DNA from: Candidatus Pacearchaeota archaeon
Lineage (GTDB): Archaea; Nanobdellota; Nanobdellia; Pacearchaeales; GW2011-AR1
DNA: 64,000 bases
Direction: 5' to 3'
Assembly (NCBI GenBank): GCA_018221285.1
Contig: JAAOYJ010000003.1
Coordinates: 213,030 to 277,029 of the forward strand
Under the pieces are notes generated by a model that worked only from the letters and a program-made list of their open reading frames with translations, had not been told where the DNA came from and searched no databases. This document shows, one piece after another, positions 1-64,000 of this stretch (position 1 is its first letter; every line of letters begins with the position of its first letter). The position numbers and the translations under genes are program-made.

Positions 1-244
1 GGATTTGGGGAGATATAAACAATCTTTATTTCTTGCATCCCGAATTTAAATATTTAGAGAGGTACATGGAGTTAAGAATAGACTATAAAAAATTAATTAA
101 AGAAAAACAAGTCACGTTACTTTTCTTTTTTAGTTTAGAGAGAATGTGGAATTTTTTTGGGAGAAAGGTGTTTAAATTAGTCTTAAGAAACAATAGTCCG
201 CATATGTGGAAACCTTTAGAGGATACAAAGGAAGTGAAGATAAC

Positions 245-844
245 ATGAGAACTATTCTAATCGATGGAACCGAATTAAGTGGAAAGACCACCCTTGTAAC
301 CAGTGCGGCTAATAAATTAAGGAAGAAGGGATTTGAGGTTAATTGTAATACTGGTCCACTAAAAAAAGATTCCCTCCTGGTAAAATGTTTTTTAACATAT
401 GCAGAAAAGTCTAAAAAACCTTCACAGAAAGATTTGGGGTATCTCTTGGCATGGGCCTTTGATGGTTTTGAAGATAAGCAAATTACTCAGTACTTCCTCC
501 AAGATAGGGGTTTCCCAAGTGTCCTTGCTTATTCGGGAGTTTTCAATTTATGGGGATCAAATAAATCTATTGGAAGATTGTTGGGCAAAGCATACTCTAG
601 TTTTGATTACAATATACATGTAAAAACAAGGATGAAATCAAGAGAGGAAAGATTGGCCCAAAGAGATAGTTTAACTTATCTAGACACTTTAATCAAAACA
701 AATCCAAATAAGATTTATATGTTGGAGCAAGAGATATCCAGAATAATGACAAAAGAAAGAAATTATTTAGAAATTGATACAAGTTTAATGGATGTTGATG
801 AATCTACAGAGATAATTATAGGCCACATAGGAGGTAATCTTTAA
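245..844 (+). CDS. P-loop nucleoside/nucleotide kinase, thymidylate kinase-like
   Basis: Predicted cytoplasmic kinase that phosphorylates a nucleoside or nucleotide. The chain opens with a beta strand and a Walker A loop (GTELSGKT, residues 8-15). A DR motif (QDRGF, about 86-90) followed by an AYSG segment recalls the substrate-binding DR(Y/F) region of thymidylate kinases and deoxynucleoside kinases. An arginine-rich LID-like stretch (RMKSREERLAQR) lies near 129-140. An upstream in-frame ATG at 206 would add 13 unconserved residues before the beta strand, so the ATG at 245 is preferred. Length (199 aa) fits the family. The Nudix and deaminase genes that follow on the same strand suggest a nucleotide-pool role. 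The exact substrate cannot be told from sequence. Confidence 0.7.
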   Translation: MRTILIDGTELSGKTTLVTSAANKLRKKGFEVNCNTGPLKKDSLLVKCFLTYAEKSKKPSQKDLGYLLAWAFDGFEDKQITQYFLQDRGFPSVLAYSGVFNLWGSNKSIGRLLGKAYSSFDYNIHVKTRMKSREERLAQRDSLTYLDTLIKTNPNKIYMLEQEISRIMTKERNYLEIDTSLMDVDESTEIIIGHIGGNL

Positions 845-914
845 TCTATCATTAAGAATTTCAGTATAAGATTGAATGCGAATAATTTAAAAATCGTCTA
901 TAATTAAGAAGATT

Positions 915-1352
915 ATGAAAACTAATTGCAGAGTTTCTGGGATTGTGTTTAAGGAGGGGAAAGTTGCAGTAGTTAGGCATGAAAATAAGATGCACGGAAC
1001 TTATTATCTTCTTCCTGGAGGAGGGTTGGAGCATGATGAAACTATTGACGAGTGCGCTGTTCGCGAGGTCAAAGAAGAGATAGGCCTTGACGTTAAAGCC
1101 AAAGGATTGATTTATTATGAAGATGTGGTTAGTTCATACGACCATACACTACACTTAATTTTTAATTGTGAAATTATTAGAGGTAATTTAGAAGTCTTAG
1201 ACCCTGATAAAAAAGTCAAAGAAATTATTTTTGTTGATGAAAACGAATTAAAGAGATTAAAATTCTTCCCAGAAAACCTTAAAGAAAGGCTATTTAGAGA
1301 TAAGGGTATAACCGTTCCCATTTCATTGGGTAAAATTCCCTATCCAGAGTAA
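915..1352 (+). CDS. Nudix hydrolase
   Basis: Hydrolyses a nucleoside diphosphate linked to another moiety; the substrate is unknown. A complete Nudix box spans residues 36-58 (G-x5-E-x7-REVKEEIGL), with the catalytic glutamates E54 and E55. The 145-residue length is usual for a single-domain Nudix enzyme. An A/T-rich TATA-like element (about 887-900) precedes the start. It is one of three Nudix genes in the window and sits between a P-loop kinase and a deaminase on the same strand, which suggests nucleotide sanitation or salvage. Confidence 0.9.
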   Translation: MKTNCRVSGIVFKEGKVAVVRHENKMHGTYYLLPGGGLEHDETIDECAVREVKEEIGLDVKAKGLIYYEDVVSSYDHTLHLIFNCEIIRGNLEVLDPDKKVKEIIFVDENELKRLKFFPENLKERLFRDKGITVPISLGKIPYPE

Positions 1353-1390
1353 GATTAAAATCATGATTTTTAAAAGAATAATTCCCTAAA

Positions 1391-1882
1391 ATGAAAAAGT
1401 TTAAACCTTCAAAAAAGTTCATGAAACTTGCAATTGATGAAGCCAAGAAAGCAATAGAAGGGGGAAACTATGCAATTGGGGCAGTGGTTGTTAAAGAAGG
1501 GAAAGTAATTGGAAAAGGAGCGCAAAGTAGCCATTCGAACAATGATGCAAGCGCCCATGCAGAAATTGTTGCAATGAGGCAGGCTTCAAAAAAATTGGGA
1601 ACTATGTATTTAACTGATTGCGTTCTATATACTACTAACGAACCTTGTTGTATGTGTGCTGGGATGGCAATTTGGGGGAGAGTAGAGTGTATTGTTTATG
1701 GGGCAAGTATAAAAGACATGTTAAAATACTGGAAGGAAATTGGAAATGAACAAAAATTAATGCCTTGCAAAAAAATAATCAAGGGATATGGGGCTGCAAT
1801 AGAGATTGTTCCTAATTTTATGAGAAAAGAATGTATAATCCTATTTAATCTTAATTCTAAGATAAATAAGTCCCTTAAATAA
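1391..1882 (+). CDS. Zinc-dependent nucleoside/base deaminase (CDA/TadA-like fold)
   Basis: Hydrolytic deaminase of the cytidine deaminase-like superfamily. The zinc site is intact: HAE at residues 56-58 (H56 ligand, E58 proton shuttle) and PCCMC at 85-89 (C86 and C89 ligands). The 163-residue length and the TNEPCCMC context resemble TadA, guanine deaminase or free-base deaminases more than short cytidine deaminases. It lies 39 bases after the Nudix gene on the same strand, so salvage of modified or unmodified bases is plausible. A tRNA wobble-adenosine role is less likely in an archaeon but is not excluded. Confidence 0.85.
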   Translation: MKKFKPSKKFMKLAIDEAKKAIEGGNYAIGAVVVKEGKVIGKGAQSSHSNNDASAHAEIVAMRQASKKLGTMYLTDCVLYTTNEPCCMCAGMAIWGRVECIVYGASIKDMLKYWKEIGNEQKLMPCKKIIKGYGAAIEIVPNFMRKECIILFNLNSKINKSLK

Positions 1883-1944
1883 CCAACATAACCCTTCTCT
1901 TCAACCAACATAATATTTAAAAAACCTTTTCCCTATTAATCATC

Positions 1945-3432
1945 ATGAAAAAGAGTGCTGGATTAATCTTGATTGTTCTTGTAATTGCAATGGCTGCGCA
2001 GATAAGTGCGTTTGAGTTCTGCGACGACGGTGTTGTTAGAGAAAAAGATCTAAGATTAATTTCTGTTGATGATATGTTAGAAGAGAATACAAAAGAATGG
2101 ATTTGGCAAACTGAGCAGAACATTGAATTAGAGTTAAGGGTGGAAAACAGGGAAGACGAGTCGCGTGATTATGTTGTCGAGGCTGTTTTGGTTGAAAATG
2201 ATAATGATGTTGACACGGCACAGAACGATGATAATCTAAAAGAAGAATTCTCTCTATCTGCTGACGAGAGAAAAACAATCTCATTACATTTTGAAGTTGA
2301 TGAAGACATTGATGAAGGAGAGTATTTACTATTTGTAAAATTCTATGAGAAAGGGGATGAAAACGACAGGTGTGTTGAAAATGGGGAAGAGATCGTAAAG
2401 ATTAAGGAACTTAAAATCTGCCCAGATGGAAATGTGGATGAAGATGATTTGGAGATAGAAAGAATCTCAGACAGGAACGAGGACAATGATGAAGATTGGG
2501 TTTGGGCGCCTGGAAATGATTTGGTAGTCTCCATCGACTTTTCTAACAAAGATTATTCAGAAAGAGACTTTATTGTAGAATTAATCATGCTCGACGAAGA
2601 AGGAACTGAAGTAGAGTTTGCAGAATCTCCTGGAAATGTAATGGAAGATACCTTTCTTGAAGAAGGGGATGAGGAGGATATTCTGTTTGAATTTACATTA
2701 AACAGTCTTTTAACAGGAGAAGATTATTCTTTATACGCAAGATTCTACGATGAGGATGATGAAGATATATGCACAAGCCTAAAAGCAGAGAATAAGGATA
2801 TTTCTGTAACAATAGAAATAGAAAAAGAAGATAACAATGTGGTTGTAACAAAAGTAGAAGGTCCTAACGAGGCTGAGACAGGCTCTGAAGTGAATTATGT
2901 GGTGAAGATAGTTAACCTTGGAAAAGAGGACGAGAAAAGAGCAAGAGTAGTTCTTTACAGCAGAATCCTAAATATAACCAAGATAGCGGAAATAGATGAT
3001 TTAGAAAGTGGGGAAGAAGCAGAAGTAAACTTCTCTTTTAGAGTATTGGACGCCATAAATCTTTCAACCGCAAAAATGACTTTCTCAACAGACTTTGATT
3101 ACAACTCAAATTCAGATGTCTATAAGAAAGAATCAGATGATAATGATAATGTAGATTATTTTGTTAATGTAATCCCAAAAGAAATTACGGAAGAATCTGA
3201 ACCGATAGTAGAAGAAGAGAACACAACTATTGAAGAACTTCTAGAAACTTCTGTTAATCCTGAAACCACTTCTTCAGCACCTATCACTGGTGCAGCAATA
3301 GGTTCAAGCAATAAAAGTAGTTCTGCTCTTTGGATTTCTGTAGCAGTTCTTTTAGTAGCAGGAGCAGCTTTATTCCTAAGACAGAAACAAAAGAAGAAAG
3401 ATTACTATGCTTATGGAACTTCTTATAATTGA
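1945..3432 (+). CDS. Acidic secreted protein with C-terminal anchor and ITGAAI motif
   Basis: Surface protein of unknown function. It has a Sec signal peptide (about residues 1-22, ending ISAFEF). Two related extracellular domains of about 130 residues follow, each starting with a C(D/P)DG motif and carrying a W-x-W pair. A CARDB/COG1361-like beta domain lies near 290-390, then a Thr/Glu-rich linker, ITGAAIG, one membrane helix (about residues 462-480) and a short basic tail. Asp and Glu dominate the ectodomain (DEDDED-type runs), giving a strongly acidic surface. The ITGAAI motif recurs before a C-terminal helix in other surface proteins of this window. Role unknown; adhesion or cell-envelope structure is an inference. 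Confidence 0.8.
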   Translation: MKKSAGLILIVLVIAMAAQISAFEFCDDGVVREKDLRLISVDDMLEENTKEWIWQTEQNIELELRVENREDESRDYVVEAVLVENDNDVDTAQNDDNLKEEFSLSADERKTISLHFEVDEDIDEGEYLLFVKFYEKGDENDRCVENGEEIVKIKELKICPDGNVDEDDLEIERISDRNEDNDEDWVWAPGNDLVVSIDFSNKDYSERDFIVELIMLDEEGTEVEFAESPGNVMEDTFLEEGDEEDILFEFTLNSLLTGEDYSLYARFYDEDDEDICTSLKAENKDISVTIEIEKEDNNVVVTKVEGPNEAETGSEVNYVVKIVNLGKEDEKRARVVLYSRILNITKIAEIDDLESGEEAEVNFSFRVLDAINLSTAKMTFSTDFDYNSNSDVYKKESDDNDNVDYFVNVIPKEITEESEPIVEEENTTIEELLETSVNPETTSSAPITGAAIGSSNKSSSALWISVAVLLVAGAALFLRQKQKKKDYYAYGTSYN

Positions 3433-3457
3433 ACACATTTTCTTTAGCAATTAAGAA

Positions 3458-4960
3458 TTAATCCTCGTCATTATATCCTTCATACCTAAGATAATTATCT
3501 TTGACTCCACAATCTCCTATAGAAACACAAGCTTCATTCATTTTATCTTCCCATCCTTGTCCTATACACTCACAGTTATCGACGCACTCCTTGCTTCCTC
3601 CTAAACTTTTCTCGTATGTAACAATACATGTTGTACTCGCAGCCCCACATAAGTCTTCAGCCTCTCCCTCAGCCTCCCAGAAATTAAATCCTGGAGAATA
3701 TTTTGCAACGCATTTAACAGTATATGAATCAACCCATTTACAATCTCTCTTGTCTGTATTCTCACAATCATCTTCGTCCTCCTGCGAAGCACAATCCTGC
3801 CACATATTTACTCTACACGCAGCTGTACTAAACCCTTCAATCTCTGAAGCAATACAAACCTCTTGTCTGAAGTCAGCACAAGGCTCAACATTTACTTCAC
3901 CGTTATAACATACAAGCCTTGAATATCTGCTCCCAGCTAGGTTTTCTTTTAGAGGATCTGCTTCCTCATCTTTATCAAAAATAATCTCACTGGTTCCTGC
4001 AGCTTCTGCACACCATGTCTCTCCGTGACTGTACCTCTTCCCCTCATAAGTACAACTTAAATCTCTACAAATATAATCTCCAAAACTCGGCCTTCTATTA
4101 TCCTCTGTTCTATCATAATCTCTACAAGTGCTTCCTAAGAAATAATCACAACTTCCACAGGTTGCAGAGTCTGCATTCGACTCACCTGAATTACAGCTCT
4201 CACCCTTTGTTTTTATTTCTGCCCAATAATTTTGATCTGTAGCATGCCCATCACTGTCAACTTTTGAAGCATCATAAATATTTGCCAAGTTTCCGCAAGT
4301 GTCTAAAAAATAAACTTCGTCTCTTCCGTCGACACAGGTTGTTTGTTTACTAGATCCACAGTTTGTTTCAAGGGATTCAGCCGAACATAAAGTATCCAAA
4401 TAAAATGTTGTCTCTGAACCCTCGACATTCAGTTTATCACATTCGTTCTTTGTAATAAAAGAACAAGTTATTTCATATTCCTTTTCAAAAACACATGCGC
4501 CCTTTATGTCTGAAGTCGCACTGGCAATACATACGATTTCACTTCCTATATCTGTCCTATAATTTGTTTCTAAACCATACTTAGCAGACAATCTCTTACA
4601 ACTAGTTTGAGTCACAAAAGCTGCCTGGTCTCCAATTAAACAACACCCTAATTGACATTGTTCTAAATCATCTGTATCCCCCTCCTTCCAAACCCCTTCT
4701 TCAGCCTCGCAAATCTTTCCAGGAGTATTATCCATGCAGGTTCCCTCAACACTATCAATACATGTTCCTAACCTACAATAAGCAGTCGCCTCACAGGACG
4801 TCGGCGCTGTTTTATAACTATCATCACAACTATCTTCAGGAGAATTCTGACACCACGCCCCATCATTTGTCCTCTCACAACAATAGGAAGCTTCTCCCAC
4901 CGCAGAAATCATACTAACTAAAAAGATTCCCAAGATTATTGTTATTAATATTTTTTTCAT
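3458..4960 (-). CDS. Cysteine-rich secreted protein, soluble paralogue of the 1389-aa protein
   Basis: The function is not recognised. A signal peptide (about residues 1-20, ending MISA) is followed by one CC-type cysteine module and then a long cysteine-rich core. The core is collinear with the middle of the 1389-residue protein encoded at 6758-10927; shared landmarks are DG(K/R)DE(V/L)Y, SNADS(S/A)TCG, CDYFLGS and a closing GDCG. The chain ends where the larger protein continues into a hydrophobic Gly/Ala region and Ig-like domains, so this copy looks soluble or held non-covalently. The start overlaps the previous stop as ATGA, giving a coupled three-gene unit with the 91-aa protein and a pilin-like protein. 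Many cysteines imply disulfide-stabilised extracellular folding. Confidence 0.85.
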   Translation of the reverse strand: MKKILITIILGIFLVSMISAVGEASYCCERTNDGAWCQNSPEDSCDDSYKTAPTSCEATAYCRLGTCIDSVEGTCMDNTPGKICEAEEGVWKEGDTDDLEQCQLGCCLIGDQAAFVTQTSCKRLSAKYGLETNYRTDIGSEIVCIASATSDIKGACVFEKEYEITCSFITKNECDKLNVEGSETTFYLDTLCSAESLETNCGSSKQTTCVDGRDEVYFLDTCGNLANIYDASKVDSDGHATDQNYWAEIKTKGESCNSGESNADSATCGSCDYFLGSTCRDYDRTEDNRRPSFGDYICRDLSCTYEGKRYSHGETWCAEAAGTSEIIFDKDEEADPLKENLAGSRYSRLVCYNGEVNVEPCADFRQEVCIASEIEGFSTAACRVNMWQDCASQEDEDDCENTDKRDCKWVDSYTVKCVAKYSPGFNFWEAEGEAEDLCGAASTTCIVTYEKSLGGSKECVDNCECIGQGWEDKMNEACVSIGDCGVKDNYLRYEGYNDED

Positions 4961-5232
4961 TTTAAAAAATCATACCTCAATAATTCTGTCTTTCTTTGAA
5001 AAAAGTAATCTTTTACAGAACAAGCCCATCTCTTTCCTGGGATGAAATATTCCCAAGAATCTATTAGTAGAATATCTTTATCTCTCGGATCTGCTATTGT
5101 GTTATCTGGAATTTTTGGTAATCCTACTTTTTTGAGCAATAATTCTAATCTCCGTCTTGCCCCAATAACTTCTTCTGTTGTAGCAAAAAAATCTTTTACT
5201 TTTTTCATTTGTAAATACCTCTCACTTATCAT
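4957..5232 (-). CDS. Hypothetical protein between pilin-like and Cys-rich genes
   Basis: A 91-residue protein of no recognised family. The start at 5232 is chosen because its ATG overlaps the stop of the upstream pilin-like gene as ATGA; a longer reading from 5268 would run deep into that gene. No signal peptide or membrane helix is seen. The middle is charged and helical (EEVIGARRRLELLLKK), and the C-terminal half is aromatic (DSWEYFIPGKRW). It overlaps the following Cys-rich gene by another ATGA, so it is made together with both. It may be a cytoplasmic chaperone or assembly factor for the pair, which is inference from position only. Confidence 0.7.
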   Translation of the reverse strand: MISERYLQMKKVKDFFATTEEVIGARRRLELLLKKVGLPKIPDNTIADPRDKDILLIDSWEYFIPGKRWACSVKDYFFQRKTELLRYDFLK

Positions 5233-6008
5233 CCTAATACACTCTCCACTCCATAACCAGGAGGCCATGCAACACTCCTCGACGCGAACTGAAATTTATT
5301 TCCATTATTCAAATCAGTCAAAACATAAACTGTTGTTCCGTCTGACTGCAATTTCTTCTGAACTCCTAAATCATGATAGTAGTTCATGTAAGTTGTTGTC
5401 TCGGCGTCGCCATAGCTAGTCTCCCAACTAATTATACTATTAGCTATACTAACTAATTCATAAAGATTATTGTTCACCATCACACTAATTGAATCAAACT
5501 TTTCAGAAGTTTCTTTTGTCAAAGTCAGTGAATCATCAAAGCTAACTGCAATTCTTTTAGGCAGTAACTCAACAGAAAAAGCCCCCCTTCTCAAATTCAC
5601 CTCATAGCCTTTTTTCTGGAAACTTTCTTCCAAATCCACAAAACATTCGTCAACAGTCTCTTCTATCGCTTCTTCAACCTCTCTCTCAATATGCCTCTTC
5701 AACATCGGCTGCTGTACAACACATGTCTTATAATATTCATTTGTATAACATAAATACTCAAGCTTTTCACTATTATATACAAAATAATGCTCTGGCTCAA
5801 GACTCCCTCCCTGATGAGACAATCTATTCACATTGCTTTCAACTTCATCCTTAATACAATCTTGTATAAACTCAGACGGATTTTTAGACTCTAACCCAAA
5901 GTTACTTCCGATCTCAGGATAAAACATAAATAATAAAACCCCTACAGCAACAATCGCTATTGCCACAATAATAAAAATACTCACCTGCCCACGTGTATCA
6001 CCTTTCAT
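5229..6008 (-). CDS. Pilin-like protein with class III-type signal (module 2)
   Basis: Membrane-tethered, secreted protein with the N-terminal pattern TRGQVSIFII followed by about 20 hydrophobic residues, as in archaeal type IV pilin-like proteins that PibD/FlaK-type peptidases cleave after Gly. The rest (about 220 residues) is paralogous to the protein at 10929-11702; shared landmarks are YLCYT-x-YY-x-TC, a (L/M)PK(R/K)I strand and a terminal PPG. At 259 residues it is large for a major pilin and fits a minor pilin or tip connector. It is first in a coupled operon with the 91-aa and 500-aa genes. The pilin assignment rests on the N-terminus only. Confidence 0.75.
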   Translation of the reverse strand: MKGDTRGQVSIFIIVAIAIVAVGVLLFMFYPEIGSNFGLESKNPSEFIQDCIKDEVESNVNRLSHQGGSLEPEHYFVYNSEKLEYLCYTNEYYKTCVVQQPMLKRHIEREVEEAIEETVDECFVDLEESFQKKGYEVNLRRGAFSVELLPKRIAVSFDDSLTLTKETSEKFDSISVMVNNNLYELVSIANSIISWETSYGDAETTTYMNYYHDLGVQKKLQSDGTTVYVLTDLNNGNKFQFASRSVAWPPGYGVESVLG

Positions 6009-6053
6009 ATTTCTTTTAAGATATTCTTATTTATAAATCTTACAGCATAGAAG

Positions 6054-6692
6054 TTAATTAGAAGGAGGCGAACAACAAATCGTTTGCATATAATAAGCGT
6101 CTCCAAGACCCCCATATTTAGAAGTACATGAACTTCTTAGAGAATTCCTTAAATCATAGTATGCATTTGTAGGATTTGGAACTTCTGAGAAAAAACTTCC
6201 TATACAAGTATAGCTAGAACCACAATGAACATTCCCATCAAAGTTTGGGTCTGTTTGTTTTAAGGTTAGCATCGAATTAACATGGCATTGATTTAACATA
6301 TTCAAAATACTTTGATAATCTATAGAACCATTAATTGGCATTCCTCCGCTTCCACTATCTGTGCCAGACGAGTTTTCAGTACTTCCACTTGTTCCATTAC
6401 TTGTAGAAGAACCAACACATGTCGAAATCACATTATCCCAAGATTCTCCAGAACGACATTCGCAAACATCCATATGCTTAGATTTCTTATATTTCACACC
6501 AACATTCTTAGAACAATATCCAGTCAGACAATCAGAAGGCTTGTCGCAATCCCCTTCTCCAGAAGGACACGGAGTGCTTTGAGAACACCACTTCCAATCC
6601 CATATTACATTTCCTGTAAATAATCCTGCAGAAACAAGAGAGAGCATTAACACTCCCAAAACAACTCCCACAAAAATAAAATATCTTTTCAT
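6054..6692 (-). CDS. Small cysteine-rich secreted protein with N-terminal FTGNVI
   Basis: A 212-residue exported protein of unknown function. A signal peptide (about residues 1-22, ending SLVSA) is followed at once by GLFTGNVI, which resembles the ITG(A/N)A motif seen near the C-terminus of other surface proteins here. A first cysteine cluster (C-x4-C-x6-C-x4-C-x4-C, about 36-62) precedes a Ser/Gly/Thr linker (about 95-125) and a second cysteine-containing domain ending ICCSPPSN. There is no C-terminal anchor. It lies between the two pilin-like/Cys-rich modules on the same strand, so co-expression with the surface apparatus is likely. Confidence 0.75.
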   Translation of the reverse strand: MKRYFIFVGVVLGVLMLSLVSAGLFTGNVIWDWKWCSQSTPCPSGEGDCDKPSDCLTGYCSKNVGVKYKKSKHMDVCECRSGESWDNVISTCVGSSTSNGTSGSTENSSGTDSGSGGMPINGSIDYQSILNMLNQCHVNSMLTLKQTDPNFDGNVHCGSSYTCIGSFFSEVPNPTNAYYDLRNSLRSSCTSKYGGLGDAYYMQTICCSPPSN

Positions 6693-6757
6693 ATTATTTT
6701 CTCTTTTAATTTATACATATAATAATATCTAACTTATAAGTATTTTGATTATTTATC

Positions 6758-9700
6758 TCACTCAAAGAAACTCGGTGAAACAATCATTGCACAAGTCGGG
6801 TTAGTGTTCCTCCAAATATCTCTACATTTGATATAATAAGTTTCTCCAAGAGACCATTGTATAGTGTGTGTTGATGAAAGCATACTAGCCATGGGAGGAA
6901 AATTATCAATATCAAAGTAACAATGGTTCAAACTATAATAACACTCTGCTTCCTCATCCGTGCTTAAGATTAACGAATCTCCCATTTTGGAAATCCTTGT
7001 AGCAACAGGAGGAGCAGTATCAATCACAAGACTAAAGTTAGTCTCTCCTCGAGCAATATTATTCCCTTCATCAACACACTCTACAGCGATATAATGGTCT
7101 CCCCTCATCATTGTGTTGAAGTTTTGTTCATGAAGATTTGAAAAAGTGTTAAAGAACTGGATCATCTCCCCGTCTTCTGTAAAACTATAGCTACATTTTG
7201 CTTTTCCGTTTTCACTCCCTCCAGAAGTTTTAACTTTTAGGTCAATAGAAATAGGCTCAAATCCTTGTTCAATCTCTCCTTCAGGAATAATTGATGAAAT
7301 CTGCAACGCACTTTCAGAACCTTTCAAAGTGTAGACAAAAGATTCTACATTAACATTCCTTGCTTCATATCTTTCTATCTCTTCTGTTGTATTCACCCAG
7401 GGCTTATCCATACACTTAATATAGAACTTGTTATCTCCTCCTTCCAGTCCTGTCAAGGTTGTATTACAAGGCCAACCAAATGCCTCAACTTCTAGCAAGT
7501 CAGTCTTACACTCCATGCTGTTCGACATTGTTTCATAACTTTTGTTTCCGTCAACATCATACTTGCACTCTGCAGGCTCATTCAAATAAATAGTCAAAGG
7601 AGATGTTGAAACTTCATACGCTGTATATGAACCATCGTTTGGAATAGATTTTACGATTCTTGCAGCAGTCAAGTCAGGACCAGAGTTAATACAGAAATTA
7701 ACTGCATACTCGTCGACATTTGCATTCCCATGATAATCTTGGCATCTTACATACATGTTCATATTCCCAAACATCTCCTTGAGATCTCCTGTAACATTGT
7801 AAACCTCTAAACTTCCTAAACTAGGCATAGAGAATGCAAAAGAATGATTTGTTGTGTACATAGTTTGTTCAAGAGGATATTGTGTCATGTCCCCATAATT
7901 ATTCGTTCTCTGAAGTTCAAACTTACACTGCGCAAATTCGTCAGTCTCTAAACTAAATATTACCTGGGTAAACTCTGGAACACATTTATCTTCCCTATCT
8001 TTAGAAAGTATCTTAACATTCTTGCTCGAGATATTTTCAAATGAATATCTTTCCTCAATTACACTCTCTGAAATTACTGGAGGTCTTCCGTCATTGGGTA
8101 TGCTTTCACAAGTAGGATTTTCTGTATTAGGGTTTAATAATTTACATGCTTGTCCAAGAGAACTACATTTATATGTGGAACATACTCTCAAAGGATCATC
8201 ATTACATTTATCACAATCGCTTCCACCTGTCGGAGCTTGCCAAGGCATACATATAAATTCAACTCTTCTAATTTCTGTTTCCCCCCATCCGAGGATTGAT
8301 ATGATGACCATAATTGCTAGTGCGATCCACCCTACTACAGGGATAGTTAATGCTCCTGCCGCATAACTGGCATATCCTATTGCTGCCCCCGCAACAGCCC
8401 CTGCCACAGTCAAAGCTGTTGCAGCATCTCCAGACCTTCCTAATGATTCCGCAAGATATGATCCCACCATTGCTCCAACTGCTGCCCCTGCAAATGCATA
8501 TCCAAATGCTGACACTGAAGCAGACGTCCCCATAGAACTCATTCCAGCTGCAGCACCTTTAGCAGTCACGGCTCCAGGGAGATATCCTGCCGCAAAGCCC
8601 GCTATTGTTCCAAGCCCCCCACTAACAGTACCAATCATTCCCACTGCATTATCAAAACCACTCTCTTCATCAGGAGTAAGACTTGTAGATGTCCCTCCAA
8701 TTGAACCTAAAAATGCCCTCATATCTTTTGGTTTTGCAAACTGCCCTGATACAGTATTAACATAATTAATATAATCTTTCCATGAAATACTTGATGCTCC
8801 ACTTACCTTGATATTATCTGTTCCTTCCCCAACATAATTAACATAGCTTCCACAATCTCCTAATGAGATACATAAATCATTCATCTGTGGTGCAAACCCC
8901 CCTCCTTCACAAGCACAATTCTTTTTACAACGCCAACTTCCTACAATATTTTTTTCATACATAACACTACATGTCTGGCTTGCCATTCCACATATTTTTT
9001 CAGAATTACCTCCGCCTGTCAAATCAAATCCTCGAGGGTATTCTCCAACACAGACATCAAATTGAAACTGCGCTGCAATTTTAATACTCTTAATCATACA
9101 ATCTTCGTTTGCCCTGCACTTATCTTCCATATCATCATCTGAATTATAACCTAAACAGCTCATTGCCTCGTTCACAACACAAGCTGCAGCGGTAAATGTC
9201 TCACTTCCATCATCAGAACTCATTTCAGATTGAACACAAATACCTCCACGATAATCTGCGCAACCTTCTACTTTAATCTCTCCATCAATACACATTCTCT
9301 TCCAGTGCCGACTTCCTGCAGTATCCTTCCCCTCTCCAATATAAGAATCATAAACACACCAACTTTCCCCATTCTTTCTTTCCACCCCCTCTTCATCAGT
9401 ACAAGCCATATCTGCACAAACAAAACTTCCATCAGCAACCTTTGAACTAAGTAATGAACTTTCAGCACCTCTACTCCCTAAGAAATAATCACAATTCCCA
9501 CAAGTTGAAGAATCTGCATTTGACTCATCAGGGTTACAACATTCTGCTTTAGAAAGAAGCTTACCTTCATTCCATGATGCATCCCTATCAGAAGAATAAA
9601 TATTTTCCCTATTACCACAACTATCAAACCAGTATAACTCATCCTTACCATCGACAAGCCCGACTGATTCCTGTCTCTCACAACTTGTATTCAATGCAGG

Positions 9701-10927
9701 ATTAGAACAAATGTTTCCTTGGGAAAATAGTCCTCCCATACTTAAGCACTGGCTTTCTGTTAAAAATTTACAATCATCATCAATAACACACGCACTCTTA
9801 ATCTGGCTCGCAGCAAGAACCAAACAATCAACCTCAGATGTTAAATCTCTAAAGTCTTTTTCAAATCCATAAAGAGGAGAAAGCTGGGCACATCTCTGTT
9901 CTGTTGCAAACAATACATCATTTCCTAAAACACAACAACCTTTTTGACATTCTGTAACCAAGCAATTTTCTTCATCTTTCCAAACCCCTCCGTCTAGTTC
10001 ACATTTTTCCATTGTTGCTTTTGTCGTACATAAACCTTCTTCCTCGTCGACACAGCAACCTTTCTTACAATCAGCAACATTCTCACAATTTGTAGATATA
10101 ACATCAACCGCACAACTTTGAGTATCAGTGGAGGCAATATTCTGACATATTGCTCCAACAATTGTTTGTCTACAACAACTCCATGATAAATCTGAAGCCG
10201 CGCTAACATCAACTTCCCATTCTGCTCCAATGCTCACTGTAGGCTCATTTAATCCAACCACTTTACAATTATTCTCCTCACAAGTTCCTAAAACCAATGG
10301 GTCCGCACAATTTTTATGGTATCTTGAAGTATCTATACAAAAATCATCTTTATCACTATAATCCTCCGAGATTATCTTCGGGCAACAACTTAAACAATCT
10401 TCTGTGCACCTTCCCGAAGATAGTGGGGCTGCCGTAAGATTACATTGTTCAGGATGGGCTGTTGGAATATCTGTACAAAGATTTCCTTGATTATTCTCTG
10501 GGCAACAGCTCCAACAATTATTTTGTATGCAAGTACCATCTTTTAAATCTTCAGCACAATTAGAATTTTCTTTAAAATAATTTAAAGAAGGATTGGTAAA
10601 TTCATCCCATATATAAGTTAAATCTTGACAATGTCCTCCATTATTTGTTTCAGGACAACAAAAATGTGAAGGTTCCTGATCACCGTCTCTAGCAGAAACA
10701 ACTCCAATTTGTTTTATAGATAGTGATCCAATCAATAAACCAATCCCTAATTTGGTGAGTTCTTTTAATTTACTCTTCTGAACAATTATCTTTGAACCAA
10801 TCTTTTTGTAATCTTTCTGACTAATAATATAGCTATCTGCAGTAGGAATATTAATCAGTAGGAAAATCTGCACCAACACTATTAATAACAATACCAATTC
10901 AATTTTTCTTTTCTTTATTTTAACCAT
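6758..10927 (-). CDS. Giant cysteine-rich surface protein with Gly/Ala hydrophobic region and Ig-like domains
   Basis: A 1389-residue exported protein not assigned to a known family. Order of parts: an N-terminal hydrophobic segment (10-27); a second (60-78) ending at a signal-peptidase-like GVVSA; four to five CC-containing modules of about 45-60 residues (85-330); a core homologous to the 500-residue protein at 3458-4960 (about 330-720); a Gly/Ala-rich, very hydrophobic region (about 760-882) with small-residue repeats and a classical helix near its end; then a four-Cys segment and several Ig-like beta domains rich in N-glycosylation sequons. It starts one base after the stop of its pilin-like partner. 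Large adhesin or membrane-inserting effector is inference. Confidence 0.85.
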   Translation of the reverse strand: MVKIKKRKIELVLLLIVLVQIFLLINIPTADSYIISQKDYKKIGSKIIVQKSKLKELTKLGIGLLIGSLSIKQIGVVSARDGDQEPSHFCCPETNNGGHCQDLTYIWDEFTNPSLNYFKENSNCAEDLKDGTCIQNNCWSCCPENNQGNLCTDIPTAHPEQCNLTAAPLSSGRCTEDCLSCCPKIISEDYSDKDDFCIDTSRYHKNCADPLVLGTCEENNCKVVGLNEPTVSIGAEWEVDVSAASDLSWSCCRQTIVGAICQNIASTDTQSCAVDVISTNCENVADCKKGCCVDEEEGLCTTKATMEKCELDGGVWKDEENCLVTECQKGCCVLGNDVLFATEQRCAQLSPLYGFEKDFRDLTSEVDCLVLAASQIKSACVIDDDCKFLTESQCLSMGGLFSQGNICSNPALNTSCERQESVGLVDGKDELYWFDSCGNRENIYSSDRDASWNEGKLLSKAECCNPDESNADSSTCGNCDYFLGSRGAESSLLSSKVADGSFVCADMACTDEEGVERKNGESWCVYDSYIGEGKDTAGSRHWKRMCIDGEIKVEGCADYRGGICVQSEMSSDDGSETFTAAACVVNEAMSCLGYNSDDDMEDKCRANEDCMIKSIKIAAQFQFDVCVGEYPRGFDLTGGGNSEKICGMASQTCSVMYEKNIVGSWRCKKNCACEGGGFAPQMNDLCISLGDCGSYVNYVGEGTDNIKVSGASSISWKDYINYVNTVSGQFAKPKDMRAFLGSIGGTSTSLTPDEESGFDNAVGMIGTVSGGLGTIAGFAAGYLPGAVTAKGAAAGMSSMGTSASVSAFGYAFAGAAVGAMVGSYLAESLGRSGDAATALTVAGAVAGAAIGYASYAAGALTIPVVGWIALAIMVIISILGWGETEIRRVEFICMPWQAPTGGSDCDKCNDDPLRVCSTYKCSSLGQACKLLNPNTENPTCESIPNDGRPPVISESVIEERYSFENISSKNVKILSKDREDKCVPEFTQVIFSLETDEFAQCKFELQRTNNYGDMTQYPLEQTMYTTNHSFAFSMPSLGSLEVYNVTGDLKEMFGNMNMYVRCQDYHGNANVDEYAVNFCINSGPDLTAARIVKSIPNDGSYTAYEVSTSPLTIYLNEPAECKYDVDGNKSYETMSNSMECKTDLLEVEAFGWPCNTTLTGLEGGDNKFYIKCMDKPWVNTTEEIERYEARNVNVESFVYTLKGSESALQISSIIPEGEIEQGFEPISIDLKVKTSGGSENGKAKCSYSFTEDGEMIQFFNTFSNLHEQNFNTMMRGDHYIAVECVDEGNNIARGETNFSLVIDTAPPVATRISKMGDSLILSTDEEAECYYSLNHCYFDIDNFPPMASMLSSTHTIQWSLGETYYIKCRDIWRNTNPTCAMIVSPSFFE

Positions 10928-10928
10928 C

Positions 10929-11702
10929 TTATATTCCTGGAGGGATTACACACCCTCTTATAGCAAATTTGAATTCCTCTTTACTATCTCTGTCTCCGAC
11001 AGTATAAATTGTAGTTGAATCCCCTGTCTTGAATTTATCTATATCGAATTGAAGATAAAATAACATAAAGCCTAAATTTTCAAAATTACAGAATCGTGCT
11101 TCTTGACTTGTAATCTCTTGGACAACCACAGCCAAGTCATAAAACTTGCTCGTAACACTGACCTTAAAATCCTCTTGCTTTGTAGTCTCTCCTGATTTTG
11201 TCAACACAAGCTCACTATACCCCTCGACAATAATCTTCTTTGGCATAAGTTTAATATCAAACCCTTTATACATCGCATCAACTACATGCCCTTTCTTCTC
11301 TAAACTAAAAACCAGCTCATCAAAACAATTCTTAACATCTTCTGAAATATAGTCTTTTATCTCCTTTTTCAAGTGCCCAATTAATACTGGTTCCTGATTC
11401 ACACAAGTTTCATAATAGTTTTGAGTATAACAAAGATAAGAAATATCCGATGGCGCTCTCTCGTCAGAAAATTGAAAAGTTTTATTCAAAGGGTTTCCGA
11501 TAGATCCTCCCTGCGAGGAAAGTATCTCTGTAGTTTCCTTAATCTTATCCTCGAGACAAGAACTCAAAAAAGAATTCGGCTCAATGTCTTTTCCCTGCCC
11601 AGTATCTTGAATCACACCAATCTTAAAAAATAAAAACATAAGAATTATTCCGACGATTGCAATACCTGCAATTATAAAAACTGAAACCTGCCCCTTTTTC
11701 AT
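10929..11702 (-). CDS. Pilin-like protein with class III-type signal (module 1)
   Basis: The N-terminus MKKGQVSVFII plus a hydrophobic stretch to about residue 27 matches archaeal pilin-like proteins processed between Gly and Gln. The ectodomain is clearly paralogous to the protein at 5229-6008: YLCYT-x-YY-x-TC near residue 100, LMPKKI near 150, and a terminal IPPGI. It is first gene of a two-gene unit whose second member, one base downstream, is the 1389-residue Cys-rich protein. The same gene order in both modules implies that the pair was duplicated and that the two products interact. A minor pilin presenting a large adhesin is the likely role. Confidence 0.78.
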   Translation of the reverse strand: MKKGQVSVFIIAGIAIVGIILMFLFFKIGVIQDTGQGKDIEPNSFLSSCLEDKIKETTEILSSQGGSIGNPLNKTFQFSDERAPSDISYLCYTQNYYETCVNQEPVLIGHLKKEIKDYISEDVKNCFDELVFSLEKKGHVVDAMYKGFDIKLMPKKIIVEGYSELVLTKSGETTKQEDFKVSVTSKFYDLAVVVQEITSQEARFCNFENLGFMLFYLQFDIDKFKTGDSTTIYTVGDRDSKEEFKFAIRGCVIPPGI

Positions 11703-11751
11703 AAAACAATTAGTATATTAGCGCTTATAAATTTTGTTGGGGTTTAATTCA

Positions 11752-12162
11752 TCAATCAACTACTCCAATTAAATCTGGAAGCATTAATGAAAGATTTGGT
11801 GCCAGCAAACCTTCATCATTGAGCTTAATCAATTCCTCATAACTTCTATAAGCTAGTTGGTCTGCCTTTTTAGGTTCCACAATTCTCGGAACTCCACGAA
11901 CAATCTCTGCCCTATAAGTTCTACATAAAAAATCTCCTTCAACTTTATCAAAGGTAGGATAATCCCCAATAACTTTTATTAATTTAACTTTTACCCCAAT
12001 CTCTTCTCCCACTTCTCTTATCGCAGCATCTTCCAACATTTCATTATTTTCGGGTTTTCCTCCTGGAAAAATATAATGTTGTGCGCCTGGTTTTTTATTG
12101 AAGAAAGAAAGAGCGTGTCCTTTATCGTTAAGAATTAATACATTAACAAGATTCGGTTCCAT
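11752..12162 (-). CDS. Nudix hydrolase downstream of PCNA
   Basis: A 136-residue Nudix enzyme. The Nudix box (GG-x5-E-x7-REVGEEIGV) lies near residues 36-58 and keeps the REVGEE core. The start at 12162 is preferred because the ATG follows the PCNA stop by one base; the in-frame upstream ATG at 12255 lies inside the PCNA gene and adds about 31 residues of PCNA-shadow sequence. It is probably co-transcribed with the clamp gene, so a link to dNTP sanitation during replication is plausible. The substrate is unknown. Confidence 0.88.
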   Translation of the reverse strand: MEPNLVNVLILNDKGHALSFFNKKPGAQHYIFPGGKPENNEMLEDAAIREVGEEIGVKVKLIKVIGDYPTFDKVEGDFLCRTYRAEIVRGVPRIVEPKKADQLAYRSYEELIKLNDEGLLAPNLSLMLPDLIGVVD

Positions 12163-12163
12163 T

Positions 12164-12889
12164 CTAATCCTCAGTCTCAACCCTCGGTGCAAGGATAAAT
12201 GAAATTTCCATATGATCTGTTTTACAATCCATCTTAAGCGGATGGTCGTTAGCAAAATGCAAAACTGTTTTTTCTGTTAGCTTAGAACCTTTGATAAACT
12301 TCTGCAAATACTCCAAACTATATCTTGACTTGCATGTCTCTGCCTGTATTTGTGCCTCGTCTCCTGAAAACTCAGACCGCGCAGAATTCAAACCCTTTGC
12401 CTCAATCACGAATTTACCCCCCTCAATAATAAACGAACACGCATCAGCAACAACAATACAATCCTCTATCGAAGCAATCAAGTCAACAGAGCTCAACTTA
12501 ACATGCGAACTAAACTCCAACTCAGGCATCTCCTTATCCTCTGTATCTATATCAATAAGATTCAAACTAAAGTTCCTTCTTATCCTATCCTGAATCTGAA
12601 TCTTCAATAAATTATCTTTGCTCTCTAAAATCAACGAACTTCCAACTCCTGCCCTCTTTAGAATTCTTTTAAAATCATCAAGGTTAACTCCCAACACCTC
12701 ACTGTCAGCCTCGAACTGCGAGAAAGCACTCTTCGGAAGCTTGAACCCAACCATTGAAACATTCGCCGGATCCCTCGCTGTAATACTCATCCCAAACTCA
12801 TTCACCTTAATCCGAACATCTGTCACCAACTCTGCAATAACATCTACGCTCTTCGCCAACAAAACAGGATTATCTAATTTCACCAACAT
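12164..12889 (-). CDS. pcn: DNA polymerase sliding clamp (PCNA)
   Basis: Ring-forming processivity factor that tethers DNA polymerase, ligase and FEN1 to DNA. The 241-residue length is typical of archaeal PCNA. Recognisable parts are the N-terminal strand and helix (VLLAKSVDVIAELVTDVRIK), the SITARDPANVSMVGFKLPK segment near residues 35-53, the interdomain region with D/E-rich linker near 115-125, and the C-terminal LAPRVE strand. Only one PCNA gene is seen in the window, suggesting a homotrimer. A Nudix gene follows one base downstream. Confidence 0.95.
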   Translation of the reverse strand: MLVKLDNPVLLAKSVDVIAELVTDVRIKVNEFGMSITARDPANVSMVGFKLPKSAFSQFEADSEVLGVNLDDFKRILKRAGVGSSLILESKDNLLKIQIQDRIRRNFSLNLIDIDTEDKEMPELEFSSHVKLSSVDLIASIEDCIVVADACSFIIEGGKFVIEAKGLNSARSEFSGDEAQIQAETCKSRYSLEYLQKFIKGSKLTEKTVLHFANDHPLKMDCKTDHMEISFILAPRVETED

Positions 12890-12982
12890 CTCAACAAAAA
12901 TACCTCTGCTGTTTTAAATATTACTGTGGTGGGGTATAAGTAATGGGATTTATATTCCATTAAAATTATTACTATATATTTA

Positions 12983-13843
12983 TTATTTTAGAGCTAAGTT
13001 TGAAATCGTACCTGACATATTTCTATCTGAAGCACCAGCGCCTAACCTTCCTGTGTTGATTCCGTGGAGATGGCTAAACTTTGTACTGGATGCCTCTATA
13101 GTTATCGTATCAATATCATCTCCTGCGCCACCTGATATTCTTAATAGAGGTGTAGAATATATCTCGACTGTCACAGTAATATTGTCTCTTTTAATTGATA
13201 GGTATGCTGGTGTTGAAATTCCAATATTTACAGATTCAGCTACATCTTCCCACGAATCGTCAATGCCATAAGCGACTAAAAAATTATATTCTGTATCTGC
13301 TGCTACTCTACCCTGAACATTTAATACAATACCCCCACTAAGTGAAATTATGGCATCTACTATATTACTGCCATAATTACTCATTCCCCATACTATCGTC
13401 CTGCAATCGGTATTCTCCGAAGCTGTAATGTTAATATCTACCCAATGTGTGAAGTCTCCAAAATAATTTGTTCCAAAATCTTTGGTCACATAATAAACTT
13501 CGTCTTGATCTCCATCTGTCAGAGTGATAGTATCAGCCGAAACAGAAACCTTGCCATTTGGGTCTGTTTCGGAATAGGCAGTGAAATCCTCATACAATTC
13601 TCCTTGACAACACTTTTCCCCTCCCATATAACTCACAGAACCATCACAAATTTTGTCTGGAATTATTTTAGAATACCCCATCGACGTACAAGATTGTGAA
13701 AACTGTGAAGAAGCCGTTTCAACCTCTGCACTCTGCGTTTCTACCACAGTGCTTACAGTATACCATACAACTCCGACAGCAACAATCGCGATATCAATTA
13801 TAATAACAGATGTTATGATCGCAGACATACCCCTCCTTTTCAT
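12983..13843 (-). CDS. Archaeal pilin-like protein with N-terminal class III signal
   Basis: The N-terminus MKRRGMSAIITSVIIIDIAIVAVGVVWYTV is the characteristic basic, Gly-preceded hydrophobic segment of archaeal pilins and archaellin-like proteins. The remaining 250 residues are extracellular: a short cysteine segment (SCTSMGYSKIIPDKICDG and a CC pair, about 50-80) and then a beta-rich region resembling a jelly-roll or concanavalin-like sandwich. It is monocistronic on the minus strand. Base order and Cys content are unlike the GQVS pilins at 5229 and 10929, so it is a separate pilin family. Subunit of a surface filament is the likely role. Confidence 0.75.
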   Translation of the reverse strand: MKRRGMSAIITSVIIIDIAIVAVGVVWYTVSTVVETQSAEVETASSQFSQSCTSMGYSKIIPDKICDGSVSYMGGEKCCQGELYEDFTAYSETDPNGKVSVSADTITLTDGDQDEVYYVTKDFGTNYFGDFTHWVDINITASENTDCRTIVWGMSNYGSNIVDAIISLSGGIVLNVQGRVAADTEYNFLVAYGIDDSWEDVAESVNIGISTPAYLSIKRDNITVTVEIYSTPLLRISGGAGDDIDTITIEASSTKFSHLHGINTGRLGAGASDRNMSGTISNLALK

Positions 13844-13911
13844 AATTAAGTTAAGAAAAAGGATTTTATAAAATATTGGTTAATATTGAATGAGAGATTA
13901 GTGTAAGAAGG

Positions 13912-14075
13912 AAATAGTCTCGCTATCGCTCGTAATTAAGTTGCTCCGAAATCGGTTCTACCAGATTTCTTCGCTAAAAAGTTACTATTATCTTAACAGA
14001 TTTTTTCAGCGAAAAACTTGGCAAAGTCAGTTTTGAGCCACCCATCTACGAACGAAGTGGGTCAATATCCACAAC
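13912..14075. repeat. Dispersed intergenic repeat, AGTTGCTC family (copy A)
   Basis: The 265-base gap before the primase gene holds no convincing gene. Two blocks match the gap near 61600-61735: 13938-13976 against 61612-61650 (29 of 39 identical) and 14008-14037 against 61664-61693 (26 of 30 identical), in the same order. The piece is thus a diverged, dispersed, non-coding repeat of about 100 bases. Confidence 0.6.
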
Positions 14076-14108
14076 AAACAATATAAACTTCTTCAACATA
14101 TTTCTATT

Positions 14109-15764
14109 ATGGAATCACCAAAACCAATATCCTTCAAAGAACAGCGTGTGAGGAATATGACTCATTTGTATTATTCGCGTCCTGAAGTGCAAAAGGCAAT
14201 GTTTGAGTTCTCAAAAAATCGAGAGATTTCTTCCCAGTATTTTGATGGATTTGGAAAACGCCCTGATTCTTTTGAATATCTTGGAGATGTAATGGCAATG
14301 GTGCAAAAAGGCACGACATCCTTTCATTGTTCTGAAGAACTCTGGGAAAACCCTTTGGATATTGTTACAGGAATGTCCGAGGAACAAGCAAACGAGTTAA
14401 GAATCGGGTGGGACCTATTAATAGATATAGATTGCAAATGGTTTGATTATAGCAAATTAGCAGCCAAGTCAATAATCGAGGTTTTAGAGGACCACAATGT
14501 TAAAAATTTTGGGATTAAATTCTCTGGCTCAAAAGGTTGGCATATCATTGTTCCATGGAAATCCTTTCCAAAAGAGGTTGGAGGAACCAACACAAAAGAT
14601 TTATTTCCAGCACTTCCGAGAGAGGTTGTCGGATACATCAGATTTGAAGCAGAAAAAAACCTCAGAAAAAAATTGCCAGAAGACTTCTATCAACAATTCA
14701 AAGACGTTAAAATAAAGAAAGGAATTCGGTGCTTAGAATGCAATGAGATTTCAGAAAGTTATACCAGAGTTGATTTATCTTGCCAATCTTGTAAGATATC
14801 TGAAATTCGAAGATTAAACGAATCCGACCATAAAAAATATCCATGCCCTACTTGTAAAAGAGAATTAGAAGAAAGAGGCAGAAACGTGATTACAGAATGT
14901 TTAAAGTGCAATTCAACTTCAGATGCTTCAGATACAAGAAAAAGAAAAGGCAACTTTGCAGAAGTTATCGAGGAAGACCTTTTCGAACTAATGGGTTTGG
15001 ATATCCTTCTTGTTTCTCCCCGACACTTATTCAGAATGCCATATTCTCTTCATGAAAAAACAGCGCTATCAAGTACAGTAATTTACGAAAACGAAATAGA
15101 TAATTTTCAACCAGCAGACGCAGACCCAATGAAAGTCGAAGTAAGAAATTTTATGCCAGATGTAGAAGAAGGTGAAGCCTCTGAACTTTTGATACAAGCA
15201 CTTGATTGGCATAAGGATGAAGAACTTAGAGTAGGAAAATCAACTGAAAAAGCTACAGGAAAGTTTGCAGATTACAAACCAATCAAACTTGAAAACCTGT
15301 CAGAGGAAAACTTTCCACCCTGCACAAGAAACATTTTGAAAGGAATCAGCGACGGTAAAAAGAGGGCAGTGTTCGCATTGTTAAATTTATTCCGTTCTGT
15401 AGGAATGGAAAAAGAGGAATTAGAAAAAAGAATTTACGACTGGAATAAAAAAAACCCAGTTCCCTTAAAAGAGGGTTACATAAAGTCACAGCTTATTTGG
15501 AGCTATCGAAGAAAACCAATAATGCCTCCGAACTGCAAGGAGTTCTACCAAGGCTTTGCAGTCTGCACTCCCAACGATTTCTGTAAAATAATCAAGAACC
15601 CTGTTAATTATGTAGTAAGGAAGAATTTTGTTGAGAATAGAAAGAAGAAGGAAGAGGAGAAGAAAGTGAAGAGGGCAGAGAATGATAAGAAAAAGAAAGA
15701 TAATAAGAAGACAAAGAAGGAAAGTGTGGCTAAGAATTGTAATCCTGAACATAACAAATTTTAA
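14109..15764 (+). CDS. priS: Single-chain archaeal DNA primase (PriS-PriL fusion)
   Basis: Makes RNA/DNA primers for replication. Residues 1-350 carry the small-subunit catalytic domain: the metal-binding DxD (D106, D108 in LLIDIDCK) and the SGSKGWH motif (139-145). An inserted zinc module with four CxxC pairs spans about 205-280. From about residue 390 the chain resembles the large-subunit C-terminal iron-sulfur domain, with four cysteines (FPPC near 404, PPNC near 476, AVC and DFC near 485-491). Such a fused primase is known from Nanoarchaeum and other DPANN archaea. The tail (515-551) is Lys/Glu-rich and low-complexity. A separate priL is therefore not expected. Confidence 0.9.
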   Translation: MESPKPISFKEQRVRNMTHLYYSRPEVQKAMFEFSKNREISSQYFDGFGKRPDSFEYLGDVMAMVQKGTTSFHCSEELWENPLDIVTGMSEEQANELRIGWDLLIDIDCKWFDYSKLAAKSIIEVLEDHNVKNFGIKFSGSKGWHIIVPWKSFPKEVGGTNTKDLFPALPREVVGYIRFEAEKNLRKKLPEDFYQQFKDVKIKKGIRCLECNEISESYTRVDLSCQSCKISEIRRLNESDHKKYPCPTCKRELEERGRNVITECLKCNSTSDASDTRKRKGNFAEVIEEDLFELMGLDILLVSPRHLFRMPYSLHEKTALSSTVIYENEIDNFQPADADPMKVEVRNFMPDVEEGEASELLIQALDWHKDEELRVGKSTEKATGKFADYKPIKLENLSEENFPPCTRNILKGISDGKKRAVFALLNLFRSVGMEKEELEKRIYDWNKKNPVPLKEGYIKSQLIWSYRRKPIMPPNCKEFYQGFAVCTPNDFCKIIKNPVNYVVRKNFVENRKKKEEEKKVKRAENDKKKKDNKKTKKESVAKNCNPEHNKF

Positions 15765-15788
15765 AAACAACAATTAACTAATTCCTAT

Positions 15789-17597
15789 ATGAAAAGAGGA
15801 CTACTATTATTTAGCATTATGTTCGTATTTGTATTGTTTCTAACTTCTTTTACAATAGCAGCTAATGAAACCAATGATACAGGGGACATTGTTCTTGATG
15901 ATGAAGATGAAAGTAAAACTCAGGTAGAGAAAGCATATGATTGTCTTCAAGATAAAGTAGATGAATGCTCGACGTCGTTGGAGGACAATATTTTTACTTT
16001 GCTAGCAATTAAGAAATGTAAAAGCGAAGTTCTTGACGAGATGAGTAATGATGAGTGCTGGCCAAAAGGAGGTTGTAAAGTAAAAGAAACTGCCCAGGCA
16101 ATTTTAGCTCTTGATAAAGCAGGGACCAATACAAACGAAGCAGAAGAGTGGTTAATCTCTCGTAATCAAACCCCTTCTAATCTGGTCTGGCTTTTGCAAA
16201 TCGATAGTTCTCAAGCAACAACCTGTACAATAAAATATCGAAGTGAATCTCATCAGATAAGTATAGACAAAGATAAAAAAATAAACTCTGGAGCAGGAGC
16301 ATGTTTAAGTTTAGAAAAGAATTGGTGGCTAAGAATTTCTTCTAATTGTTTTGGAGAGGAATTCGAAATTCAGTGTCACGACAGCTCATTCACTTCTTCA
16401 TTATTATTCAAGAAGAGCACATCCCCTACTTATTATGTCTCAAGCGATCCTCATGAGGCCTCAGCCGAAGGAACAACAACTGAAAAAGTTTTCTCTGTCT
16501 GCTTTGGAGAGGGAGGCACATGTAGCTATGAAGGAAGCCTATGGGCTACATTAGTTTTGAATTATCTTGGTTATGACTCATCCGCTTACATTCCTTACTT
16601 AGTCACAATGGCTGATGAGAACCAAAAATTCCTTCCAGAATCTTTTTTATATTCTCTAACAGGACTTACTCCTTTCCGTGTGGATCTTTTACAAAGACAG
16701 GAGAGCAACCAATTTTGGGAAGCAGATACACATAAATTTTATGATACTGCCTTAGCTTTATACCCTTTTCAAGATGATGCTCCTCAGGAAAAATCAAATT
16801 CAATGGATTGGCTTCTAGAAGTTCAGGGAAGTGACGGATGCTGGGGGACTATTAAAGAGACAGCATTCCTCTTACATTCTATCTGGCCTGGTGAGTCAAG
16901 AGGAGCAAGCCAAGCAAGTGTGACAGATGATGATTGTGAAGAGGAAGGTTATTATTGTATGTCCCAATTTAGTTGCGAGGGAGAAATTCTTTCAGGATAT
17001 AGTTGCGCAGGGGTTCAGAAATGTTGCGACATTCCTTCTGGCGATAGTTGTGAAGAGCAAGGAGGAGAAATTTGCGGCATAGGCGATGAATGTAGCATAT
17101 CAACTTCCGAAGCTGGAGATACATCTGAATGTTGTCTTGGTTATTGTAGAGAGATAGTTGATCAGTCAGATTGTGCAGCTTACGGTGGAATCTGTAGAAA
17201 TTCTTGTTTTGATGAGGAATCAGAATCAAGCGACGAATGCACTTCTTTAAGCGATGTCTGTTGTATTGAACAAACAACTCCTGAACCCAGTTATTGGTGG
17301 GTTTGGTTATTATTGATTTTAATTATTTTGCTTATCTTAGGAATTATTTTTAGAGATAGGTTAAGGCCTTACTGGCTTAGATTAAAGTCAATGTTTGGAA
17401 AACCAAAACCAGGAGAAAAAGGAAGGCCTGGCCAAAGACCTCCAATGCCCTCTTCAAGAATTCCTATGAGAAGGCCTGTTCCAAGAAGAGTTATACCTCC
17501 CTCACAAGGCCATGTTCCAAGAAAACCCTCTCCTCCAAAAAAAGAAGCAGGAGAAATCGACGATGTTCTAAAGAAGTTGAAGGATATGGGTAAGTAA
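15789..17597 (+). CDS. Membrane-anchored surface protein with alpha/alpha-toroid-like and cysteine modules
   Basis: A 602-residue protein with a signal peptide (1-25). The ectodomain (about 75-370) shows short repeats such as KETAQAILAL, DTALALYPF, KETAFLLHSI and DGCWG, as in prenyltransferase/squalene-cyclase-type alpha/alpha toroids. Three cysteine modules of the type C-x3-G-x2-C ... CC follow (about 378-497). Then come one membrane helix (about 503-522) and a Pro/Arg/Lys-rich cytoplasmic tail. The last cysteine module type is shared with the protein at 19415. No enzymatic residues could be identified, so the toroid may serve binding. It follows the primase gene by 25 bases. Confidence 0.75.
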   Translation: MKRGLLLFSIMFVFVLFLTSFTIAANETNDTGDIVLDDEDESKTQVEKAYDCLQDKVDECSTSLEDNIFTLLAIKKCKSEVLDEMSNDECWPKGGCKVKETAQAILALDKAGTNTNEAEEWLISRNQTPSNLVWLLQIDSSQATTCTIKYRSESHQISIDKDKKINSGAGACLSLEKNWWLRISSNCFGEEFEIQCHDSSFTSSLLFKKSTSPTYYVSSDPHEASAEGTTTEKVFSVCFGEGGTCSYEGSLWATLVLNYLGYDSSAYIPYLVTMADENQKFLPESFLYSLTGLTPFRVDLLQRQESNQFWEADTHKFYDTALALYPFQDDAPQEKSNSMDWLLEVQGSDGCWGTIKETAFLLHSIWPGESRGASQASVTDDDCEEEGYYCMSQFSCEGEILSGYSCAGVQKCCDIPSGDSCEEQGGEICGIGDECSISTSEAGDTSECCLGYCREIVDQSDCAAYGGICRNSCFDEESESSDECTSLSDVCCIEQTTPEPSYWWVWLLLILIILLILGIIFRDRLRPYWLRLKSMFGKPKPGEKGRPGQRPPMPSSRIPMRRPVPRRVIPPSQGHVPRKPSPPKKEAGEIDDVLKKLKDMGK

Positions 17598-17642
17598 CTT
17601 CATCACAGAAATTAATATAAAGATTAGGTTCTACATTATAAT

Positions 17643-17846
17643 ATGTTAGGATTTAGTAGAGAAAAACAAGAGATATTTTATAGAAGGAGAAAACTAAGAG
17701 CACGAGGAGTTTCTTCAATGGGACTGGTCCATCTAATCCATAAAATAGTGGATCCTAATTTAACAAAAACAGTTGAGCATCAAAGGAAGCTACATCTTGC
17801 TAGCAAAAAACCAAAAAAGAGTTATGACGACAAACAATACAAATAA
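17643..17846 (+). CDS. Small basic hypothetical protein
   Basis: A 67-residue, strongly basic protein (many Arg, Lys and His; start MLGFSREKQEIFYRRRKLRARG) with no signal peptide or membrane helix. Nucleic-acid binding is possible from composition only. A TATA-like AATATAAAG at about 17612 precedes it, so it probably has its own promoter. Confidence 0.55.
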   Translation: MLGFSREKQEIFYRRRKLRARGVSSMGLVHLIHKIVDPNLTKTVEHQRKLHLASKKPKKSYDDKQYK

Positions 17847-17946
17847 GTTTCCCATTAACAAACCTTCTTTATCTCGAGCGTTAGCGAGCAATTCAAAAAT
17901 TTTAAATAGGTCATAAACTATTTCTGAGCATATAAAGAGGTAAAGA

Positions 17947-18471
17947 ATGAATATAAGAAAAGAGCTCCTTAAAAATAACGTAATCTTATTATCGTTTAGT
18001 GATGCCGATTACAAAAAAGGAAGCATGGGGATCTTAAAGAATTTTTCAGGTCAAAAAGCTATCTACGTATCTCTGGCTGTATCTTTTCCATCAATTGATA
18101 CCAAACTTAAAAAAAATGGCATCAATACAGAGAAGATGCATTTTATTGATGTGGCTTCAGGGAAAGTTAAAGATCAAAAAGGGGCAAGATGCTACCACCT
18201 AAGTTCTGCGTCGGCATTAACAGAACTTTCCATTGTAATAGGCGACCTGTTAAAAGAAGGGTATACTTATCTCGTATTTGATTCTGTGACTAATCTTATG
18301 ATCTACAACAATCCTTCGAGAACAAAAAAGTTTGTTATAGATATTGTTAAGAAAATGAGGAGCGCCAAGACAAAAGGAATTTATTTCGCACTGAGAAGCA
18401 ATGTGACAGAAAATATAATCAAGGCTGTTGGAGCGTTTGTCGATAAATCAATTCAGATTAAATTGAAATAA
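17947..18471 (+). CDS. RecA/KaiC-like fold protein lacking Walker A
   Basis: A 174-residue cytoplasmic protein resembling the KaiC/RAD55-type RecA fold. The first strand (NVILLSFSDADYKKG) stands where a P-loop would be, but no GxxxxGK(S/T) is present. A YLVFDSVTNLM strand (about 115-125) matches the Walker B region of KaiC-like ATPases. It is therefore probably a non-hydrolysing partner or sensor. It is convergent with, and only two bases from, an intact KaiC-like ATPase at 18474-19343. Function unknown. Confidence 0.6.
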   Translation: MNIRKELLKNNVILLSFSDADYKKGSMGILKNFSGQKAIYVSLAVSFPSIDTKLKKNGINTEKMHFIDVASGKVKDQKGARCYHLSSASALTELSIVIGDLLKEGYTYLVFDSVTNLMIYNNPSRTKKFVIDIVKKMRSAKTKGIYFALRSNVTENIIKAVGAFVDKSIQIKLK

Positions 18472-18473
18472 CA

Positions 18474-19343
18474 TTATTTTTTATCAAAATTATATTCAAA
18501 GATGTCTTGAGTAGGATAAGCCTTTATCCCTGTTTCCCCGATCATTATTGGGAATATCTTTTGGGTGTGCTTTGTTCCCCTCATCTTAGCAATTTGTATC
18601 GCCCGAATCATAACGTTTTCCCTAATAACATTGTATAAATAGATAATTGCATCAGCCATAAAACCCATTATCGAAGATTTAAAGTGTTCTATCGAAGGAT
18701 TTTCCTCTGCAATAACAACTGTCGTAGCATCCCAACTTTCAATCATCGTGAAAAGATCAACTAACTTCCTTCTTTGGTCAGCTTCACGATCAAATAAAAC
18801 TGTATAAGCAGAAAGAGAATCGATTACAATTCTTTTACCATTTACTTGAATTAATTCTTGCCCAATTGCTCCACCACCACTCTCAACTATTTCAACCATC
18901 TCTTCTGGATCATATTCGATAAAAACAAATCTCCCTTCTGACTCTAATTTGGTAAGGTCCCAACCAAACCTCAACATATGTTTATAGAATTTTGCTTTGT
19001 TTTCTTCAAAAGAAATATACACACCAGTCTCATTAAATTTTGTAATCCCTTCCATTAAAAATTGCATTCCAAAAATAGTCTTCCCAGAACCTCCGCCCCC
19101 ACTCACCAACACCGCACTCTTCTTTTCAAAACCCCCTTCCATAACTTCATCTAAATCTGTTATCCCAGAAGTAACCCTTTCAATCACACCAGTAGTAGCA
19201 ACAGGAGCCGCCTTTACAACAACTTTCTTCACAACAGGCAAAGCCTTCTTCACTGCAACTTTTTTAACCACAGCAACCTTTTTCACAGCCACGGCTTTTT
19301 TCTTTATATCCTTCGGGGTACTCACCACTTTTTTCACAGCCAT
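18474..19343 (-). CDS. KaiC/RAD55-like ATPase with Lys/Ala/Val-rich N-terminal tail
   Basis: RecA-superfamily ATPase. Walker A is GGGGSGKT (about residues 84-91), Walker B is the RIVIDSLSAY region, and the GITDLDEVMEGGF opening is typical of KaiC/RAD55-like single-domain proteins (signal transduction or DNA transactions). Residues 1-50 are an unusual tail of repeated KKxAV/VKK units, like histone H1 or eukaryotic-type lysine-rich tails, and could bind DNA, RNA or acidic partners. The ATPase domain is of normal length (about 240 residues). It is convergent with a degenerate homologue at 17947. Confidence 0.85.
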   Translation of the reverse strand: MAVKKVVSTPKDIKKKAVAVKKVAVVKKVAVKKALPVVKKVVVKAAPVATTGVIERVTSGITDLDEVMEGGFEKKSAVLVSGGGGSGKTIFGMQFLMEGITKFNETGVYISFEENKAKFYKHMLRFGWDLTKLESEGRFVFIEYDPEEMVEIVESGGGAIGQELIQVNGKRIVIDSLSAYTVLFDREADQRRKLVDLFTMIESWDATTVVIAEENPSIEHFKSSIMGFMADAIIYLYNVIRENVMIRAIQIAKMRGTKHTQKIFPIMIGETGIKAYPTQDIFEYNFDKK

Positions 19344-19414
19344 ATCTTAAATATGGAATTCTTATTTAAATAACTTTTCATTAAATTTATTAACCCTTTT
19401 TCTTTTATTCCTAT

Positions 19415-20719
19415 ATGAAATTAAAGATAACAATTATGTTTCTCTTACTTCTACTACCTTTAGCATCAGCAGTTGAATTCGACATGAAATCAAACTTTAG
19501 CAAGGGAGAGACATTGATTACAAAAATTTCAGGGAACTTCCAAAAACCACCTTTCAAAGGAACAACTAAATTTTATAGAGGGCATGTAAGAGTTCCTATA
19601 GATCCTTCTATCCTGAAGATAAACGATGAGTTTTACATTTATGCACAACTTCCAGAGAACGAAGCTAATTATTCATTAGTTATTGAGGATGCGAAGTATT
19701 ATGTTGGAAGCCTAATCAGCGAGGACGATTTAGTACAAAACTTCTCAATCTCAAATAATCTGGCAGATTTCTCAGTAGACCCTGGGGTTGTCATAACAGA
19801 TAAAGATTTCTCGCTTGAGGTACAAAACCTGCAAGATTCTAAACTAACAATACAAATTTTAACATCTCCTCTTGAGATTGATGAAGGAAATAGTGAGACT
19901 GGTTTTTTTGCCTCTCTTCTCGAAGAAGAAAGTGGAGAAACTAAAGTTGTGCAAGGAGACGCTTCAGTAACACTCAAGTCAGGAGAAATAGAAAAAATAA
20001 AATTCAAATTAGAAGATATAGAAAATCCTGTCTTGAAAACTATCACTCTCTCGTCAGAAAATACAGAATACGAAATCCCTGTTTATGTTTTTCTAAACGA
20101 GTCATCTAAAAAAGATAAGAAAAGAAAATTTGATTTTGACATGCCAGAGTTGGAATTCACAATGTCCACAAATTCAAATCTTACGAAAATAGTTTACCTA
20201 ATTAATGAAGGAGAAGACGATTTAGAAAACATTACACTTTCAATTTCTGAATCTCTTGAACCTTATATGACATTATTAACAACAGAGATAGAAGACTTGA
20301 AAGAGGACGAGCAGGAGAAGATAGAATTATATTTTCAATCTGGAGACTATGATCTAGATCTTGTTGAGGGGCAGATTAAAGCAAAGGAATCTTATGAGGG
20401 AGAACAGGATGTATATGCTTACATAGGGGTTTCTTTTGATATTTTAGAAAGTTATACTGAAGAGCCGGGTGCTAAAACCTGCTTAGAAGTCGGAGGAACG
20501 ATTTGCACTCATGATCAAAAATGCGACAGCGACGAGATTAACGCAAAAGACGATAAATGCTGTTTAACAGAATGCCAGGAAATCGGAAGCGACACAAGCG
20601 GAAAAATAATTGGTTGGGCAATAGTCATAATAGTTTTAGGATTCTTAGCATGGTTCTTCAAGTTCAAATACAAAGGAGCCAAAGGGGATATCAGTTTATT
20701 TAAGAGAAAGAAGAAGTGA
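19415..20719 (+). CDS. Membrane-anchored beta-rich surface protein with cysteine module
   Basis: A 434-residue exported protein. It has a signal peptide (1-19, ending ASA), beta-rich domains (about 20-345, including a CARDB-like part with EDDLENITLSISE), then a juxtamembrane cysteine module (C-x3-GGTIC ... CC-x3-C, about 356-391), one membrane helix (about 400-418) and a Lys/Arg-rich cytoplasmic end. The cysteine module is close to those of the protein at 15789. Function unknown; structural or adhesive role inferred from the architecture. Confidence 0.75.
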   Translation: MKLKITIMFLLLLLPLASAVEFDMKSNFSKGETLITKISGNFQKPPFKGTTKFYRGHVRVPIDPSILKINDEFYIYAQLPENEANYSLVIEDAKYYVGSLISEDDLVQNFSISNNLADFSVDPGVVITDKDFSLEVQNLQDSKLTIQILTSPLEIDEGNSETGFFASLLEEESGETKVVQGDASVTLKSGEIEKIKFKLEDIENPVLKTITLSSENTEYEIPVYVFLNESSKKDKKRKFDFDMPELEFTMSTNSNLTKIVYLINEGEDDLENITLSISESLEPYMTLLTTEIEDLKEDEQEKIELYFQSGDYDLDLVEGQIKAKESYEGEQDVYAYIGVSFDILESYTEEPGAKTCLEVGGTICTHDQKCDSDEINAKDDKCCLTECQEIGSDTSGKIIGWAIVIIVLGFLAWFFKFKYKGAKGDISLFKRKKK

Positions 20720-20722
20720 TTA

Positions 20723-20953
20723 TTAACATTCAGAATATGATGGAGTGATAATAGATTTCAACTCTAGATAAATTTTATCTTTAAAAGTTACTCTAGACCT
20801 TGCCTGAAAGGTTCCACTAGAAAATCTACACATCCCAGACACCATTGTAGAAAGTTTATATTCTAATACTTTATTATTTGCTATCTCTGCCTTCTCTTTA
20901 ATATGATTCAAAACATTACATCCAATTTGTTTCAAAAGACCTTTACTTTTCAT
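20723..20953 (-). CDS. Small hypothetical protein
   Basis: A 76-residue protein without recognised domains. It has four cysteines (including the penultimate-to-last SEC end), a Lys-rich N-terminal helix (MKSKGLLKQIGCNVLNHIKEKAE) and a beta-type C-terminal half. It is convergent with the surface protein gene that ends four bases away. Coding status is probable but unproven. Confidence 0.45.
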   Translation of the reverse strand: MKSKGLLKQIGCNVLNHIKEKAEIANNKVLEYKLSTMVSGMCRFSSGTFQARSRVTFKDKIYLELKSIITPSYSEC

Positions 20954-21001
20954 ATATTAATTAATAACAATTAGTATTTAATTATTTTTATCTTCCAGAA
21001 T

Positions 21002-21511
21002 CTATTTCCCCTTCATCTTCTCAAACTCTTCCTCTCCCATAACTTCCTTCAACTTGTTCTCTAACATTGTTCTTTCTACTTGTAGAACTCTCGCGATTTC
21101 ATCGTATCCATGAAGCCTTCGAACAAGTTCATTCATAATATCTCCCCATCCATTGTTTGTCAATGCAATTAATTCAGGAGAAACTATTTCAATATGTGCT
21201 GGCATATATTTGAACATTAATATAACAAGATTCAAAATATCTTCAACCTCCACCTCCACCTCTGCGAAATTAGTATAAAACCCTTTAATAGAAGTCATTT
21301 GATCTTTGTCAAAATTCTTCAAGTTCTTCGTAGAATCTTCTAACTTCTTTGCCTCACTAATCCTCTTTCTTTTGACCTCAACATGCTTCTCCTCGTCAAT
21401 TTGTTTAATCAAATTTTCAAGAGTTTCATTAAGATGCTTCGGAGGCTTGCCTAAAACTTCAAGTATCATAACTGCCCGAATTCCTTTTGTTTCTTGTTCA
21501 CTCAAACTCAT
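21002..21511 (-). CDS. Hypothetical helical protein
   Basis: A 169-residue, largely alpha-helical, charged cytoplasmic protein. The middle (about 50-75) is Lys/Glu-rich and may form a coiled coil. The central part contains a hydrophobic segment (ILNLVILMFKYMPAHIEIVSPE), and the C-terminal helix ends VMGEEEFEKMKGK. The start region overlaps the stop of the lamin-tail gene by 14 bases, so the two are co-transcribed. No family was recognised. Confidence 0.7.
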   Translation of the reverse strand: MSLSEQETKGIRAVMILEVLGKPPKHLNETLENLIKQIDEEKHVEVKRKRISEAKKLEDSTKNLKNFDKDQMTSIKGFYTNFAEVEVEVEDILNLVILMFKYMPAHIEIVSPELIALTNNGWGDIMNELVRRLHGYDEIARVLQVERTMLENKLKEVMGEEEFEKMKGK

Positions 21512-22145
21512 TTTTGTTATATGTGCTTTTTATAATAAACAAAACAATCAGCAAAATACAAAATCCGATAAATCCGTAAAGAGCATAATCGCTTTTGTCT
21601 AAGTTTTTCTTGTCCTTTTCGCTTTTTATATCTTTTGCACCAAGCGATATAACTTGAGGCTCTGGCTGAGCAGTTGGAGTTTCCTGAACCACATTATTTG
21701 TCAATTGAATCTCTGAATCACTCTCGTCTTGATCTTCCTCTTTCTTACAATCATTTTTCCCATCTTTTGTCTCCTCGACAAATTCCCAATCTTTACTACA
21801 ATAACTCCAAGCAAAATCATCATTCGCACCATCATCAACCACATCAGTTTCATCCACAAGCTCGCCATCTTTATACAGAAAAATTCCCTCGTCTTTATTA
21901 TCTAACCACTGCTTGTCAAAAGTATAAACATAATATTTTGAAAAACTTCCACTCAACACAATCTCATCTCCGTCGTTGTTCACCAACTTATAACCCTCCA
22001 AATCAATATCTCCCCGATCATACAATTCAACCCATTCATTACCTGTATCAGGCCCCTCCGGATTCGACTCAAACTCATTTATTCTTATCGCTGAGATGTT
22101 TGAGATTAAGATAATTAAGAGAAGTGGTAATAGTATTCTTTTCAT
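21498..22145 (-). CDS. Exported lamin-tail domain protein with C-terminal anchor
   Basis: A 215-residue protein with a signal peptide (1-19) directly followed by a lamin-tail (LTD) domain: IRINEFESNPEGPDTGNEWVELYD is the hallmark opening, and GYKLVNNDGDEIVL, YVYTF and a W-containing end strand follow (to about 130). An acidic/Thr linker, one membrane helix (about 186-206) and a short tail complete it. In prokaryotes, LTD domains occur on exported proteins, often next to nucleases or in surface proteins, and are thought to bind ligands. The overlapping downstream gene encodes a helical cytoplasmic protein. Confidence 0.8.
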   Translation of the reverse strand: MKRILLPLLLIILISNISAIRINEFESNPEGPDTGNEWVELYDRGDIDLEGYKLVNNDGDEIVLSGSFSKYYVYTFDKQWLDNKDEGIFLYKDGELVDETDVVDDGANDDFAWSYCSKDWEFVEETKDGKNDCKKEEDQDESDSEIQLTNNVVQETPTAQPEPQVISLGAKDIKSEKDKKNLDKSDYALYGFIGFCILLIVLFIIKSTYNKNEFE

Positions 22146-22196
22146 ATAATCCTAAGTGAAGAATTTGTTTTAAGTTTTATTGTGATGAATTTCTAG

Positions 22197-22345
22197 ATTA
22201 AATTGCTCGCTTCCGCGAGATTGATGTAAACTACTAACAAAAATAACTCTAAGCTCAATGTATGATACGAAGTTATTTCATTAACAACCTCTTTTAGTGG
22301 AACATCATGCGGGACGCTGATATGAAGCCATCAACCATGAGCATA
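22197..22345. repeat. Intergenic repeat, copy B
   Basis: The gap between two minus-strand genes holds no gene that I can support. The palindromic block 22206-22225 (CTCGC...GCGAG followed by ATTGAT) recurs at 34415-34434 with one mismatch in 20. It belongs to the dispersed intergenic repeat set of this window. Confidence 0.5.
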
Positions 22346-22351
22346 GCGAAT

Positions 22352-22894
22352 CTATTTCTTAAACAACTTAACATACCTCTCTCTAAAATCAACATATTCC
22401 ACGTTTATCTTTCTACCTTCTTTCACAGCTTTAGCAATCAAGATCTTAGAGAATATACCTTTATTCAAGTACCAAGCACATTTTTCTTTTTCTATTTTTG
22501 AAAGAATGCCATTAATCTTAACTTCAACACCAATTACTTCGTGACCTTTTTTGCCCTTTTTCTTAAACGAAATAAAATCTGGAAACCCTGTTCCAACAAT
22601 TAACATCTTCTTGAAGGGATTATATTTCCTTTTCGCCTTAACAATTTTACCCTCATCTAGATCAACATTATTAGTCCATTTGTCCATAATCCATCCTTGG
22701 GCTTCAAGCTCAGCTCTAACTTTTAATTCAAACCTTGCCCCACGCGCCCTCGACGTCCGCCCCTTTTTTATCTCAGACTTTTTCTTAGATTTCGGAACCC
22801 CTTTTTCATCCCATGAAGTTTCATACTTCTCGCTTCCAGCCTTTCTAATCTTCTCCATGATTTTCTTTTTACGCTCTTTTTTTATCCTCTTCAT
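22352..22894 (-). CDS. PD-(D/E)XK superfamily nuclease-like protein
   Basis: A 180-residue protein with the restriction-endonuclease fold signature: E56 in GARFELKVRAELEAQGW, PD at 105-106 (GTGFPDFISF) and ExK at 124-126 (GVEVK). The order E...PD...ExK resembles Holliday-junction-resolvase-like and VRR-type nucleases. The first 50 residues are a Lys/Arg-rich extension that may help DNA binding. No methylase or partner gene is adjacent. A DNA-repair or recombination nuclease is likely; an orphan restriction enzyme is possible. Confidence 0.75.
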   Translation of the reverse strand: MKRIKKERKKKIMEKIRKAGSEKYETSWDEKGVPKSKKKSEIKKGRTSRARGARFELKVRAELEAQGWIMDKWTNNVDLDEGKIVKAKRKYNPFKKMLIVGTGFPDFISFKKKGKKGHEVIGVEVKINGILSKIEKEKCAWYLNKGIFSKILIAKAVKEGRKINVEYVDFRERYVKLFKK

Positions 22895-22929
22895 ATACCA
22901 AATTATTCACAGAAGTATATTAATTTATT

Positions 22930-23085
22930 GGCTTACTTCGTTCGCTTATGAGTTGCTCGGTTCAAGATTTCATCAAGGAACCTCGCTTAGAAATTTGCTA
23001 AGACGATAATAATTTTCTAACGGAGAAATCTGACAGCGTCGATTTCGTAGCAATTATCTCTTCTGAACAAAACGAGGCTACTTTC
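22930..23085. repeat. Intergenic repeat-like region, copy C
   Basis: The gap contains the short GAGTTGCTC core and the motifs CTTCGTTCGC and GAAATCTGACAGCG, in the style of the other intergenic repeats, but it is more diverged. No gene is seen. Confidence 0.35.
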
Positions 23086-23089
23086 TATT

Positions 23090-23710
23090 TTAATACTTTT
23101 TCCAAAAGTAAAATCCAATTAATCCGAGAACAAATAAAATTCCTCCAATCCAGTCAGAAGTATTCTGAGCCATATCCTCGACGGCATTTCCAGTTATGTT
23201 AGGTGATAAAAAAAATATGCTTACAATTAATCCTAAACTTGCAAGTACAGGGATAACTCTATCTTCAATTCCTTTTTGAGAGGGATTTCTTTCAAGAAAA
23301 TCTTCCACTCTCCTTCCTTCTCCATAACGATTTGCATCGTCCTGTCCAAGTTCTTGGATATCTTTTTTTGAGGCTTTTTGTAATCCTCTTTTTACAGATG
23401 GGTTTCCTCCCATCCCTAATTGTTCATAGATTTGGGCTCCTTTTAAGGCATAATGATGGACATGTTGTGCCCTACCTTTTTTAGTTGTTATTAATCCTCT
23501 TGCGATACCTAATGCATACCCTTTATCTTCTGGAGATGAATTTTGGGAATATTCTTTATTACCTATAATTTTTTTAGATTCTCTTAGCAATTCAGTGTCA
23601 TCTCTGTCAGAGCGTAAAAGATGTCTTTGAGAATCACCACCATCTCGCAACTGCATACCTTTTTCATACCCTTTCTTAAACTCCTTGGTCTTTGCAGATG
23701 TTTTACTCAT
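23090..23710 (-). CDS. Membrane protein with ITGNAV motif between two C-terminal helices
   Basis: A 206-residue protein. The first 140 residues are soluble, hydrophilic and His/Arg/Lys-rich, with no signal peptide, so this part probably faces the cytoplasm. A first membrane helix (about 149-166) is followed by SPNITGNAVEDMAQN and a second helix (about 184-202) with a KKY end. ITGNAV is the same motif as in the anchored surface proteins at 1945 and 39485, placed here in an extracellular loop. Function unknown. Confidence 0.7.
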   Translation of the reverse strand: MSKTSAKTKEFKKGYEKGMQLRDGGDSQRHLLRSDRDDTELLRESKKIIGNKEYSQNSSPEDKGYALGIARGLITTKKGRAQHVHHYALKGAQIYEQLGMGGNPSVKRGLQKASKKDIQELGQDDANRYGEGRRVEDFLERNPSQKGIEDRVIPVLASLGLIVSIFFLSPNITGNAVEDMAQNTSDWIGGILFVLGLIGFYFWKKY

Positions 23711-23756
23711 CCTCTATAAAATTAATTTAAGTTTATAATCTTTTCTAAGTTTTTAA

Positions 23757-23792
23757 TCAAATATCTCTCGCCTGTAACGTCCGCCGATTGTT
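23757..23792 (-). pseudogene. Remnant of a second histone gene (3' end only)
   Basis: Read on the minus strand, this piece encodes NNRRTLQARDI and a TGA stop. The nearby histone gene ends in NKRRTLQARDI and a TAG stop, with mostly synonymous codon differences. It lies about 40 bases downstream of that gene's stop and has no start or N-terminal part, so it looks like the leftover of a tandem histone duplication. Confidence 0.6.
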
Positions 23793-23832
23793 TGGCTTTA
23801 TGTCGATTTTAATCGATGTCTATGCAAATAAA

Positions 23833-24018
23833 CTATATGTCCCTCGCCTGCAACGTCCTTCGTTTATTCGCCCTCGCCCTTTCAATAGCATCCTTCAAAA
23901 TATCCTCAACTTTTTTCTCAAGAGCCATTCCAACTTCTTCTGCAACACTTGTGACTTCACCTTCCTTATCAAATTCCTTCACAACCTTCTTTATGTTTGA
24001 TTTAATTATCAGTGCCAT
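23833..24018 (-). CDS. Archaeal histone-fold protein
   Basis: A 61-residue DNA-binding protein with the histone fold: a first helix (IIKSNIKKVVKEF), a long middle helix (TSVAEEVGMALEKKVEDILKDAIERARANK) and the RRTLQARDI segment that matches the conserved K-T-(I/L)-x-A-x-D-(I/V) end of archaeal histones. The usual short C-terminal helix after ARDI is missing, which makes it slightly shorter than the 66-69 residues of typical family members. It starts at a TAATG junction with the upstream gene. A decayed extra copy of its 3' end lies just downstream. Confidence 0.8.
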   Translation of the reverse strand: MALIIKSNIKKVVKEFDKEGEVTSVAEEVGMALEKKVEDILKDAIERARANKRRTLQARDI

Positions 24019-24305
24019 TATTTTAACCTATCTATAACATTTTTTAAAATTGGTCCCAACCTTTCAACAATTTCTTCAAGATCTTTTTTCTGTTGTAGGG
24101 TTAATAATTCAAAGAACGTTTTTTCCCCAATTTCATTTTCGTTAAATTTCCCTTTGTATCCTTCTTTTCCCAATTGTCTTAATACTATATGATAAAATAT
24201 ATGGTATTTTGATAGGGCCTCTCCTGCTAGCATCTTTTTACCTCTAGAAGAAATTTTATCTTGGTCCTTTTTTCTATAATCACTTAATTGGTGTACGTTT
24301 GACAT
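24018..24305 (-). CDS. Hypothetical protein upstream of histone gene
   Basis: A 95-residue helical, charged protein with no recognised domain. It starts one base after the lysyl-tRNA synthetase... its ATG (24305) lies two bases before that gene's stop region on the same strand, and its stop shares one base with the histone start (TAATG), so the three genes form a unit. The C-terminal half (TLQQKKDLEEIVERLGPILKNVIDRLK) is amphipathic. It may partner the histone, which is inference from coupling only. Confidence 0.65.
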   Translation of the reverse strand: MSNVHQLSDYRKKDQDKISSRGKKMLAGEALSKYHIFYHIVLRQLGKEGYKGKFNENEIGEKTFFELLTLQQKKDLEEIVERLGPILKNVIDRLK

Positions 24306-24306
24306 C

Positions 24307-25803
24307 CTATTTAACCTGCCCCAACAATTTAATTAATTTACCTTTACCAATCATTAAAATCAAACTAGCTAATCTAGGACCTCTACTCTTTCCAATAAGA
24401 ACCTTATACGCAGCGTCGAAGAATTCTTTATTTTTCATCCCAAGCTTTTCACATATCCTATAAAATTCATTGAACAATTCTTCCTCGCTGAAGTCTTTGT
24501 TTTCCAAACTCTTCTTTAACTCTTTCATAGCTTCTTTCTCCCTACCTTCCAATCTTGCAGAAACTTTTGTCTTAACTTCAAACTTCATATCCTCTCCAGC
24601 ATATTTCTCTATCCAGTTCGCAACCTTTTTCGCCCTAACCTGCGATTCCTTGTTAAGCTCTTTTTCTTTCTTCAACTGAACAGAAGTAATCAAATGCCTA
24701 AATCCCATTTTTTCAGGCTTCTTCTTAGCAGGCTTTTTCACCTGAGACAATTCATAAATTCTTTTCTCTTGAGGATTGGCCTCTCCACCATAATATTTTT
24801 TTTCAAGTGCGTCATAATCTTCATAAATCTTGATTATATCATTATCGAAACTTATGTTGAATTCTTTACTTGGTCTTGTTCCCACAAAAAGATATCTTAT
24901 CACCTCCGGTTCATAAACTTCTTCTACCTCGTCGAGATTTAAAGCATTTCCTTGAGAACTTGAGAAATCCTTTCCACCCTTTAACCTTATCCATAAATAT
25001 ATGTAGTATAAAGGGACCCCATAATTAAAGACTTTCTTAACAATTTCTTTACCTGTCTCAAAGCTTCCTCCTGCTGCACTATGGTCTGCTCCTCCAGGCT
25101 CAAAATCAACCTTCTCATATTTCCACCTCATTGGCCAGTCAACCCTCCAAAGAACCTTGACAAACCCTTTCTTACGATAATCTATTTTATCTTTAAATCC
25201 ACATTTACATTCATATTCTATAAAATATCCTTTTGCACTAATAATCTTTGTAAAATCCTTTCCACACTTTTCACAATAAACAGTAACAGGCATCCAATCC
25301 TTTTTCAAAGGCTCTTTTCGATGTTTATTAAGAATCTTCATTATCTCTTTTCTTTTTTCAATAGCTACTTTTATCAATGACGCATACTTACATTTCTTAA
25401 ACATAACATTTTGCCTAATGAATTCTGGCTTAACTCCAACTTTCTTCAGAGAATTTTCAAATTCTTTCTCAAAGTGTTCCGCATAACTCTCGCCTTTTTT
25501 GAACGGAGAAGGAACTTCGCTTACAGGCATCCCAAGATACTTCTCGTATTTTTTATCAATTCCTACTGGAACTTTCCTAAATCTGTCATAATCATCCCAT
25601 GAATAAATGAATCTAACCTTTTTACCCTTATCTTGCAACGCTCTTACAACTAATTCTGTTGTTATAACTTCTCTAAAATTTCCAATATGAATTGTTCCAG
25701 AAGGAGTTATCCCTGAGGCACAAACATATTCTTTTTTATTTCCTTTTTCTTTGATTATCCTATCAGCAATCTGGTCCGCCCAAAAAAACTTTTCTTTCGC
25801 CAT
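24307..25803 (-). CDS. lysS: Lysyl-tRNA synthetase, class I
   Basis: Charges tRNA-Lys with lysine. It is the class I type found in most archaea: HIGN at residues 39-42 in a TPSGTIHIGNFRE context, a zinc-ribbon-like CxxC pair (YCEKCGKDF and ECKCGF, about 174-197), and a KMSKS-equivalent FSSSQGN near 283-289. The start at 25803 (MAKEKFFWAD) is preferred over the codon 15 bases upstream because conserved sequence begins here. The 498-residue length is normal. It is first in a unit with a 95-aa gene and the histone gene. Confidence 0.93.
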   Translation of the reverse strand: MAKEKFFWADQIADRIIKEKGNKKEYVCASGITPSGTIHIGNFREVITTELVVRALQDKGKKVRFIYSWDDYDRFRKVPVGIDKKYEKYLGMPVSEVPSPFKKGESYAEHFEKEFENSLKKVGVKPEFIRQNVMFKKCKYASLIKVAIEKRKEIMKILNKHRKEPLKKDWMPVTVYCEKCGKDFTKIISAKGYFIEYECKCGFKDKIDYRKKGFVKVLWRVDWPMRWKYEKVDFEPGGADHSAAGGSFETGKEIVKKVFNYGVPLYYIYLWIRLKGGKDFSSSQGNALNLDEVEEVYEPEVIRYLFVGTRPSKEFNISFDNDIIKIYEDYDALEKKYYGGEANPQEKRIYELSQVKKPAKKKPEKMGFRHLITSVQLKKEKELNKESQVRAKKVANWIEKYAGEDMKFEVKTKVSARLEGREKEAMKELKKSLENKDFSEEELFNEFYRICEKLGMKNKEFFDAAYKVLIGKSRGPRLASLILMIGKGKLIKLLGQVK

Positions 25804-25833
25804 CATAGAAAAAACCAAAGAATGTTTAAATAT

Positions 25834-26142
25834 TTACTCTTTCACTTCATCAAGAATTATTTTATCTTTGAATCCTCCTCGCTCTTCTGATTTCCTTTTT
25901 CTAATAGATTCTAGTTTATCTTTATCAAAGCCCTTGAATTCACAGATTGCATCAATAACTTCTAAAATATCTGCAAGTTCCTCTTTATCGTCCTCATTAA
26001 GAAACTCCCCAACTTCTTCCCTAAGTTTTTCCTTTAACTTCATCCAATATTCTTCTTCATCAGCAATATGTGTCAAAGGGGTTTTTCCTTTAGCCCTAAT
26101 TATCTCAGGAATTCTATCTCTTACTAATTTGTTATATCTCAT
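25834..26142 (-). CDS. MazG-like/PRA-PH-like NTP pyrophosphohydrolase (COG4997-like)
   Basis: A 102-residue predicted house-cleaning phosphatase. The start YNKLVRDRIPEII is the hallmark of phosphoribosyl-ATP pyrophosphohydrolase-like proteins. The metal-binding helix pair shows KLREEVGEFL and EELADILEVIDAI, with E-x3-E and E-x2-D patterns as in the all-alpha NTP pyrophosphatases. Likely removes non-canonical nucleotides. Another MazG-type gene is at 34625. Confidence 0.85.
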   Translation of the reverse strand: MRYNKLVRDRIPEIIRAKGKTPLTHIADEEEYWMKLKEKLREEVGEFLNEDDKEELADILEVIDAICEFKGFDKDKLESIRKRKSEERGGFKDKIILDEVKE

Positions 26143-26176
26143 AAGACTTCTTTATCTCCTAACTTTTTATATTTAC

Positions 26177-26611
26177 TCATCTCCTCTTCAAATAAACTTT
26201 CTTCCTAAAACCTCTCTTCTCAAGTTCTTCATTAACTAATTCATCAGCTACTTGTTGGAATTTGTCCCATCTGCTCGCATGAAGATACTTTATCCTTTTG
26301 AATTTCTCTTGGAGCTTTTGAACCTTTAGAAACAACTTAAGCAAGTTTGGGTTCCTAACCCGATACTCTCCAAGAAGCTGTTTAACAATTAACTCAGAAT
26401 CAACAACACAAGTAACTTCATCATCAGTGTGTTCTGCAGCCAACTTCAGAGCCATTATCAACGCCTCATACTCTGCAACATTATTTGTAACCTGTCTCCC
26501 GATAAACTTGCTGTATCTTCTGATAATCTTGCCCTCTTTCCTAACTATCACTCCAATCGCACCAGGTCCAGGATTGCCACGGGCTCCGCCATCTGAATTT
26601 GTGTAGATCAT
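26177..26611 (-). CDS. rnhA: Ribonuclease HI
   Basis: Cleaves the RNA strand of RNA/DNA hybrids. A type 1 RNase H fold is evident from TNSDGGARGNPGPGA (catalytic D7), the AEYEAL helix (E47) and CVVDSELIV (D71); a fourth acid lies near the C-terminal ADELVNEE helix. It is 144 residues long, lacks the basic loop of bacterial enzymes and resembles the archaeal, double-stranded-RNA-tolerant type. Acts in R-loop removal and primer clearance. Confidence 0.9.
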   Translation of the reverse strand: MIYTNSDGGARGNPGPGAIGVIVRKEGKIIRRYSKFIGRQVTNNVAEYEALIMALKLAAEHTDDEVTCVVDSELIVKQLLGEYRVRNPNLLKLFLKVQKLQEKFKRIKYLHASRWDKFQQVADELVNEELEKRGFRKKVYLKRR

Positions 26612-26656
26612 AGAAGAAATAAATCCATTTTCTTTAAATATATTCGTTAGAACTGA

Positions 26657-27160
26657 TTAGTTAAATCTGAGTTTTTCATAAGGATCTTCTTTACCTATTA
26701 GCTCGCTTGGACTAAAATAGATTAAGACCTCTTTTGGAATCTCTCTCACCCTCCTAACAAAATCTGATACAGGAACGGTGGAGTCTTCCTGATAACCTAA
26801 AATTTCAATCTGTCTCAAATCATCTTTAATAAGTTCCACACCTTCTGGATCTTCACCTTCACAGTTTCCTTTTGAATAAACTGAACACCATTCTCCAGGA
26901 GGAGAATTATAAGGTCCTAGGCAGATTATATCCAGCCCTCTTGTTAGAGTAATGTTCTTAATTTCATTATTGTATAATTTCCTAAAAATATCATTAGTAT
27001 GGCGTTCAAATCTATAAATATTTTTCCTAAGAGACTCAAAATATTTAGCCGTTTTTATAGCATTTTTTAATATAGATATATGGCTTTTACCCTTATCTTT
27101 ATAGAATACATAATCCCAAAAATCCTCTGAATGGTGTCCTCTCAAAAATATATGTTCCAT
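26657..27160 (-). CDS. Hypothetical protein, possibly DUF1284-like
   Basis: A 167-residue soluble protein. The N-terminal LRGHH, the GLDIICLG strand, two cysteines (EWC and GNC, about residues 92-100) and a later D-x3-IEILGY helix resemble the pattern of DUF1284 iron-sulfur or zinc proteins, but the match is weak and made from memory. It is monocistronic or loosely clustered on the minus strand. Confidence 0.45.
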   Translation of the reverse strand: MEHIFLRGHHSEDFWDYVFYKDKGKSHISILKNAIKTAKYFESLRKNIYRFERHTNDIFRKLYNNEIKNITLTRGLDIICLGPYNSPPGEWCSVYSKGNCEGEDPEGVELIKDDLRQIEILGYQEDSTVPVSDFVRRVREIPKEVLIYFSPSELIGKEDPYEKLRFN

Positions 27161-27216
27161 AATGGAAGAACTAATTAGAATATTTATAAGAATTTATGTT
27201 CTAATATTATAAGGTC

Positions 27217-27552
27217 CTAATGGTCACCTTGGGGTTTAACTCTCTTTGAGAAATATTCTACAAAAGCAGAAGGAATAATTGTTATATGTTCCCCATACCT
27301 TACAAAATTATATATTTCATCATGGCTTTCCCCTAATCTTTTGCAAGCTAGAAAAGTCTCTGCAAAATCAAAAGTAATTTCTTTGGAGTCTCTTTCATCA
27401 TAAAAACAAATCTTCCCTCTAACAGTCTGACCAGTGCCATTTCCAATATTGGTCTTTACATCACTTTTGCTTTCGAATCCTTGTTTTTCAATACATACAT
27501 CTAAAGAAGGAGGATCTCCTTTCTTTTCTAATAATGTAGCAACTCTAAACAT
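27217..27552 (-). CDS. Hypothetical protein
   Basis: A 111-residue soluble protein without recognised motifs. It has a beta-type first half with Gly/Thr-rich turns (KTNIGNGTGQTVRGKICF) and a helical part (FAETFLACKRLGESHDEIYNFV). An AT-rich element near 27560-27590 may be its promoter. Nothing points to a function. Confidence 0.5.
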   Translation of the reverse strand: MFRVATLLEKKGDPPSLDVCIEKQGFESKSDVKTNIGNGTGQTVRGKICFYDERDSKEITFDFAETFLACKRLGESHDEIYNFVRYGEHITIIPSAFVEYFSKRVKPQGDH

Positions 27553-27605
27553 ACTAATAAATAAAATTTCTAGTTTAAATTAATTATTATTCTCTAAAAT
27601 ATATC

Positions 27606-27881
27606 TTAAATATGCATAACCTTAAACACCTTAAAATCCTGAAACCGTTCATTCTTAACATCAACCTTTCTTATCTTAGAATGCTTCGGCCCTTTTTTAC
27701 AAAATTCAATCATCCTTTTAACATCTTCAACATGCCCTTCTAAAAAAACCTCTATCCTACCATCCTCAAGATTCCTCACAAACCCCTTAACATTAAATCT
27801 CTCTGCATTCTCCTTAACAAACGCTCTAAAGAAAACTCCTTGAACAGTTCCATCAACATATAATCTAACTGATTTCTTCAT
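27606..27881 (-). CDS. acyP: Acylphosphatase
   Basis: Hydrolyses carboxyl-phosphate bonds of acyl phosphates. The 91-residue chain has both signature patterns: GTVQGVFFR (catalytic R19) and GFVRNLEDGRIEV (catalytic N37). Small, cytoplasmic and usually stable; found as a single gene. A non-coding repeat-bearing gap lies upstream. Confidence 0.93.
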   Translation of the reverse strand: MKKSVRLYVDGTVQGVFFRAFVKENAERFNVKGFVRNLEDGRIEVFLEGHVEDVKRMIEFCKKGPKHSKIRKVDVKNERFQDFKVFKVMHI

Positions 27882-27929
27882 GATAAATGTTATCCAAATG
27901 ACTTTTTATAGTTTTATTTGATTAAAAGA

Positions 27930-28045
27930 TACTTGCTCCTAGCGTCGCAAATGGATATATAATAGTTAACAAAAAACAGGCTAAGTTACTCAAACGATTA
28001 TGCGAAGCTATTTAATTAACTACTATTTATTAATCTCGAGCGAAG
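27930..28045. repeat. Intergenic repeat, copy D
   Basis: The 170-base gap holds an AGTTACTCAAACGATTAT block (27984-28001) matching 34483-34500 at 16 of 18 positions, and a GAGCGAAGCGAG motif (about 28035) of the kind seen in the other gaps. No gene is supported. Confidence 0.5.
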
Positions 28046-28050
28046 CGAGA

Positions 28051-28332
28051 CTAATCAGAATTTTTTCTATGGGCACTTTGGAATTCTTTAATTTTTTCTA
28101 ATGCTGTTTCTAATTTAGACCATTTATCTTCAGATTGTTGAGGGATTGTATAATAAGTATTGCTTCCTTGAGGAGTGTTTATTTTAATTCTTGCAGCCTT
28201 ATTGTTACCTTTTACTTGTTCACAACTCAATAGGGCCCCTCTCTCCGTAAGGAATTTATAAAAATCCATACTTCTTTTTTCAGAGATTAAAGTAGCCGCA
28301 TCAAAATAAAGAGTCACACTATATCCTTGCAT
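28051..28332 (-). CDS. Hypothetical protein
   Basis: A 93-residue soluble protein with no family recognised. An N-terminal beta strand (YSVTLYFDAATLI) is followed by charged helices and a Lys/Glu-rich C-terminal helix (KWSKLETALEKIKEFQSAHRK). It lies upstream of repeat copy D on the minus strand. Confidence 0.5.
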   Translation of the reverse strand: MQGYSVTLYFDAATLISEKRSMDFYKFLTERGALLSCEQVKGNNKAARIKINTPQGSNTYYTIPQQSEDKWSKLETALEKIKEFQSAHRKNSD

Positions 28333-28378
28333 GGTTTTGATTATCCTCTTTCATTTTTAAGAATTATTATCCTCCAAC

Positions 28379-28960
28379 CTATATATCTCTTCTATCCAAT
28401 TCATTATTTACAATTGCAATAGTCTGCGACGCAAAATATGTTTTAGGACCAACAGAAACCAGCGTTGCGATTTTCTTTAATCTCTTCAACTCTTTCTTAG
28501 GCAAACCTTCTTGATCTCCGAGAATAAAAACACAATCATCTTTGATGTCCGCTTTTCTTATATCTTCACCTTTTTTATCAAGTATGAATATGTCTCCTTT
28601 CTCGCTTAACTCTTCAACAACCTTCAACAAACTCTTTTTCTCAACAAAACATCCTGGAAAAACCTCAACCTTTTTCCCTTCTTTATATTTATACAATATC
28701 TTTTGAATCAACTTACTAACATCTTTTTTATTTATCGGAGTTCCCTCTTCAACCTGTATCTCAATATGCTTTGGAGGATCAGGCATTCCATAAAACACAA
28801 AATGAAATTTAACATCCTCCCTAAAATCATGCGAGAGAAAAACTCCTTGAATAAGTGAGTGAATCGCAATATCCATCCTCCCTGCTTTCATCAAGTTCCC
28901 TTGAGATAAGGCCTTCCCACTCGTAGCCGCCTTTGCTGAAAAATATATGAAGTGTTTCAT
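28379..28960 (-). CDS. trmY: tRNA (pseudouridine(54)-N(1))-methyltransferase TrmY
   Basis: SPOUT-class enzyme that methylates pseudouridine 54 in archaeal tRNAs. The N-terminus MKHFIYFSAKAATSG, the GRMDIAIHSLIQGVFLSHDFR region and the cofactor knot (VFILGDQEGLPKKE near 145-158, VSVGPKTYFASQT near 168-180) match the TrmY (DUF358) family, and the 193-residue length agrees. Cbf5, a pseudouridine synthase, is encoded elsewhere in this window. Confidence 0.92.
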   Translation of the reverse strand: MKHFIYFSAKAATSGKALSQGNLMKAGRMDIAIHSLIQGVFLSHDFREDVKFHFVFYGMPDPPKHIEIQVEEGTPINKKDVSKLIQKILYKYKEGKKVEVFPGCFVEKKSLLKVVEELSEKGDIFILDKKGEDIRKADIKDDCVFILGDQEGLPKKELKRLKKIATLVSVGPKTYFASQTIAIVNNELDRRDI

Positions 28961-28984
28961 AATGGGGATTAAAGGATTATCTTA

Positions 28985-29743
28985 TTAAAGATTTCTCTTT
29001 GTCATAAATTTTAGATATGCTTCATTAGTTTTATAATCCAAGAATCTAATATTATCCTTTTCTCCCGTCACAACAAAGTCAAAAAATCCTGAAATAAAAC
29101 TTATGTTTGGAAAAGTGTCTGAATCAGAAGGCAAATCTTTTCTAAGGAATTGCAGGGCTTTCCACATGATTTTTCTTTCATGAATATCTTTTGTTGAATA
29201 ATGCATTCGTTTGAAATTTCTTGCGTTTCTTCCCCAATGCTTGAATTCTCCTAGGGAGAAATTTCCTTTCCCAGCACTTAGTGTTCTTAAGCCTCCTTTT
29301 TCTTCTGGATTAATCTCTATTATAGCATCATTTGAATCAGAAATTATCGTACCCCCATAATTTGAAGGTTCCCAATTACTTAAACCAACCCTATAAAATT
29401 CATCATTATCCTTTATTTTACTTTCTAAAAAATCTTTCATTAATCCAAAATCCATGAAGCCTAGTCTTGGCTTTCTTACAAATCCTTTTATCCCCCCTTC
29501 TTTTGTTGGAAGAGCCCTAACACAGAACCCTTCTCCCCTATCTAAATATTTGTCAATAAAGTTGACTAGTTCTAAATTCTCTCCCTTAAATTCTTCATAA
29601 GAACATTCAAACCAATCATATTGTGGAAGCCCAGATTTTCTTAATCTTTCCATACTCTCCAACTTATATGTGCGCATATCATTTGTTTCAAAACATATAT
29701 TGTCCCAACCTTTCCTTTCCCAATCAGACATTGTATTTCCCAT
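28985..29743 (-). CDS. Hypothetical protein
   Basis: A 252-residue soluble protein I do not recognise. The C-terminal half has beta strands ending in DFVVTGEKDNIRFLDYKTNEAYLKF, and the middle has aromatic and charged segments (ISDSNDAIIEINPEEKGGLR) that loosely suggest an ATP-grasp-like or ligand-binding fold. The start follows the upstream Nudix stop by one base (TAG-a-ATG), so the two genes are co-transcribed and may share a substrate. This is inference from position. Confidence 0.6.
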   Translation of the reverse strand: MGNTMSDWERKGWDNICFETNDMRTYKLESMERLRKSGLPQYDWFECSYEEFKGENLELVNFIDKYLDRGEGFCVRALPTKEGGIKGFVRKPRLGFMDFGLMKDFLESKIKDNDEFYRVGLSNWEPSNYGGTIISDSNDAIIEINPEEKGGLRTLSAGKGNFSLGEFKHWGRNARNFKRMHYSTKDIHERKIMWKALQFLRKDLPSDSDTFPNISFISGFFDFVVTGEKDNIRFLDYKTNEAYLKFMTKRNL

Positions 29744-29744
29744 T

Positions 29745-30182
29745 CTAAGGATTAGTTAATCTTCCAAGTTTCAATTCTCTAAAAATCTTCAATTCCTTAT
29801 GGAAGAAAGCGTTTAATTGTTCTTTACACCTCTTTAATTTAGACCACTTAAAATTTGCGTGTTCCTCACTTATCTTAAGGTCCCCTCCTTTCGGCTTGCA
29901 CAGGAAAATCACCATCGTTATAACCTGCCCATCTTTCCTTGTGAAATGTCTCACACTCATAGGATAAATAACTTCTATATACATTCCAGTCTCTTCCCTA
30001 ACCTCTCTCATCAAACCCAAAATAGGATCTTCTCCAAGATCTAGTCTCCCTCCAGGAATCTCCCACATTCCAGGACTTTGTACATCATCCTTGGCCCTTT
30101 TAATTATGAATAATTCATCACCCTTAACAATGAATGCTTTAGCGGCTACACTGAAATTAACAATAATCATTGGTTTTTCCAT
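29745..30182 (-). CDS. Nudix hydrolase
   Basis: A 145-residue Nudix enzyme with a complete box (GGRLDLGEDPILG-x-REVREETGM, about residues 40-62). The KAFIVKGDELFIIKRA opening and the MWEIPGGR segment are typical of ADP-ribose or NTP-type Nudix proteins. It is divergent from the TrmB-type regulator at 30269, and the two probably share the 86-base promoter region. It leads a two-gene unit with a hypothetical protein. Confidence 0.9.
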   Translation of the reverse strand: MEKPMIIVNFSVAAKAFIVKGDELFIIKRAKDDVQSPGMWEIPGGRLDLGEDPILGLMREVREETGMYIEVIYPMSVRHFTRKDGQVITMVIFLCKPKGGDLKISEEHANFKWSKLKRCKEQLNAFFHKELKIFRELKLGRLTNP

Positions 30183-30268
30183 AACCTCTTTCTCTCTTTC
30201 GCTTACTTATACCTTAAGTACTTTCCCAGTACCAAAGTATTTTTATACTCATTTGAACCTCGAAAAAT

Positions 30269-31021
30269 ATGGATAGAAAAGAATTTTTCCAGAACATAGG
30301 ATTTGGAGAGTATGAATCGAAGATACTTTCGTCTTTGATTAAATTAGGTGCAGCCACTCCAAAAGAAATATCTTTGGATTCGGGGGTGCCCCAAAATAAA
30401 CTTTACTCAATATTGAAAAAATTTGAATTAGATGGAATTCTATCCGAAGTTCCAAGTAGTTCTAAGAAATATAAGTTAATCAATATAAAACAATTCATCG
30501 AAGAGAGGATTAATGAGCAGGAAATAAAACTAAAAGATTTGAAGAAATTTTCTAAAGATATCCAAAAGATAAATGATCCTGAAGATAATTTTACATTCTC
30601 TTTAATAAAAGGTCAGAGAGCCATAATGAACAAACTTTCTGAGGCTAATGAAAAGGCAACAAAAGAAATATTCGGGGTTCAAAGAAATTGGCGTTATTGG
30701 GGAGAAGGGATAAGAGCAATGAAGCAGTCTCTTAAGAAAGGTGCAGATGTTCGTATGATTGGTGTTGTCAATGATGAAACATGGAAGAGAGCAAAAGAGT
30801 GGAAAAAGGTTGGAGGCAAATTAGCAAAATACAATGGGAAGTTTGGAGAGCATCCTTTGAGATTCACTATCTTTGACCAAAAGTTTGCAAGAATAACAAT
30901 TGGCAGACCTGAAATAAAAGAGAGAAAAGATTATGTCACAATCTGGACAGATTGCAAACCTCTTGTGATGATGCTTAGAAATCAATTCTTAGAAATGTGG
31001 AAAGAGTGTGAGAAGGTTTAA
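30269..31021 (+). CDS. TrmB-family transcriptional regulator
   Basis: A 250-residue DNA-binding regulator. The winged-helix domain spans about 8-70 (GFGEYESKILSSLIKLG, SGVPQNKLYSILKKFELDGIL) as in TrmB proteins, followed by a helical linker and a C-terminal domain with an HTH-unlike sensor fold (KGQRAIMNKLSEAN onwards). TrmB-type factors usually sense sugars or related small molecules and control transporters. The symporter gene starts 36 bases downstream, so it is the probable target. Confidence 0.85.
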   Translation: MDRKEFFQNIGFGEYESKILSSLIKLGAATPKEISLDSGVPQNKLYSILKKFELDGILSEVPSSSKKYKLINIKQFIEERINEQEIKLKDLKKFSKDIQKINDPEDNFTFSLIKGQRAIMNKLSEANEKATKEIFGVQRNWRYWGEGIRAMKQSLKKGADVRMIGVVNDETWKRAKEWKKVGGKLAKYNGKFGEHPLRFTIFDQKFARITIGRPEIKERKDYVTIWTDCKPLVMMLRNQFLEMWKECEKV

Positions 31022-31056
31022 GTAACTTATTTAAATTAATCTCCCCAAGTAATGGT

Positions 31057-32385
31057 ATGATAAACCTACTCATATTTCTCTTGTATATTTTAGTTATATT
31101 CTCTGTTACTTATTATTATAGATTAAAAAGAGAAAGACCTACACAAAAGAATTATCTTGTTAGTAATAGGGAGTTGGGAACATGGGATGTCGCTTTTTCA
31201 TCTTCGGCAGCAGTTTTTTCCTCTGCAGGAGTTCTTTTTGCTTTTGGCCTTGCCTTGGCTTTTGGGATGCCGGGTTTTGGTATCATGGTGGCTTTTTTAC
31301 TAACCCCCTTATTATTAGCGATTTTTGCACCAGCTCTTAATGAGCTTGCTAGGGAGAAGAAGATCCTTACCCTTTCAGATATTATACGCGAACGTTTTGG
31401 ATTATATTCTGAAAAAATCTACGCCTTTATTTCAGTTGCATTTATGTTTGGGTGGATGGTTGGAGCGTTCAATATAAATATTGCTTTACTTGAGAGATTT
31501 TTAGAAGTTGATAAATATTTTGCAACAATTATCTCTTTTTCGATTGTCATTACTTATCTTACAGTTGGAGGATTTAGAGCGATTGTTAAAACAGACAAGT
31601 TACAATTTTTGGTTATGCTTTTATTTTCAATAACAATGGTCTCTTTCATTAATAACCCCGTTCCCGTAGCCGAAACTATTGATTTTTCCCTATGGTTTTC
31701 AGGAGCTTTTTGGTTACTCGCTCCGGTATTCTTCTGGGGCAATATTGCTAACACTGCAGCTTGGCAACCAGTTATTGCTGCTAGAAATGGAAGAGTTGCC
31801 AGAAATGGAATGTTGCTTTCGGTAATATTAGGATTTTTGTTTTATGGCCCAATTATATGGTTATCCTCAACATTTGCCCGTGATCTTCCAGGCATAAATC
31901 CTAATTTAGCATTGTTTGAAGGAATCGGAACACTCTTTCCAAATTTTTTAACACCATTATTATTTATTGCAGTCTATGCTGCTATGATGTCCACTCTTGA
32001 CACATCACTTTTCTATACTGCCTCAAATACGATTAAAAATTTATTCCCAAAAAAACTAAAAGAAAATCTGAATGAGGTGGCTTTAATTAAATTATTTCTA
32101 ATCCTGTTCGCATTTGTGGCGATTATTTCATCATTTTTTATTGAAGGTTTTGTAGAGTTTACTATCGCTATATTTCCAATTATTGGCATCACAGCTTTTC
32201 CTCTTCTTTTTGGGTTATTTACAAAACTTCCTGACAAGGGCGTCTTCTCAGCAATGATTCTCGGACTTATTAGTTTCTTTTATTTATTCTTCTTCCCCCC
32301 TGAAAATAGTTTATGGAATATGTTTCCTGCATTGTCTACAGGTTTTGTGATTCTCTTATTATTGTTTTTTAAGAATAAGAACTAA
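31057..32385 (+). CDS. Sodium:solute symporter (SSS family)
   Basis: A 442-residue transporter with about 12 to 13 membrane helices. The opening YYRLKRERPTQKNYLVSNRELG and the following Gly/Ser/Ala-rich helices are typical of SSS-family symporters. The substrate (sugar, amino acid, organic acid) is not evident. It follows a TrmB regulator closely, suggesting substrate-dependent control. The gene ends by a four-base overlap with the convergent Cbf5 gene. Confidence 0.85.
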   Translation: MINLLIFLLYILVIFSVTYYYRLKRERPTQKNYLVSNRELGTWDVAFSSSAAVFSSAGVLFAFGLALAFGMPGFGIMVAFLLTPLLLAIFAPALNELAREKKILTLSDIIRERFGLYSEKIYAFISVAFMFGWMVGAFNINIALLERFLEVDKYFATIISFSIVITYLTVGGFRAIVKTDKLQFLVMLLFSITMVSFINNPVPVAETIDFSLWFSGAFWLLAPVFFWGNIANTAAWQPVIAARNGRVARNGMLLSVILGFLFYGPIIWLSSTFARDLPGINPNLALFEGIGTLFPNFLTPLLFIAVYAAMMSTLDTSLFYTASNTIKNLFPKKLKENLNEVALIKLFLILFAFVAIISSFFIEGFVEFTIAIFPIIGITAFPLLFGLFTKLPDKGVFSAMILGLISFFYLFFFPPENSLWNMFPALSTGFVILLLLFFKNKN

Positions 32386-33311
32386 CCCCTAATCTCCTGC
32401 ATAACAAACTCAGGCTTCGCCCAAACATATTTATCATTTAATATTTTGTACATTCCAACAAACCTTTCACCACAAAAGACAGTCACAATCTCCTCTGCCT
32501 CTATTTTTGATTTCTTAACTAAATCATCAGGATGAATCGGCTTGCCAACCAATATCTTATCCAAATTATCTTCCTTAATCTCAACAATTGGGTGAAGCTC
32601 ACTGACAATCTCCCCTGGAATTATTATCTTCTTTAATAACTTGTCATCACCATCTTTGTATGCTTTCACTGCCTTTCGGACATCTGACTGCGTCGAGATG
32701 TTCGAGTTAAAAATCTTTGATTTTTTGTAACGCTCTGCCGCACGTTCGAATTCATATAAGTTTACACTTTTATCCTCTTTGAAAATTCCAGCCCGAACTC
32801 GTCGAAGCTCCAGCATATGCGCTCCAACTCCAAGCTCCCTGCCCAAGTCATCACAAAGCTTTCGAATATAAGTTCCTCCTTGACATTCAACATGAAACAA
32901 AATATCCTTCCCATCCTTCTCCAACAACTTAAACTTCATAACCTCTCGCTCACGCTCCTGCCTCTTCACCCTAGATTTCACAGGCGGAGTCTGCCTGATC
33001 TTCCCAACAAATTTCTTCTTAATCATTTTCTTAATCTTATCAAGTGGAACATCTCCGTGAATTCTCATTATCCCAACATACTCTTTATCCTCTCCAAGAA
33101 AATATCCTGTAAGTTTGCAACCTCTATTCAATGCAATAGGCAATACTCCTGTAACCTTTGGATCAAGCGTCCCAAAATGCGAAGTCTTCCTCAACCCCAA
33201 AGTCTTCCGCACAAAATCCGAAACATTAAAACTCGTCGGCCCCGACGGCTTATCAATATTAATTATGCCGAACTTGAGGAGTTCCTGAATTGATTTGTTT
33301 TTCTTTTTCAT
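32382..33311 (-). CDS. cbf5: tRNA/rRNA pseudouridine synthase Cbf5 (TruB-like) with PUA domain
   Basis: Catalytic subunit of H/ACA ribonucleoproteins and a pseudouridine-55 synthase. GIINIDKPSGPTSFNV and HFGTLDPKVTGVLPIA (catalytic Asp in GTLDP, about residue 50) are the TruB motifs; CQGGTYIRKLCDDLG and a C-terminal PUA domain (about 225-305, with VTVFCGERFVGMYKI) follow. The start at 33311 is chosen because a GGAGG ribosome-binding site precedes it; an earlier GTG at 33329 is possible but falls in the upstream gene. Nop10 and Gar1 are not in the window. Confidence 0.92.
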   Translation of the reverse strand: MKKKNKSIQELLKFGIINIDKPSGPTSFNVSDFVRKTLGLRKTSHFGTLDPKVTGVLPIALNRGCKLTGYFLGEDKEYVGIMRIHGDVPLDKIKKMIKKKFVGKIRQTPPVKSRVKRQEREREVMKFKLLEKDGKDILFHVECQGGTYIRKLCDDLGRELGVGAHMLELRRVRAGIFKEDKSVNLYEFERAAERYKKSKIFNSNISTQSDVRKAVKAYKDGDDKLLKKIIIPGEIVSELHPIVEIKEDNLDKILVGKPIHPDDLVKKSKIEAEEIVTVFCGERFVGMYKILNDKYVWAKPEFVMQEIRG

Positions 33312-33312
33312 C

Positions 33313-34380
33313 TTATAAAACTCCTCCACATTTTTTACTCTTACAATTACAAACCTCTTCTTTTCCAGGAGGGTTAGGGTAATGAGATGTTATCTCATCC
33401 CTTTTTTTAATATCTATAAGAGCAATATCATAAAAATTATCTGTATTCATCAAAGTATTTGGTTCGCAAGAATGATTAACATATTTTTCAGGAGGTTGCA
33501 TAAAATAATATTCACCATTTCTTGAGATTGTATCTTTTTTTTGTTTTTCTGTTAAATTTTTACTTTCCTCAGGACTTAATTTTATAGGATTCCATCTCAG
33601 AACAATTTCTCCTTTTTTGAAGCCCTTCTTAGCAAAAACTCCTTTTCCATGTATCTTTGATTTTTTAATTTCTACTTTCATTATATATCCCTTCAAATAC
33701 TTCTGCCTTTTTCCCTCTTCAAACCTCTCAATTGAATATCTCAACATTGTCCTTGGCATGTTCTTATAATGCTTCTTGAGAAATTTCTCCTCGACATCCT
33801 GGTCTTTCTTTCCAATCTCTCTAAGCATCCATCCGACGGCCTTATGTATCAAATCATGCGAATCATTCAACAAAATCTCTGCAATCCTCAGAGCATCCTT
33901 GAAATCTTCTTTTCTAATAAAACTAAAACAAGCAATCATCGAGATTCTCTTCTCCCAGAGATTCTTTGATTCTGCAAGTTCATACAATGGAAGCCGTTTT
34001 TTATCAACTAAAAACTCTCCAACAATATTCGGCGCAGTTAAATCTACAAGGTCCCAGTTGTTTATGTACTTAGTATTTTTCAAATAAAAATTAAAGATAT
34101 CTCCTCTAATTGTCTCGTCTGACTTCTTGAACTTATCAACTAATATCAACAAACCAACAAGCCTCTCCTCATGAATCTCTGATTTTAACAATTCTTGAAT
34201 CTTTGGCAAACCCAATCCAACATATTTTTTAGCAACTCCCCGTTGAACAGGAACCTTTATTCCCAAGAAAATATCTCCTTCTCCATACTCTCCAGGACCT
34301 GTTTTGAAAAACCTCTGAAGTATCTCAGCTTGTTTAGGATTAGCAAGTGATTTGAGTTCAGCTTTTAATGAAGATAACAT
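33313..34380 (-). CDS. AlkD-like DNA alkylation-repair protein fused to a SET domain
   Basis: A 355-residue two-domain protein. Residues 1-225 are a HEAT-repeat DNA-glycosylase-like AlkD domain (KTGPGEYGEGDIFLG, NNWDLVD, KAVGWMLREIGKKD, RTMLRYSIERF), which in bacteria removes N-alkylated bases. From Met234 a SET domain begins: KSKIHGKGVFA (cofactor-binding), YVNHSCEPNT (about 303-312), a DEITSHY strand in place of the usual ELTxDY, and a post-SET CNCKSKKC cluster. SET domains methylate lysines. At the joint the DNA reads GGATATATAATG, so a one-base change would yield separate genes with a TAATG overlap. Fusion or frameshift-born chimera; either way unusual. Confidence 0.75.
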   Translation of the reverse strand: MLSSLKAELKSLANPKQAEILQRFFKTGPGEYGEGDIFLGIKVPVQRGVAKKYVGLGLPKIQELLKSEIHEERLVGLLILVDKFKKSDETIRGDIFNFYLKNTKYINNWDLVDLTAPNIVGEFLVDKKRLPLYELAESKNLWEKRISMIACFSFIRKEDFKDALRIAEILLNDSHDLIHKAVGWMLREIGKKDQDVEEKFLKKHYKNMPRTMLRYSIERFEEGKRQKYLKGYIMKVEIKKSKIHGKGVFAKKGFKKGEIVLRWNPIKLSPEESKNLTEKQKKDTISRNGEYYFMQPPEKYVNHSCEPNTLMNTDNFYDIALIDIKKRDEITSHYPNPPGKEEVCNCKSKKCGGVL

Positions 34381-34407
34381 GATTTGTAAAGGAACTAGGA
34401 GTATAAA

Positions 34408-34575
34408 AGATTTCCTCGCTTACGCGAGATTGATACACAGTAATTAATAATAAATCTGAAGCCTTTTGTTGCTAAGTAATTAGTTGCTCAAACAATTATA
34501 AATAAAATACCCTGATAATTATATTTTAGCGAAGCATCGTGACATAGTCTGATGCAAAGCCAGTAATATGAATCT
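34408..34575. repeat. Intergenic repeat, copy E
   Basis: The 244-base gap holds the palindromic block 34415-34434 (shared with copy B) and the AGTTGCTCAAACAATTAT block 34483-34500 (shared with copy D). It thus links the two sub-patterns of the repeat family. No gene is supported. Confidence 0.55.
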
Positions 34576-34624
34576 ATCATTCCCCCATACAAATCCTTAA
34601 ATATATTATCTTCTAATCTAAGTC

Positions 34625-34942
34625 ATGTCTATAAAAGATGCGCAATATGACGTGCATAAATGGGTTCAGCAGTTTAAGATTGAGTACTTTAAGCCAATGG
34701 AGATTATTGCCCAGATGATGGAAGAGGTCGGAGAGTTATCTAGGGAAATTAATAATCGATACGGTCCGCGGACAAAAAAGTCACCAGAGGATACTGCAGA
34801 TATTGAACAAGAACTTTGCGACATTATGTTTGCAATTATCTGTATGGCAAATTCACACAACATCGACCTAGACGAAGCATGGAAAAAGAAAATGGACAAA
34901 CAATATGGTCGAGACAAAGAAAGGTTTGAGTTAAAGGGTTAA
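34625..34942 (+). CDS. mazG: MazG-type nucleotide pyrophosphohydrolase
   Basis: A 105-residue, all-alpha NTP pyrophosphatase. The EEVGELSREIN helix and the DIEQELCDIMFAII helix give the E-x2-E and E-x3-D metal-binding pattern. Single-domain, as in short archaeal MazG proteins. Clears non-canonical or excess nucleotides. The last four bases overlap the convergent RibL gene. Confidence 0.9.
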   Translation: MSIKDAQYDVHKWVQQFKIEYFKPMEIIAQMMEEVGELSREINNRYGPRTKKSPEDTADIEQELCDIMFAIICMANSHNIDLDEAWKKKMDKQYGRDKERFELKG

Positions 34943-35337
34943 CCTTTTCTTAAATCCCTTGAATGAATTCCTTTTGCAAATTCTTTTGATCGATAAATTT
35001 TAATATGATTTTTCTCAAGTTCTCGTTGTAATTTATCTATGATTTTCTGATCATAACCCAATACAAAAACATCTGGTTTAACAGATTTTATTATCTCTAA
35101 ATTTTTCCCAAAACATTCCTTCACAAGAACAATTTCATCAACAACCTCTACACTCTTTATTACTTTCACCCTATCTTTTTGATTATTTATCGGGGGCCTT
35201 CCTTTGTTTTTACAAACCATTTTATCCTGAATAACAATTACTGTCAAATGATCTCCTTGCTTTTTTGCATCTTCAAGAAATTTAATATGTCCTTTATGCA
35301 ATATATCAAATGTTCCTGCACAAAGAACTTTTTTCAT
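34939..35337 (-). CDS. ribL: Archaeal FAD synthetase RibL-like nucleotidyltransferase
   Basis: A 132-residue cytidylyltransferase-fold enzyme. GTFDILHKGHI carries the HxGH motif, and SKEFAKGIHSRDLRK at the end resembles the ISSTxIR-type motif. Archaeal RibL makes FAD from FMN and ATP; the glycerol-3-phosphate cytidylyltransferase is the main alternative. It ends the ribosomal-protein operon on the minus strand. Confidence 0.78.
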   Translation of the reverse strand: MKKVLCAGTFDILHKGHIKFLEDAKKQGDHLTVIVIQDKMVCKNKGRPPINNQKDRVKVIKSVEVVDEIVLVKECFGKNLEIIKSVKPDVFVLGYDQKIIDKLQRELEKNHIKIYRSKEFAKGIHSRDLRKG

Positions 35338-35339
35338 TT

Positions 35340-35903
35340 TTACTTAGCCAAAGCCTTCCGAATCTGTCTCTTTGGCGCTTTAGTTTTACCACCTACTTGT
35401 TGCTTTCCCTTCTTTGCAGCAGCCTTCTCAAGTTTCTGCGTAACATCTGCACCAGCTTTTGCTTTTTCCTTTTCAACCTTTTTCTCTTCGTCAGTTTTCT
35501 CAGCAGGTTTAACTTCTTCTTTAGGTACTTTCTTTTTCTTACCCTTTTCTAGAGCTTCCAGAGCTTTCTTATCAGCCCTTGCTTTCTTAAACTTCAACTT
35601 AGTAGGATAATCAACAAGTTCAGCCCGAATAATATCACCATCTTTCACTGCCCTAACCCTGATCTTATGTGGGGGATTCTTAATTCCCCTTTGCCAAACA
35701 GCTTCGTTAAGGTAACCATCAATTTTAACCTTGCTCAAATCTCTGTCCCGGACCTTCATATGCCTCACCAAAAACTCCTTAATCGTCTTCATTGCCTTCG
35801 GAGTTTTCTTATATCTCACAGCATGTTTAATCTTATTTCTAATAGGAATAACATACTCTCTCTCGAGCTTGTCTGTTTTAGGTTCTGATTTTTTCTTCGC
35901 CAT
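35340..35903 (-). CDS. rpl31e: Ribosomal protein eL31 with long Lys/Ala/Glu-rich tail
   Basis: Large-subunit ribosomal protein near the tunnel exit. Residues 10-100 match eL31 (EREYVIPIR, FLVRHMKVRDRDLSKVKIDGYLNEAVWQRGIKNPPHKIRVRAVKDGD). The remaining 85 residues, rich in Lys, Ala and Glu (EEVKPAEKTDEEKK style), are an extension; typical eL31 is 80-100 residues. Genes for eL39, eS19 and unknown small proteins precede it in one operon, as in many archaea. Confidence 0.92.
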   Translation of the reverse strand: MAKKKSEPKTDKLEREYVIPIRNKIKHAVRYKKTPKAMKTIKEFLVRHMKVRDRDLSKVKIDGYLNEAVWQRGIKNPPHKIRVRAVKDGDIIRAELVDYPTKLKFKKARADKKALEALEKGKKKKVPKEEVKPAEKTDEEKKVEKEKAKAGADVTQKLEKAAAKKGKQQVGGKTKAPKRQIRKALAK

Positions 35904-35905
35904 TT

Positions 35906-36202
35906 TTAATATGAATAAATTTTAGCTTCTGGTTTGCCAAAATGGATTTTTTTAACCTCAGATTTACCAAAATACCCTTCAAATACTTCCCCAATTTTTC
36001 TATCTGATAAAATTATGTGACCATTTTTTTCAACTTTAGGTTCACCAAAATACCCTTCAAATAAGTTTTTAACTACTTTTTCAGAGAGCATTTGGCCACT
36101 TGTTTCCCAATATAATCTTGTGGCATGGTCTCTCATTTGCTCCTGCCCAGATCTCAGTGTCTTTGAGCCAAATTCCACAGGTTTATCTATTCTTGCTGCC
36201 AT
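35906..36202 (-). CDS. Hypothetical protein with FEGYFG repeats, in ribosomal operon
   Basis: A 98-residue protein of unknown function located between the eL39 and eL31 genes. Its C-terminal half contains two copies of FEGYFG(E/K)(P/S)xV, 26 residues apart, and a third reduced copy (HFGKPE). The DNA of the repeats shares a 20-base exact match (about 35967-35986 and 36044-36063). No signal peptide. Position suggests association with the ribosome, which is not proven. Confidence 0.6.
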   Translation of the reverse strand: MAARIDKPVEFGSKTLRSGQEQMRDHATRLYWETSGQMLSEKVVKNLFEGYFGEPKVEKNGHIILSDRKIGEVFEGYFGKSEVKKIHFGKPEAKIYSY

Positions 36203-36207
36203 TTTAA

Positions 36208-36411
36208 TTATCCAAAGTGCGACTTCTTCTGTCTTCGCGGTTTAATATGTAATTTAGTTCTTCTCCATGAACGTCTATGTTTAGTCATTGTCGACGGATG
36301 CACCTTCTTCCCAACTCCATACTTTCTAAGCACAGCCCACACCGGCGCCCACTTTGTCTGCCTAGCCTTTTTCGCCAACCTTTCCTTTTTCTGTTTATTT
36401 TTTATTCCCAT
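36208..36411 (-). CDS. rpl39e: Ribosomal protein eL39
   Basis: Small basic protein lining the exit tunnel of the large ribosomal subunit. KWAPVWAVLRKYGVGKKVHPSTMTKHRRSWRRTKLHI is the eL39 core (about residues 20-56), with a KARQTK segment before it. At 67 residues it is slightly longer than the usual 50. It is co-transcribed with eS19 and eL31. Confidence 0.92.
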   Translation of the reverse strand: MGIKNKQKKERLAKKARQTKWAPVWAVLRKYGVGKKVHPSTMTKHRRSWRRTKLHIKPRRQKKSHFG

Positions 36412-36415
36412 TTTA

Positions 36416-36613
36416 TTATTGAATGTATTTTAAGATATTCTCTTCCCCTTGGGTAATCTTAAGGAATTTCCCCTTCTCTTCTAGTAAAGAAGGTTGTAAA
36501 TAAACTTCCCCATCTTCTCCAATGAATATTTTGGTATTACCATGCTTATTTTCCATTAATCCTGGAGGAAGATTGCTCGTGATTTCATACCCTAGCAATT
36601 GTTCGATTTTCAT
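36416..36613 (-). CDS. Small hypothetical protein in ribosomal operon
   Basis: A 65-residue protein of unknown family. Its ATG overlaps the eS19 stop as TAATG, and its stop is four bases before eL39, so expression is coupled to the ribosomal genes. The sequence has a Lys/Glu-rich beta-type pattern (KIFIGEDGEVYLQPSLLEEKG). No function can be assigned. Confidence 0.6.
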   Translation of the reverse strand: MKIEQLLGYEITSNLPPGLMENKHGNTKIFIGEDGEVYLQPSLLEEKGKFLKITQGEENILKYIQ

Positions 36614-37041
36614 TATTTTATCCCCTCCATAAACTCTTTACCTTTAGCAGTAATTTGTCGACCAGGCTTCCTCTTTCTCAAACCCTTAAGGTCCTTAGCA
36701 ATCTCTGTGAAACCTGCAGCATCTGACTGCTGAAGAATTGTTCTAATTATCTTTCCACTTCCTCTCTTGAACTTCTCAGGCTGCATTCCCCTATCTTTCT
36801 TACTCCCATACTTTGTTCTCAATCTATTAACTCCAACAATTTTCTTTTTGTAAATCTGTCTCAAAATACTTGCAGCTCTCTTAAACCAAAAATCAGGATC
36901 ATCAATCGGTCTCTCTTTCGCAGGCCCCGACTTAACAAACCGCGCCCACTCAGGCTCCTCAAACTCCTCAACCTTCTTCAAAGCCTCAGCCAACTTAAGA
37001 TTATATTCCTGCGCATTCATTTCATATACTGTATTTTCCAT
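36613..37041 (-). CDS. rps19e: Ribosomal protein eS19
   Basis: Small-subunit ribosomal protein. EPEWARFVKSGPAKERPIDDPDFWFKRAASILRQIYKKKIVGVNRLRTKYG is the eS19 signature, and the C-terminal GRQITAKGKEFMEGI matches. The start at 37041 (MENTVYEMNA) fits the family N-terminus; a codon at 37086 would add 15 unlike residues. It begins a unit that continues with a 65-aa gene, eL39, a 98-aa gene, eL31 and ribL. Confidence 0.93.
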   Translation of the reverse strand: MENTVYEMNAQEYNLKLAEALKKVEEFEEPEWARFVKSGPAKERPIDDPDFWFKRAASILRQIYKKKIVGVNRLRTKYGSKKDRGMQPEKFKRGSGKIIRTILQQSDAAGFTEIAKDLKGLRKRKPGRQITAKGKEFMEGIK

Positions 37042-37128
37042 CTTAGCATTCCTCTCGGAATTAGAACAACCGAAGTTGTTTAACATAGAATTATGGAGAT
37101 TAAAGGTTTATAAGTTTTTGGTTATCTA

Positions 37129-37455
37129 CTAAATTCCTACTTTTTTCTCTAATTCAGTTATCACTTCCCCAAGATATGCTTTTTCTTTATTTGTATATGC
37201 CCTACATATAGCCAAATGTATATCATATTCGCTTAAACCTGTTTTACTTAGGGCATGAGAAAAGGTAGAATCAAAATTTCTTATTTTATCTAAAAGTTTA
37301 TGGGCAGGTGTTGATTCAGCAAATTCTCTTAAAATATCTCTTTGTAAGATAAGATAAACCCCCTCCCCACCATCAATCATTAATTCGTGGTCTTCAGGGC
37401 TTCTTTCCAATTCTTGAATTTTAATTCTATCCTTGTTATATAATACTCTTTCCAT
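37129..37455 (-). CDS. Hypothetical protein
   Basis: A 108-residue charged helical protein (RDILREFAESTPAHKLLDKIRN, SEYDIHLAICRAYTNKEKAYLGEVI) of no recognised family. It lies between the YhbY gene and eS19, with 50-90 base gaps on each side, so it may have its own promoter. Nothing more can be said. Confidence 0.5.
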   Translation of the reverse strand: MERVLYNKDRIKIQELERSPEDHELMIDGGEGVYLILQRDILREFAESTPAHKLLDKIRNFDSTFSHALSKTGLSEYDIHLAICRAYTNKEKAYLGEVITELEKKVGI

Positions 37456-37503
37456 GTTCTTTTGTTAAATTAAGCATTTATATCAATTTCTATACTCAAG
37501 AAT

Positions 37504-37752
37504 CTATTTCCGAACATCTCTTCGCCACTTCTTAATCACAATCGTAAAACCAATCACCCTCGCTGTGAAGTTCTTCCCAAGTTTATCAAGAATCTCTTCA
37601 GAATACTTCTTAACATCGTCCTTGCTCTCTCGAGCACTCGCCAAAACAGAAACCTTAACATTCTTACAATTATTAAACTGCCCCCTCAAACTTTCTATAA
37701 AATTATCTGTCACACCTTGCTTACCCAGTTGGATTTGTCTTACTTGCGGCAT
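37504..37752 (-). CDS. CRS1/YhbY (CRM) domain RNA-binding protein
   Basis: An 82-residue RNA-binding protein of the YhbY family, which binds precursor large-subunit ribosomes. IQLGKQGVTDNFIESLRGQF (the GKxG loop) and KVSVLASARESKDDVKKYSEEILDKLGKNFTARVIGFTIVIKK match the CRM fold. The start overlaps the metallopeptidase gene by 13 bases. It ends the coupled NYN / NFACT-R / peptidase / YhbY cassette just upstream of ribosomal genes, which points to ribosome assembly or rescue. Confidence 0.8.
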   Translation of the reverse strand: MPQVRQIQLGKQGVTDNFIESLRGQFNNCKNVKVSVLASARESKDDVKKYSEEILDKLGKNFTARVIGFTIVIKKWRRDVRK

Positions 37753-38384
37753 TTTTTTAGTAATTTGTTCATTTCTTTATAATTTAAATTGAATCCATAG
37801 ATTTTTTTGAAGGTTTGCTTAAATTCTTTTTCAGAGTTTATTGTTGAAAGAGATTTAATGAGTTTTAGTATTTTTCGCTTTCCAAAATTTTTAATGAGCA
37901 ATTCTACTGCGAATCCAGATTCTTTAAAATAAATGTCTCCTCCAGAGTTGGAATGATATGTGAGAAAATTAGAAAAGCCATTTATTGGAGGAAATTGATT
38001 TATTTGGTCTGCAGAATATAAGGTAATCCCTTCATTTAACCAATAAGGAGTTTCTTTCCCTCCTGATAAAATCTCAAAAAATAAATGGCTCAGTTCATGT
38101 TTAATTAGTTTGTAATATTTTTCATTGGAATATTTATGACAGCTCTCTTTATCAAAATTTTTCCTATCAAGCAAAAAAACATTCCTCCCATTTGCCTCTC
38201 CAATAAACCAGTCTTTTGTTTGTTGTTGTTTAAAATTATTGATATCTTTTCTAGTCTTCCAAACAATTATCCTTGGAATGTTTTTCTCCCATCTAATTCC
38301 CCAAAATTTTTTTAATTCATTCATCGCTTTCTTCCGCATATTTTCAATTAAAGTGTCTCTTTTAGGTTTTAGTTCAAAAATCAT
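37740..38384 (-). CDS. HExxH zinc metallopeptidase, cytoplasmic (peptidase MA-like)
   Basis: A 214-residue protein with a gluzincin-type zinc site: HELSH (H96, E97, H100) and WLNEG about 15 residues later (E118), as in peptidase MA-like families. There is no signal peptide or membrane helix, so it acts in the cytoplasm. It overlaps the NFACT-R gene start-to-stop by four bases (ATGA) and the YhbY gene by 13 bases. Its place between an NFACT-R and a YhbY gene suggests trimming of proteins at the ribosome; this is inference. Confidence 0.75.
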   Translation of the reverse strand: MIFELKPKRDTLIENMRKKAMNELKKFWGIRWEKNIPRIIVWKTRKDINNFKQQQTKDWFIGEANGRNVFLLDRKNFDKESCHKYSNEKYYKLIKHELSHLFFEILSGGKETPYWLNEGITLYSADQINQFPPINGFSNFLTYHSNSGGDIYFKESGFAVELLIKNFGKRKILKLIKSLSTINSEKEFKQTFKKIYGFNLNYKEMNKLLKKCRK

Positions 38385-38755
38385 ATATCTCTCCCCTTCA
38401 AAAACCTCTCAATTTCCTTCTTCCGAACTTTAATTCTCTTAAACTTATTAACTCCAAACGTCCCTGTCTTCATCCCCAAATCTTTGTAAACATCTTTTCC
38501 TTTGAACTTGTGAACCCAAACATCTTTCTTATTTTTCTTCCAATCCTTGCTATAAGTTGCACAGAAAATCGCTGCTTGTTTAATATCTCCCCATCTTGGA
38601 TTTCCCTTGATATTCACAAAAGGACTTCCAGCTTCGTCAGTATGCAAAACAATTTCATCTGGCTGGACCTGTGCAATAAGCTCCTCATTGTTCTGTGCAC
38701 TCTTCCCAGCTAAGATCAATGTGTTCCTGTCAGTAAGTAGTTCTCTGAATTTCAT
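38381..38755 (-). CDS. Stand-alone NFACT-R (DUF814) domain protein
   Basis: A 124-residue protein equivalent to the NFACT-R domain of RqcH/Rqc2/NEMF proteins, which bind split large subunits carrying stalled nascent chains. TLILAGKSAQNNEELIA (residues about 13-28) and LHTDEAGSPFVNIKG are the landmark motifs, followed by AAIFCATYSKDWKKNK. The other RqcH domains (NFACT-N, HhH, coiled coil) are absent, so this is a single-domain form. It overlaps both neighbours, an NYN nuclease and a metallopeptidase, by four bases each. Confidence 0.8.
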   Translation of the reverse strand: MKFRELLTDRNTLILAGKSAQNNEELIAQVQPDEIVLHTDEAGSPFVNIKGNPRWGDIKQAAIFCATYSKDWKKNKKDVWVHKFKGKDVYKDLGMKTGTFGVNKFKRIKVRKKEIERFLKGRDI

Positions 38756-39306
38756 TTTTCTTTAAAAAATTGTAGTATCTCTTTATTTTTTAACTTTAAG
38801 AATCTATCACATTTTTGTTTCAGATGCCATGAGAATTTATCTTCAAAACCAACATTAACGACACTTTTACCAACTTCTTGAACAATTTTTATTGCAGGAA
38901 CAAAATCTCCATCACTAGAAACTAATATAGCTATATCATAGGAGTTTCTATGTGCTAAATTAACCATGTCCACTGCAAGATGAATATCGTCTTCTTTAAC
39001 AAGATATATTGTTTTTCCATCAATTTTTTCTTTTTGCATCCTACAAAGAACTAGCTCAAAATTGGGTATTTTTCTAATTTTAGAAAAGAATTTTTGTTGT
39101 TTAGAGTAGGTTCCTAAATCCTTTTTTCTATTCAGCGGAGCAGTATAATAAAATGTTTTTACCAGTTCTTCTCTTCCTGTAAGATATTCAATAAATTCTT
39201 CTATGTTAAATAAGAATGATTTTCCAAGTCCTCTATTGACTTTTTTAGTAATATGATATAGATTGCTCCCGTCGATAAAGATAATAATCTTCTTTTTAGT
39301 TTTCAT
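38752..39306 (-). CDS. NYN-domain (LabA/DUF88) PIN-like ribonuclease
   Basis: A 184-residue predicted nuclease of the NYN family. IIIFIDGSNLY (catalytic Asp), KEDDIHLAVDMVNLA and DIAILVSSDGDFVPAIK are the conserved acidic motifs of NYN/PIN-like proteins, which cut RNA. The start at 39306 is chosen because conserved sequence begins right after it (a codon at 39321 is also possible). It heads a coupled cassette with NFACT-R, metallopeptidase and YhbY genes. A role in cutting mRNA or tRNA on stalled ribosomes is inference. Confidence 0.82.
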   Translation of the reverse strand: MKTKKKIIIFIDGSNLYHITKKVNRGLGKSFLFNIEEFIEYLTGREELVKTFYYTAPLNRKKDLGTYSKQQKFFSKIRKIPNFELVLCRMQKEKIDGKTIYLVKEDDIHLAVDMVNLAHRNSYDIAILVSSDGDFVPAIKIVQEVGKSVVNVGFEDKFSWHLKQKCDRFLKLKNKEILQFFKEK

Positions 39307-39350
39307 AAGCAACTTAATCAAAATATCTTAATAAATCTTTAGAAAATAAA

Positions 39351-39376
39351 CCCAGGGTTGGCTATGCAATCCTGGG
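39351..39376. other. Inverted repeat between divergent genes
   Basis: CCCAGG ... CCTGGG with a 14-base loop, extended inside by a TT/AA pair. It lies in the 178-base gap between the divergent NYN-nuclease and surface-protein genes, about 45 bases from the first and 110 from the second. It is G+C-rich compared with its surroundings. It could be an operator or an RNA hairpin. Confidence 0.4.
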
Positions 39377-39484
39377 GTGTATATTAATGTTATTAGAAAA
39401 AATATGTTTAAAAAACTTTAGGTTTAAGAAGTTCAAATCTATCCTCTTGGAAACTTTTATAAATTAAATTTGATTATACTTAAG

Positions 39485-42400
39485 ATGATGAAAAGAGGTT
39501 TGGTTATTTGTTTATTAATTTTGTTCGTTGGGATTGTTAGTGCAGGAGATGTTAATTTTATTCTTCCTTCTCAAGGAGGAGAATATAATGATATAATCAC
39601 GAGTATAGATTGGTCCTATAGTTCTAATCTAACAATAAATAGTACTTGCGAGTATAATCTTAATGATGGGAATGATGACCAGTCCTTTGATTGTTTAACC
39701 GAGAATTCTATTACAGGAATATCTTCAGAAGAGGGTTATAATAATTGGACCCTCAGTATAAGAGAAACTCCTACCTCATCAATTGATAGAGATTTCATAA
39801 CATTTTTTGTCGATAGTGAAGTGCCAATAATAAATGTTCTCTCCCCTACTAATGAGACTTATTACACAAATCAGAATTTTATCTCAGTTAATCTAACAGT
39901 TACAAAAGAAGGAACTATTCTTGGAGATGATAATTTAACTTCATTTGAATATACTATCTACAAATCTGGTGTTCAAGACTTTTGGGGGAATCTTCTAGAT
40001 AAAGCATCTTATTTGTTTAGATACCCTTCAGCTGGAACAGCTAATGATGGAAACTATTCCTATAAAGTTGAATTAATAGAAAATATCATAGGGCATCCAA
40101 CAATTTATCATTATAATTTTATCGAGAAATATTTCATCTTCGATACCCAAAACCCTTCAATCTCAATAACAACTCCTTCTCCAAACTCAAACCACTCAAA
40201 TGGCGTTTCAATAACGCTGAATGCTTCAGATTCTCTAAGCGGAATTGAAAGTACTCTAATTAATATCTCAAACGGGACTTATTCCGATACTTCGACTAAT
40301 TTATCCTATTCATGGGATTCTTCCCAAGTCAGCGACGGAGCCTACAACATAACTGCAATAGCAACAGATAAGGCAGGAAATTCAGATTCAACAACAATAA
40401 TAATCAATGTTGATAACTCCAAACCAAAAATTTATTTCAATTCTCCTGACGCAGATATTTATAATTCAAACCAAACAATAAACATAACAGCAAGCGACGC
40501 TCATCTAAAGAATATAACTTTATTCGTCGACGGTTCAATAAGAAACTTTACAACAACTTCTGAACTAATCTCTGAATTAGGAGAAGGTAACCACACAGTT
40601 TATGCAACTGCCTGCGACACATTTAACAACTGCAATTCAACAGAGTCAAGAATAATAGAAGTTGATACAATCCCTCCTTATTTAACAAACGCAACAAGTT
40701 TGAGTTACTTAGTTTTCTCTCCTGCAAACAGCGACGGGTTTTTTGACAGTGTTGATATCATTATGAATGCTAGCGAGTTGATTAAGGATTGGAATACCAC
40801 ATATATTTATAATTCAAGTAATGAACCGGTCTTTAGAGAAAATTCACCTGATGGCTCTCCGGATAATTTAACATCTTTTTTGTTTAACTGGGACGGGAAA
40901 TATAAATATTATTCTCCTGCTGGAAATTACGTCCCAGACGGTATCTACACAATTAATACAACAATTACAGACAGAGCAGGAAACTCTGTAGAGATTTATG
41001 TTGGAAATGTTACAATTGACAACACAGCACCGACGATAAATTTAACTGGAAACTCAACGATAACTTTAGAGGTATTTAGTAGTTACACAGAACAAGGAGC
41101 AACCACAGACGACGGAAGCCCTGTAGTTATAGATAACTCCATAGTAAACACAAGCTTAGTGGGTTCTTACAATATAACTTATAACTCTGAAGATGATGTT
41201 AAGAATTCTGCAATAGAAGTGATAAGAACAGTTAATGTTGTAGATACAACTGTACCAGTAATTACATTAATCGGAAACTCAACAATCACAATTGAACTTG
41301 GTTCAAATTACACAGAACAAGGAGCAACAGCAACAGATACTTACGACGGAAATTTAATCGGAAGCCTTGTTATTGATAATTCTTCTTTGAATACAAATGC
41401 TGTTGGAACCTACAACATAACCTATAATGTAAACGACAGTTCAGATAATTTTGCAACAGAAGTCATAAGAACAGTTAATGTCGTAGACACAACACTCCCA
41501 ATAATAACTCCAATATCTCCAAACAATAATCAGGCTTTTGCATTCGACGATAATGATGTCTCAATAGAATATTCCTATAGTGATTCATCTCCTCTGGATA
41601 ATTGTAGTTTAATATTAAATAGTGTCCCAAACCAATTCGGAACTTCTAATTTCACATTAAATGATTTATCTTCTGGAGAATATGCTTGGCAAATAATTTG
41701 TAATGACAGCGAAACAAATCAAGGAACTTCTTCAATAAGACAATTTACAATCCTCTCAAACTTTACAGAAGCATCTGAGTTCAGCGAATACACAAACCTA
41801 GCAGAAGAATTAAACATCTCAAACGTGCTTTACTTCTTTGTCAACGGAACTTATGGAATGATTAACTTTACAGAGCAGATAGACTTTTCTTCGGGTTTTG
41901 ACTGGACACTGTTTATTAGTATCTCGGGAAATAGAATTTATGTTAATTCAACAGGACAGTCAGAATTAAACAAGGCAGCAATAATAACTTTTTATAATGT
42001 AACACTAAGCGACCCTGAAGTTTTGAAGGACGGCTCTTCATTCTGCCATTCAACTTCTTGCCCAAGTTATAGTTATGCCAATAATATCTTAACAATCACT
42101 GTAACAGAATTTTCAGAGTATACTCTGAGAGAATATGTTGCGCCGTCCTCTTCAAGTTCTTCATCATCTTCAGGAGGAGGCGGAGGAAGTACTGCTTATT
42201 GGACGTGTATTGAATGGGAAGAATGGTCTGAATGTGCTGATAGTGAACAAACAAGGTTTTGCGAAGTTAAAGAAAGAGCAACCTATACAACCAAGTCAGA
42301 TGTTATAGAAACAAGAACTTGTACTGAAACAACTTTACTTTCATCAAACGAGGAAGTAAGTACAACTCCTCAAGAAGAAATAATTGAAGAAGAACCAGCA

Positions 42401-42544
42401 TCAGGATTATTCGGAATTACAGGTGCAGCAATAACCGACCTCGCAGGCACAGGAAAAGGAAAATTAACAATAGCCTTTATAGTACTAGTTCTTATTGGAG
42501 GAATAGGATTTACTGTTTATAGAAGGAAGTTTAAGAAATATTAA
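39485..42544 (+). CDS. Large anchored surface protein with DUF5011 domains, TSP1-like motif and ITGAAI anchor
   Basis: A 1019-residue protein (start ATGATGAAAAG; the second ATG is also possible). A signal peptide is followed by Ig-like domains rich in NxS/T sequons (about 20-515), two DUF5011-like domains (about 515-670, each with LTGNSTI or LIGNSTI and YTEQGAT), another beta domain, a Ser-rich linker, a Gly run, and a thrombospondin type 1-like element (WEEWSEC ... QTRFC ... TRTC, about 898-940). Next come FGITGAAITD, one membrane helix (about 993-1012) and a basic tail. A TATA-like CTTTTATAAATT lies at about 39453. Adhesion is the likely role. Confidence 0.85.
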   Translation: MMKRGLVICLLILFVGIVSAGDVNFILPSQGGEYNDIITSIDWSYSSNLTINSTCEYNLNDGNDDQSFDCLTENSITGISSEEGYNNWTLSIRETPTSSIDRDFITFFVDSEVPIINVLSPTNETYYTNQNFISVNLTVTKEGTILGDDNLTSFEYTIYKSGVQDFWGNLLDKASYLFRYPSAGTANDGNYSYKVELIENIIGHPTIYHYNFIEKYFIFDTQNPSISITTPSPNSNHSNGVSITLNASDSLSGIESTLINISNGTYSDTSTNLSYSWDSSQVSDGAYNITAIATDKAGNSDSTTIIINVDNSKPKIYFNSPDADIYNSNQTINITASDAHLKNITLFVDGSIRNFTTTSELISELGEGNHTVYATACDTFNNCNSTESRIIEVDTIPPYLTNATSLSYLVFSPANSDGFFDSVDIIMNASELIKDWNTTYIYNSSNEPVFRENSPDGSPDNLTSFLFNWDGKYKYYSPAGNYVPDGIYTINTTITDRAGNSVEIYVGNVTIDNTAPTINLTGNSTITLEVFSSYTEQGATTDDGSPVVIDNSIVNTSLVGSYNITYNSEDDVKNSAIEVIRTVNVVDTTVPVITLIGNSTITIELGSNYTEQGATATDTYDGNLIGSLVIDNSSLNTNAVGTYNITYNVNDSSDNFATEVIRTVNVVDTTLPIITPISPNNNQAFAFDDNDVSIEYSYSDSSPLDNCSLILNSVPNQFGTSNFTLNDLSSGEYAWQIICNDSETNQGTSSIRQFTILSNFTEASEFSEYTNLAEELNISNVLYFFVNGTYGMINFTEQIDFSSGFDWTLFISISGNRIYVNSTGQSELNKAAIITFYNVTLSDPEVLKDGSSFCHSTSCPSYSYANNILTITVTEFSEYTLREYVAPSSSSSSSSSGGGGGSTAYWTCIEWEEWSECADSEQTRFCEVKERATYTTKSDVIETRTCTETTLLSSNEEVSTTPQEEIIEEEPASGLFGITGAAITDLAGTGKGKLTIAFIVLVLIGGIGFTVYRRKFKKY

Positions 42545-42597
42545 ACCCACTGCTCTTTGCGAGCGACTGCGTCGGCGAGTAAGCGTGGATTGGGTCG

Positions 42598-43878
42598 TTA
42601 GACCCACTGCTCCAAAGCTTCTTCAAGCTCAACATGATTCTTTGCATATTCTTTAAGTGACTTCTTTTTCAAAACAGCGTCGACAGCTTGACGCATTGCG
42701 ATGGAACCCGCTTCTGTTCCGAATTTGTGCCCATGAATTCCTCCTCCTGCTTGTATGGCTATATCCTTTCCTAAGTGTTTCATTAGAAATGGAACATGTC
42801 CTGGGTGCAGTCCTCCTGAAGAAACTCCTAAAGTTGGCTTAATCTTTCTCCAATTCTGTGCCAATCTATGATGGGTTTCCTTAACTTTATATTTTTCAAT
42901 ATCTTCTTCAATCTCAATAATCTGTTTTATTTTTCCCTCAAGCTTTCCAATTCCTGTTCCAATATGAATCTGATCAACCCCGATCAATCTTGCAAAATCA
43001 GCTAAGACCATCATGCTGACCCCATGTTCAGGATTTCTATCAAATGCTGCATGCATTGCCCTATGTGCATGAAGTGCCAGTTTGAAATTACCTTCCCTCA
43101 AAGTTTGTAATGCTGCCCAACCAGAAGTAATAATATCAATCATCACATACTTGCCCCCCATTTTCTCAACAAGCTGGGCCCTCTTCATCATCTCCTTTGT
43201 CTCTGCAGTAACATTAATCAAATAACCTTTTTTCTCACCTGTCTCACTCTCAGCCTTATCTGCCATCTCCAATGTTTTGGCCAATCGTTTTTCAAAAACA
43301 TTAAATCTCTGAGAAGCAAGATTCTCGTCGTCCTTAACAATATCACATCCTCCTTTCCAAGCCTGATAAGCAGATTCTGCATGATGTTTAACATTTAATC
43401 CTAACTTTGGTTTTACGATTGTTCCAACCAACGGCCGATTTTTAACTTTCAAGATTCTCCTAACTCCTTTAATTCCATATCGAGGCCCTTTGAAACTTTT
43501 CAAAATACTTTTAGGAAAACTAACGTCCTCCAATCTAATCACCTTAACAGCTTTCATTCCCATTATATTCCCTGCAATCGACGACAAAATGTTCGGAACA
43601 TTATCATACTCAAACAATTCCTGCGGATAAGCAATCTTAACCCAACCACTTCTCTTAATCGAAAAAACCTTTGCCTGAAGCTTTTCGACATAATCTAACT
43701 TACTACCCGCAACCTTTGTCCATGTCCCAGTCGACGACTCAAGCGCAACAGTATTCACAGCTTTTTTCAAACTCAAACCTTTTCCAGGAGTAACCTTAAA
43801 CAAACATATCAAATCATTCTTAGGCTTATAACGCAAGTCTATAAATTCAAACTCTTTTTTCTTCACCATCTTCTTCAA
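42598..43878 (-). CDS. rbcL: Ribulose-1,5-bisphosphate carboxylase/oxygenase, form III-type large subunit
   Basis: Fixes CO2 onto ribulose bisphosphate; in archaea it usually works in AMP/nucleoside recycling. All main active-site elements are present: ESSTGTW (E47), GTIVKPKLGL (K156), GGCDIVKDDE with carbamylated K182 and D184/E185, LHAHRAMH (H270, H272), the loop-6 Lys in GKLEG (K312), SSGGLHPGH (353-361) and GGGIHGH (378-384). Length 426 fits form III and not the RuBisCO-like proteins. AMP phosphorylase and R15P isomerase genes are not in this window. The gene stands alone on the minus strand, convergent with the surface-protein gene. Confidence 0.93.
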   Translation of the reverse strand: MKKMVKKKEFEFIDLRYKPKNDLICLFKVTPGKGLSLKKAVNTVALESSTGTWTKVAGSKLDYVEKLQAKVFSIKRSGWVKIAYPQELFEYDNVPNILSSIAGNIMGMKAVKVIRLEDVSFPKSILKSFKGPRYGIKGVRRILKVKNRPLVGTIVKPKLGLNVKHHAESAYQAWKGGCDIVKDDENLASQRFNVFEKRLAKTLEMADKAESETGEKKGYLINVTAETKEMMKRAQLVEKMGGKYVMIDIITSGWAALQTLREGNFKLALHAHRAMHAAFDRNPEHGVSMMVLADFARLIGVDQIHIGTGIGKLEGKIKQIIEIEEDIEKYKVKETHHRLAQNWRKIKPTLGVSSGGLHPGHVPFLMKHLGKDIAIQAGGGIHGHKFGTEAGSIAMRQAVDAVLKKKSLKEYAKNHVELEEALEQWV

Positions 43879-43905
43879 CTAAATAGAAATCAATCATTAA
43901 TAAAT

Positions 43906-44049
43906 TTAATGTAAACAAGCAGGCAAATCACCCTCTTCTCGATGATGTGCAACACACTCACAACAAGTCCCTTTTCGAGGACAATTTGGCCAATCACATG
44001 GACAATCTTTTAGATTCTCTTCTTTGTTAGGACAAGGTTTTCTTGTCAT
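43906..44049 (-). CDS. Tiny cysteine-rich protein coupled to CysRS (DUF6485-like)
   Basis: A 47-residue protein: MTRKPCPNKEENLKDCPCDW... with eight cysteines and a C-terminal DLPACLH. The CPNKE(E)NL, CxC, RKGxCCEC and HHREEGxLPAC pattern is the one I remember for DUF6485 small proteins (memory, not searched). The eight Cys and His residues suggest a metal site. Its ATG overlaps the cysS stop as ATGA, which supports real translation, coupled to cysteinyl-tRNA synthetase. Confidence 0.8.
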   Translation of the reverse strand: MTRKPCPNKEENLKDCPCDWPNCPRKGTCCECVAHHREEGDLPACLH

Positions 44050-45425
44050 ATTCTCCTTACAACACTCCTCCCTTCAACATCATCAACACTAAACCCTAAT
44101 TTTTTAATCTTATTCCTTAACTCATCAGCCTTTTTCCAATCCTTCTTCTTTCTGGCTTCTTCCCTTTTCTCTGCAAGTTCTGTTATTTTTTTAGGAACAT
44201 CTCTTTCCAACAACTTCAAACCAAAAACTTCATCCATCTTTTTGATTGTTCTCAACTTGCCGTAGGCTTTTTCATCTCTAACAAGTTTCCATAAAACCTG
44301 CAAGGCCTTTGGAGTATTCAAATCATCATTCATTGCTTTCTCAAACTCTTTTAAATATTTCTTGTTTGTCTTCTTGTCGTCCTTCATTCCTGCAATGTTT
44401 GCTTTCAATCTTTGATATGTTTGTTGGCTAGACTTCAAGTTCTTCATATCAAATACAAGCCTTTTTCTATAATGTGTCCCAAGGCACAGATATCTAAACT
44501 CTAAAGGATGAATACCTTTTTTCTCAAGATCAGAAATTATCAAAATATTTCCTCCACTCTTTGCCATTCTACTATCTTTTAATGTGAGGTGATTACTGTG
44601 CATCCAATACTTTACCCACGGACTTTTTCCAGTAACCGATTCTGTCTGAGCAATTTCATTTGTATGGTGAACAGAGATATGGTCAATCCCTCCTGTGTGA
44701 ATATCAAACTGGTCCCCAAGATGTTTCATTGACATTGCAGAACATTCTATATGCCATCCTGGAAAACCTTTACCCCAGGGAGAATCCCACAACATTAAAT
44801 GATTCTTATGTTTTCCAACGCCCTTGAACCACAAAACAAAATCATACGGATTTTTCTTCTCCCTATCAACTTTAACCCTTGCCCCTGCTTTCAAATCCTC
44901 TAACTTTAATTTTGCTAATTTACCATAATCTTTAAACTTACTAACATCAAAATAAACCGCACTGTCTGTCTCATAAGCAAAACCTTTTTTCTCCATTATC
45001 TTAATCAACCCAATCATCTCTTTGACATAATTTGTAGCGTGCGGCCAAGCATCTGGCTCAAGAACATTTAACTTTTCCAAATCTTCCTTAAACACATCCT
45101 CATATTTCTTGGCTATCTTTAACATAGAACCCTTAGTAAGCGGAAGCCCTTCCCTCTTAATCGCCTTCACCATTTTATCCTCACCTTCATCAGCGTCAGA
45201 AGTCAAATGCCCTACATCAGTAATATTGATTATGTGTTTTACTTTATAATCATTAAACAAAAGAGTTCTTTCAAGAATATCTTCAAAAACATACCTTCTC
45301 ATATTTCCTATATGCTGATACCAATAAACAGTAGGGCCACATCCATAAATCCCAACCTTCCCTTTCTTCAACGGCCTAAAAACCTCTTTCTTTCTAGTTA
45401 ATGTATTATATAATTTCAAAACCAT
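44046..45425 (-). CDS. cysS: Cysteinyl-tRNA synthetase
   Basis: Charges tRNA-Cys. It is a class I enzyme: HIGN (38-41), YGCGPTVY (zinc-binding C29), HIECSAMS and DIHTGGIDHISVHHTNE (zinc and substrate residues), and a KMSKS variant, RMAKSGG, near 283. Length 459 is normal. The last four bases overlap the start of a 47-residue cysteine-rich gene. The presence of CysRS argues against dependence on the SepRS/SepCysS route. Confidence 0.95.
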   Translation of the reverse strand: MVLKLYNTLTRKKEVFRPLKKGKVGIYGCGPTVYWYQHIGNMRRYVFEDILERTLLFNDYKVKHIINITDVGHLTSDADEGEDKMVKAIKREGLPLTKGSMLKIAKKYEDVFKEDLEKLNVLEPDAWPHATNYVKEMIGLIKIMEKKGFAYETDSAVYFDVSKFKDYGKLAKLKLEDLKAGARVKVDREKKNPYDFVLWFKGVGKHKNHLMLWDSPWGKGFPGWHIECSAMSMKHLGDQFDIHTGGIDHISVHHTNEIAQTESVTGKSPWVKYWMHSNHLTLKDSRMAKSGGNILIISDLEKKGIHPLEFRYLCLGTHYRKRLVFDMKNLKSSQQTYQRLKANIAGMKDDKKTNKKYLKEFEKAMNDDLNTPKALQVLWKLVRDEKAYGKLRTIKKMDEVFGLKLLERDVPKKITELAEKREEARKKKDWKKADELRNKIKKLGFSVDDVEGRSVVRRI

Positions 45426-45459
45426 AATATCCTCAAGAAATCCTAATTTAAATAACTAA

Positions 45460-46023
45460 TTATTTTGATGTAACAGTAAGATAAACTTCTACTGAAGAGC
45501 CATATATTTTTGTTCCCTTTTCCATGCTTATGGCATAAGTTATTTTACAAGGAGGAAAAGTTTCAGGAATGCCAAACTTGATAAAAGTAGGATACTCCAT
45601 TATATCTCCTGCAGGAATTTGTATGTTGTTCTTGTCTTTTCCTAGTGCAATTAAATCTTCTGCTTCAGAAAGTCTTATGTCACAACTTGCTTCTTCAGCA
45701 GAAATTGAATATGAAAACCTGTCAGCACTTTCTCCAATGTTTCTTATAGAAAAACCAAAACCTCTTGTATCCTCACCTTTTTTTATCTCAACCTCTCTAG
45801 TTGAAGGAATTATCACGATTTTTTTTGTGTTGCTCTCTGCGAAAAGTTTCTGAATTTCTGATTCAACTGCGGAATCAATCCCTTCTATATTCTTAATCGC
45901 CCCACTAAAAATCGACCTCACTAAAACTAATCCAAGAATTAGAACAGTCATAAGCAACACTATTGTAACAATAGTTCCGACACTCATCTCCATCGCTGCT
46001 TTTTTTGAAGTTATTTTTCTCAT
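45460..46023 (-). CDS. Pilin-like secreted protein
   Basis: A 187-residue protein (start at 46023, one base after the upstream stop; an earlier start at 46050 lies inside that gene). The N-terminal SKKAAMEMSVGTIVTIVLLMTVLILGLVLV is a basic stretch followed by a long hydrophobic helix with a Glu near the start (AMEMS), like type IV pilin-type signal segments. The rest is a beta-rich ectodomain with two Cys. It is the second gene after a small DUF4190-like membrane protein. Filament subunit or membrane-anchored accessory is likely. Confidence 0.65.
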   Translation of the reverse strand: MRKITSKKAAMEMSVGTIVTIVLLMTVLILGLVLVRSIFSGAIKNIEGIDSAVESEIQKLFAESNTKKIVIIPSTREVEIKKGEDTRGFGFSIRNIGESADRFSYSISAEEASCDIRLSEAEDLIALGKDKNNIQIPAGDIMEYPTFIKFGIPETFPPCKITYAISMEKGTKIYGSSVEVYLTVTSK

Positions 46024-46024
46024 T

Positions 46025-46300
46025 TTATGCTGGAAAGTTTGGTAAAACACCCATACCTTTAGTTGCCAAATAAGCTGTCAATGCAATTGTTATTGCGAAT
46101 AAGATTAGACTTAAAACTATCCCAATCGTACTGAGTTTTTTAGCTCTCTTTGATAAAGGAGTTTTTTCTTTCTTGCTTTGGACAAGCCCGATGATCCCAA
46201 ATACAATTCCTGCCAATGGTGTAAAGAAAGCCATAACAATACTAAGCACGCCAAAGACATAAGCAATAATTCCTCTCTCACCACTTTTTTTATCTGCCAT
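46025..46300 (-). CDS. Small membrane protein, DUF4190-like
   Basis: A 91-residue protein with two to three membrane segments: GIIAYVFGVLSIVMAFFTPLAGIVFGIIGLVQS (about 9-41) and IGIVLSLILFAITIALTAYLATKG (about 59-82), the layout of DUF4190-type proteins. It starts the unit with the pilin-like gene at 45460. Its promoter probably contains the TATA box near 46323-46333, with a G-quadruplex motif just upstream. Confidence 0.7.
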   Translation of the reverse strand: MADKKSGERGIIAYVFGVLSIVMAFFTPLAGIVFGIIGLVQSKKEKTPLSKRAKKLSTIGIVLSLILFAITIALTAYLATKGMGVLPNFPA

Positions 46301-46322
46301 CTTAATTGAATTAATTAAAACT

Positions 46323-46333
46323 TCTTTATAAAA
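46323..46333 (-). promoter_or_regulatory. TATA-box-like promoter of the DUF4190/pilin-like unit
   Basis: On the minus strand, CTTTTATAAAG stands about 25-30 bases upstream of the start codon at 46300, the usual TATA distance for archaeal (nearly leaderless) transcripts. Confidence 0.5.
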
Positions 46334-46346
46334 GTTTTGACTTTGT

Positions 46347-46361
46347 CCCGCCCACCCTCCC
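46347..46361 (-). other. G-quadruplex motif upstream of a promoter
   Basis: On the minus strand the sequence is four GGG runs separated by single bases (A, T, C), a perfect short-loop G4 pattern in an AT-rich gap. It ends about 14 bases before the TATA box of the gene at 46025. The same gap carries an ACACC-GAAA-GGTGT hairpin (about 46449-46462, plus strand) downstream of tRNA-Phe. Confidence 0.6.
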
Positions 46362-46483
46362 GTGGGAAGAGGTTGTTAATTGATTAGCTTCACATAATAT
46401 ATTGGGTAACTCACAATATTATTCTTTATTATCTGTTTCTATCCCGAACACCGAAAGGTGTGAGCAATATATTCAATCAAAAA

Positions 46484-46555
46484 TGGGAGTGGTGGGATTT
46501 GAACCCACGACACCTAGATCTTCAGTCTAGTGCTCTCCCCCTGAGCTACACTCCC
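46484..46555 (-). tRNA. tRNA-Phe (GAA)
   Basis: A complete cloverleaf on the minus strand: 7-bp acceptor stem GGGAGTG/CACTCCC, D arm GCTC/GAGC, anticodon stem CTAGA/TCTAG with loop CTGAAGA (anticodon GAA), T arm GTGGG/CCCAC with loop TTCAAAT, discriminator A. There are no introns and no encoded CCA. A TATA-like CATTTAAAAAAC lies about 30 bases upstream. Confidence 0.96.
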
Positions 46556-46629
46556 TTGGAAAGAAATATGGTTGGAGTTTTTTAAATGTTGTTAATCACA
46601 ATAATCTTTATTAATTCTTTAGAAAGAGT

Positions 46630-47232
46630 TTGTTTATGCAACATCAAAAAATTGATACAGAAGAATTGTTATTCTTCCCTCCTAAGAATATTCAAGAAAT
46701 GTTGAAAGGAGATTTAGAGATTATTTATCCTGATTATTGTATATTCAAGAGAGACACATCTCTTACTCCTGAATTTCAAAGAAGGTCAAGAATTTCTGGA
46801 TTGGCGAGTGATGTAGTTGAATTTTATAATCTTGGGCTAGAATCTCCTATAGGACTTTTTGATACCCAATCTTTTATGAGTATTTTTTTGGATGGAGTCA
46901 AGAATGCTTTCACACATGGCCCTCAAGATTTTCCTTTAATTGTTTATGGTTTATTTCTAGGAGATAAAGGATTGTGTCATGGATTCAAAGATTTTGGAGA
47001 TTATTTTAAATCTCCTGAAGTAAAAAGACAATGGGAATCTAAAGAGTTTATCCCTTCGACAAAAGTAAAACCAGATGGGCCTTATAATGTAGGAACAAGT
47101 AATATACTTCGAACATTAGTAGATTATTTTGAAGTAGATAATTCTCAAGGAGCTCTTTTTTGTGTTCAAAGTCTTAAGAGGTTAGAAATTGAACCTAGTG
47201 ATTTCTTTTACAAATTAATGAAAAAATTGTAA
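46630..47232 (+). CDS. Hypothetical protein, possible degenerate GHKL ATPase
   Basis: A 200-residue soluble protein. The DGVKNAFTHG helix (about 95-104) looks like the N-box of histidine-kinase-type (GHKL) ATP-binding domains, and FKDFGDYF (about 120-127) resembles a degenerate G1 (DxGxG) box, followed by a YNVGTSN segment that might be G2. The usual glycine-rich lid is missing, so ATP binding is doubtful. Its 3' end touches the 3' end of the RNase P RNA on the other strand. Not recognised with confidence. Confidence 0.5.
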   Translation: MFMQHQKIDTEELLFFPPKNIQEMLKGDLEIIYPDYCIFKRDTSLTPEFQRRSRISGLASDVVEFYNLGLESPIGLFDTQSFMSIFLDGVKNAFTHGPQDFPLIVYGLFLGDKGLCHGFKDFGDYFKSPEVKRQWESKEFIPSTKVKPDGPYNVGTSNILRTLVDYFEVDNSQGALFCVQSLKRLEIEPSDFFYKLMKKL

Positions 47233-47543
47233 GCCAGGAATAGGCCACCTTCTGTCGAACTTCGCTGAAGCGAACAGTTCGTGTTAACATTCGACTAAGC
47301 GGTTTAAAACCTTGCACCGGTTGAGATAGTCGTTTCATCAAATCCAATACGTCGCAACTCCGCGCATGCTTCATAGTTCAGTATTGACTGTGGCGTTTCT
47401 TTACTAGAGCTTTGCCTCACGACAATCTTCCTTTCGAAAGACAACCATATACGGTGGGCGGACCTTCCTCAGAATTCGACAATCATATTTTATCGTTTGT
47501 CTATTCAAAGACCGAACTCCGAAGTCAACTACCCGACTTACAA
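47228..47543 (-). ncRNA. rnpB: RNase P RNA
   Basis: Catalytic RNA that removes 5' leaders from pre-tRNAs. The conserved CR-I block GAGGAAGGTCCGCC (plus 47457-47470) and the 3' CR-V block ACAGAAGGTGGCC (plus 47243-47255) are both present, with a GCCACAG core segment between. The ends pair: TTGTAAGTCGGG at the 5' end with CCTGGCTTACAA at the 3' end, forming helix P1, which sets the limits. About 316 nt long, typical of archaeal RNase P RNA. The 3' end overlaps the stop of the convergent gene by a few bases. Confidence 0.92.
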
Positions 47544-47560
47544 AATTAGGGACCATATTT

Positions 47561-47571
47561 AGTTTATAAGT
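47561..47571 (-). promoter_or_regulatory. TATA box of RNase P RNA
   Basis: ACTTATAAACT on the minus strand, about 23-25 bases upstream of the inferred RNA 5' end, the normal archaeal TATA spacing. Confidence 0.6.
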
Positions 47572-47580
47572 TTTGTGTTT

Positions 47581-47979
47581 TCATTTTTCTACACTCTTTA
47601 TTTGAGAACGATTTAAATCTGGAGTTAATTTTAACATCAAAAAAATCCAGCTGTCGCCTTTAGTTTGTTTATAAATTTTGGCGTTTTTCCATCCTGATTC
47701 TAAATATTTTCTCTCTAGAGTCCTAAAGGTTCTTTCTGCATCCCCTTTAGGGATATAACAAAAGGCATCATAAAATAGTCCTTTTTCATCTTCATGAGTA
47801 TAAAGAGGACCAGCACTACATCCCCAAAATTTCTCTACGAGATATCCATCAGGTGTTTCCTTAAAATCTCCTTCATTCATATTCTTATCAAAAGTTTTCT
47901 CTAGCAACTCAACAAGTTTCTTTATTCTTTTGGATAATTTATGCTCAATTGATTGTATGTCTTCAAGACTTTTTGTCAT
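47581..47979 (-). CDS. Hypothetical protein
   Basis: A 132-residue soluble protein with no recognised family. An N-terminal helix (SIEHKLSKRIKKLVELLEKTF) precedes a beta-rich part with an aromatic, cysteine-bearing segment (FWGCSAGPLYTHEDEKG). It lies upstream of RNase P RNA on the same strand. Its stop is about ten bases from the RNA's TATA box. Confidence 0.5.
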   Translation of the reverse strand: MTKSLEDIQSIEHKLSKRIKKLVELLEKTFDKNMNEGDFKETPDGYLVEKFWGCSAGPLYTHEDEKGLFYDAFCYIPKGDAERTFRTLERKYLESGWKNAKIYKQTKGDSWIFLMLKLTPDLNRSQIKSVEK

Positions 47980-48069
47980 TTTCTTATACCTGTCAAGTAG
48001 TTAGAGTATTTATCTATTCCTCTATAAAATATTAACAAAATAGCAAATATTATAAACTAAGTAGTATTT

Positions 48070-49074
48070 ATGTTAATAATGGGGAATGAATATATTAACT
48101 GGGCTGTTGAGCCTGTAGAGGGAAAATTTGAACTGAAATCGAGAGATAAAAAAATAATTGATAATATGTTACATAATTCTAGGATTTCTTTGAGCGAGCT
48201 TGGGAAAAAGTTGAGACTTAGCAAGGTTGCTATTTTTAATAGAATAAAAAATCTGGAATCTAGAGGAGTTATAATGGGATATTCTTGCTTTGTGGATTTT
48301 ATAAAATTGGGGTATTCTGTTTATCAAATAGGAGTGAATGTAAATATGACTATTGAAGGAAAAAATAAATTTGGAGAGAAAATTAAAAAATTGGAATTTG
48401 TTAATCAAGTTTTGCAGTTGTCTAGTGGGAAGTGGAATTATTTAATAAGAATTATTTGTAAAGAGGAGATGATTGATGAACATTTAGATAAAGTAATTGG
48501 GGCTTTTGGCCAAGTTAGAAGTTTTGAGGTCCTTAATGTTTCAAAAGAAATTTTTATTAATAAGGGTGAGGAAAATACTTTTGAATCTTGTAAGGGAAGT
48601 GAGAATTTAACAAAGTTAGAAGTAGATTTGTTGTATGAGCTAGCTAGAAATTCTAGAGGGAAAATTGCGGATTTGGCTGGAAAATTTAATTGTTCCGCAC
48701 AAACGATTGTCAGAAAAATTAAGGAATTGAAAAAGAGAGGAATTATTTTCTCTTTGTTTACAAAAATAAATCCTTTTGTATATGGGAATGAGATGTATAT
48801 TTTTATTTTGACAACTAAAAATAGAGGCATTCAGGAAAAGATTGCGAAGAAATTGGTTTTTATAAAATCTATGGGGATTTTATTAAATTTTCAAAATCCG
48901 AATATTATTAGTTTTCACCTTGTTTCTTCTTTGAAAGATTTGGTTGAGATTGAGGAAGGGGTTAAAGATTACTTTGATAAAATCTCTGATTGCCAGTTTA
49001 TAAGAATCGAATCTCAGTTAGTTTATAATATTTTTCCAGAGGATGTTTATAGAGATATCATCTCCTCGATTTAA
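48070..49074 (+). CDS. Lrp/AsnC-type transcriptional regulator with two HTH domains
   Basis: A 334-residue protein made of two similar halves, each with a winged helix-turn-helix (NSRISLSELGKKLRLSKVAIFNRIKNLESRGVI near 40-72; NSRGKIADLAGKFNCSAQTIVRKIKELKKRGII near 205-237) and a following beta domain, like Lrp/AsnC or TrmB-type regulators fused in tandem. A start at codon 4 (48079) is also possible. The ligand is unknown. The neighbouring genes encode membrane proteins. Confidence 0.8.
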   Translation: MLIMGNEYINWAVEPVEGKFELKSRDKKIIDNMLHNSRISLSELGKKLRLSKVAIFNRIKNLESRGVIMGYSCFVDFIKLGYSVYQIGVNVNMTIEGKNKFGEKIKKLEFVNQVLQLSSGKWNYLIRIICKEEMIDEHLDKVIGAFGQVRSFEVLNVSKEIFINKGEENTFESCKGSENLTKLEVDLLYELARNSRGKIADLAGKFNCSAQTIVRKIKELKKRGIIFSLFTKINPFVYGNEMYIFILTTKNRGIQEKIAKKLVFIKSMGILLNFQNPNIISFHLVSSLKDLVEIEEGVKDYFDKISDCQFIRIESQLVYNIFPEDVYRDIISSI

Positions 49075-49118
49075 ATCTTTGTCAAAACTTTTATAAACAT
49101 AAGTCCTTTAACCTAACC

Positions 49119-49598
49119 ATGAGTTTTGAAGCATGTGAACAACTTTTTGCAGGAAATGCAACTGCACTTATGGATTGTCCTTTTGCACAAGCTTTTGCAG
49201 GAGGTGCTGCAGCAGGTTTAGTTGCCCTCGGAGTTGCGGCGATATCATTAATAATTCTTGCATTTTATATTTATCATGCGATAGCATGGATGACGATTGC
49301 GAGAAAACTAAAGTATAAGAACGCTTGGTTTGCGTGGATACCTTTTCTTGCCACAGCAATGAGACTTCAACTTGGAGGATTTCATTGGGCATGGACGTTC
49401 TTATGGTTAATTCCTATTGTAGGGTGGATTGCACTATTTATTTTAATGATAATCTCTACTTGGAAAATCTTTGCAAAAAGAAAATATCCTGGATGGTTTA
49501 GTCTATCACAGATAATTCCTAAGCTTGGAGGAATCCTTTATTTAGTAATAATCGGATTCGTGGCATGGGAAGACAGAAAGAAAATGCTCTTCAAATAA
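49119..49598 (+). CDS. Membrane protein, DUF5684-like
   Basis: A 159-residue protein with four to five membrane segments. An N-terminal Ala-rich segment (FAGGAAAGLVALGVAAISLIILAFYIYHAIAW) precedes RKLKYKNAWFAWIPFLATAM and WTFLWLIPIVGWIALFILMIISTWKIF, which resemble DUF5684-type proteins with AWxAWIP and P-x-GW motifs. It is followed by the RND gene on the same strand. Function unknown. Confidence 0.6.
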   Translation: MSFEACEQLFAGNATALMDCPFAQAFAGGAAAGLVALGVAAISLIILAFYIYHAIAWMTIARKLKYKNAWFAWIPFLATAMRLQLGGFHWAWTFLWLIPIVGWIALFILMIISTWKIFAKRKYPGWFSLSQIIPKLGGILYLVIIGFVAWEDRKKMLFK

Positions 49599-49685
49599 TT
49601 CTCCCCACCAACAAACTTATAAACATATTTTCTGAATTATCTTAAAGGTGTTGGTCTTCAGAAACCTTATTCTGTTTAGGGAAAC

Positions 49686-52004
49686 ATGTTAAGTTATTTA
49701 CAAAAATTTTTAGGGAAGCTTGGAGAGATAGAGTATAAGTATTTCTACTTAGTTGTAATTTTTATTTTAATCTTGACAGGTCTGGCGTTTGTCGGAATCA
49801 CAAAGTTAGAGTTCGAATCAGATTTCAGTGAGTTCGATCCAACAAACGTCCCTGCTGTTGCATTGGATAAAAAAGTGGGTGCTAAATTCTCAAGTTTCAA
49901 GTCATTCTTAGTAATCGTTCAGTTAGATGATGGGTTCGAGAGCGATATTAATGATATTCGTGACCCGAGAGTTATGGAGTTCTTGGTTGAGTTGGATAAG
50001 GCTTTGAGAGAAGAGCAAAAGATTCAGGGAGTTAATTCAGTGGGCCTGATTTTCCAAGACGAAATCCCAGAAGATCTTGAAGGAGTAAAAGAAAAACTTT
50101 CAGACATTCCAGGCTCAAATAGTTTCTTCAACTCGAGATATAGCATGACTCCTGTTTTTATCAGCGCAGATGTTAGTGGGGATAGTGATAAGATTGAAGA
50201 GATGAATCAGAAAGTTAGAGACATTGTCGAATCGTCTTCAAAACCTGGGGGAGTCAAGGCTGCAGTCACAGGAGAACCTCCTCTGCTTGCACAAATTTTT
50301 AACCTAATGATCCAAGACGGAATATTCACAATTATCATCGCAACAATTGTAATCTTTTTTATGCTGTTAATAATCCAAGGATCTGTCAAAGATTCTATGG
50401 TAATTATCCTCCCGGTGTTATTTGGTGTCTCTTGGACAATCGGAGGAATGGGATGGTTCCATCTTAAGATAACTGTTGCGACTGCAGCAATAGGCGCGAT
50501 GTTGTTGGGGCTCGGGGTCGAATATTCTATTTTCTTAAATTCAAGATACAAGGAAGAATATGTTAGAGCAAATTCTGAATCCACAAATTCTAAAAAAATT
50601 AAAGGAGAAAGAATTCGAAACAGTTTAATCATAGCATTGTCAACAACCGGCGCTTCTACAATTAGTTCAGGGGCCACAACAATGATCGGCTTTCTAGCGT
50701 TAACTTTATCAGTTTTCCCAATGCTGAGTGATATGGGATTTTCTTTAGGAATGGGTATTGGATTAATCCTAAGTTCAGTTATGGTTGTTGGACCTATAAT
50801 GATAATCTCAAGAGACAGATTTACAAAAACAAAAATAAAAAAGAAAGCCAAAGAAGAATCTAAGTTCAGCATAGCATTCGAGAAATACGGCGAGTTTGTA
50901 TCCAACAAAACTTGGACAGTCATAATCCTCTCGTTATTAATTACAATGTTTATGTTCTACGGTTCAAATTTTATCGAAGACGAATCCATCGACTTTGATA
51001 CCATCCTTCCAGCAAATTTGGAAGAGTTAAAATCATTCAACCTGATGAAAGAAGAATTCGAGGACACGACTTCAGTGGTGTTTTTTATTGAACTGGACCA
51101 AACCTATGTAGGTTCTGATGAGCCAATAGATATACGCGATCCAAGAATTATAAAATATACAGACATCCTTGCACAGAAAGCAGAAAGAATTGTTTTAGTA
51201 GAGGATGTTAGAAGTTTATCTTTCTTAGAAAAACAAGCCAACAACGGAATTATCCCTGGAAGCCTTGCTGAGCAGAAAAACTTGCTAGAAGATTTTAATC
51301 TTCAAGGATTTGTTACAGAAGATTATTCGGCAATTATAGTGAAAGTTATTTTCAGTGAGGATGCACTAAAGCATCAGAAAGAAGTTGTAGAGCAGCTTTA
51401 CGAAATTGTTGAAACCACAGAAAAGCCAGCAGGCATAACATCAGACGTAACAGGCGGACTTGTTTTAGAATACGAGTTAAACAAACTTAACGGCCCAGAT
51501 TCATCAAAAACAGGAATGATCGCCTTTGGAATTATAATTGTCTTCCTATTTTTATTATCTCGATCAATCAAATACACAGTTCTCCCATTGGTCGTGGTTG
51601 TCGTCGCTATCCTATGGATCCTAGGAATGGTAGGCTATTTCCAAGTAGGATGGAACAACATTACCTCTTCTGTTATCTCTATGACAATTGGTATTGGAAT
51701 TGATTTTGGAATTCAACTATCTAATAGGTTTCGGCAAGAGCTAGAAGAACACGAGAAGCGAGAAGCTATGACAAGAACTCTGAAATATACTTTATACCCA
51801 ATGATTATCACCGTTGTTGCAGCATTAATAGGTTTCCAAGCTATGATGCTCGGACAATTAAAACTAATGGGAGACCTCGGACGAACAATGAGCTTTGGAA
51901 TGGTTTCGTCAATGCTTGTAGCAGTTTCACTTGTCGCTGGTTTAATGCTTATATTCGAGAAAGACGGACAACCTAAATCTTTAAAAAAGGAGAATAATAA
52001 TTAA
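49686..52004 (+). CDS. RND superfamily transporter (MMPL/HAE3-like)
   Basis: A 772-residue transporter with the RND duplication: TM1, a large periplasmic-side loop, five helices, then TM7, a second loop and five helices. The first half shows GVEYSIFLNSRYKEE and the second GIGIDFGIQLSNRFRQE, the conserved TM4/TM10 motifs in which Asp and Glu relay protons. Archaeal relatives export lipids or hydrophobic compounds; the substrate here is unknown. It lies upstream of an MBL-fold gene and a surface protein on the same strand. Confidence 0.88.
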   Translation: MLSYLQKFLGKLGEIEYKYFYLVVIFILILTGLAFVGITKLEFESDFSEFDPTNVPAVALDKKVGAKFSSFKSFLVIVQLDDGFESDINDIRDPRVMEFLVELDKALREEQKIQGVNSVGLIFQDEIPEDLEGVKEKLSDIPGSNSFFNSRYSMTPVFISADVSGDSDKIEEMNQKVRDIVESSSKPGGVKAAVTGEPPLLAQIFNLMIQDGIFTIIIATIVIFFMLLIIQGSVKDSMVIILPVLFGVSWTIGGMGWFHLKITVATAAIGAMLLGLGVEYSIFLNSRYKEEYVRANSESTNSKKIKGERIRNSLIIALSTTGASTISSGATTMIGFLALTLSVFPMLSDMGFSLGMGIGLILSSVMVVGPIMIISRDRFTKTKIKKKAKEESKFSIAFEKYGEFVSNKTWTVIILSLLITMFMFYGSNFIEDESIDFDTILPANLEELKSFNLMKEEFEDTTSVVFFIELDQTYVGSDEPIDIRDPRIIKYTDILAQKAERIVLVEDVRSLSFLEKQANNGIIPGSLAEQKNLLEDFNLQGFVTEDYSAIIVKVIFSEDALKHQKEVVEQLYEIVETTEKPAGITSDVTGGLVLEYELNKLNGPDSSKTGMIAFGIIIVFLFLLSRSIKYTVLPLVVVVVAILWILGMVGYFQVGWNNITSSVISMTIGIGIDFGIQLSNRFRQELEEHEKREAMTRTLKYTLYPMIITVVAALIGFQAMMLGQLKLMGDLGRTMSFGMVSSMLVAVSLVAGLMLIFEKDGQPKSLKKENNN

Positions 52005-52055
52005 AATGGTAGGGGAGATTGACTTCAGAGAAGAGTTCTGTAGGAGATTAATGAA

Positions 52056-52745
52056 ATGACAAACGATTTAGCTTCAAAAATATCAGATGGGAATGTTGTT
52101 GTACTAAGAGCAGGAGAAGAACAAGAACTTCCTGGAGAGGACATGTTTTATGCTCCTTCAACTATAACATTAATGCAAGAAGTTGATGCTTATATAGAAG
52201 ACAGAAAAAGAGGATTTTTTCATTTGGTTGATGCGGGAGGATATGGTGAAGAAGAGATAATTAAAAAATTGTTAAGACAACAGGGACTTGGAGATTGGCA
52301 AATAAATTCTGTACTTGCTACACATAATCATCCAGACCATATCGGAACAATTGGTTTATTTAGAGATGCAGATGTATTTATGCCTGATTCTAGTTTTAGG
52401 GTTCGTAGACCAAATCATTTTAATCTGATACCAGAAGGGTTTTATAATTCTCCTGGAGAAAAGTTATCTGGCACGAGTTTAACTTTTCCAGAAACAGTGG
52501 AAATCATAGGGACTCCAGGGCATGCTGGTTGGGATCTCTCAGCGTTATGCCAATGTATAGATGGAAGAATAGCTATTGTTGGGGATTTATTTTGGAGCAA
52601 AGAGGATTGGGAAAATGATTCATCTTATAAGGAGTTATGTGTTAATCCTGAAATGCAAGAGAGAAGTAGAGAATATGTTAGAGAAATCTTAAAACCTGAA
52701 GTAGTAGTGCCAGGACATGGCCCTGCTTTCGCACCTAAATATTAA
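52056..52745 (+). CDS. Metallo-beta-lactamase-fold hydrolase
   Basis: A 229-residue predicted zinc hydrolase. The metal-binding motif THNHPDHIG (about residues 89-97, HxHxDH pattern), a later GTPGHAGWDLS (His ligand), VGDLF (Asp ligand) and PGHGP (His) are all in place. It probably cleaves thioester, ester or phosphodiester substrates. The next gene starts two bases after its stop, so the two are co-expressed. Confidence 0.88.
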   Translation: MTNDLASKISDGNVVVLRAGEEQELPGEDMFYAPSTITLMQEVDAYIEDRKRGFFHLVDAGGYGEEEIIKKLLRQQGLGDWQINSVLATHNHPDHIGTIGLFRDADVFMPDSSFRVRRPNHFNLIPEGFYNSPGEKLSGTSLTFPETVEIIGTPGHAGWDLSALCQCIDGRIAIVGDLFWSKEDWENDSSYKELCVNPEMQERSREYVREILKPEVVVPGHGPAFAPKY

Positions 52746-52746
52746 A

Positions 52747-53952
52747 ATGAAAAACAAATTAACAATAACACTAATCACCTTCCTAGTTTTATCTCTATTC
52801 TTAGCTCAAAACGTAATCGCAGCTGATGAGACAATTTACTTTGGAGATTACCAGTTAAATTATTCTTATTCTGGTGCTGAAGAGGGCGAGAGATTCACAC
52901 TTACTGTCACAATTCTTAATGAAGATAGTTCTGCAAGGAACGACATCGTGTTTGGGTTAGAGCAAGACGATCCTTTTGATATTGATAGGGAAGATAGGGA
53001 TTGGGATATTGGAACTCTTGGAAGTGGAGAGTCAGCGTCAAGCACTTTTAGAATAGAAGTTGATGAGGATACTAATGAAGGAAAGTATAACCTTGAATTC
53101 ACGTTGGAAGATGATGACGATGATTATGATGACGATATTGAGATTGAAATTGATTCAGACAAAGCCAATTTGATAATCGGTGGAGTGAACAGTATTCCTA
53201 CAACAATCTCTCCTGATCAAGAAGATGTCAAACTTACAATAAATCTAAATAATATCGGCGGAGGGAACGCAACTTTTGTCAGAGCAAAACTAGAATTGCC
53301 AAAGGACTTTGTCCCATCTACCTCGTTCTCAGATGTAATCAACATCGGAACAATCGGAGCTGGAGAAGATTCAGAAGCAGTTTTTTATATTGATACAGGT
53401 AAGGATTTAGAATCTGGGATTCACAATGGAAAATTAGTCTTAGAGTTCAAGACCGACGGCAATGAAGAAAAATCAACACTTGATTTTGAAATCCCTGTAA
53501 AGGGCGCGCCATTGTTCAGTATTTTATCCTCTTCAACAAACCCTTCAAAAATTGTTCAAGGAGGATTAGGACAGGTTAGTATTAAAATTCAAAACATTGG
53601 AGAAGAAGAAGGAAAGGAAACTTCAGTTAGGATTTTTGAGAATTCAGACCAACCTTTTAATTTCGAGGAAAAAACAAATTTCGTTGGAACTTTGAAAAAA
53701 GGAGAAACAGGAACAGCAACATTCAAGTTTGACGTAGATGATAACGCAAACCTAAACTCCTACATAGTCAAGGTTCAGGTCCGAACCCTAAACAAAGGAA
53801 ACGTGATGGTCTCAGAGCACACAGTTTCAATAAGAGTCAATGAAGCAGAAAACGGAATCTTTTCAAATAAGCTTGTCCTCGCAGGAGGATTCATAATTAT
53901 TTTTGGAGGCGGCTTCTGGGTAAGAAGGGTTTGGAAAAAGAGGAGGGATTAG
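52747..53952 (+). CDS. Anchored surface protein with COG1361/NEW3-like repeats
   Basis: A 401-residue exported protein (start at 52747, one base after the MBL stop; an earlier start at 52717 lies inside that gene). It has a signal peptide (1-24), three beta domains of the COG1361/CARDB type (about 25-145, 150-255, 260-365) with an acidic run (DDDDDYDDD, about 120), then a membrane helix (about 372-392) and a KKRRD tail. Such proteins are often next to RND transporters in archaea. A binding or adhesion role is likely. Confidence 0.82.
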   Translation: MKNKLTITLITFLVLSLFLAQNVIAADETIYFGDYQLNYSYSGAEEGERFTLTVTILNEDSSARNDIVFGLEQDDPFDIDREDRDWDIGTLGSGESASSTFRIEVDEDTNEGKYNLEFTLEDDDDDYDDDIEIEIDSDKANLIIGGVNSIPTTISPDQEDVKLTINLNNIGGGNATFVRAKLELPKDFVPSTSFSDVINIGTIGAGEDSEAVFYIDTGKDLESGIHNGKLVLEFKTDGNEEKSTLDFEIPVKGAPLFSILSSSTNPSKIVQGGLGQVSIKIQNIGEEEGKETSVRIFENSDQPFNFEEKTNFVGTLKKGETGTATFKFDVDDNANLNSYIVKVQVRTLNKGNVMVSEHTVSIRVNEAENGIFSNKLVLAGGFIIIFGGGFWVRRVWKKRRD

Positions 53953-53953
53953 G

Positions 53954-54265
53954 ATGACTCAACCAGAATACAAGGAAGTAGTAATTGATTTGGAACAAAC
54001 ATTAGAAGATTGTTCTGCTGAAGAAATGGCAAAATTAATAGTTAATGCAAAAGATAGTGAAAGAAGAAATCTTTATTGGCTTTATTTAGAAGACAGGGAG
54101 GCCCTTTTTATGAATGAAGTTCTAGATCAAATGAGTCCCGAACAAATTGGAGAATATTTAAGCGATTTGTCAGTTGATAGCCATGCTACTAGGTACATAA
54201 TTGGTTATCTCAAGCAAAATCCCCCCAAAAATTTTGATGCCGCTAAACAACTCGTGTCTAAATAA
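53954..54265 (+). CDS. Hypothetical helical protein
   Basis: A 103-residue, acidic helical protein that starts one base after the previous stop. Its repeats (CSAEEMAKLIVNA, MSPEQIGEYLSDLS, YIIGYLKQNPP) resemble the N-terminal helical domain of MgtE-type proteins, but this is only a loose similarity. No signal peptide. Co-expressed with the surface protein. Confidence 0.6.
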   Translation: MTQPEYKEVVIDLEQTLEDCSAEEMAKLIVNAKDSERRNLYWLYLEDREALFMNEVLDQMSPEQIGEYLSDLSVDSHATRYIIGYLKQNPPKNFDAAKQLVSK

Positions 54266-54273
54266 TCTTAACA

Positions 54274-54436
54274 CTATTTCTTATAATGATTTACAATTGC
54301 ACCGATAGAAGCAATAAAGACTATCGCAGGAAACCATGGAAGATTGATTGTCCCGAACATCTCCATTTCTTGCAAAAACCAAACTCCTGCTAGCACCAAT
54401 ACAATCACCCAGAACGTTGGAAATTCTTTTGCCATT
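54274..54436 (-). pseudogene. Frameshifted small membrane protein gene
   Basis: On the minus strand an ATG at 54436 opens MAKEFP, after which a one-base shift (one C too many in TTTCCC) is needed to continue as TFWVIVLVLAGVWFLQEMEM... ending NHYKK and a stop at 54274. The two pieces together look like one two-helix membrane protein of 53 residues. The break may be real decay or a sequencing/assembly error in the short C run. Confidence 0.5.
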
Positions 54437-54526
54437 TTAATATCCTCTTTTAATTAAGATAACGAGGATAAAGAATTATTTAAAGTTTTTGAAAAGAATT
54501 AAAAATCTCAAATCCCTATATTAGCC

Positions 54527-54742
54527 ATGAGGTTAAAAGATTTAGAGAAGCGGGGAATCATCTCTAGAAAACCACATCCAACAATTCCTTTTGTCCTCGG
54601 CTTTATCTCACTTGGATTAGGATTTTGGATTTTTAACAATGGTTTGCTCTTCTACAGCAAGATATTATTCACATTGGCAGTTTCCACATTTATCTTCGCA
54701 TTCGTACACCTTTTCGTTGTTATGGTGTTGAGGAAAAACTAG
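54527..54742 (+). CDS. Small two-helix membrane protein
   Basis: A 71-residue protein with two membrane segments (about 21-39 and 44-66) after a basic N-terminal stretch (LKDLEKRGIISRKPHP) and before an RKN end. No family recognised. The stop codon lies inside the 23-base element shared with 62074-62096. Confidence 0.6.
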   Translation: MRLKDLEKRGIISRKPHPTIPFVLGFISLGLGFWIFNNGLLFYSKILFTLAVSTFIFAFVHLFVVMVLRKN

Positions 54743-54759
54743 AGTATAATAATTCTTAA
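54737..54759 (+). promoter_or_regulatory. Upstream element shared with 62074-62096
   Basis: A 23-base identical sequence stands about 25-45 bases upstream of two unrelated hypothetical genes (54783 and 62120). It contains a GTATAATAATTCTTAA core that could serve as a TATA/BRE region; further downstream, an AATCTAA block is also shared. The spacing suggests a promoter or operator. Confidence 0.55.
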
Positions 54760-54782
54760 GAATCTAAAAGATATTAAAAAGT

Positions 54783-55178
54783 ATGAAAAGATATTTGCAA
54801 ATCTTGGTGTGTTTAATTGGAATGTTCCAAAGTACATATTCTGTAGCAGATAGTTATAAGAATAATATTTTGAAAAATCAAGAAAAGAAAGGATTACTCA
54901 TTAAAAGTCAGTATCCTTACATGGAAGCAATAAACAATAATTATCACTATGGTGTTAGTGGAGTTAATCAAGAAGACAGGGTTATGCTTGGAGAACCTTT
55001 TGAAGAATTTAAACATTTATTTAGAATATGTGGGGGTGTAAGAGATAAATCTCCATACGCTATAATCTTCCCAAGAGAAGGATTGGTTTATTTTCGTAAA
55101 AGCGTGAAGGATCCTTGGAAAAAAGCTGATTATTCTTTAGAAGATTATGTTTTGAAATATTTTCCTGGGTGTGATTAA
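54783..55178 (+). CDS. Exported hypothetical protein
   Basis: A 131-residue protein with a probable signal peptide (MKRYLQILVCLIGMFQSTYSVAD, 1-23). The mature part is charged with aromatics and two to three Cys (LFRICGGVRD, KYFPGCD), and an IIFPREGLVYFRK segment. No family recognised. It follows the shared 23-base upstream element. Confidence 0.55.
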   Translation: MKRYLQILVCLIGMFQSTYSVADSYKNNILKNQEKKGLLIKSQYPYMEAINNNYHYGVSGVNQEDRVMLGEPFEEFKHLFRICGGVRDKSPYAIIFPREGLVYFRKSVKDPWKKADYSLEDYVLKYFPGCD

Positions 55179-55220
55179 GATAATCATTAACCCTTTAAAC
55201 TTCAAACCAATTATCATTAA

Positions 55221-55469
55221 ATGAAATCCCAATGGTTTGTTTATATTCTTGAATGCCAGGATGGTTCATTTTATACTGGTGTAACAACCGATGTGGATAA
55301 AAGAATGAAAGCACATGCAGAAGGAAAAGGAAGTAAGTATGTTTATCGTAAAGGTTTCAAGAAGCTTCTTTTTGCAAAGCCTTGTGACAGCAAGTCTGAT
55401 GCGTGTAAATGTGAGTATGAAATAAGACAATTGCCGAAGAATCAGAAGTTGGGGTGGTTTGAAGGGTGA
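55221..55469 (+). CDS. GIY-YIG nuclease domain protein
   Basis: An 82-residue, single-domain GIY-YIG protein of the YhbQ/UPF0213 type. FVYILECQDGSFYTGVTTDVDKRMKAH contains the GIY- and YIG-equivalent tyrosines and the catalytic Arg, and the later E in CEYEIRQL completes the site. Function is DNA cleavage or repair; host genes are usually orphans like this one. Confidence 0.88.
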   Translation: MKSQWFVYILECQDGSFYTGVTTDVDKRMKAHAEGKGSKYVYRKGFKKLLFAKPCDSKSDACKCEYEIRQLPKNQKLGWFEG

Positions 55470-55567
55470 TTCTGTGTCATAACATTTGTGTTGTGATTCA
55501 GGAGATTTCAGAGTTAGGGATAAGAGGTGAGTTTGTTGTTGAAGAAACCAAAAGACATAAATAATAT

Positions 55568-55606
55568 TAATGATACTAATATCATATATGATACTAATAA
55601 TATAAA
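55568..55606. promoter_or_regulatory. Candidate operator upstream of RHH/RM operon
   Basis: Two direct copies of TGATACTAATA (55571-55581 and 55589-55599) flank a perfect palindrome, ATCATATATGAT (55581-55592). They lie about 45-75 bases upstream of the ribbon-helix-helix gene. Such closely spaced repeats and palindrome are typical of binding sites for RHH-type autorepressors. The role is inferred. Confidence 0.6.
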
Positions 55607-55644
55607 TAAGAAACTTATAAAAATGGAAAAAACATCATCTAATA

Positions 55645-55794
55645 ATGAAAAGAGGGGTGACGAAAGGGAAACTAAACGCAAGTATTGACAAAGCCCTTCT
55701 AAAAAAATTCAACGATTTCTGCGACAAAAAAATACTAAACAAATCAAGACAAGTAGAGGAATTAATAAAAAAATTCTTAGAGGGAAAGAAATGA
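55645..55794 (+). CDS. Ribbon-helix-helix (CopG/MetJ-like) regulator of RM system
   Basis: A 49-residue protein: KLNASIDKALLKKFNDFCDKKILNKSRQVEELIKKFL is the beta-helix-helix pattern of RHH DNA-binding proteins. Its TGA stop overlaps the RM gene start as ATGA, so both are translated together. It probably binds the palindrome and direct repeats 45 bases upstream and controls the RM operon. Confidence 0.75.
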   Translation: MKRGVTKGKLNASIDKALLKKFNDFCDKKILNKSRQVEELIKKFLEGKK

Positions 55795-58376
55795 GTAAAT
55801 TAAATAAAGTGCAATCTATAGAACCTAATATTGCAGATAAAGCAAATGGCTGGCTAAAATCTTGTAAACTAGATTACAAGTTGGAGCAAGAATCCTTAAA
55901 CACCGAAATAGACAAGGCACTTAATGACTACTATTCAAAAAATGGAGGTGTAGGAGGTAATCGCCCAGATACAAAACTTCTATTGCAAGACAAAAATCTA
56001 AATTTTTTTCCAATTCTGATTGAATACAAAGGATATAAGGACAAACTTGTAAAACTTGATAGCAATGGACAAGTTGACAATAAGACATCTAAAAATATTT
56101 CAAACTTTAAAAACATTAATTCTTTTGCGATAAACGGAGCAGTTCATTATGCAAACGCAATTCTTCACCATACTAGTTATACTGATGTTATCTCTATTGG
56201 AATGACAGGATACAAGGATGAAGCAGGAAAAATTCAATACGAAATTGGAGTATATTTTGTTTCCAAAAGCAATCTTGGTGCAGGGCAAGAAGTAGGTAAA
56301 TTTTCGGACCTCTCATTTTTAAAGAAAGATAATTTTGACACATTTATTGCAAGGGTTAAAAAATTAAACCTCTCACAAGAGAGACTTGACAAACTTAAGG
56401 AACAACGAGAAAAGGAAATTGATGCAAATCTAAGAAAGCTTAATATTGATATTTATGACAATGAAAAAGGCTTGGGTGAAAACGACCGAGTTTACCTTGT
56501 TGCATCTTCAATCATTGCATCCCTTGGAATAGCTGGAAAAGTTTCTCCACTTGAAAAGTCGGATTTAAAATCTTCTTCCGAAAAAGGCAATACAGATGGC
56601 GATATAATGGTACGAAAAATTAAAGCTTTTTTAGACGAAAAAAAGATACCTCAACAAAAGAGAGATTTGATATTAAGAACATTAAAAAACACCCTTACAA
56701 CCGAAAATATTAACAAAATTAAAAATGGAGAAAGTCAATTAAAAAGAGTTTTTTGCAAAATTGTAGATGATTTAGGGATATATTACAAGATTGGTTTAAC
56801 TACTGATTTTACAGGAAAACTCTTCAATGAGATGTATGGCTGGCTTGGTTTTTCTCAAGATAAGCTAAACGATGTGGTGCTGACCCCGTACCATGTATCC
56901 AAACTTTTAGTAAAATTGGCTCGTATAAATAAAGATTCTTTTGTATGGGATTTTGCCACAGGTTCGGCTGGGTTATTAATTGCTGCAATGAATGAAATGT
57001 TAAATGATGCCAAAGCAAATATTACCTCGCCAGATGGACTTTTAAAAAAAGAGATAAAAATAAAATCTGAACAATTACTTGGTTTAGAATTGCTTCCGAG
57101 CGTGCATATGCTAGCAATTCTAAATATGATTTTAATGGGTGATGGAAGTACTAATATTATGAATAAAGATTCTTTAAAAGATTTTGAAGGTAATTATGAT
57201 TTTAGTAAAACTAAGCGTAAATTTCCTGCCGATGCATTTGTGCTTAATCCACCATATTCTGCAAAGGGAAATGGAATGAATTTTGTAGAAAAAGCTCTTG
57301 GCATGATGGATAAGGGTTATGCTTCTATTATTATTCAGAGTTCTGCTGGTTCTGGAAAAGCTAAAGACTATAATCAAAGAATACTGGAAAAACACACTCT
57401 TTTAGCAAGCATTAAAATGCCAGCAGACCTTTTTATCGGAAAATCTAATGTACAGACTAACATATATGTCTTTAAAGTAAATGAAAAACATCATAAAGAT
57501 GATTTGGTAAAGTTTATTGATTTTTCTAATGATGGCTATGCAAGAAGTAATCGAAAGAAATCAAGTAATAATCTTAGAGATACTAATAAAGCTAAAGAAC
57601 GATATAAAGAAATAGTAGATATTGTAAGATTTGGGAAGAGAAAACTTAAAATTTTTACCGAAAAAGAGTATTATGAAAATACTATTGACCCAAAAAATGG
57701 TACTGACTGGAATCAAACAGCATCGGTAGGTACAAGACCGAACTTACAAGATTTTAAAAAAACCGTAAGAGAATATGTAGACTGGGAAGTGAGTAATATT
57801 TTAAATCAACAGAATATTGAGACTGGAGATAATAAGAAAAAAGATGCTTCATTTAATAAAAAATTGAAAAATGTCAAATGGAAAGGATATGAATTGGGAG
57901 AGTTATTTGATGTAAAAGGAAATCCCCAATTAAATAAAGATAGTTTTATTTTTAGTGATAAAGGAGAATATCCTTATTTTACAAGAACTATACTGAATAA
58001 TGGAATTTTGGGGTATGTAGATTATTTAGATGAAGAACATAAAATTAAAGGAAATTGCTTGGCGGTGGGGATGATGGGGATGAAATTTTTCTATATGGAA
58101 AAAGATTTTTATGCAGGTCAATTTACAAAAAGAATAATTCCAAAATCATTTTCTTTAAACAAAAAAATAGCCACTTATTTTGCAAGTTTAATCAATAGAA
58201 ATCAATATTTTTTACAAAATGTTTTAGTTAGAAATTTTGAAAGAGAGTTTAAGAAAATAAAAATACAACTTCCAGTCAAAAAGGGTGAAATAGATTTTGA
58301 TTTTATGGAAACCTTTATTGATGAATTAGAGGCTAAACATATAACTCCATTGGGAACCTATTTAAAGAATCTATGA
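55791..58376 (+). CDS. Single-chain restriction-modification enzyme (type IIG/BcgI-like)
   Basis: An 861-residue protein with nuclease, methylase and target-recognition parts. The N-terminus has a PD-(D/E)XK site (PD at 59-60, EYK at 78-80). A helical domain (about 200-340) links to an N6-adenine methylase with DFATGSAGLL (motif I, about 387) and NPPYSA (motif IV, about 485). A C-terminal HsdS-like recognition domain (KGYELGELFDVKGNPQLN, about 700-861) follows. Type IIG enzymes cut and methylate with one chain. The gene is preceded by an RHH regulator and followed by a GxxExxY nuclease. Its Lys/Asn-rich, AT-rich coding suggests horizontal origin. Confidence 0.88.
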   Translation: MSKLNKVQSIEPNIADKANGWLKSCKLDYKLEQESLNTEIDKALNDYYSKNGGVGGNRPDTKLLLQDKNLNFFPILIEYKGYKDKLVKLDSNGQVDNKTSKNISNFKNINSFAINGAVHYANAILHHTSYTDVISIGMTGYKDEAGKIQYEIGVYFVSKSNLGAGQEVGKFSDLSFLKKDNFDTFIARVKKLNLSQERLDKLKEQREKEIDANLRKLNIDIYDNEKGLGENDRVYLVASSIIASLGIAGKVSPLEKSDLKSSSEKGNTDGDIMVRKIKAFLDEKKIPQQKRDLILRTLKNTLTTENINKIKNGESQLKRVFCKIVDDLGIYYKIGLTTDFTGKLFNEMYGWLGFSQDKLNDVVLTPYHVSKLLVKLARINKDSFVWDFATGSAGLLIAAMNEMLNDAKANITSPDGLLKKEIKIKSEQLLGLELLPSVHMLAILNMILMGDGSTNIMNKDSLKDFEGNYDFSKTKRKFPADAFVLNPPYSAKGNGMNFVEKALGMMDKGYASIIIQSSAGSGKAKDYNQRILEKHTLLASIKMPADLFIGKSNVQTNIYVFKVNEKHHKDDLVKFIDFSNDGYARSNRKKSSNNLRDTNKAKERYKEIVDIVRFGKRKLKIFTEKEYYENTIDPKNGTDWNQTASVGTRPNLQDFKKTVREYVDWEVSNILNQQNIETGDNKKKDASFNKKLKNVKWKGYELGELFDVKGNPQLNKDSFIFSDKGEYPYFTRTILNNGILGYVDYLDEEHKIKGNCLAVGMMGMKFFYMEKDFYAGQFTKRIIPKSFSLNKKIATYFASLINRNQYFLQNVLVRNFEREFKKIKIQLPVKKGEIDFDFMETFIDELEAKHITPLGTYLKNL

Positions 58377-58398
58377 CTAAATTTTAGGAGGATAAAAA

Positions 58399-58878
58399 AT
58401 GAACGATAAAATAAAAAAGATTGCAGAAGATGTTTTCGAAACTCTTGGAAGTGGATATTCAGAAGAAGTTTATGAGAAGGCTATGGAAGTAGGACTAAGA
58501 CTTGCTAAAATTCCTTATGAAAATCAAAGGGTTCTTCCAATATTTTACAAAAACTTTGCTGTTGGCACTTCTAAGCCAGATTTGATAGTCAAAGATACTG
58601 ATGGTGGTGAGAAAATTATTCTTGAACTTAAAGCAACTCCCACTCAAACTGGAATGAAAGAAGAAGTTCAACTTCAGAAATATCTACAAAATCTAAAGAT
58701 GAAGAAAGGAATTATTATTAATTTTCCTCAAACTAATAAGGATGGTCCTGGCATAGAGATTGAATTTAAAGTGGTTAGCGACCAATTGAATAAATGTGAT
58801 AAATGTGATAAAGTTATCTGTCATGGGGCTGAATGTGGGGTCTGTGCTAAAAAAGATGCTAAGAAATCTAAAGAGTAA
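58399..58878 (+). CDS. GxxExxY-family PD-(D/E)XK nuclease-like protein
   Basis: A 159-residue protein. GSGYSEEVYEKAMEVGL carries the GxxExxY motif; KPDLIV and IILELKAT give the PD...ExK site of the TIGR04256 type. A C-terminal tail adds six Cys in CxxC-like spacing (KCDKCDKVICHGAECGVC), probably a zinc module. It follows the RM enzyme by 22 bases in the same unit, so an accessory role in defence is likely. Activity unproven. Confidence 0.82.
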   Translation: MNDKIKKIAEDVFETLGSGYSEEVYEKAMEVGLRLAKIPYENQRVLPIFYKNFAVGTSKPDLIVKDTDGGEKIILELKATPTQTGMKEEVQLQKYLQNLKMKKGIIINFPQTNKDGPGIEIEFKVVSDQLNKCDKCDKVICHGAECGVCAKKDAKKSKE

Positions 58879-58902
58879 ATCGTGTGGGTGGTGTGAAGGA
58901 AG

Positions 58903-59157
58903 ATGAGTAATGAAGAAGAAAAATATGTTACAAAAGAAGATTTAGAAAAACTACATGGGAAAGAAGAAGGGTATTATGATTCTTATTGTTGGTTTGAAGA
59001 TTTAATTTGTGATGCTTGTGGAGAGATAATTTATGGGAATGGTAGTAAAGAACATTTTGCGTCAGAGCAAGAATTCGTTGGAGAAGAGTTAGCTACTTTT
59101 TGTTGGAAATGTATAAAATTAGATAATAGACATGAATTAGTAAAATTCCCTGTGTAA
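58903..59157 (+). CDS. Hypothetical zinc-ribbon-like protein
   Basis: An 84-residue, acidic protein with two CxxC pairs (ICDACG near 42-46, FCWKC near 68-72), a rubredoxin- or ribbon-like zinc site. Its N-terminus (EEEKYVTKEDLEKLHGKEEGYYD) is charged. It ends the RM-associated gene group. Function unknown. Confidence 0.6.
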   Translation: MSNEEEKYVTKEDLEKLHGKEEGYYDSYCWFEDLICDACGEIIYGNGSKEHFASEQEFVGEELATFCWKCIKLDNRHELVKFPV

Positions 59158-59263
59158 AAAGTAAGCCCTTATTTAGACTTTATACACAAAGCCGAATAAT
59201 CCAAAACCTTTAAATAAAGATGCTGCAATAATTCATTCTAACCACTCCTCAACAATTAGCTCC

Positions 59264-59611
59264 TCAACATATGAACTTCTTTTTGTTAATTTCTTCTCTC
59301 TTCTCCCTACACTCTGCCCAATATTCATTCTTCTCTATATTTGCTTTGAAGTGGCTTTCACCCTTCACTCTAAGTTTCCAATAGATTATCTGGCCGTTAA
59401 CAGTATTAATTCTCCAAGCAATTTTCTTCAAAGCTCTTTTAGCAGCACCTTTTTTCTGAGGTGATGCTTTTGGATTTTCAAGTGTTGCCTCTGTTTCCTT
59501 TTTCCATTCAAAAACTTCCTGAAGTTCCTCTTGAATCTCTTTATATTTTTCTTTAACCTCGTCCTCTGTCAAAGGAGGATTTTTATTTTGAGAATAATAT
59601 TGGGCAGACAT
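59264..59611 (-). CDS. Hypothetical charged helical protein
   Basis: A 115-residue protein (start MSAQYYSQNKNPP; a codon at 59656 would add a different, unlikely hydrophobic start). It is rich in Lys and Glu, mostly helical, with KKGAAKRALKKIAWRINTVNGQIIYWKLRVKGE in the middle. No family recognised. It lies just downstream of the DEAD-box helicase on the same strand. Confidence 0.6.
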   Translation of the reverse strand: MSAQYYSQNKNPPLTEDEVKEKYKEIQEELQEVFEWKKETEATLENPKASPQKKGAAKRALKKIAWRINTVNGQIIYWKLRVKGESHFKANIEKNEYWAECREKREEINKKKFIC

Positions 59612-59664
59612 TTTTATTTGAGGTTTGTTTAATTTAAATATCTTTTTAAGAAACAAATAAATCC

Positions 59665-61290
59665 TTATCTTCTTCCAGATCTTTGATTATTATTCTTATT
59701 AGACATATTCGGCCGTCTACCAAAAGAAGGTTTTCTATTTCCAAAACTTCTCCCTCTTGAACCATTGTCATTTGGTCTTCCAGAATTATTTCTTGAGCCC
59801 CTATGTTGTGGTCTGCCATCTCGTGACTCTCTACTTCGAGGATTTCCAAAACTATTACTTCTTTGCCCCTGCATTCCTCTATTAGGGGTACGCCGAGCGG
59901 CGCCACGAGGACCATTACTTCTCCCTCTTGGACTTTGATTTCCAAAACTATTACTTCTTCCCCGATTAAAACTACGATTATTATCTCTTGGTCTATGCTG
60001 AGACCCATAACTTCTCTGAGAGGTTCTTGCACCTCCTTGGTGCCCACCACTCCTCGGTCTACTAAAGTTATTCCTTTGTGGCCTATCTCCTCCACGATTA
60101 AAATTTCTATTACCATCTCTCGAAGACCGGTTTCCAAAACCTCTCCTTCCTCTTTGCTCTTCCATAATTATCCCAACTTTTTCAATTCTTGGCAAGGCAA
60201 CATTTGAAATATTCAACTTTTTATCTCTTTGAATCTCACTGAAATTTTCATAATCTCTGCTACTTAAAATACTAATCGCAATACCATCTTTCCCAGCCCG
60301 CGCAGTCCTCCCAATTCTATGGATGTACTCATCACTTGTCTTTGGCAAATCATAATTATACACATGACTTACGCTTTGAATATCAAGTCCTCTGGCTGCA
60401 ACATCGGTACACACCAAAACTCTTACACCTTCTTCACTGTTAAACTCATTCAAGACCTTACTCCTTTTATTCTGAACAAGCCCCCCATGAATCGCCTTTG
60501 CCATAATTCCCATATTCCTTAAATTGTTAGTTACAAAGTCAACATTTCTTCGAGTAGCACAAAACACCATCACTAGCTTGGCCTTTTCTTTTTTCAATAA
60601 CTGAACAAACAAAGAAAATTTCAAACCATTTGGGACATCATAGTAAACTTGCTTTAATTTTGAAGCATCTACATGTGATTCAACAGAAACCTCTGCTGGA
60701 TTTTTAGTATATTTCTCAGAAAGGTGATCCATCTCTGAAGATATCGTTGCTGAGAAAAGCATGGTCTGTCTGTCTTTCGGACATTTTTTTAAAATCTTTT
60801 CAACATCAACCTGAAATCCCATATCAAACATTCTGTCAACTTCATCTAAAACAAGGAACTTAACATTTCCAAAGTCAATGGTTCTTCGATTAAGATGATC
60901 CAAAATTCTTCCAGGAGTTCCGACAACAACATCAGTATCTCTCAAACTCCTTATTTGCCTTTCAATATTAACTCCTCCGTAAACTGCCAATGTCTTTAAT
61001 TTCTTATGTCTTGAAAAGTCTGCAATTGAATTAGAAACCTGTTCTGCCAGCTCTCTTGTGGGGGTTAAGATTAGTGCTTGAACTCTTCCACTTTTCTCCA
61101 AATTTTCAACAATACTGGAAGCAAATGCAAGTGTCTTCCCTGAACCTGTCGCAGAACCTCCAATAACATCTCTTCCAGCTAACACTAAAGGAATTGTTTT
61201 TTCCTGAATTTCCGAAGGAGTTGTAATCTTAGCTTTCTCAAGCACAGACACAAACTCACGACTTAGTCCGAGTTCTTCAAACGTTTTCAT
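59665..61290 (-). CDS. DEAD-box-family RNA helicase with RGG/SFGN-rich tail
   Basis: ATP-dependent RNA helicase. Q motif region TPSEIQEKTIP (24-34), Walker A SATGSGKT (46-53), PTRELAEQ (77-84), motif II DEVD (149-152, Val in place of Ala), SAT (motif III, about 183), and HRIGRTARAG (motif VI, about 330). From about 370 the chain becomes a low-complexity Arg/Gly/Asn/Ser tail with repeated RG, RSNSFGN and RPQ units. Such tails bind RNA and favour condensates. The mRNA has a long leader (TATA at 61403). Cold or structured-RNA remodelling is the likely role. Confidence 0.92.
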   Translation of the reverse strand: MKTFEELGLSREFVSVLEKAKITTPSEIQEKTIPLVLAGRDVIGGSATGSGKTLAFASSIVENLEKSGRVQALILTPTRELAEQVSNSIADFSRHKKLKTLAVYGGVNIERQIRSLRDTDVVVGTPGRILDHLNRRTIDFGNVKFLVLDEVDRMFDMGFQVDVEKILKKCPKDRQTMLFSATISSEMDHLSEKYTKNPAEVSVESHVDASKLKQVYYDVPNGLKFSLFVQLLKKEKAKLVMVFCATRRNVDFVTNNLRNMGIMAKAIHGGLVQNKRSKVLNEFNSEEGVRVLVCTDVAARGLDIQSVSHVYNYDLPKTSDEYIHRIGRTARAGKDGIAISILSSRDYENFSEIQRDKKLNISNVALPRIEKVGIIMEEQRGRRGFGNRSSRDGNRNFNRGGDRPQRNNFSRPRSGGHQGGARTSQRSYGSQHRPRDNNRSFNRGRSNSFGNQSPRGRSNGPRGAARRTPNRGMQGQRSNSFGNPRSRESRDGRPQHRGSRNNSGRPNDNGSRGRSFGNRKPSFGRRPNMSNKNNNQRSGRR

Positions 61291-61410
61291 TTTACTTAAT
61301 TATCTTATTATCTTCAATCAAGAATTATTCCTTGAAGTAAGCCTTCACGAGCTCAGCTCCAAGACTTTAACAATATATAATAATATTAGAGGATGATTTG
61401 GGTTTATAAG
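61291..61410 (-). promoter_or_regulatory. Long 5' leader and promoter of the DEAD-box helicase gene
   Basis: On the minus strand, CTTATAAA (plus 61403-61410) is the only good TATA box, about 113-120 bases upstream of the ATG at 61290, which implies a leader of about 85-90 nt. It contains an imperfect inverted repeat (TCAAG ... CTTGA, plus 61318-61335). This is long for an archaeal mRNA; long cold-responsive leaders are known for archaeal deaD genes (Methanococcoides). Confidence 0.45.
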
Positions 61411-61427
61411 GTTGTGGGTCAGAGAAT

Positions 61428-61541
61428 TCACTCAGTTTTCTTCTTAGGAGTCTCAACTAAACCTTTTGTACTTTTCTTATTGCTCCTTCGCTTTCTAGTC
61501 ATAGCCCGATGAACATTTTTCTTTAATCTTTTCCTTGCCAT
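61428..61541 (-). CDS. Tiny basic hypothetical protein
   Basis: A 37-residue, very basic protein (MARKRLKKNVHRAMTRKRRS...). The Lys/Arg content suggests RNA or ribosome binding. It is short, so coding status is uncertain, but there is no other gene in this place. Confidence 0.45.
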   Translation of the reverse strand: MARKRLKKNVHRAMTRKRRSNKKSTKGLVETPKKKTE

Positions 61542-61599
61542 AATATATTGGGTGGGTTTGCATTTATAAGAGTTTTGGGGGGCTGGGTTTGTAGAGAGT

Positions 61600-61735
61600 T
61601 AATTATAAAATAAGTTGCTCATAAATCAACGCTGTCAGATTTATTCGTTAGCAGAATTTGTTAAACGAAAAACTTGACGAAGTCTGTTTTGAGATATTAA
61701 TCACGAGCTGAGCGAGTCATTTGTCTCTAAAGGAG
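61600..61735. repeat. Intergenic repeat, copy F
   Basis: This part of the 830-base gap between the helicase and the 99-aa gene matches copy A in two blocks (61612-61650 and 61664-61693). It lies near a GAGCGAG palindrome like those of the other copies. No gene is supported from 61542 to 61870. Confidence 0.6.
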
Positions 61736-61870
61736 GAGTGGCCCCTGTTCTGAACTTATACATAGGATGATAGTAAGTATACTTTCAAAGATAATGGTTG
61801 TTATTAGGATGTTTGTAAATATATGTTCTGAGAGAATAATCATTAAAAAGGATATTAGGTATTAGTTTTT

Positions 61871-62014
61871 ATGGCATATGAAAAAGAGGAGATATCTTGG
61901 ATTAGGTTAAATAAAATCATCGAGGAAGAGGGCATTTTGCATTTGATACTTTGTCTAAAAGCATTGGTGATGTTAAGAAGAAGTAAGAAAGTTTATGTGG
62001 TTAGGGAAGATTGA
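61871..62014 (+). CDS. Small hypothetical protein (weak)
   Basis: A 47-residue reading frame starting MAYEKEEISWIRLNK, with a hydrophobic helix (ILHLILCLKALVMLRR) and a VYVVRED end. It may be a short helical peptide or a truncated gene. It runs into the GC-rich hairpin patch directly at its stop. Low confidence. Confidence 0.3.
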   Translation: MAYEKEEISWIRLNKIIEEEGILHLILCLKALVMLRRSKKVYVVRED

Positions 62015-62016
62015 GG

Positions 62017-62073
62017 CACCGCTCGGTGTAACACCAAGGAGGGGCGAGGCCCCAAAGCGCGGAGTTCGGGGGC
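62017..62073 (+). other. GC-rich patch with alternative hairpins
   Basis: CACCG-CT-CGGTG (62017-62028) overlaps a second stem GGTGT-A-ACACC (62025-62035), so only one can form at a time. A third tight hairpin GGGGC-GAG-GCCCC follows (62041-62053). The patch is far more G+C-rich than its surroundings and lies upstream of the 23-base shared element and the 99-aa gene. It may be a terminator, an attenuator or part of a small RNA. Confidence 0.4.
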
Positions 62074-62096
62074 AACTAGAGTATAATAATTCTTAA
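62074..62096 (+). promoter_or_regulatory. Upstream element shared with 54737-54759
   Basis: Identical over 23 bases to the element upstream of the gene at 54783, and lying 24 bases before the start of the 99-aa gene. It contains the same GTATAATAATTCTTAA core. Likely promoter or operator of a common regulon. Confidence 0.55.
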
Positions 62097-62119
62097 AAAG
62101 GTAGAATCTAAGAAAGAAT

Positions 62120-62419
62120 ATGCCAACAGAATCAGAGATTAAATCGACAGCATTATTACTTGAGAAAGTATTAGCTTGTGAGGTGGTTGATAAATCTATT
62201 CAGACCCCTACCATAACTGGGGATTCACAAGAGAGAGATGTACCTTCTGTACAGGCCTGTTATGAATCATTTGAAAAACTTTCTAAAGACCATCCAATAA
62301 AAAAAGAAGCAGATTCAACAAATGTAATGCTTGGTTTCTATGGATTAGAAGGGCTAGGCTTTAATCCTTCAAGGAATTATTTAGAACTTGCAGCAACTAT
62401 TGCTATTGCACGAGGATAG
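62120..62419 (+). CDS. Hypothetical protein
   Basis: A 99-residue soluble protein, helical, without recognised domains. It ends GLGFNPSRNYLELAATIAIARG. It follows the 23-base element shared with the gene at 54783, although the two proteins are not similar. Function unknown. Confidence 0.55.
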   Translation: MPTESEIKSTALLLEKVLACEVVDKSIQTPTITGDSQERDVPSVQACYESFEKLSKDHPIKKEADSTNVMLGFYGLEGLGFNPSRNYLELAATIAIARG

Positions 62420-62480
62420 TTGGAACATAATTCTCAATAACAATAACAACCCTTAAAAACAACAAATCAGTTAACCATTC

Positions 62481-62771
62481 ATGGCAATTAAAAAAAAGAG
62501 TGTGAAAAGAAAGGTGACAAGAAGGGCAAAGAAGAAGCCAGAGATTGACATTAAGATTAGAAATCTTGATAAGGGAATGTACTGCGGCGATGGAATGAAA
62601 AACAGAAAGATGATGTGTGGGCATCATGGGAATTGTTGGATTTTCGGTTCGTCTCTTGCAATGGTTTTGAGCTATGTACAAAACTCATCGATTCTTTATG
62701 CAATCCTCCACGGTGTTCTAAGCTGGTTCTATGTGATATATCGGGCTATGATGATTTGGGGCTGGTTTTAG
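62481..62771 (+). CDS. Small membrane protein with basic N-terminus
   Basis: A 96-residue protein: a Lys/Arg-rich start (MAIKKKSVKRKVTRRAKKKPE), a Cys/His-containing middle (MYCGDGMKNRKMMCGHHGNCW) that may bind metal, and two membrane helices at the C-terminus (WIFGSSLAMVLSYVQ and AILHGVLSWFYVIYRAMMIW). Its 3' end (62716-62777) is duplicated at 63575-63636. Function unknown. Confidence 0.7.
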   Translation: MAIKKKSVKRKVTRRAKKKPEIDIKIRNLDKGMYCGDGMKNRKMMCGHHGNCWIFGSSLAMVLSYVQNSSILYAILHGVLSWFYVIYRAMMIWGWF

Positions 62772-62777
62772 GAAGAC
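62716..62777 (+). repeat. 62-base direct repeat, left copy (in the 96-aa gene end)
   Basis: Matches 63575-63636 with five mismatches in 62, all in the first half; the last 30 bases, which include the stop codon, are identical. It is the 3' end of the 96-aa gene. Confidence 0.8.
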
Positions 62778-62847
62778 TAGGAAAGAGATAAATTATATAA
62801 TTTACTTCTAAATATACTTAAATGAAATTGGCTTGGGGATTCTAAAG

Positions 62848-63198
62848 ATGGAAGACGAGATCGCTAAACAATATACAAACGACGAGGAAATAAAAGAGAT
62901 AGTTAAATTAATCAAAGGAAAAAGGATCATTAGGACAGAGCACTTTTTTATTAGGATTTATCAAAGAGATGTTGAAGAAGAGTTTATAGACGAGATTCTT
63001 CCTCAATTTGAAAAAGTCAAGTTAATAGACAAAAGGAAACATAAGAAAGGAGACATTGGTTATGATTTATATTACGAATTAAGTAATTCAAGAACTCTTA
63101 AGTTATGTTTTATTCTTAAAGGAAATAAAGTTCTCTTGGTAAATGCTATATTAAGATTAAGAAGATGGCAGAGTCATCTAAGATTAAGGAGAAAGTGA
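62848..63198 (+). CDS. DUF4258/RelE-BrnT-like toxin candidate
   Basis: A 116-residue protein. The start at 62848 (ATG GAA GAC GAG) is chosen over a TTG 15 bases upstream. RTEHFFIRIYQRDVEEEFIDEILPQFEKVKLIDK has the His-x3-R-x3-R pattern of DUF4258/BrnT-like toxins, and a later beta hairpin (GYDLYYELSNSRTLKLCFILKGNKVLLVNAIL) matches the fold. These are RelE-like RNases. The partner gene is convergent with a 15-base overlap, and both lie between direct repeats. Confidence 0.6.
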   Translation: MEDEIAKQYTNDEEIKEIVKLIKGKRIIRTEHFFIRIYQRDVEEEFIDEILPQFEKVKLIDKRKHKKGDIGYDLYYELSNSRTLKLCFILKGNKVLLVNAILRLRRWQSHLRLRRK

Positions 63199-63522
63199 TT
63201 GCGCCATAGGCAAGGTTGCTAAAGGGATTGGTTGTTCAAGAGAAGGGGTTTTGAGCAAAGCAAAGATTGAAACTGCTCCTCTTTGTTGTTGGACCATTAA
63301 ACTGGCTCCGGTTAAATCATTTAAGATTCCTTGATCAAACTTCATCATCTCTAAAAACTTTGAAATATTTCTAAACTCAGTATTAACTATCTTGCCATCT
63401 CCAGTAAAATCAATCACAAGATTTCCAACCTCTGCACTTCCTTGGACCTTCTCCCCAGGGCCCTTTCTAGAGATAAATAGGCTATCAGTCATTTTATCAT
63501 AATCAAAGTTTTTCATTTTCAT
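63184..63522 (-). CDS. DUF2283-domain protein, antitoxin-like
   Basis: A 112-residue protein. MKNFDYDKMTDSLFISRKGPGEKV...LVIDFTGDGKIVNTEFRNIS is the DUF2283 pattern (YDxxxDxLxI ... IDFxxxGKIVxxE), a family often next to DUF4258 genes in toxin-antitoxin loci. The C-terminal part (about 55-112) is helical and Pro/Leu-rich. It is convergent, not co-directional, with its presumed partner. Function unproven. Confidence 0.7.
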   Translation of the reverse strand: MKMKNFDYDKMTDSLFISRKGPGEKVQGSAEVGNLVIDFTGDGKIVNTEFRNISKFLEMMKFDQGILNDLTGASLMVQQQRGAVSIFALLKTPSLEQPIPLATLPMAQSLSP

Positions 63523-63574
63523 ATCCTAATTAAGATGTAATTGTTTATATTGTTTTTGGTTTGATGATTTTGAA

Positions 63575-63636
63575 TTCTAAGTTGGTTCTATGTTCTATAT
63601 AGGGCAATGATGATTTGGGGCTGGTTTTAGGAAGAC
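63575..63636 (+). repeat. 62-base direct repeat, right copy
   Basis: A truncated, non-coding copy of the 3' end of the 96-aa gene, 859 bases from the original and in the same orientation. The 859-base interval holds only the DUF4258 and DUF2283 genes. Confidence 0.8.
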
Positions 63637-63673
63637 GCGGATAGGATTTTTGAAGAAGGGGAAAAGAATTTAA

Positions 63674-63949
63674 TTAGAATGGGATATCATCATCTTCACG
63701 ATCTGGAAGAGGGGGTCCAGAATATACTGGCTCTTCTTGGGTAGAAGACGATTCTTCAGAAGGATAAGGTTCATTTAAGAAATGATTTCTAAGATAGTGT
63801 TCAAGTTCCCTAGTATTAAAATATTGGTCATCTCCAAATGTTTGAACTTTTAGTCCAGAATCTTTTAAACATTTTGTTACTAATCCTTTATTCATCATGC
63901 CAAAATCCCCGCTTTTAAAATCAACAAATATTGTTTTAGGAGATTTCAT
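63674..63949 (-). CDS. Hypothetical protein ending in an SSB-like acidic tip
   Basis: A 91-residue protein (start at 63949, with a GGAGGAG ribosome-binding site; a codon at 63970 is less likely). The N-terminal part is compact (FVDFKSGDFGMMNKGLVTKCLKDSGLKVQTFGDDQYF), followed by a Pro/Ser/Glu linker and the C-terminus DREDDDIPF, which equals the protein-binding tip of bacterial SSB proteins. An OB fold is not apparent. It may use the tip to contact replication or repair proteins. Confidence 0.55.
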   Translation of the reverse strand: MKSPKTIFVDFKSGDFGMMNKGLVTKCLKDSGLKVQTFGDDQYFNTRELEHYLRNHFLNEPYPSEESSSTQEEPVYSGPPLPDREDDDIPF

Positions 63950-64000
63950 AAAATATGCTCCTCCCCCCAAAATACTACTATCATATGGCTTATCATTATC

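Follow-up and report, generated by a model that had tools for sequence, protein, structure and literature searches.

The PilY1 and minor pilin operons of bacteria encode several small proteins with pilin signals together with one protein of about 1200 aa. The glutamate at position +5 of pilins is missing in some known minor pilins. The archaeal type IV pilus loci covered by the census of Makarova, Koonin and Albers (2016, PMC4858521) combine small proteins that carry class III-like signals with large surface proteins and, in some cases, with an S-layer gene; the motor and the prepilin peptidase are encoded in the genome. Neither DPANN nor Woesearchaeota turned up in a word search of the text of this census. 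The way in which DPANN archaea build their surfaces and contact other cells is largely unknown, since almost none of these organisms have been cultivated.

We analysed a stretch of 64,000 nucleotides (the window), which is part of contig C42. The genome is a Pacearchaeota-like MAG of a DPANN archaeon, 863 kb in size (82% complete, 5.8% contamination). The closest named relatives of this genome are Candidatus Pacearchaeota and Nanoarchaeota MAGs. The window carries a tandem pair of modules, each consisting of a small protein (PIL) and a cysteine-rich protein (Cys). The larger Cys proteins, termed Cys-Ig, combine a cysteine-rich N-terminal region (CysN) with a membrane segment and an Ig-like C-terminal half (TM-Ig). 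The five ORFs that an earlier note, made from the letters of the sequence, had arranged into two paralogous modules on one strand were all found at the positions given there, on the minus strand. The features of the locus within the window are as follows.

12164..12889, minus strand: PCNA, a conserved neighbour upstream of the locus
10929..11702, minus strand: PIL1 (P1, 257 aa), class III-like signal KKG|QVSVFII, TM helix 3-27, flexible linker and alpha/beta ectodomain with conserved cysteines; clade A of the PIL tree
6758..10927, minus strand: C1 (1389 aa, 83 Cys), the CysN-TM-Ig protein of module A
10223..10927, minus strand: residues 1-235 of C1, signal segment and extra CC repeats (alignment columns 101-270)
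8783..10210, minus strand: CysN region of C1, approximately residues 240-715, modelled mostly as short beta-hairpin and helix elements
8291..8674, minus strand: mid-protein hydrophobic Gly/Ala-rich segment of C1, modelled as at most four helices at low confidence, with weak Gly-zipper Pfam matches
6758..8275, minus strand: C-terminal half of C1, tandem Ig/FnIII-like domains, with weak Big_13 and Y_Y_Y matches
6054..6692, minus strand: 212-aa exported Cys-rich ORF (14 Cys) between the two modules
5229..6008, minus strand: PIL2 (P2, 259 aa), clade B of the PIL tree
4957..5229, minus strand: 91-aa ORF, a doubtful gene, not conserved
3458..4960, minus strand: C2 (500 aa, 43 Cys), the CysN half of module B, which is split; it has a Sec-type signal peptide and lacks any other membrane segment
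1945..3432, plus strand: CARDB surface protein, opening the 5.4 kb, mostly plus-strand block that parts C2 from its TM-Ig half

Elsewhere in the window, a 426-aa ORF (42598-43878) resembles by eye the archaeal RuBisCO large subunit and is a candidate for this protein.

The pilin-like partners align, as had been claimed: P1 and P2 are 37% identical (E 1e-44). The motifs quoted for the Cys proteins are found in both of them, and C2 is 41% identical to residues 240-700 of C1 (E 1.7e-79). C2 is aligned entirely, but only the N-terminal half of C1 is covered. The junctions are as tight as described, with a single base between P1 and C1 (TAA-G-ATG) and an ATGA overlap leading into C2. The make-up of the modules had to be revised. 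No homologue of the 91-aa ORF was found in any other locus compared, including that of a genome of the same genus, and thus it may not be a gene. The 212-aa Cys-rich ORF, omitted from the earlier list, has no homologue among the loci compared either. Both were rejected as parts of the system for this reason.

The second half of module B lies outside the window. In a search of the genome with C1, residues 831-1385 were matched again in a 722-aa ORF (L009:8918-11086), which sits 5.4 kb past the stop codon of C2, behind the block of mostly plus-strand genes. The second copy is split, with C2 as its N-terminal half and the 722-aa ORF as its C-terminal half. Examples of loci in which it is fused, with CysN and TM-Ig in one ORF, are L044, L047, L052, L108, L109, L111 and L136. 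In the CysN tree, 22 split forms make up a supported clade that excludes the fused forms of module B, and modules A and W (the latter from Woesearchaeota) are full length. Thus, the fission of module B is derived. The split CysN halves have kept the Sec-type signal peptide and, with few exceptions, have no other membrane segments; the TM-Ig halves begin with a hydrophobic segment of their own. Window positions 1-3432, between the two halves, are occupied by plus-strand genes (glycosyltransferase-like, kinase-like, NUDIX-like, deaminase-like and the CARDB surface protein), and unrelated genes are found at this point in other genomes as well.

These observations bear on the soluble decoy or shield suggested in the earlier note, a role in which the 500-aa protein would work by itself. 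Such a role would be compatible with a signal peptide followed by no membrane segment, and in a few genomes the TM-Ig half does not adjoin the CysN half. On the other hand, the product is one half of a gene that is fused in relatives, the split forms branch as a derived clade inside module B, and this genome also encodes the missing half. We therefore rejected a decoy or shield as the main reading of this protein and consider it highly improbable.

PIL and Cys had been presented as partners, and in related genomes the two genes are not usually apart. For 121 of 137 Cys genes, PIL was observed within the two preceding same-strand ORFs. The gap between the two genes has a median of 2.5 bp, and they overlap in 45 of 132 pairs. 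In quick trees of PIL and CysN, with support by SH-aLRT only, constructed for 64 pairs with the module order as a label, two changes of the label were observed in each tree, the minimum for the split into A, B and Woesearchaeota. Both genes have been recently re-duplicated in L088 and L136, where the copies are sisters in both trees. The pairing is thus real and ancient, with an early joint duplication visible in both trees and repeated by later re-duplications.

The PIL/Cys modules form one end of a larger locus. Maps of 40 loci from relatives and of 77 loci with record titles yielded, as the commonest gene order, PCNA, PIL1, Cys-TM-Ig, PIL2, Cys, TM-Ig, Y146, Y305, Y168, Y175, an HTH gene on the opposite strand, the S-layer gene and two more one-TM proteins. 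Where the contigs were long enough to tell, PCNA was upstream in 35 of 45 loci, two or more Y genes lay downstream in 17 of 24, and Y175 was followed by the S-layer gene in 16 of 19; this last arrangement occurs in Pacearchaeota as well as in Woesearchaeota. In this genome four genes lie behind the 722-aa ORF on its strand, encoding small proteins of 146, 305, 168 and 175 aa with hydrophobic helices at their N-termini; the gene of an 889-aa S-layer protein comes next. Within the stretch seen, several Pacearchaeota loci have no S-layer gene or are without the four small genes. The surface setting proposed earlier agrees with this S-layer gene in the locus. The Cys/PIL family was found in nearly all genomes of the family to which the window belongs and in 236 of 371 genomes sampled from the phylum, although the weakest of these matches may be Ig-only. 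A core structural role fits this distribution. No description of the locus was found in a literature search. The gene set, nearly universal in Pacearchaeota and Woesearchaeota, probably belongs to the core of their outer surface.

The expectation that no known family would fit was borne out. Searches of Pfam, NCBIfam and PDB sequences with PIL and Cys proteins gave only chance-level or generic matches, and the Cys-Ig protein belongs to no Pfam or NCBIfam family and has no PDB sequence match. The start of PIL resembles a class III signal. In 120 sequences, position -2 is K or R in 107, position -1 is G, A or S in all, and position +1 is Q in all, so that the Q at the predicted cleavage site is invariant; 113 of the 120 fit the pattern [KRHQED][GAS]Q. 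Position +5 is occupied by F, W or Y in 117 sequences and by I in three, in place of the Glu of pilins. Four cysteines are invariant. The AlphaFold model of PIL (pLDDT 93.8) has a 25-residue TM helix (3-27), a break at 31-35, a flexible linker and an alpha/beta domain. It lacks the pilin arrangement, in which a long, unbroken N-terminal helix packs against a beta domain. No match below E 1e-3 was obtained with Foldseek against PDB and viral structures, and no pilin is among the 50 PDB structural matches listed for this model. Judged by the fold of the model, PIL was rejected as a type IV pilin. NTF2-like and VirB8-like domains occur among the weak Foldseek matches, but this assignment was also rejected, as the TM-scores of approximately 0.1-0.3 do not support it. 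Hence, the signal of PIL resembles that of a prepilin, whereas its predicted fold does not.

In most relatives the PIL domain recurs, about once per genome, as the N-terminus of a protein of approximately 600-690 aa, and a role of PIL as an adaptor would fit this recurrence. In this genome it is represented by the 621-aa protein at L011:1601-3466 (G000:C42:1601-3466), with its N-terminal PIL domain. At L012:2523-5218 the gene of a distant PIL paralogue (251 aa) overlaps that of a 654-aa exported protein, forming one more pair of PIL and a large partner; the latter has no NCBIfam match.

The signal of PIL agrees with the analogy to minor pilins and tip adhesins drawn in the earlier note. In its developed form this analogy implies a pseudopilus or pilus-tip complex, in which PIL and the four small proteins would be minor-pilin-like, with the A24 peptidase cleaving them and the type IV pilus-type motor encoded elsewhere assembling them, and the giant Cys-Ig protein would be a tip-associated adhesin similar to PilY1. 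Starts of the same class III-like type were found in Y146, Y168 and Y175, and Y175 has a weak match to ComGD. The small proteins of the PIL/Cys locus and of the motor locus are similar in their profiles, mostly in the N-terminal helix. The machinery itself is common: T2SSE-type ATPases were found in 56/56, T2SSF in 53/56 and A24 peptidases in 52/56 genomes searched. In this genome, the region C42:37-50 kb (L171:6163-18693; G000:C42:37.2-49.7 kb) encodes a FlaI/TadA-like ATPase of 761 aa, which is divergent, and a protein of 720 aa that is likely TadC-like, judged by its position and by weak T2SSF matches in a few relatives. The same region encodes six to seven small pilin-like proteins with an N-terminal TM segment and the A24 prepilin peptidase. 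This divergent motor locus is conserved in most relatives examined. A canonical pair of ATPase and TadC is encoded on contig C26. G059 has a PIL-Cys module and the divergent motor locus, yet no Pfam match to T2SSF.

However, nearness of the pairs to pilus ATPase or PibD genes, also considered in the earlier note, was not observed. The motor genes are approximately 160-180 kb away from the PIL/Cys locus on the same contig, and no ATPase, TadC or prepilin peptidase was seen at the locus itself or in the maps of relatives, where unlabelled ORFs were scanned in part. The fold of the confident PIL model, with its floppy linker, the aromatic residue at +5, and the membrane segment of the giant proteins also argue against a pilus tip. 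Given the signal motif and the motors present in the genome, we keep a pilus-tip role under consideration, but as an unlikely one.

The Cys-Ig proteins have a Sec-type signal of their own and a mid-protein membrane segment. The full-length forms mostly contain one to four mid-protein hydrophobic segments. In the model of C1 (pLDDT 84) the helical middle is poorly modelled; the low confidence of its hydrophobic segment and the single mid-protein TM called by hydropathy make the topology of the Cys-Ig protein uncertain. The C-terminal half of C1 matches stacks of Ig/FnIII domains (Foldseek E 7e-13, probability 1.00) with the beta-sandwich of the Ig fold. Structures of the Ig, FnIII and cadherin types dominate the list of structural matches, and the grappling hook protein GhpA is among them. 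The CC..G.C repeats of CysN may resemble repeats of bacterial surface proteins. Cysteines are near-invariant along the entire alignment, and on informal assessment no hypervariable domain was identified. The head of C1 (residues 1-235, with the extra CC repeats) is common only to the relative from the same genus among 28 aligned full-length members.

A stack of Ig domains next to a cysteine-rich domain could also bind the surface of a host or another neighbouring cell, with the A/B duplication and the head extensions diversifying the binding. Stacks of this fold are frequent in adhesins, the match to GhpA and the lineage-specific head of C1 agree with such a role, and cultivated DPANN cells are described as needing contact with a host (PMC11291902). 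On the other hand, the near-universal presence of the family and its single conserved position resemble a core structure more than a variable adhesin, and the same is suggested by the near-invariant cysteines. This makes a contact adhesin quite unlikely in our opinion. An adhesin or a pilus tip is possible, but either is less supported than an envelope complex linked to the S-layer.

Of 15 members of the S-layer protein of the locus, 13 contain PF05124 (S_layer_C), with a best E of 1.4e-13; the copy of this genome had no match alone at E 0.01. The S-layer protein matches the S-layer structure PDB 9fsa and shows no C-terminal TM. Since it lacks a membrane anchor at its C-terminus, the PIL/Cys products would, as their specific function, most likely serve as an anchor or stalk. 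Synteny, the anchorless S-layer protein and one fusion protein point to such a role. However, synteny with the S-layer gene is no proof of binding, and in some genomes, this one included, the halves lie apart or have moved. The fusion, a 1489-aa ORF (L010:8367-12836; G000:C42:53369-57835), joins a LamG domain to an S-layer-like region and to roughly the first 95 residues of CysN, after which a stop codon follows. It is present in this genome only, among 56 searched, and is truncated. Thus, it was rejected as a proof of interaction and is a hint at most.

The explanation that we favour, tentatively and at somewhat less than an even chance, is a core membrane-anchored, disulfide-rich envelope complex of Pacearchaeota and Woesearchaeota, linked to the S-layer, with PIL as its adaptor. 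PIL would be a small protein held by its N-terminal helix, with the class III-like signal possibly cleaved by the prepilin peptidase encoded elsewhere. Each PIL would serve one dedicated giant partner, composed of an exported, disulfide-rich CysN, a Gly/Ala-rich membrane segment and an Ig-like stack. In module A the giant protein is kept whole. In module B, ancestrally fused and later split, the CysN half would be secreted and the TM-Ig half made apart. Four more small proteins encoded downstream, also with class III-like signals, and the S-layer protein may join them. The products would then assemble into a single membrane-anchored complex, either spanning the S-layer or supporting it, with the large ectodomain mounted on the PIL adaptor. 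A bolder possibility, which seems to us rather doubtful, is an unrecognised envelope machine defining this DPANN lineage, where a PIL adaptor of a new fold and a new disulfide-rich domain would anchor or gate the S-layer, with prepilin-type processing but no pilus.

The fixed gene order, at least two families without a known relative and the tight link to the S-layer gene provide defined targets for the surface architecture of Pacearchaeota and Woesearchaeota, which thereby becomes testable by recombinant expression, interaction assays and cryo-ET.

The PIL/Cys locus and its genome share with the archaeal type IV pilus loci (PMC4858521) the features listed at the outset. However, unlike the loci described in that census, the PIL/Cys locus contains no ATPase, TadC or peptidase, and PIL does not have the pilin fold. 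As in the PilY1 operons, several small proteins with pilin-like signals are encoded beside one giant protein. No sequence relationship of Cys-Ig to PilY1 was found, and neither the Pfam, NCBIfam and PDB sequence searches nor the structural matches place it with PilY1. The locus also differs by the Ig stack, the mid-protein membrane segment and the duplication of the giant protein together with PIL. The S-layer gene ending the locus belongs to the methanococcal-type S-layer proteins (PF05124), whereas PIL and Cys-Ig do not. Finally, the tandem Ig-like C-terminal half is similar to that of fibrillar adhesins and other surface proteins with Ig stacks, such as GhpA. In contrast to these, Cys-Ig has a CysN region without a known relative, a membrane segment between its halves, and a conserved partner, PIL.
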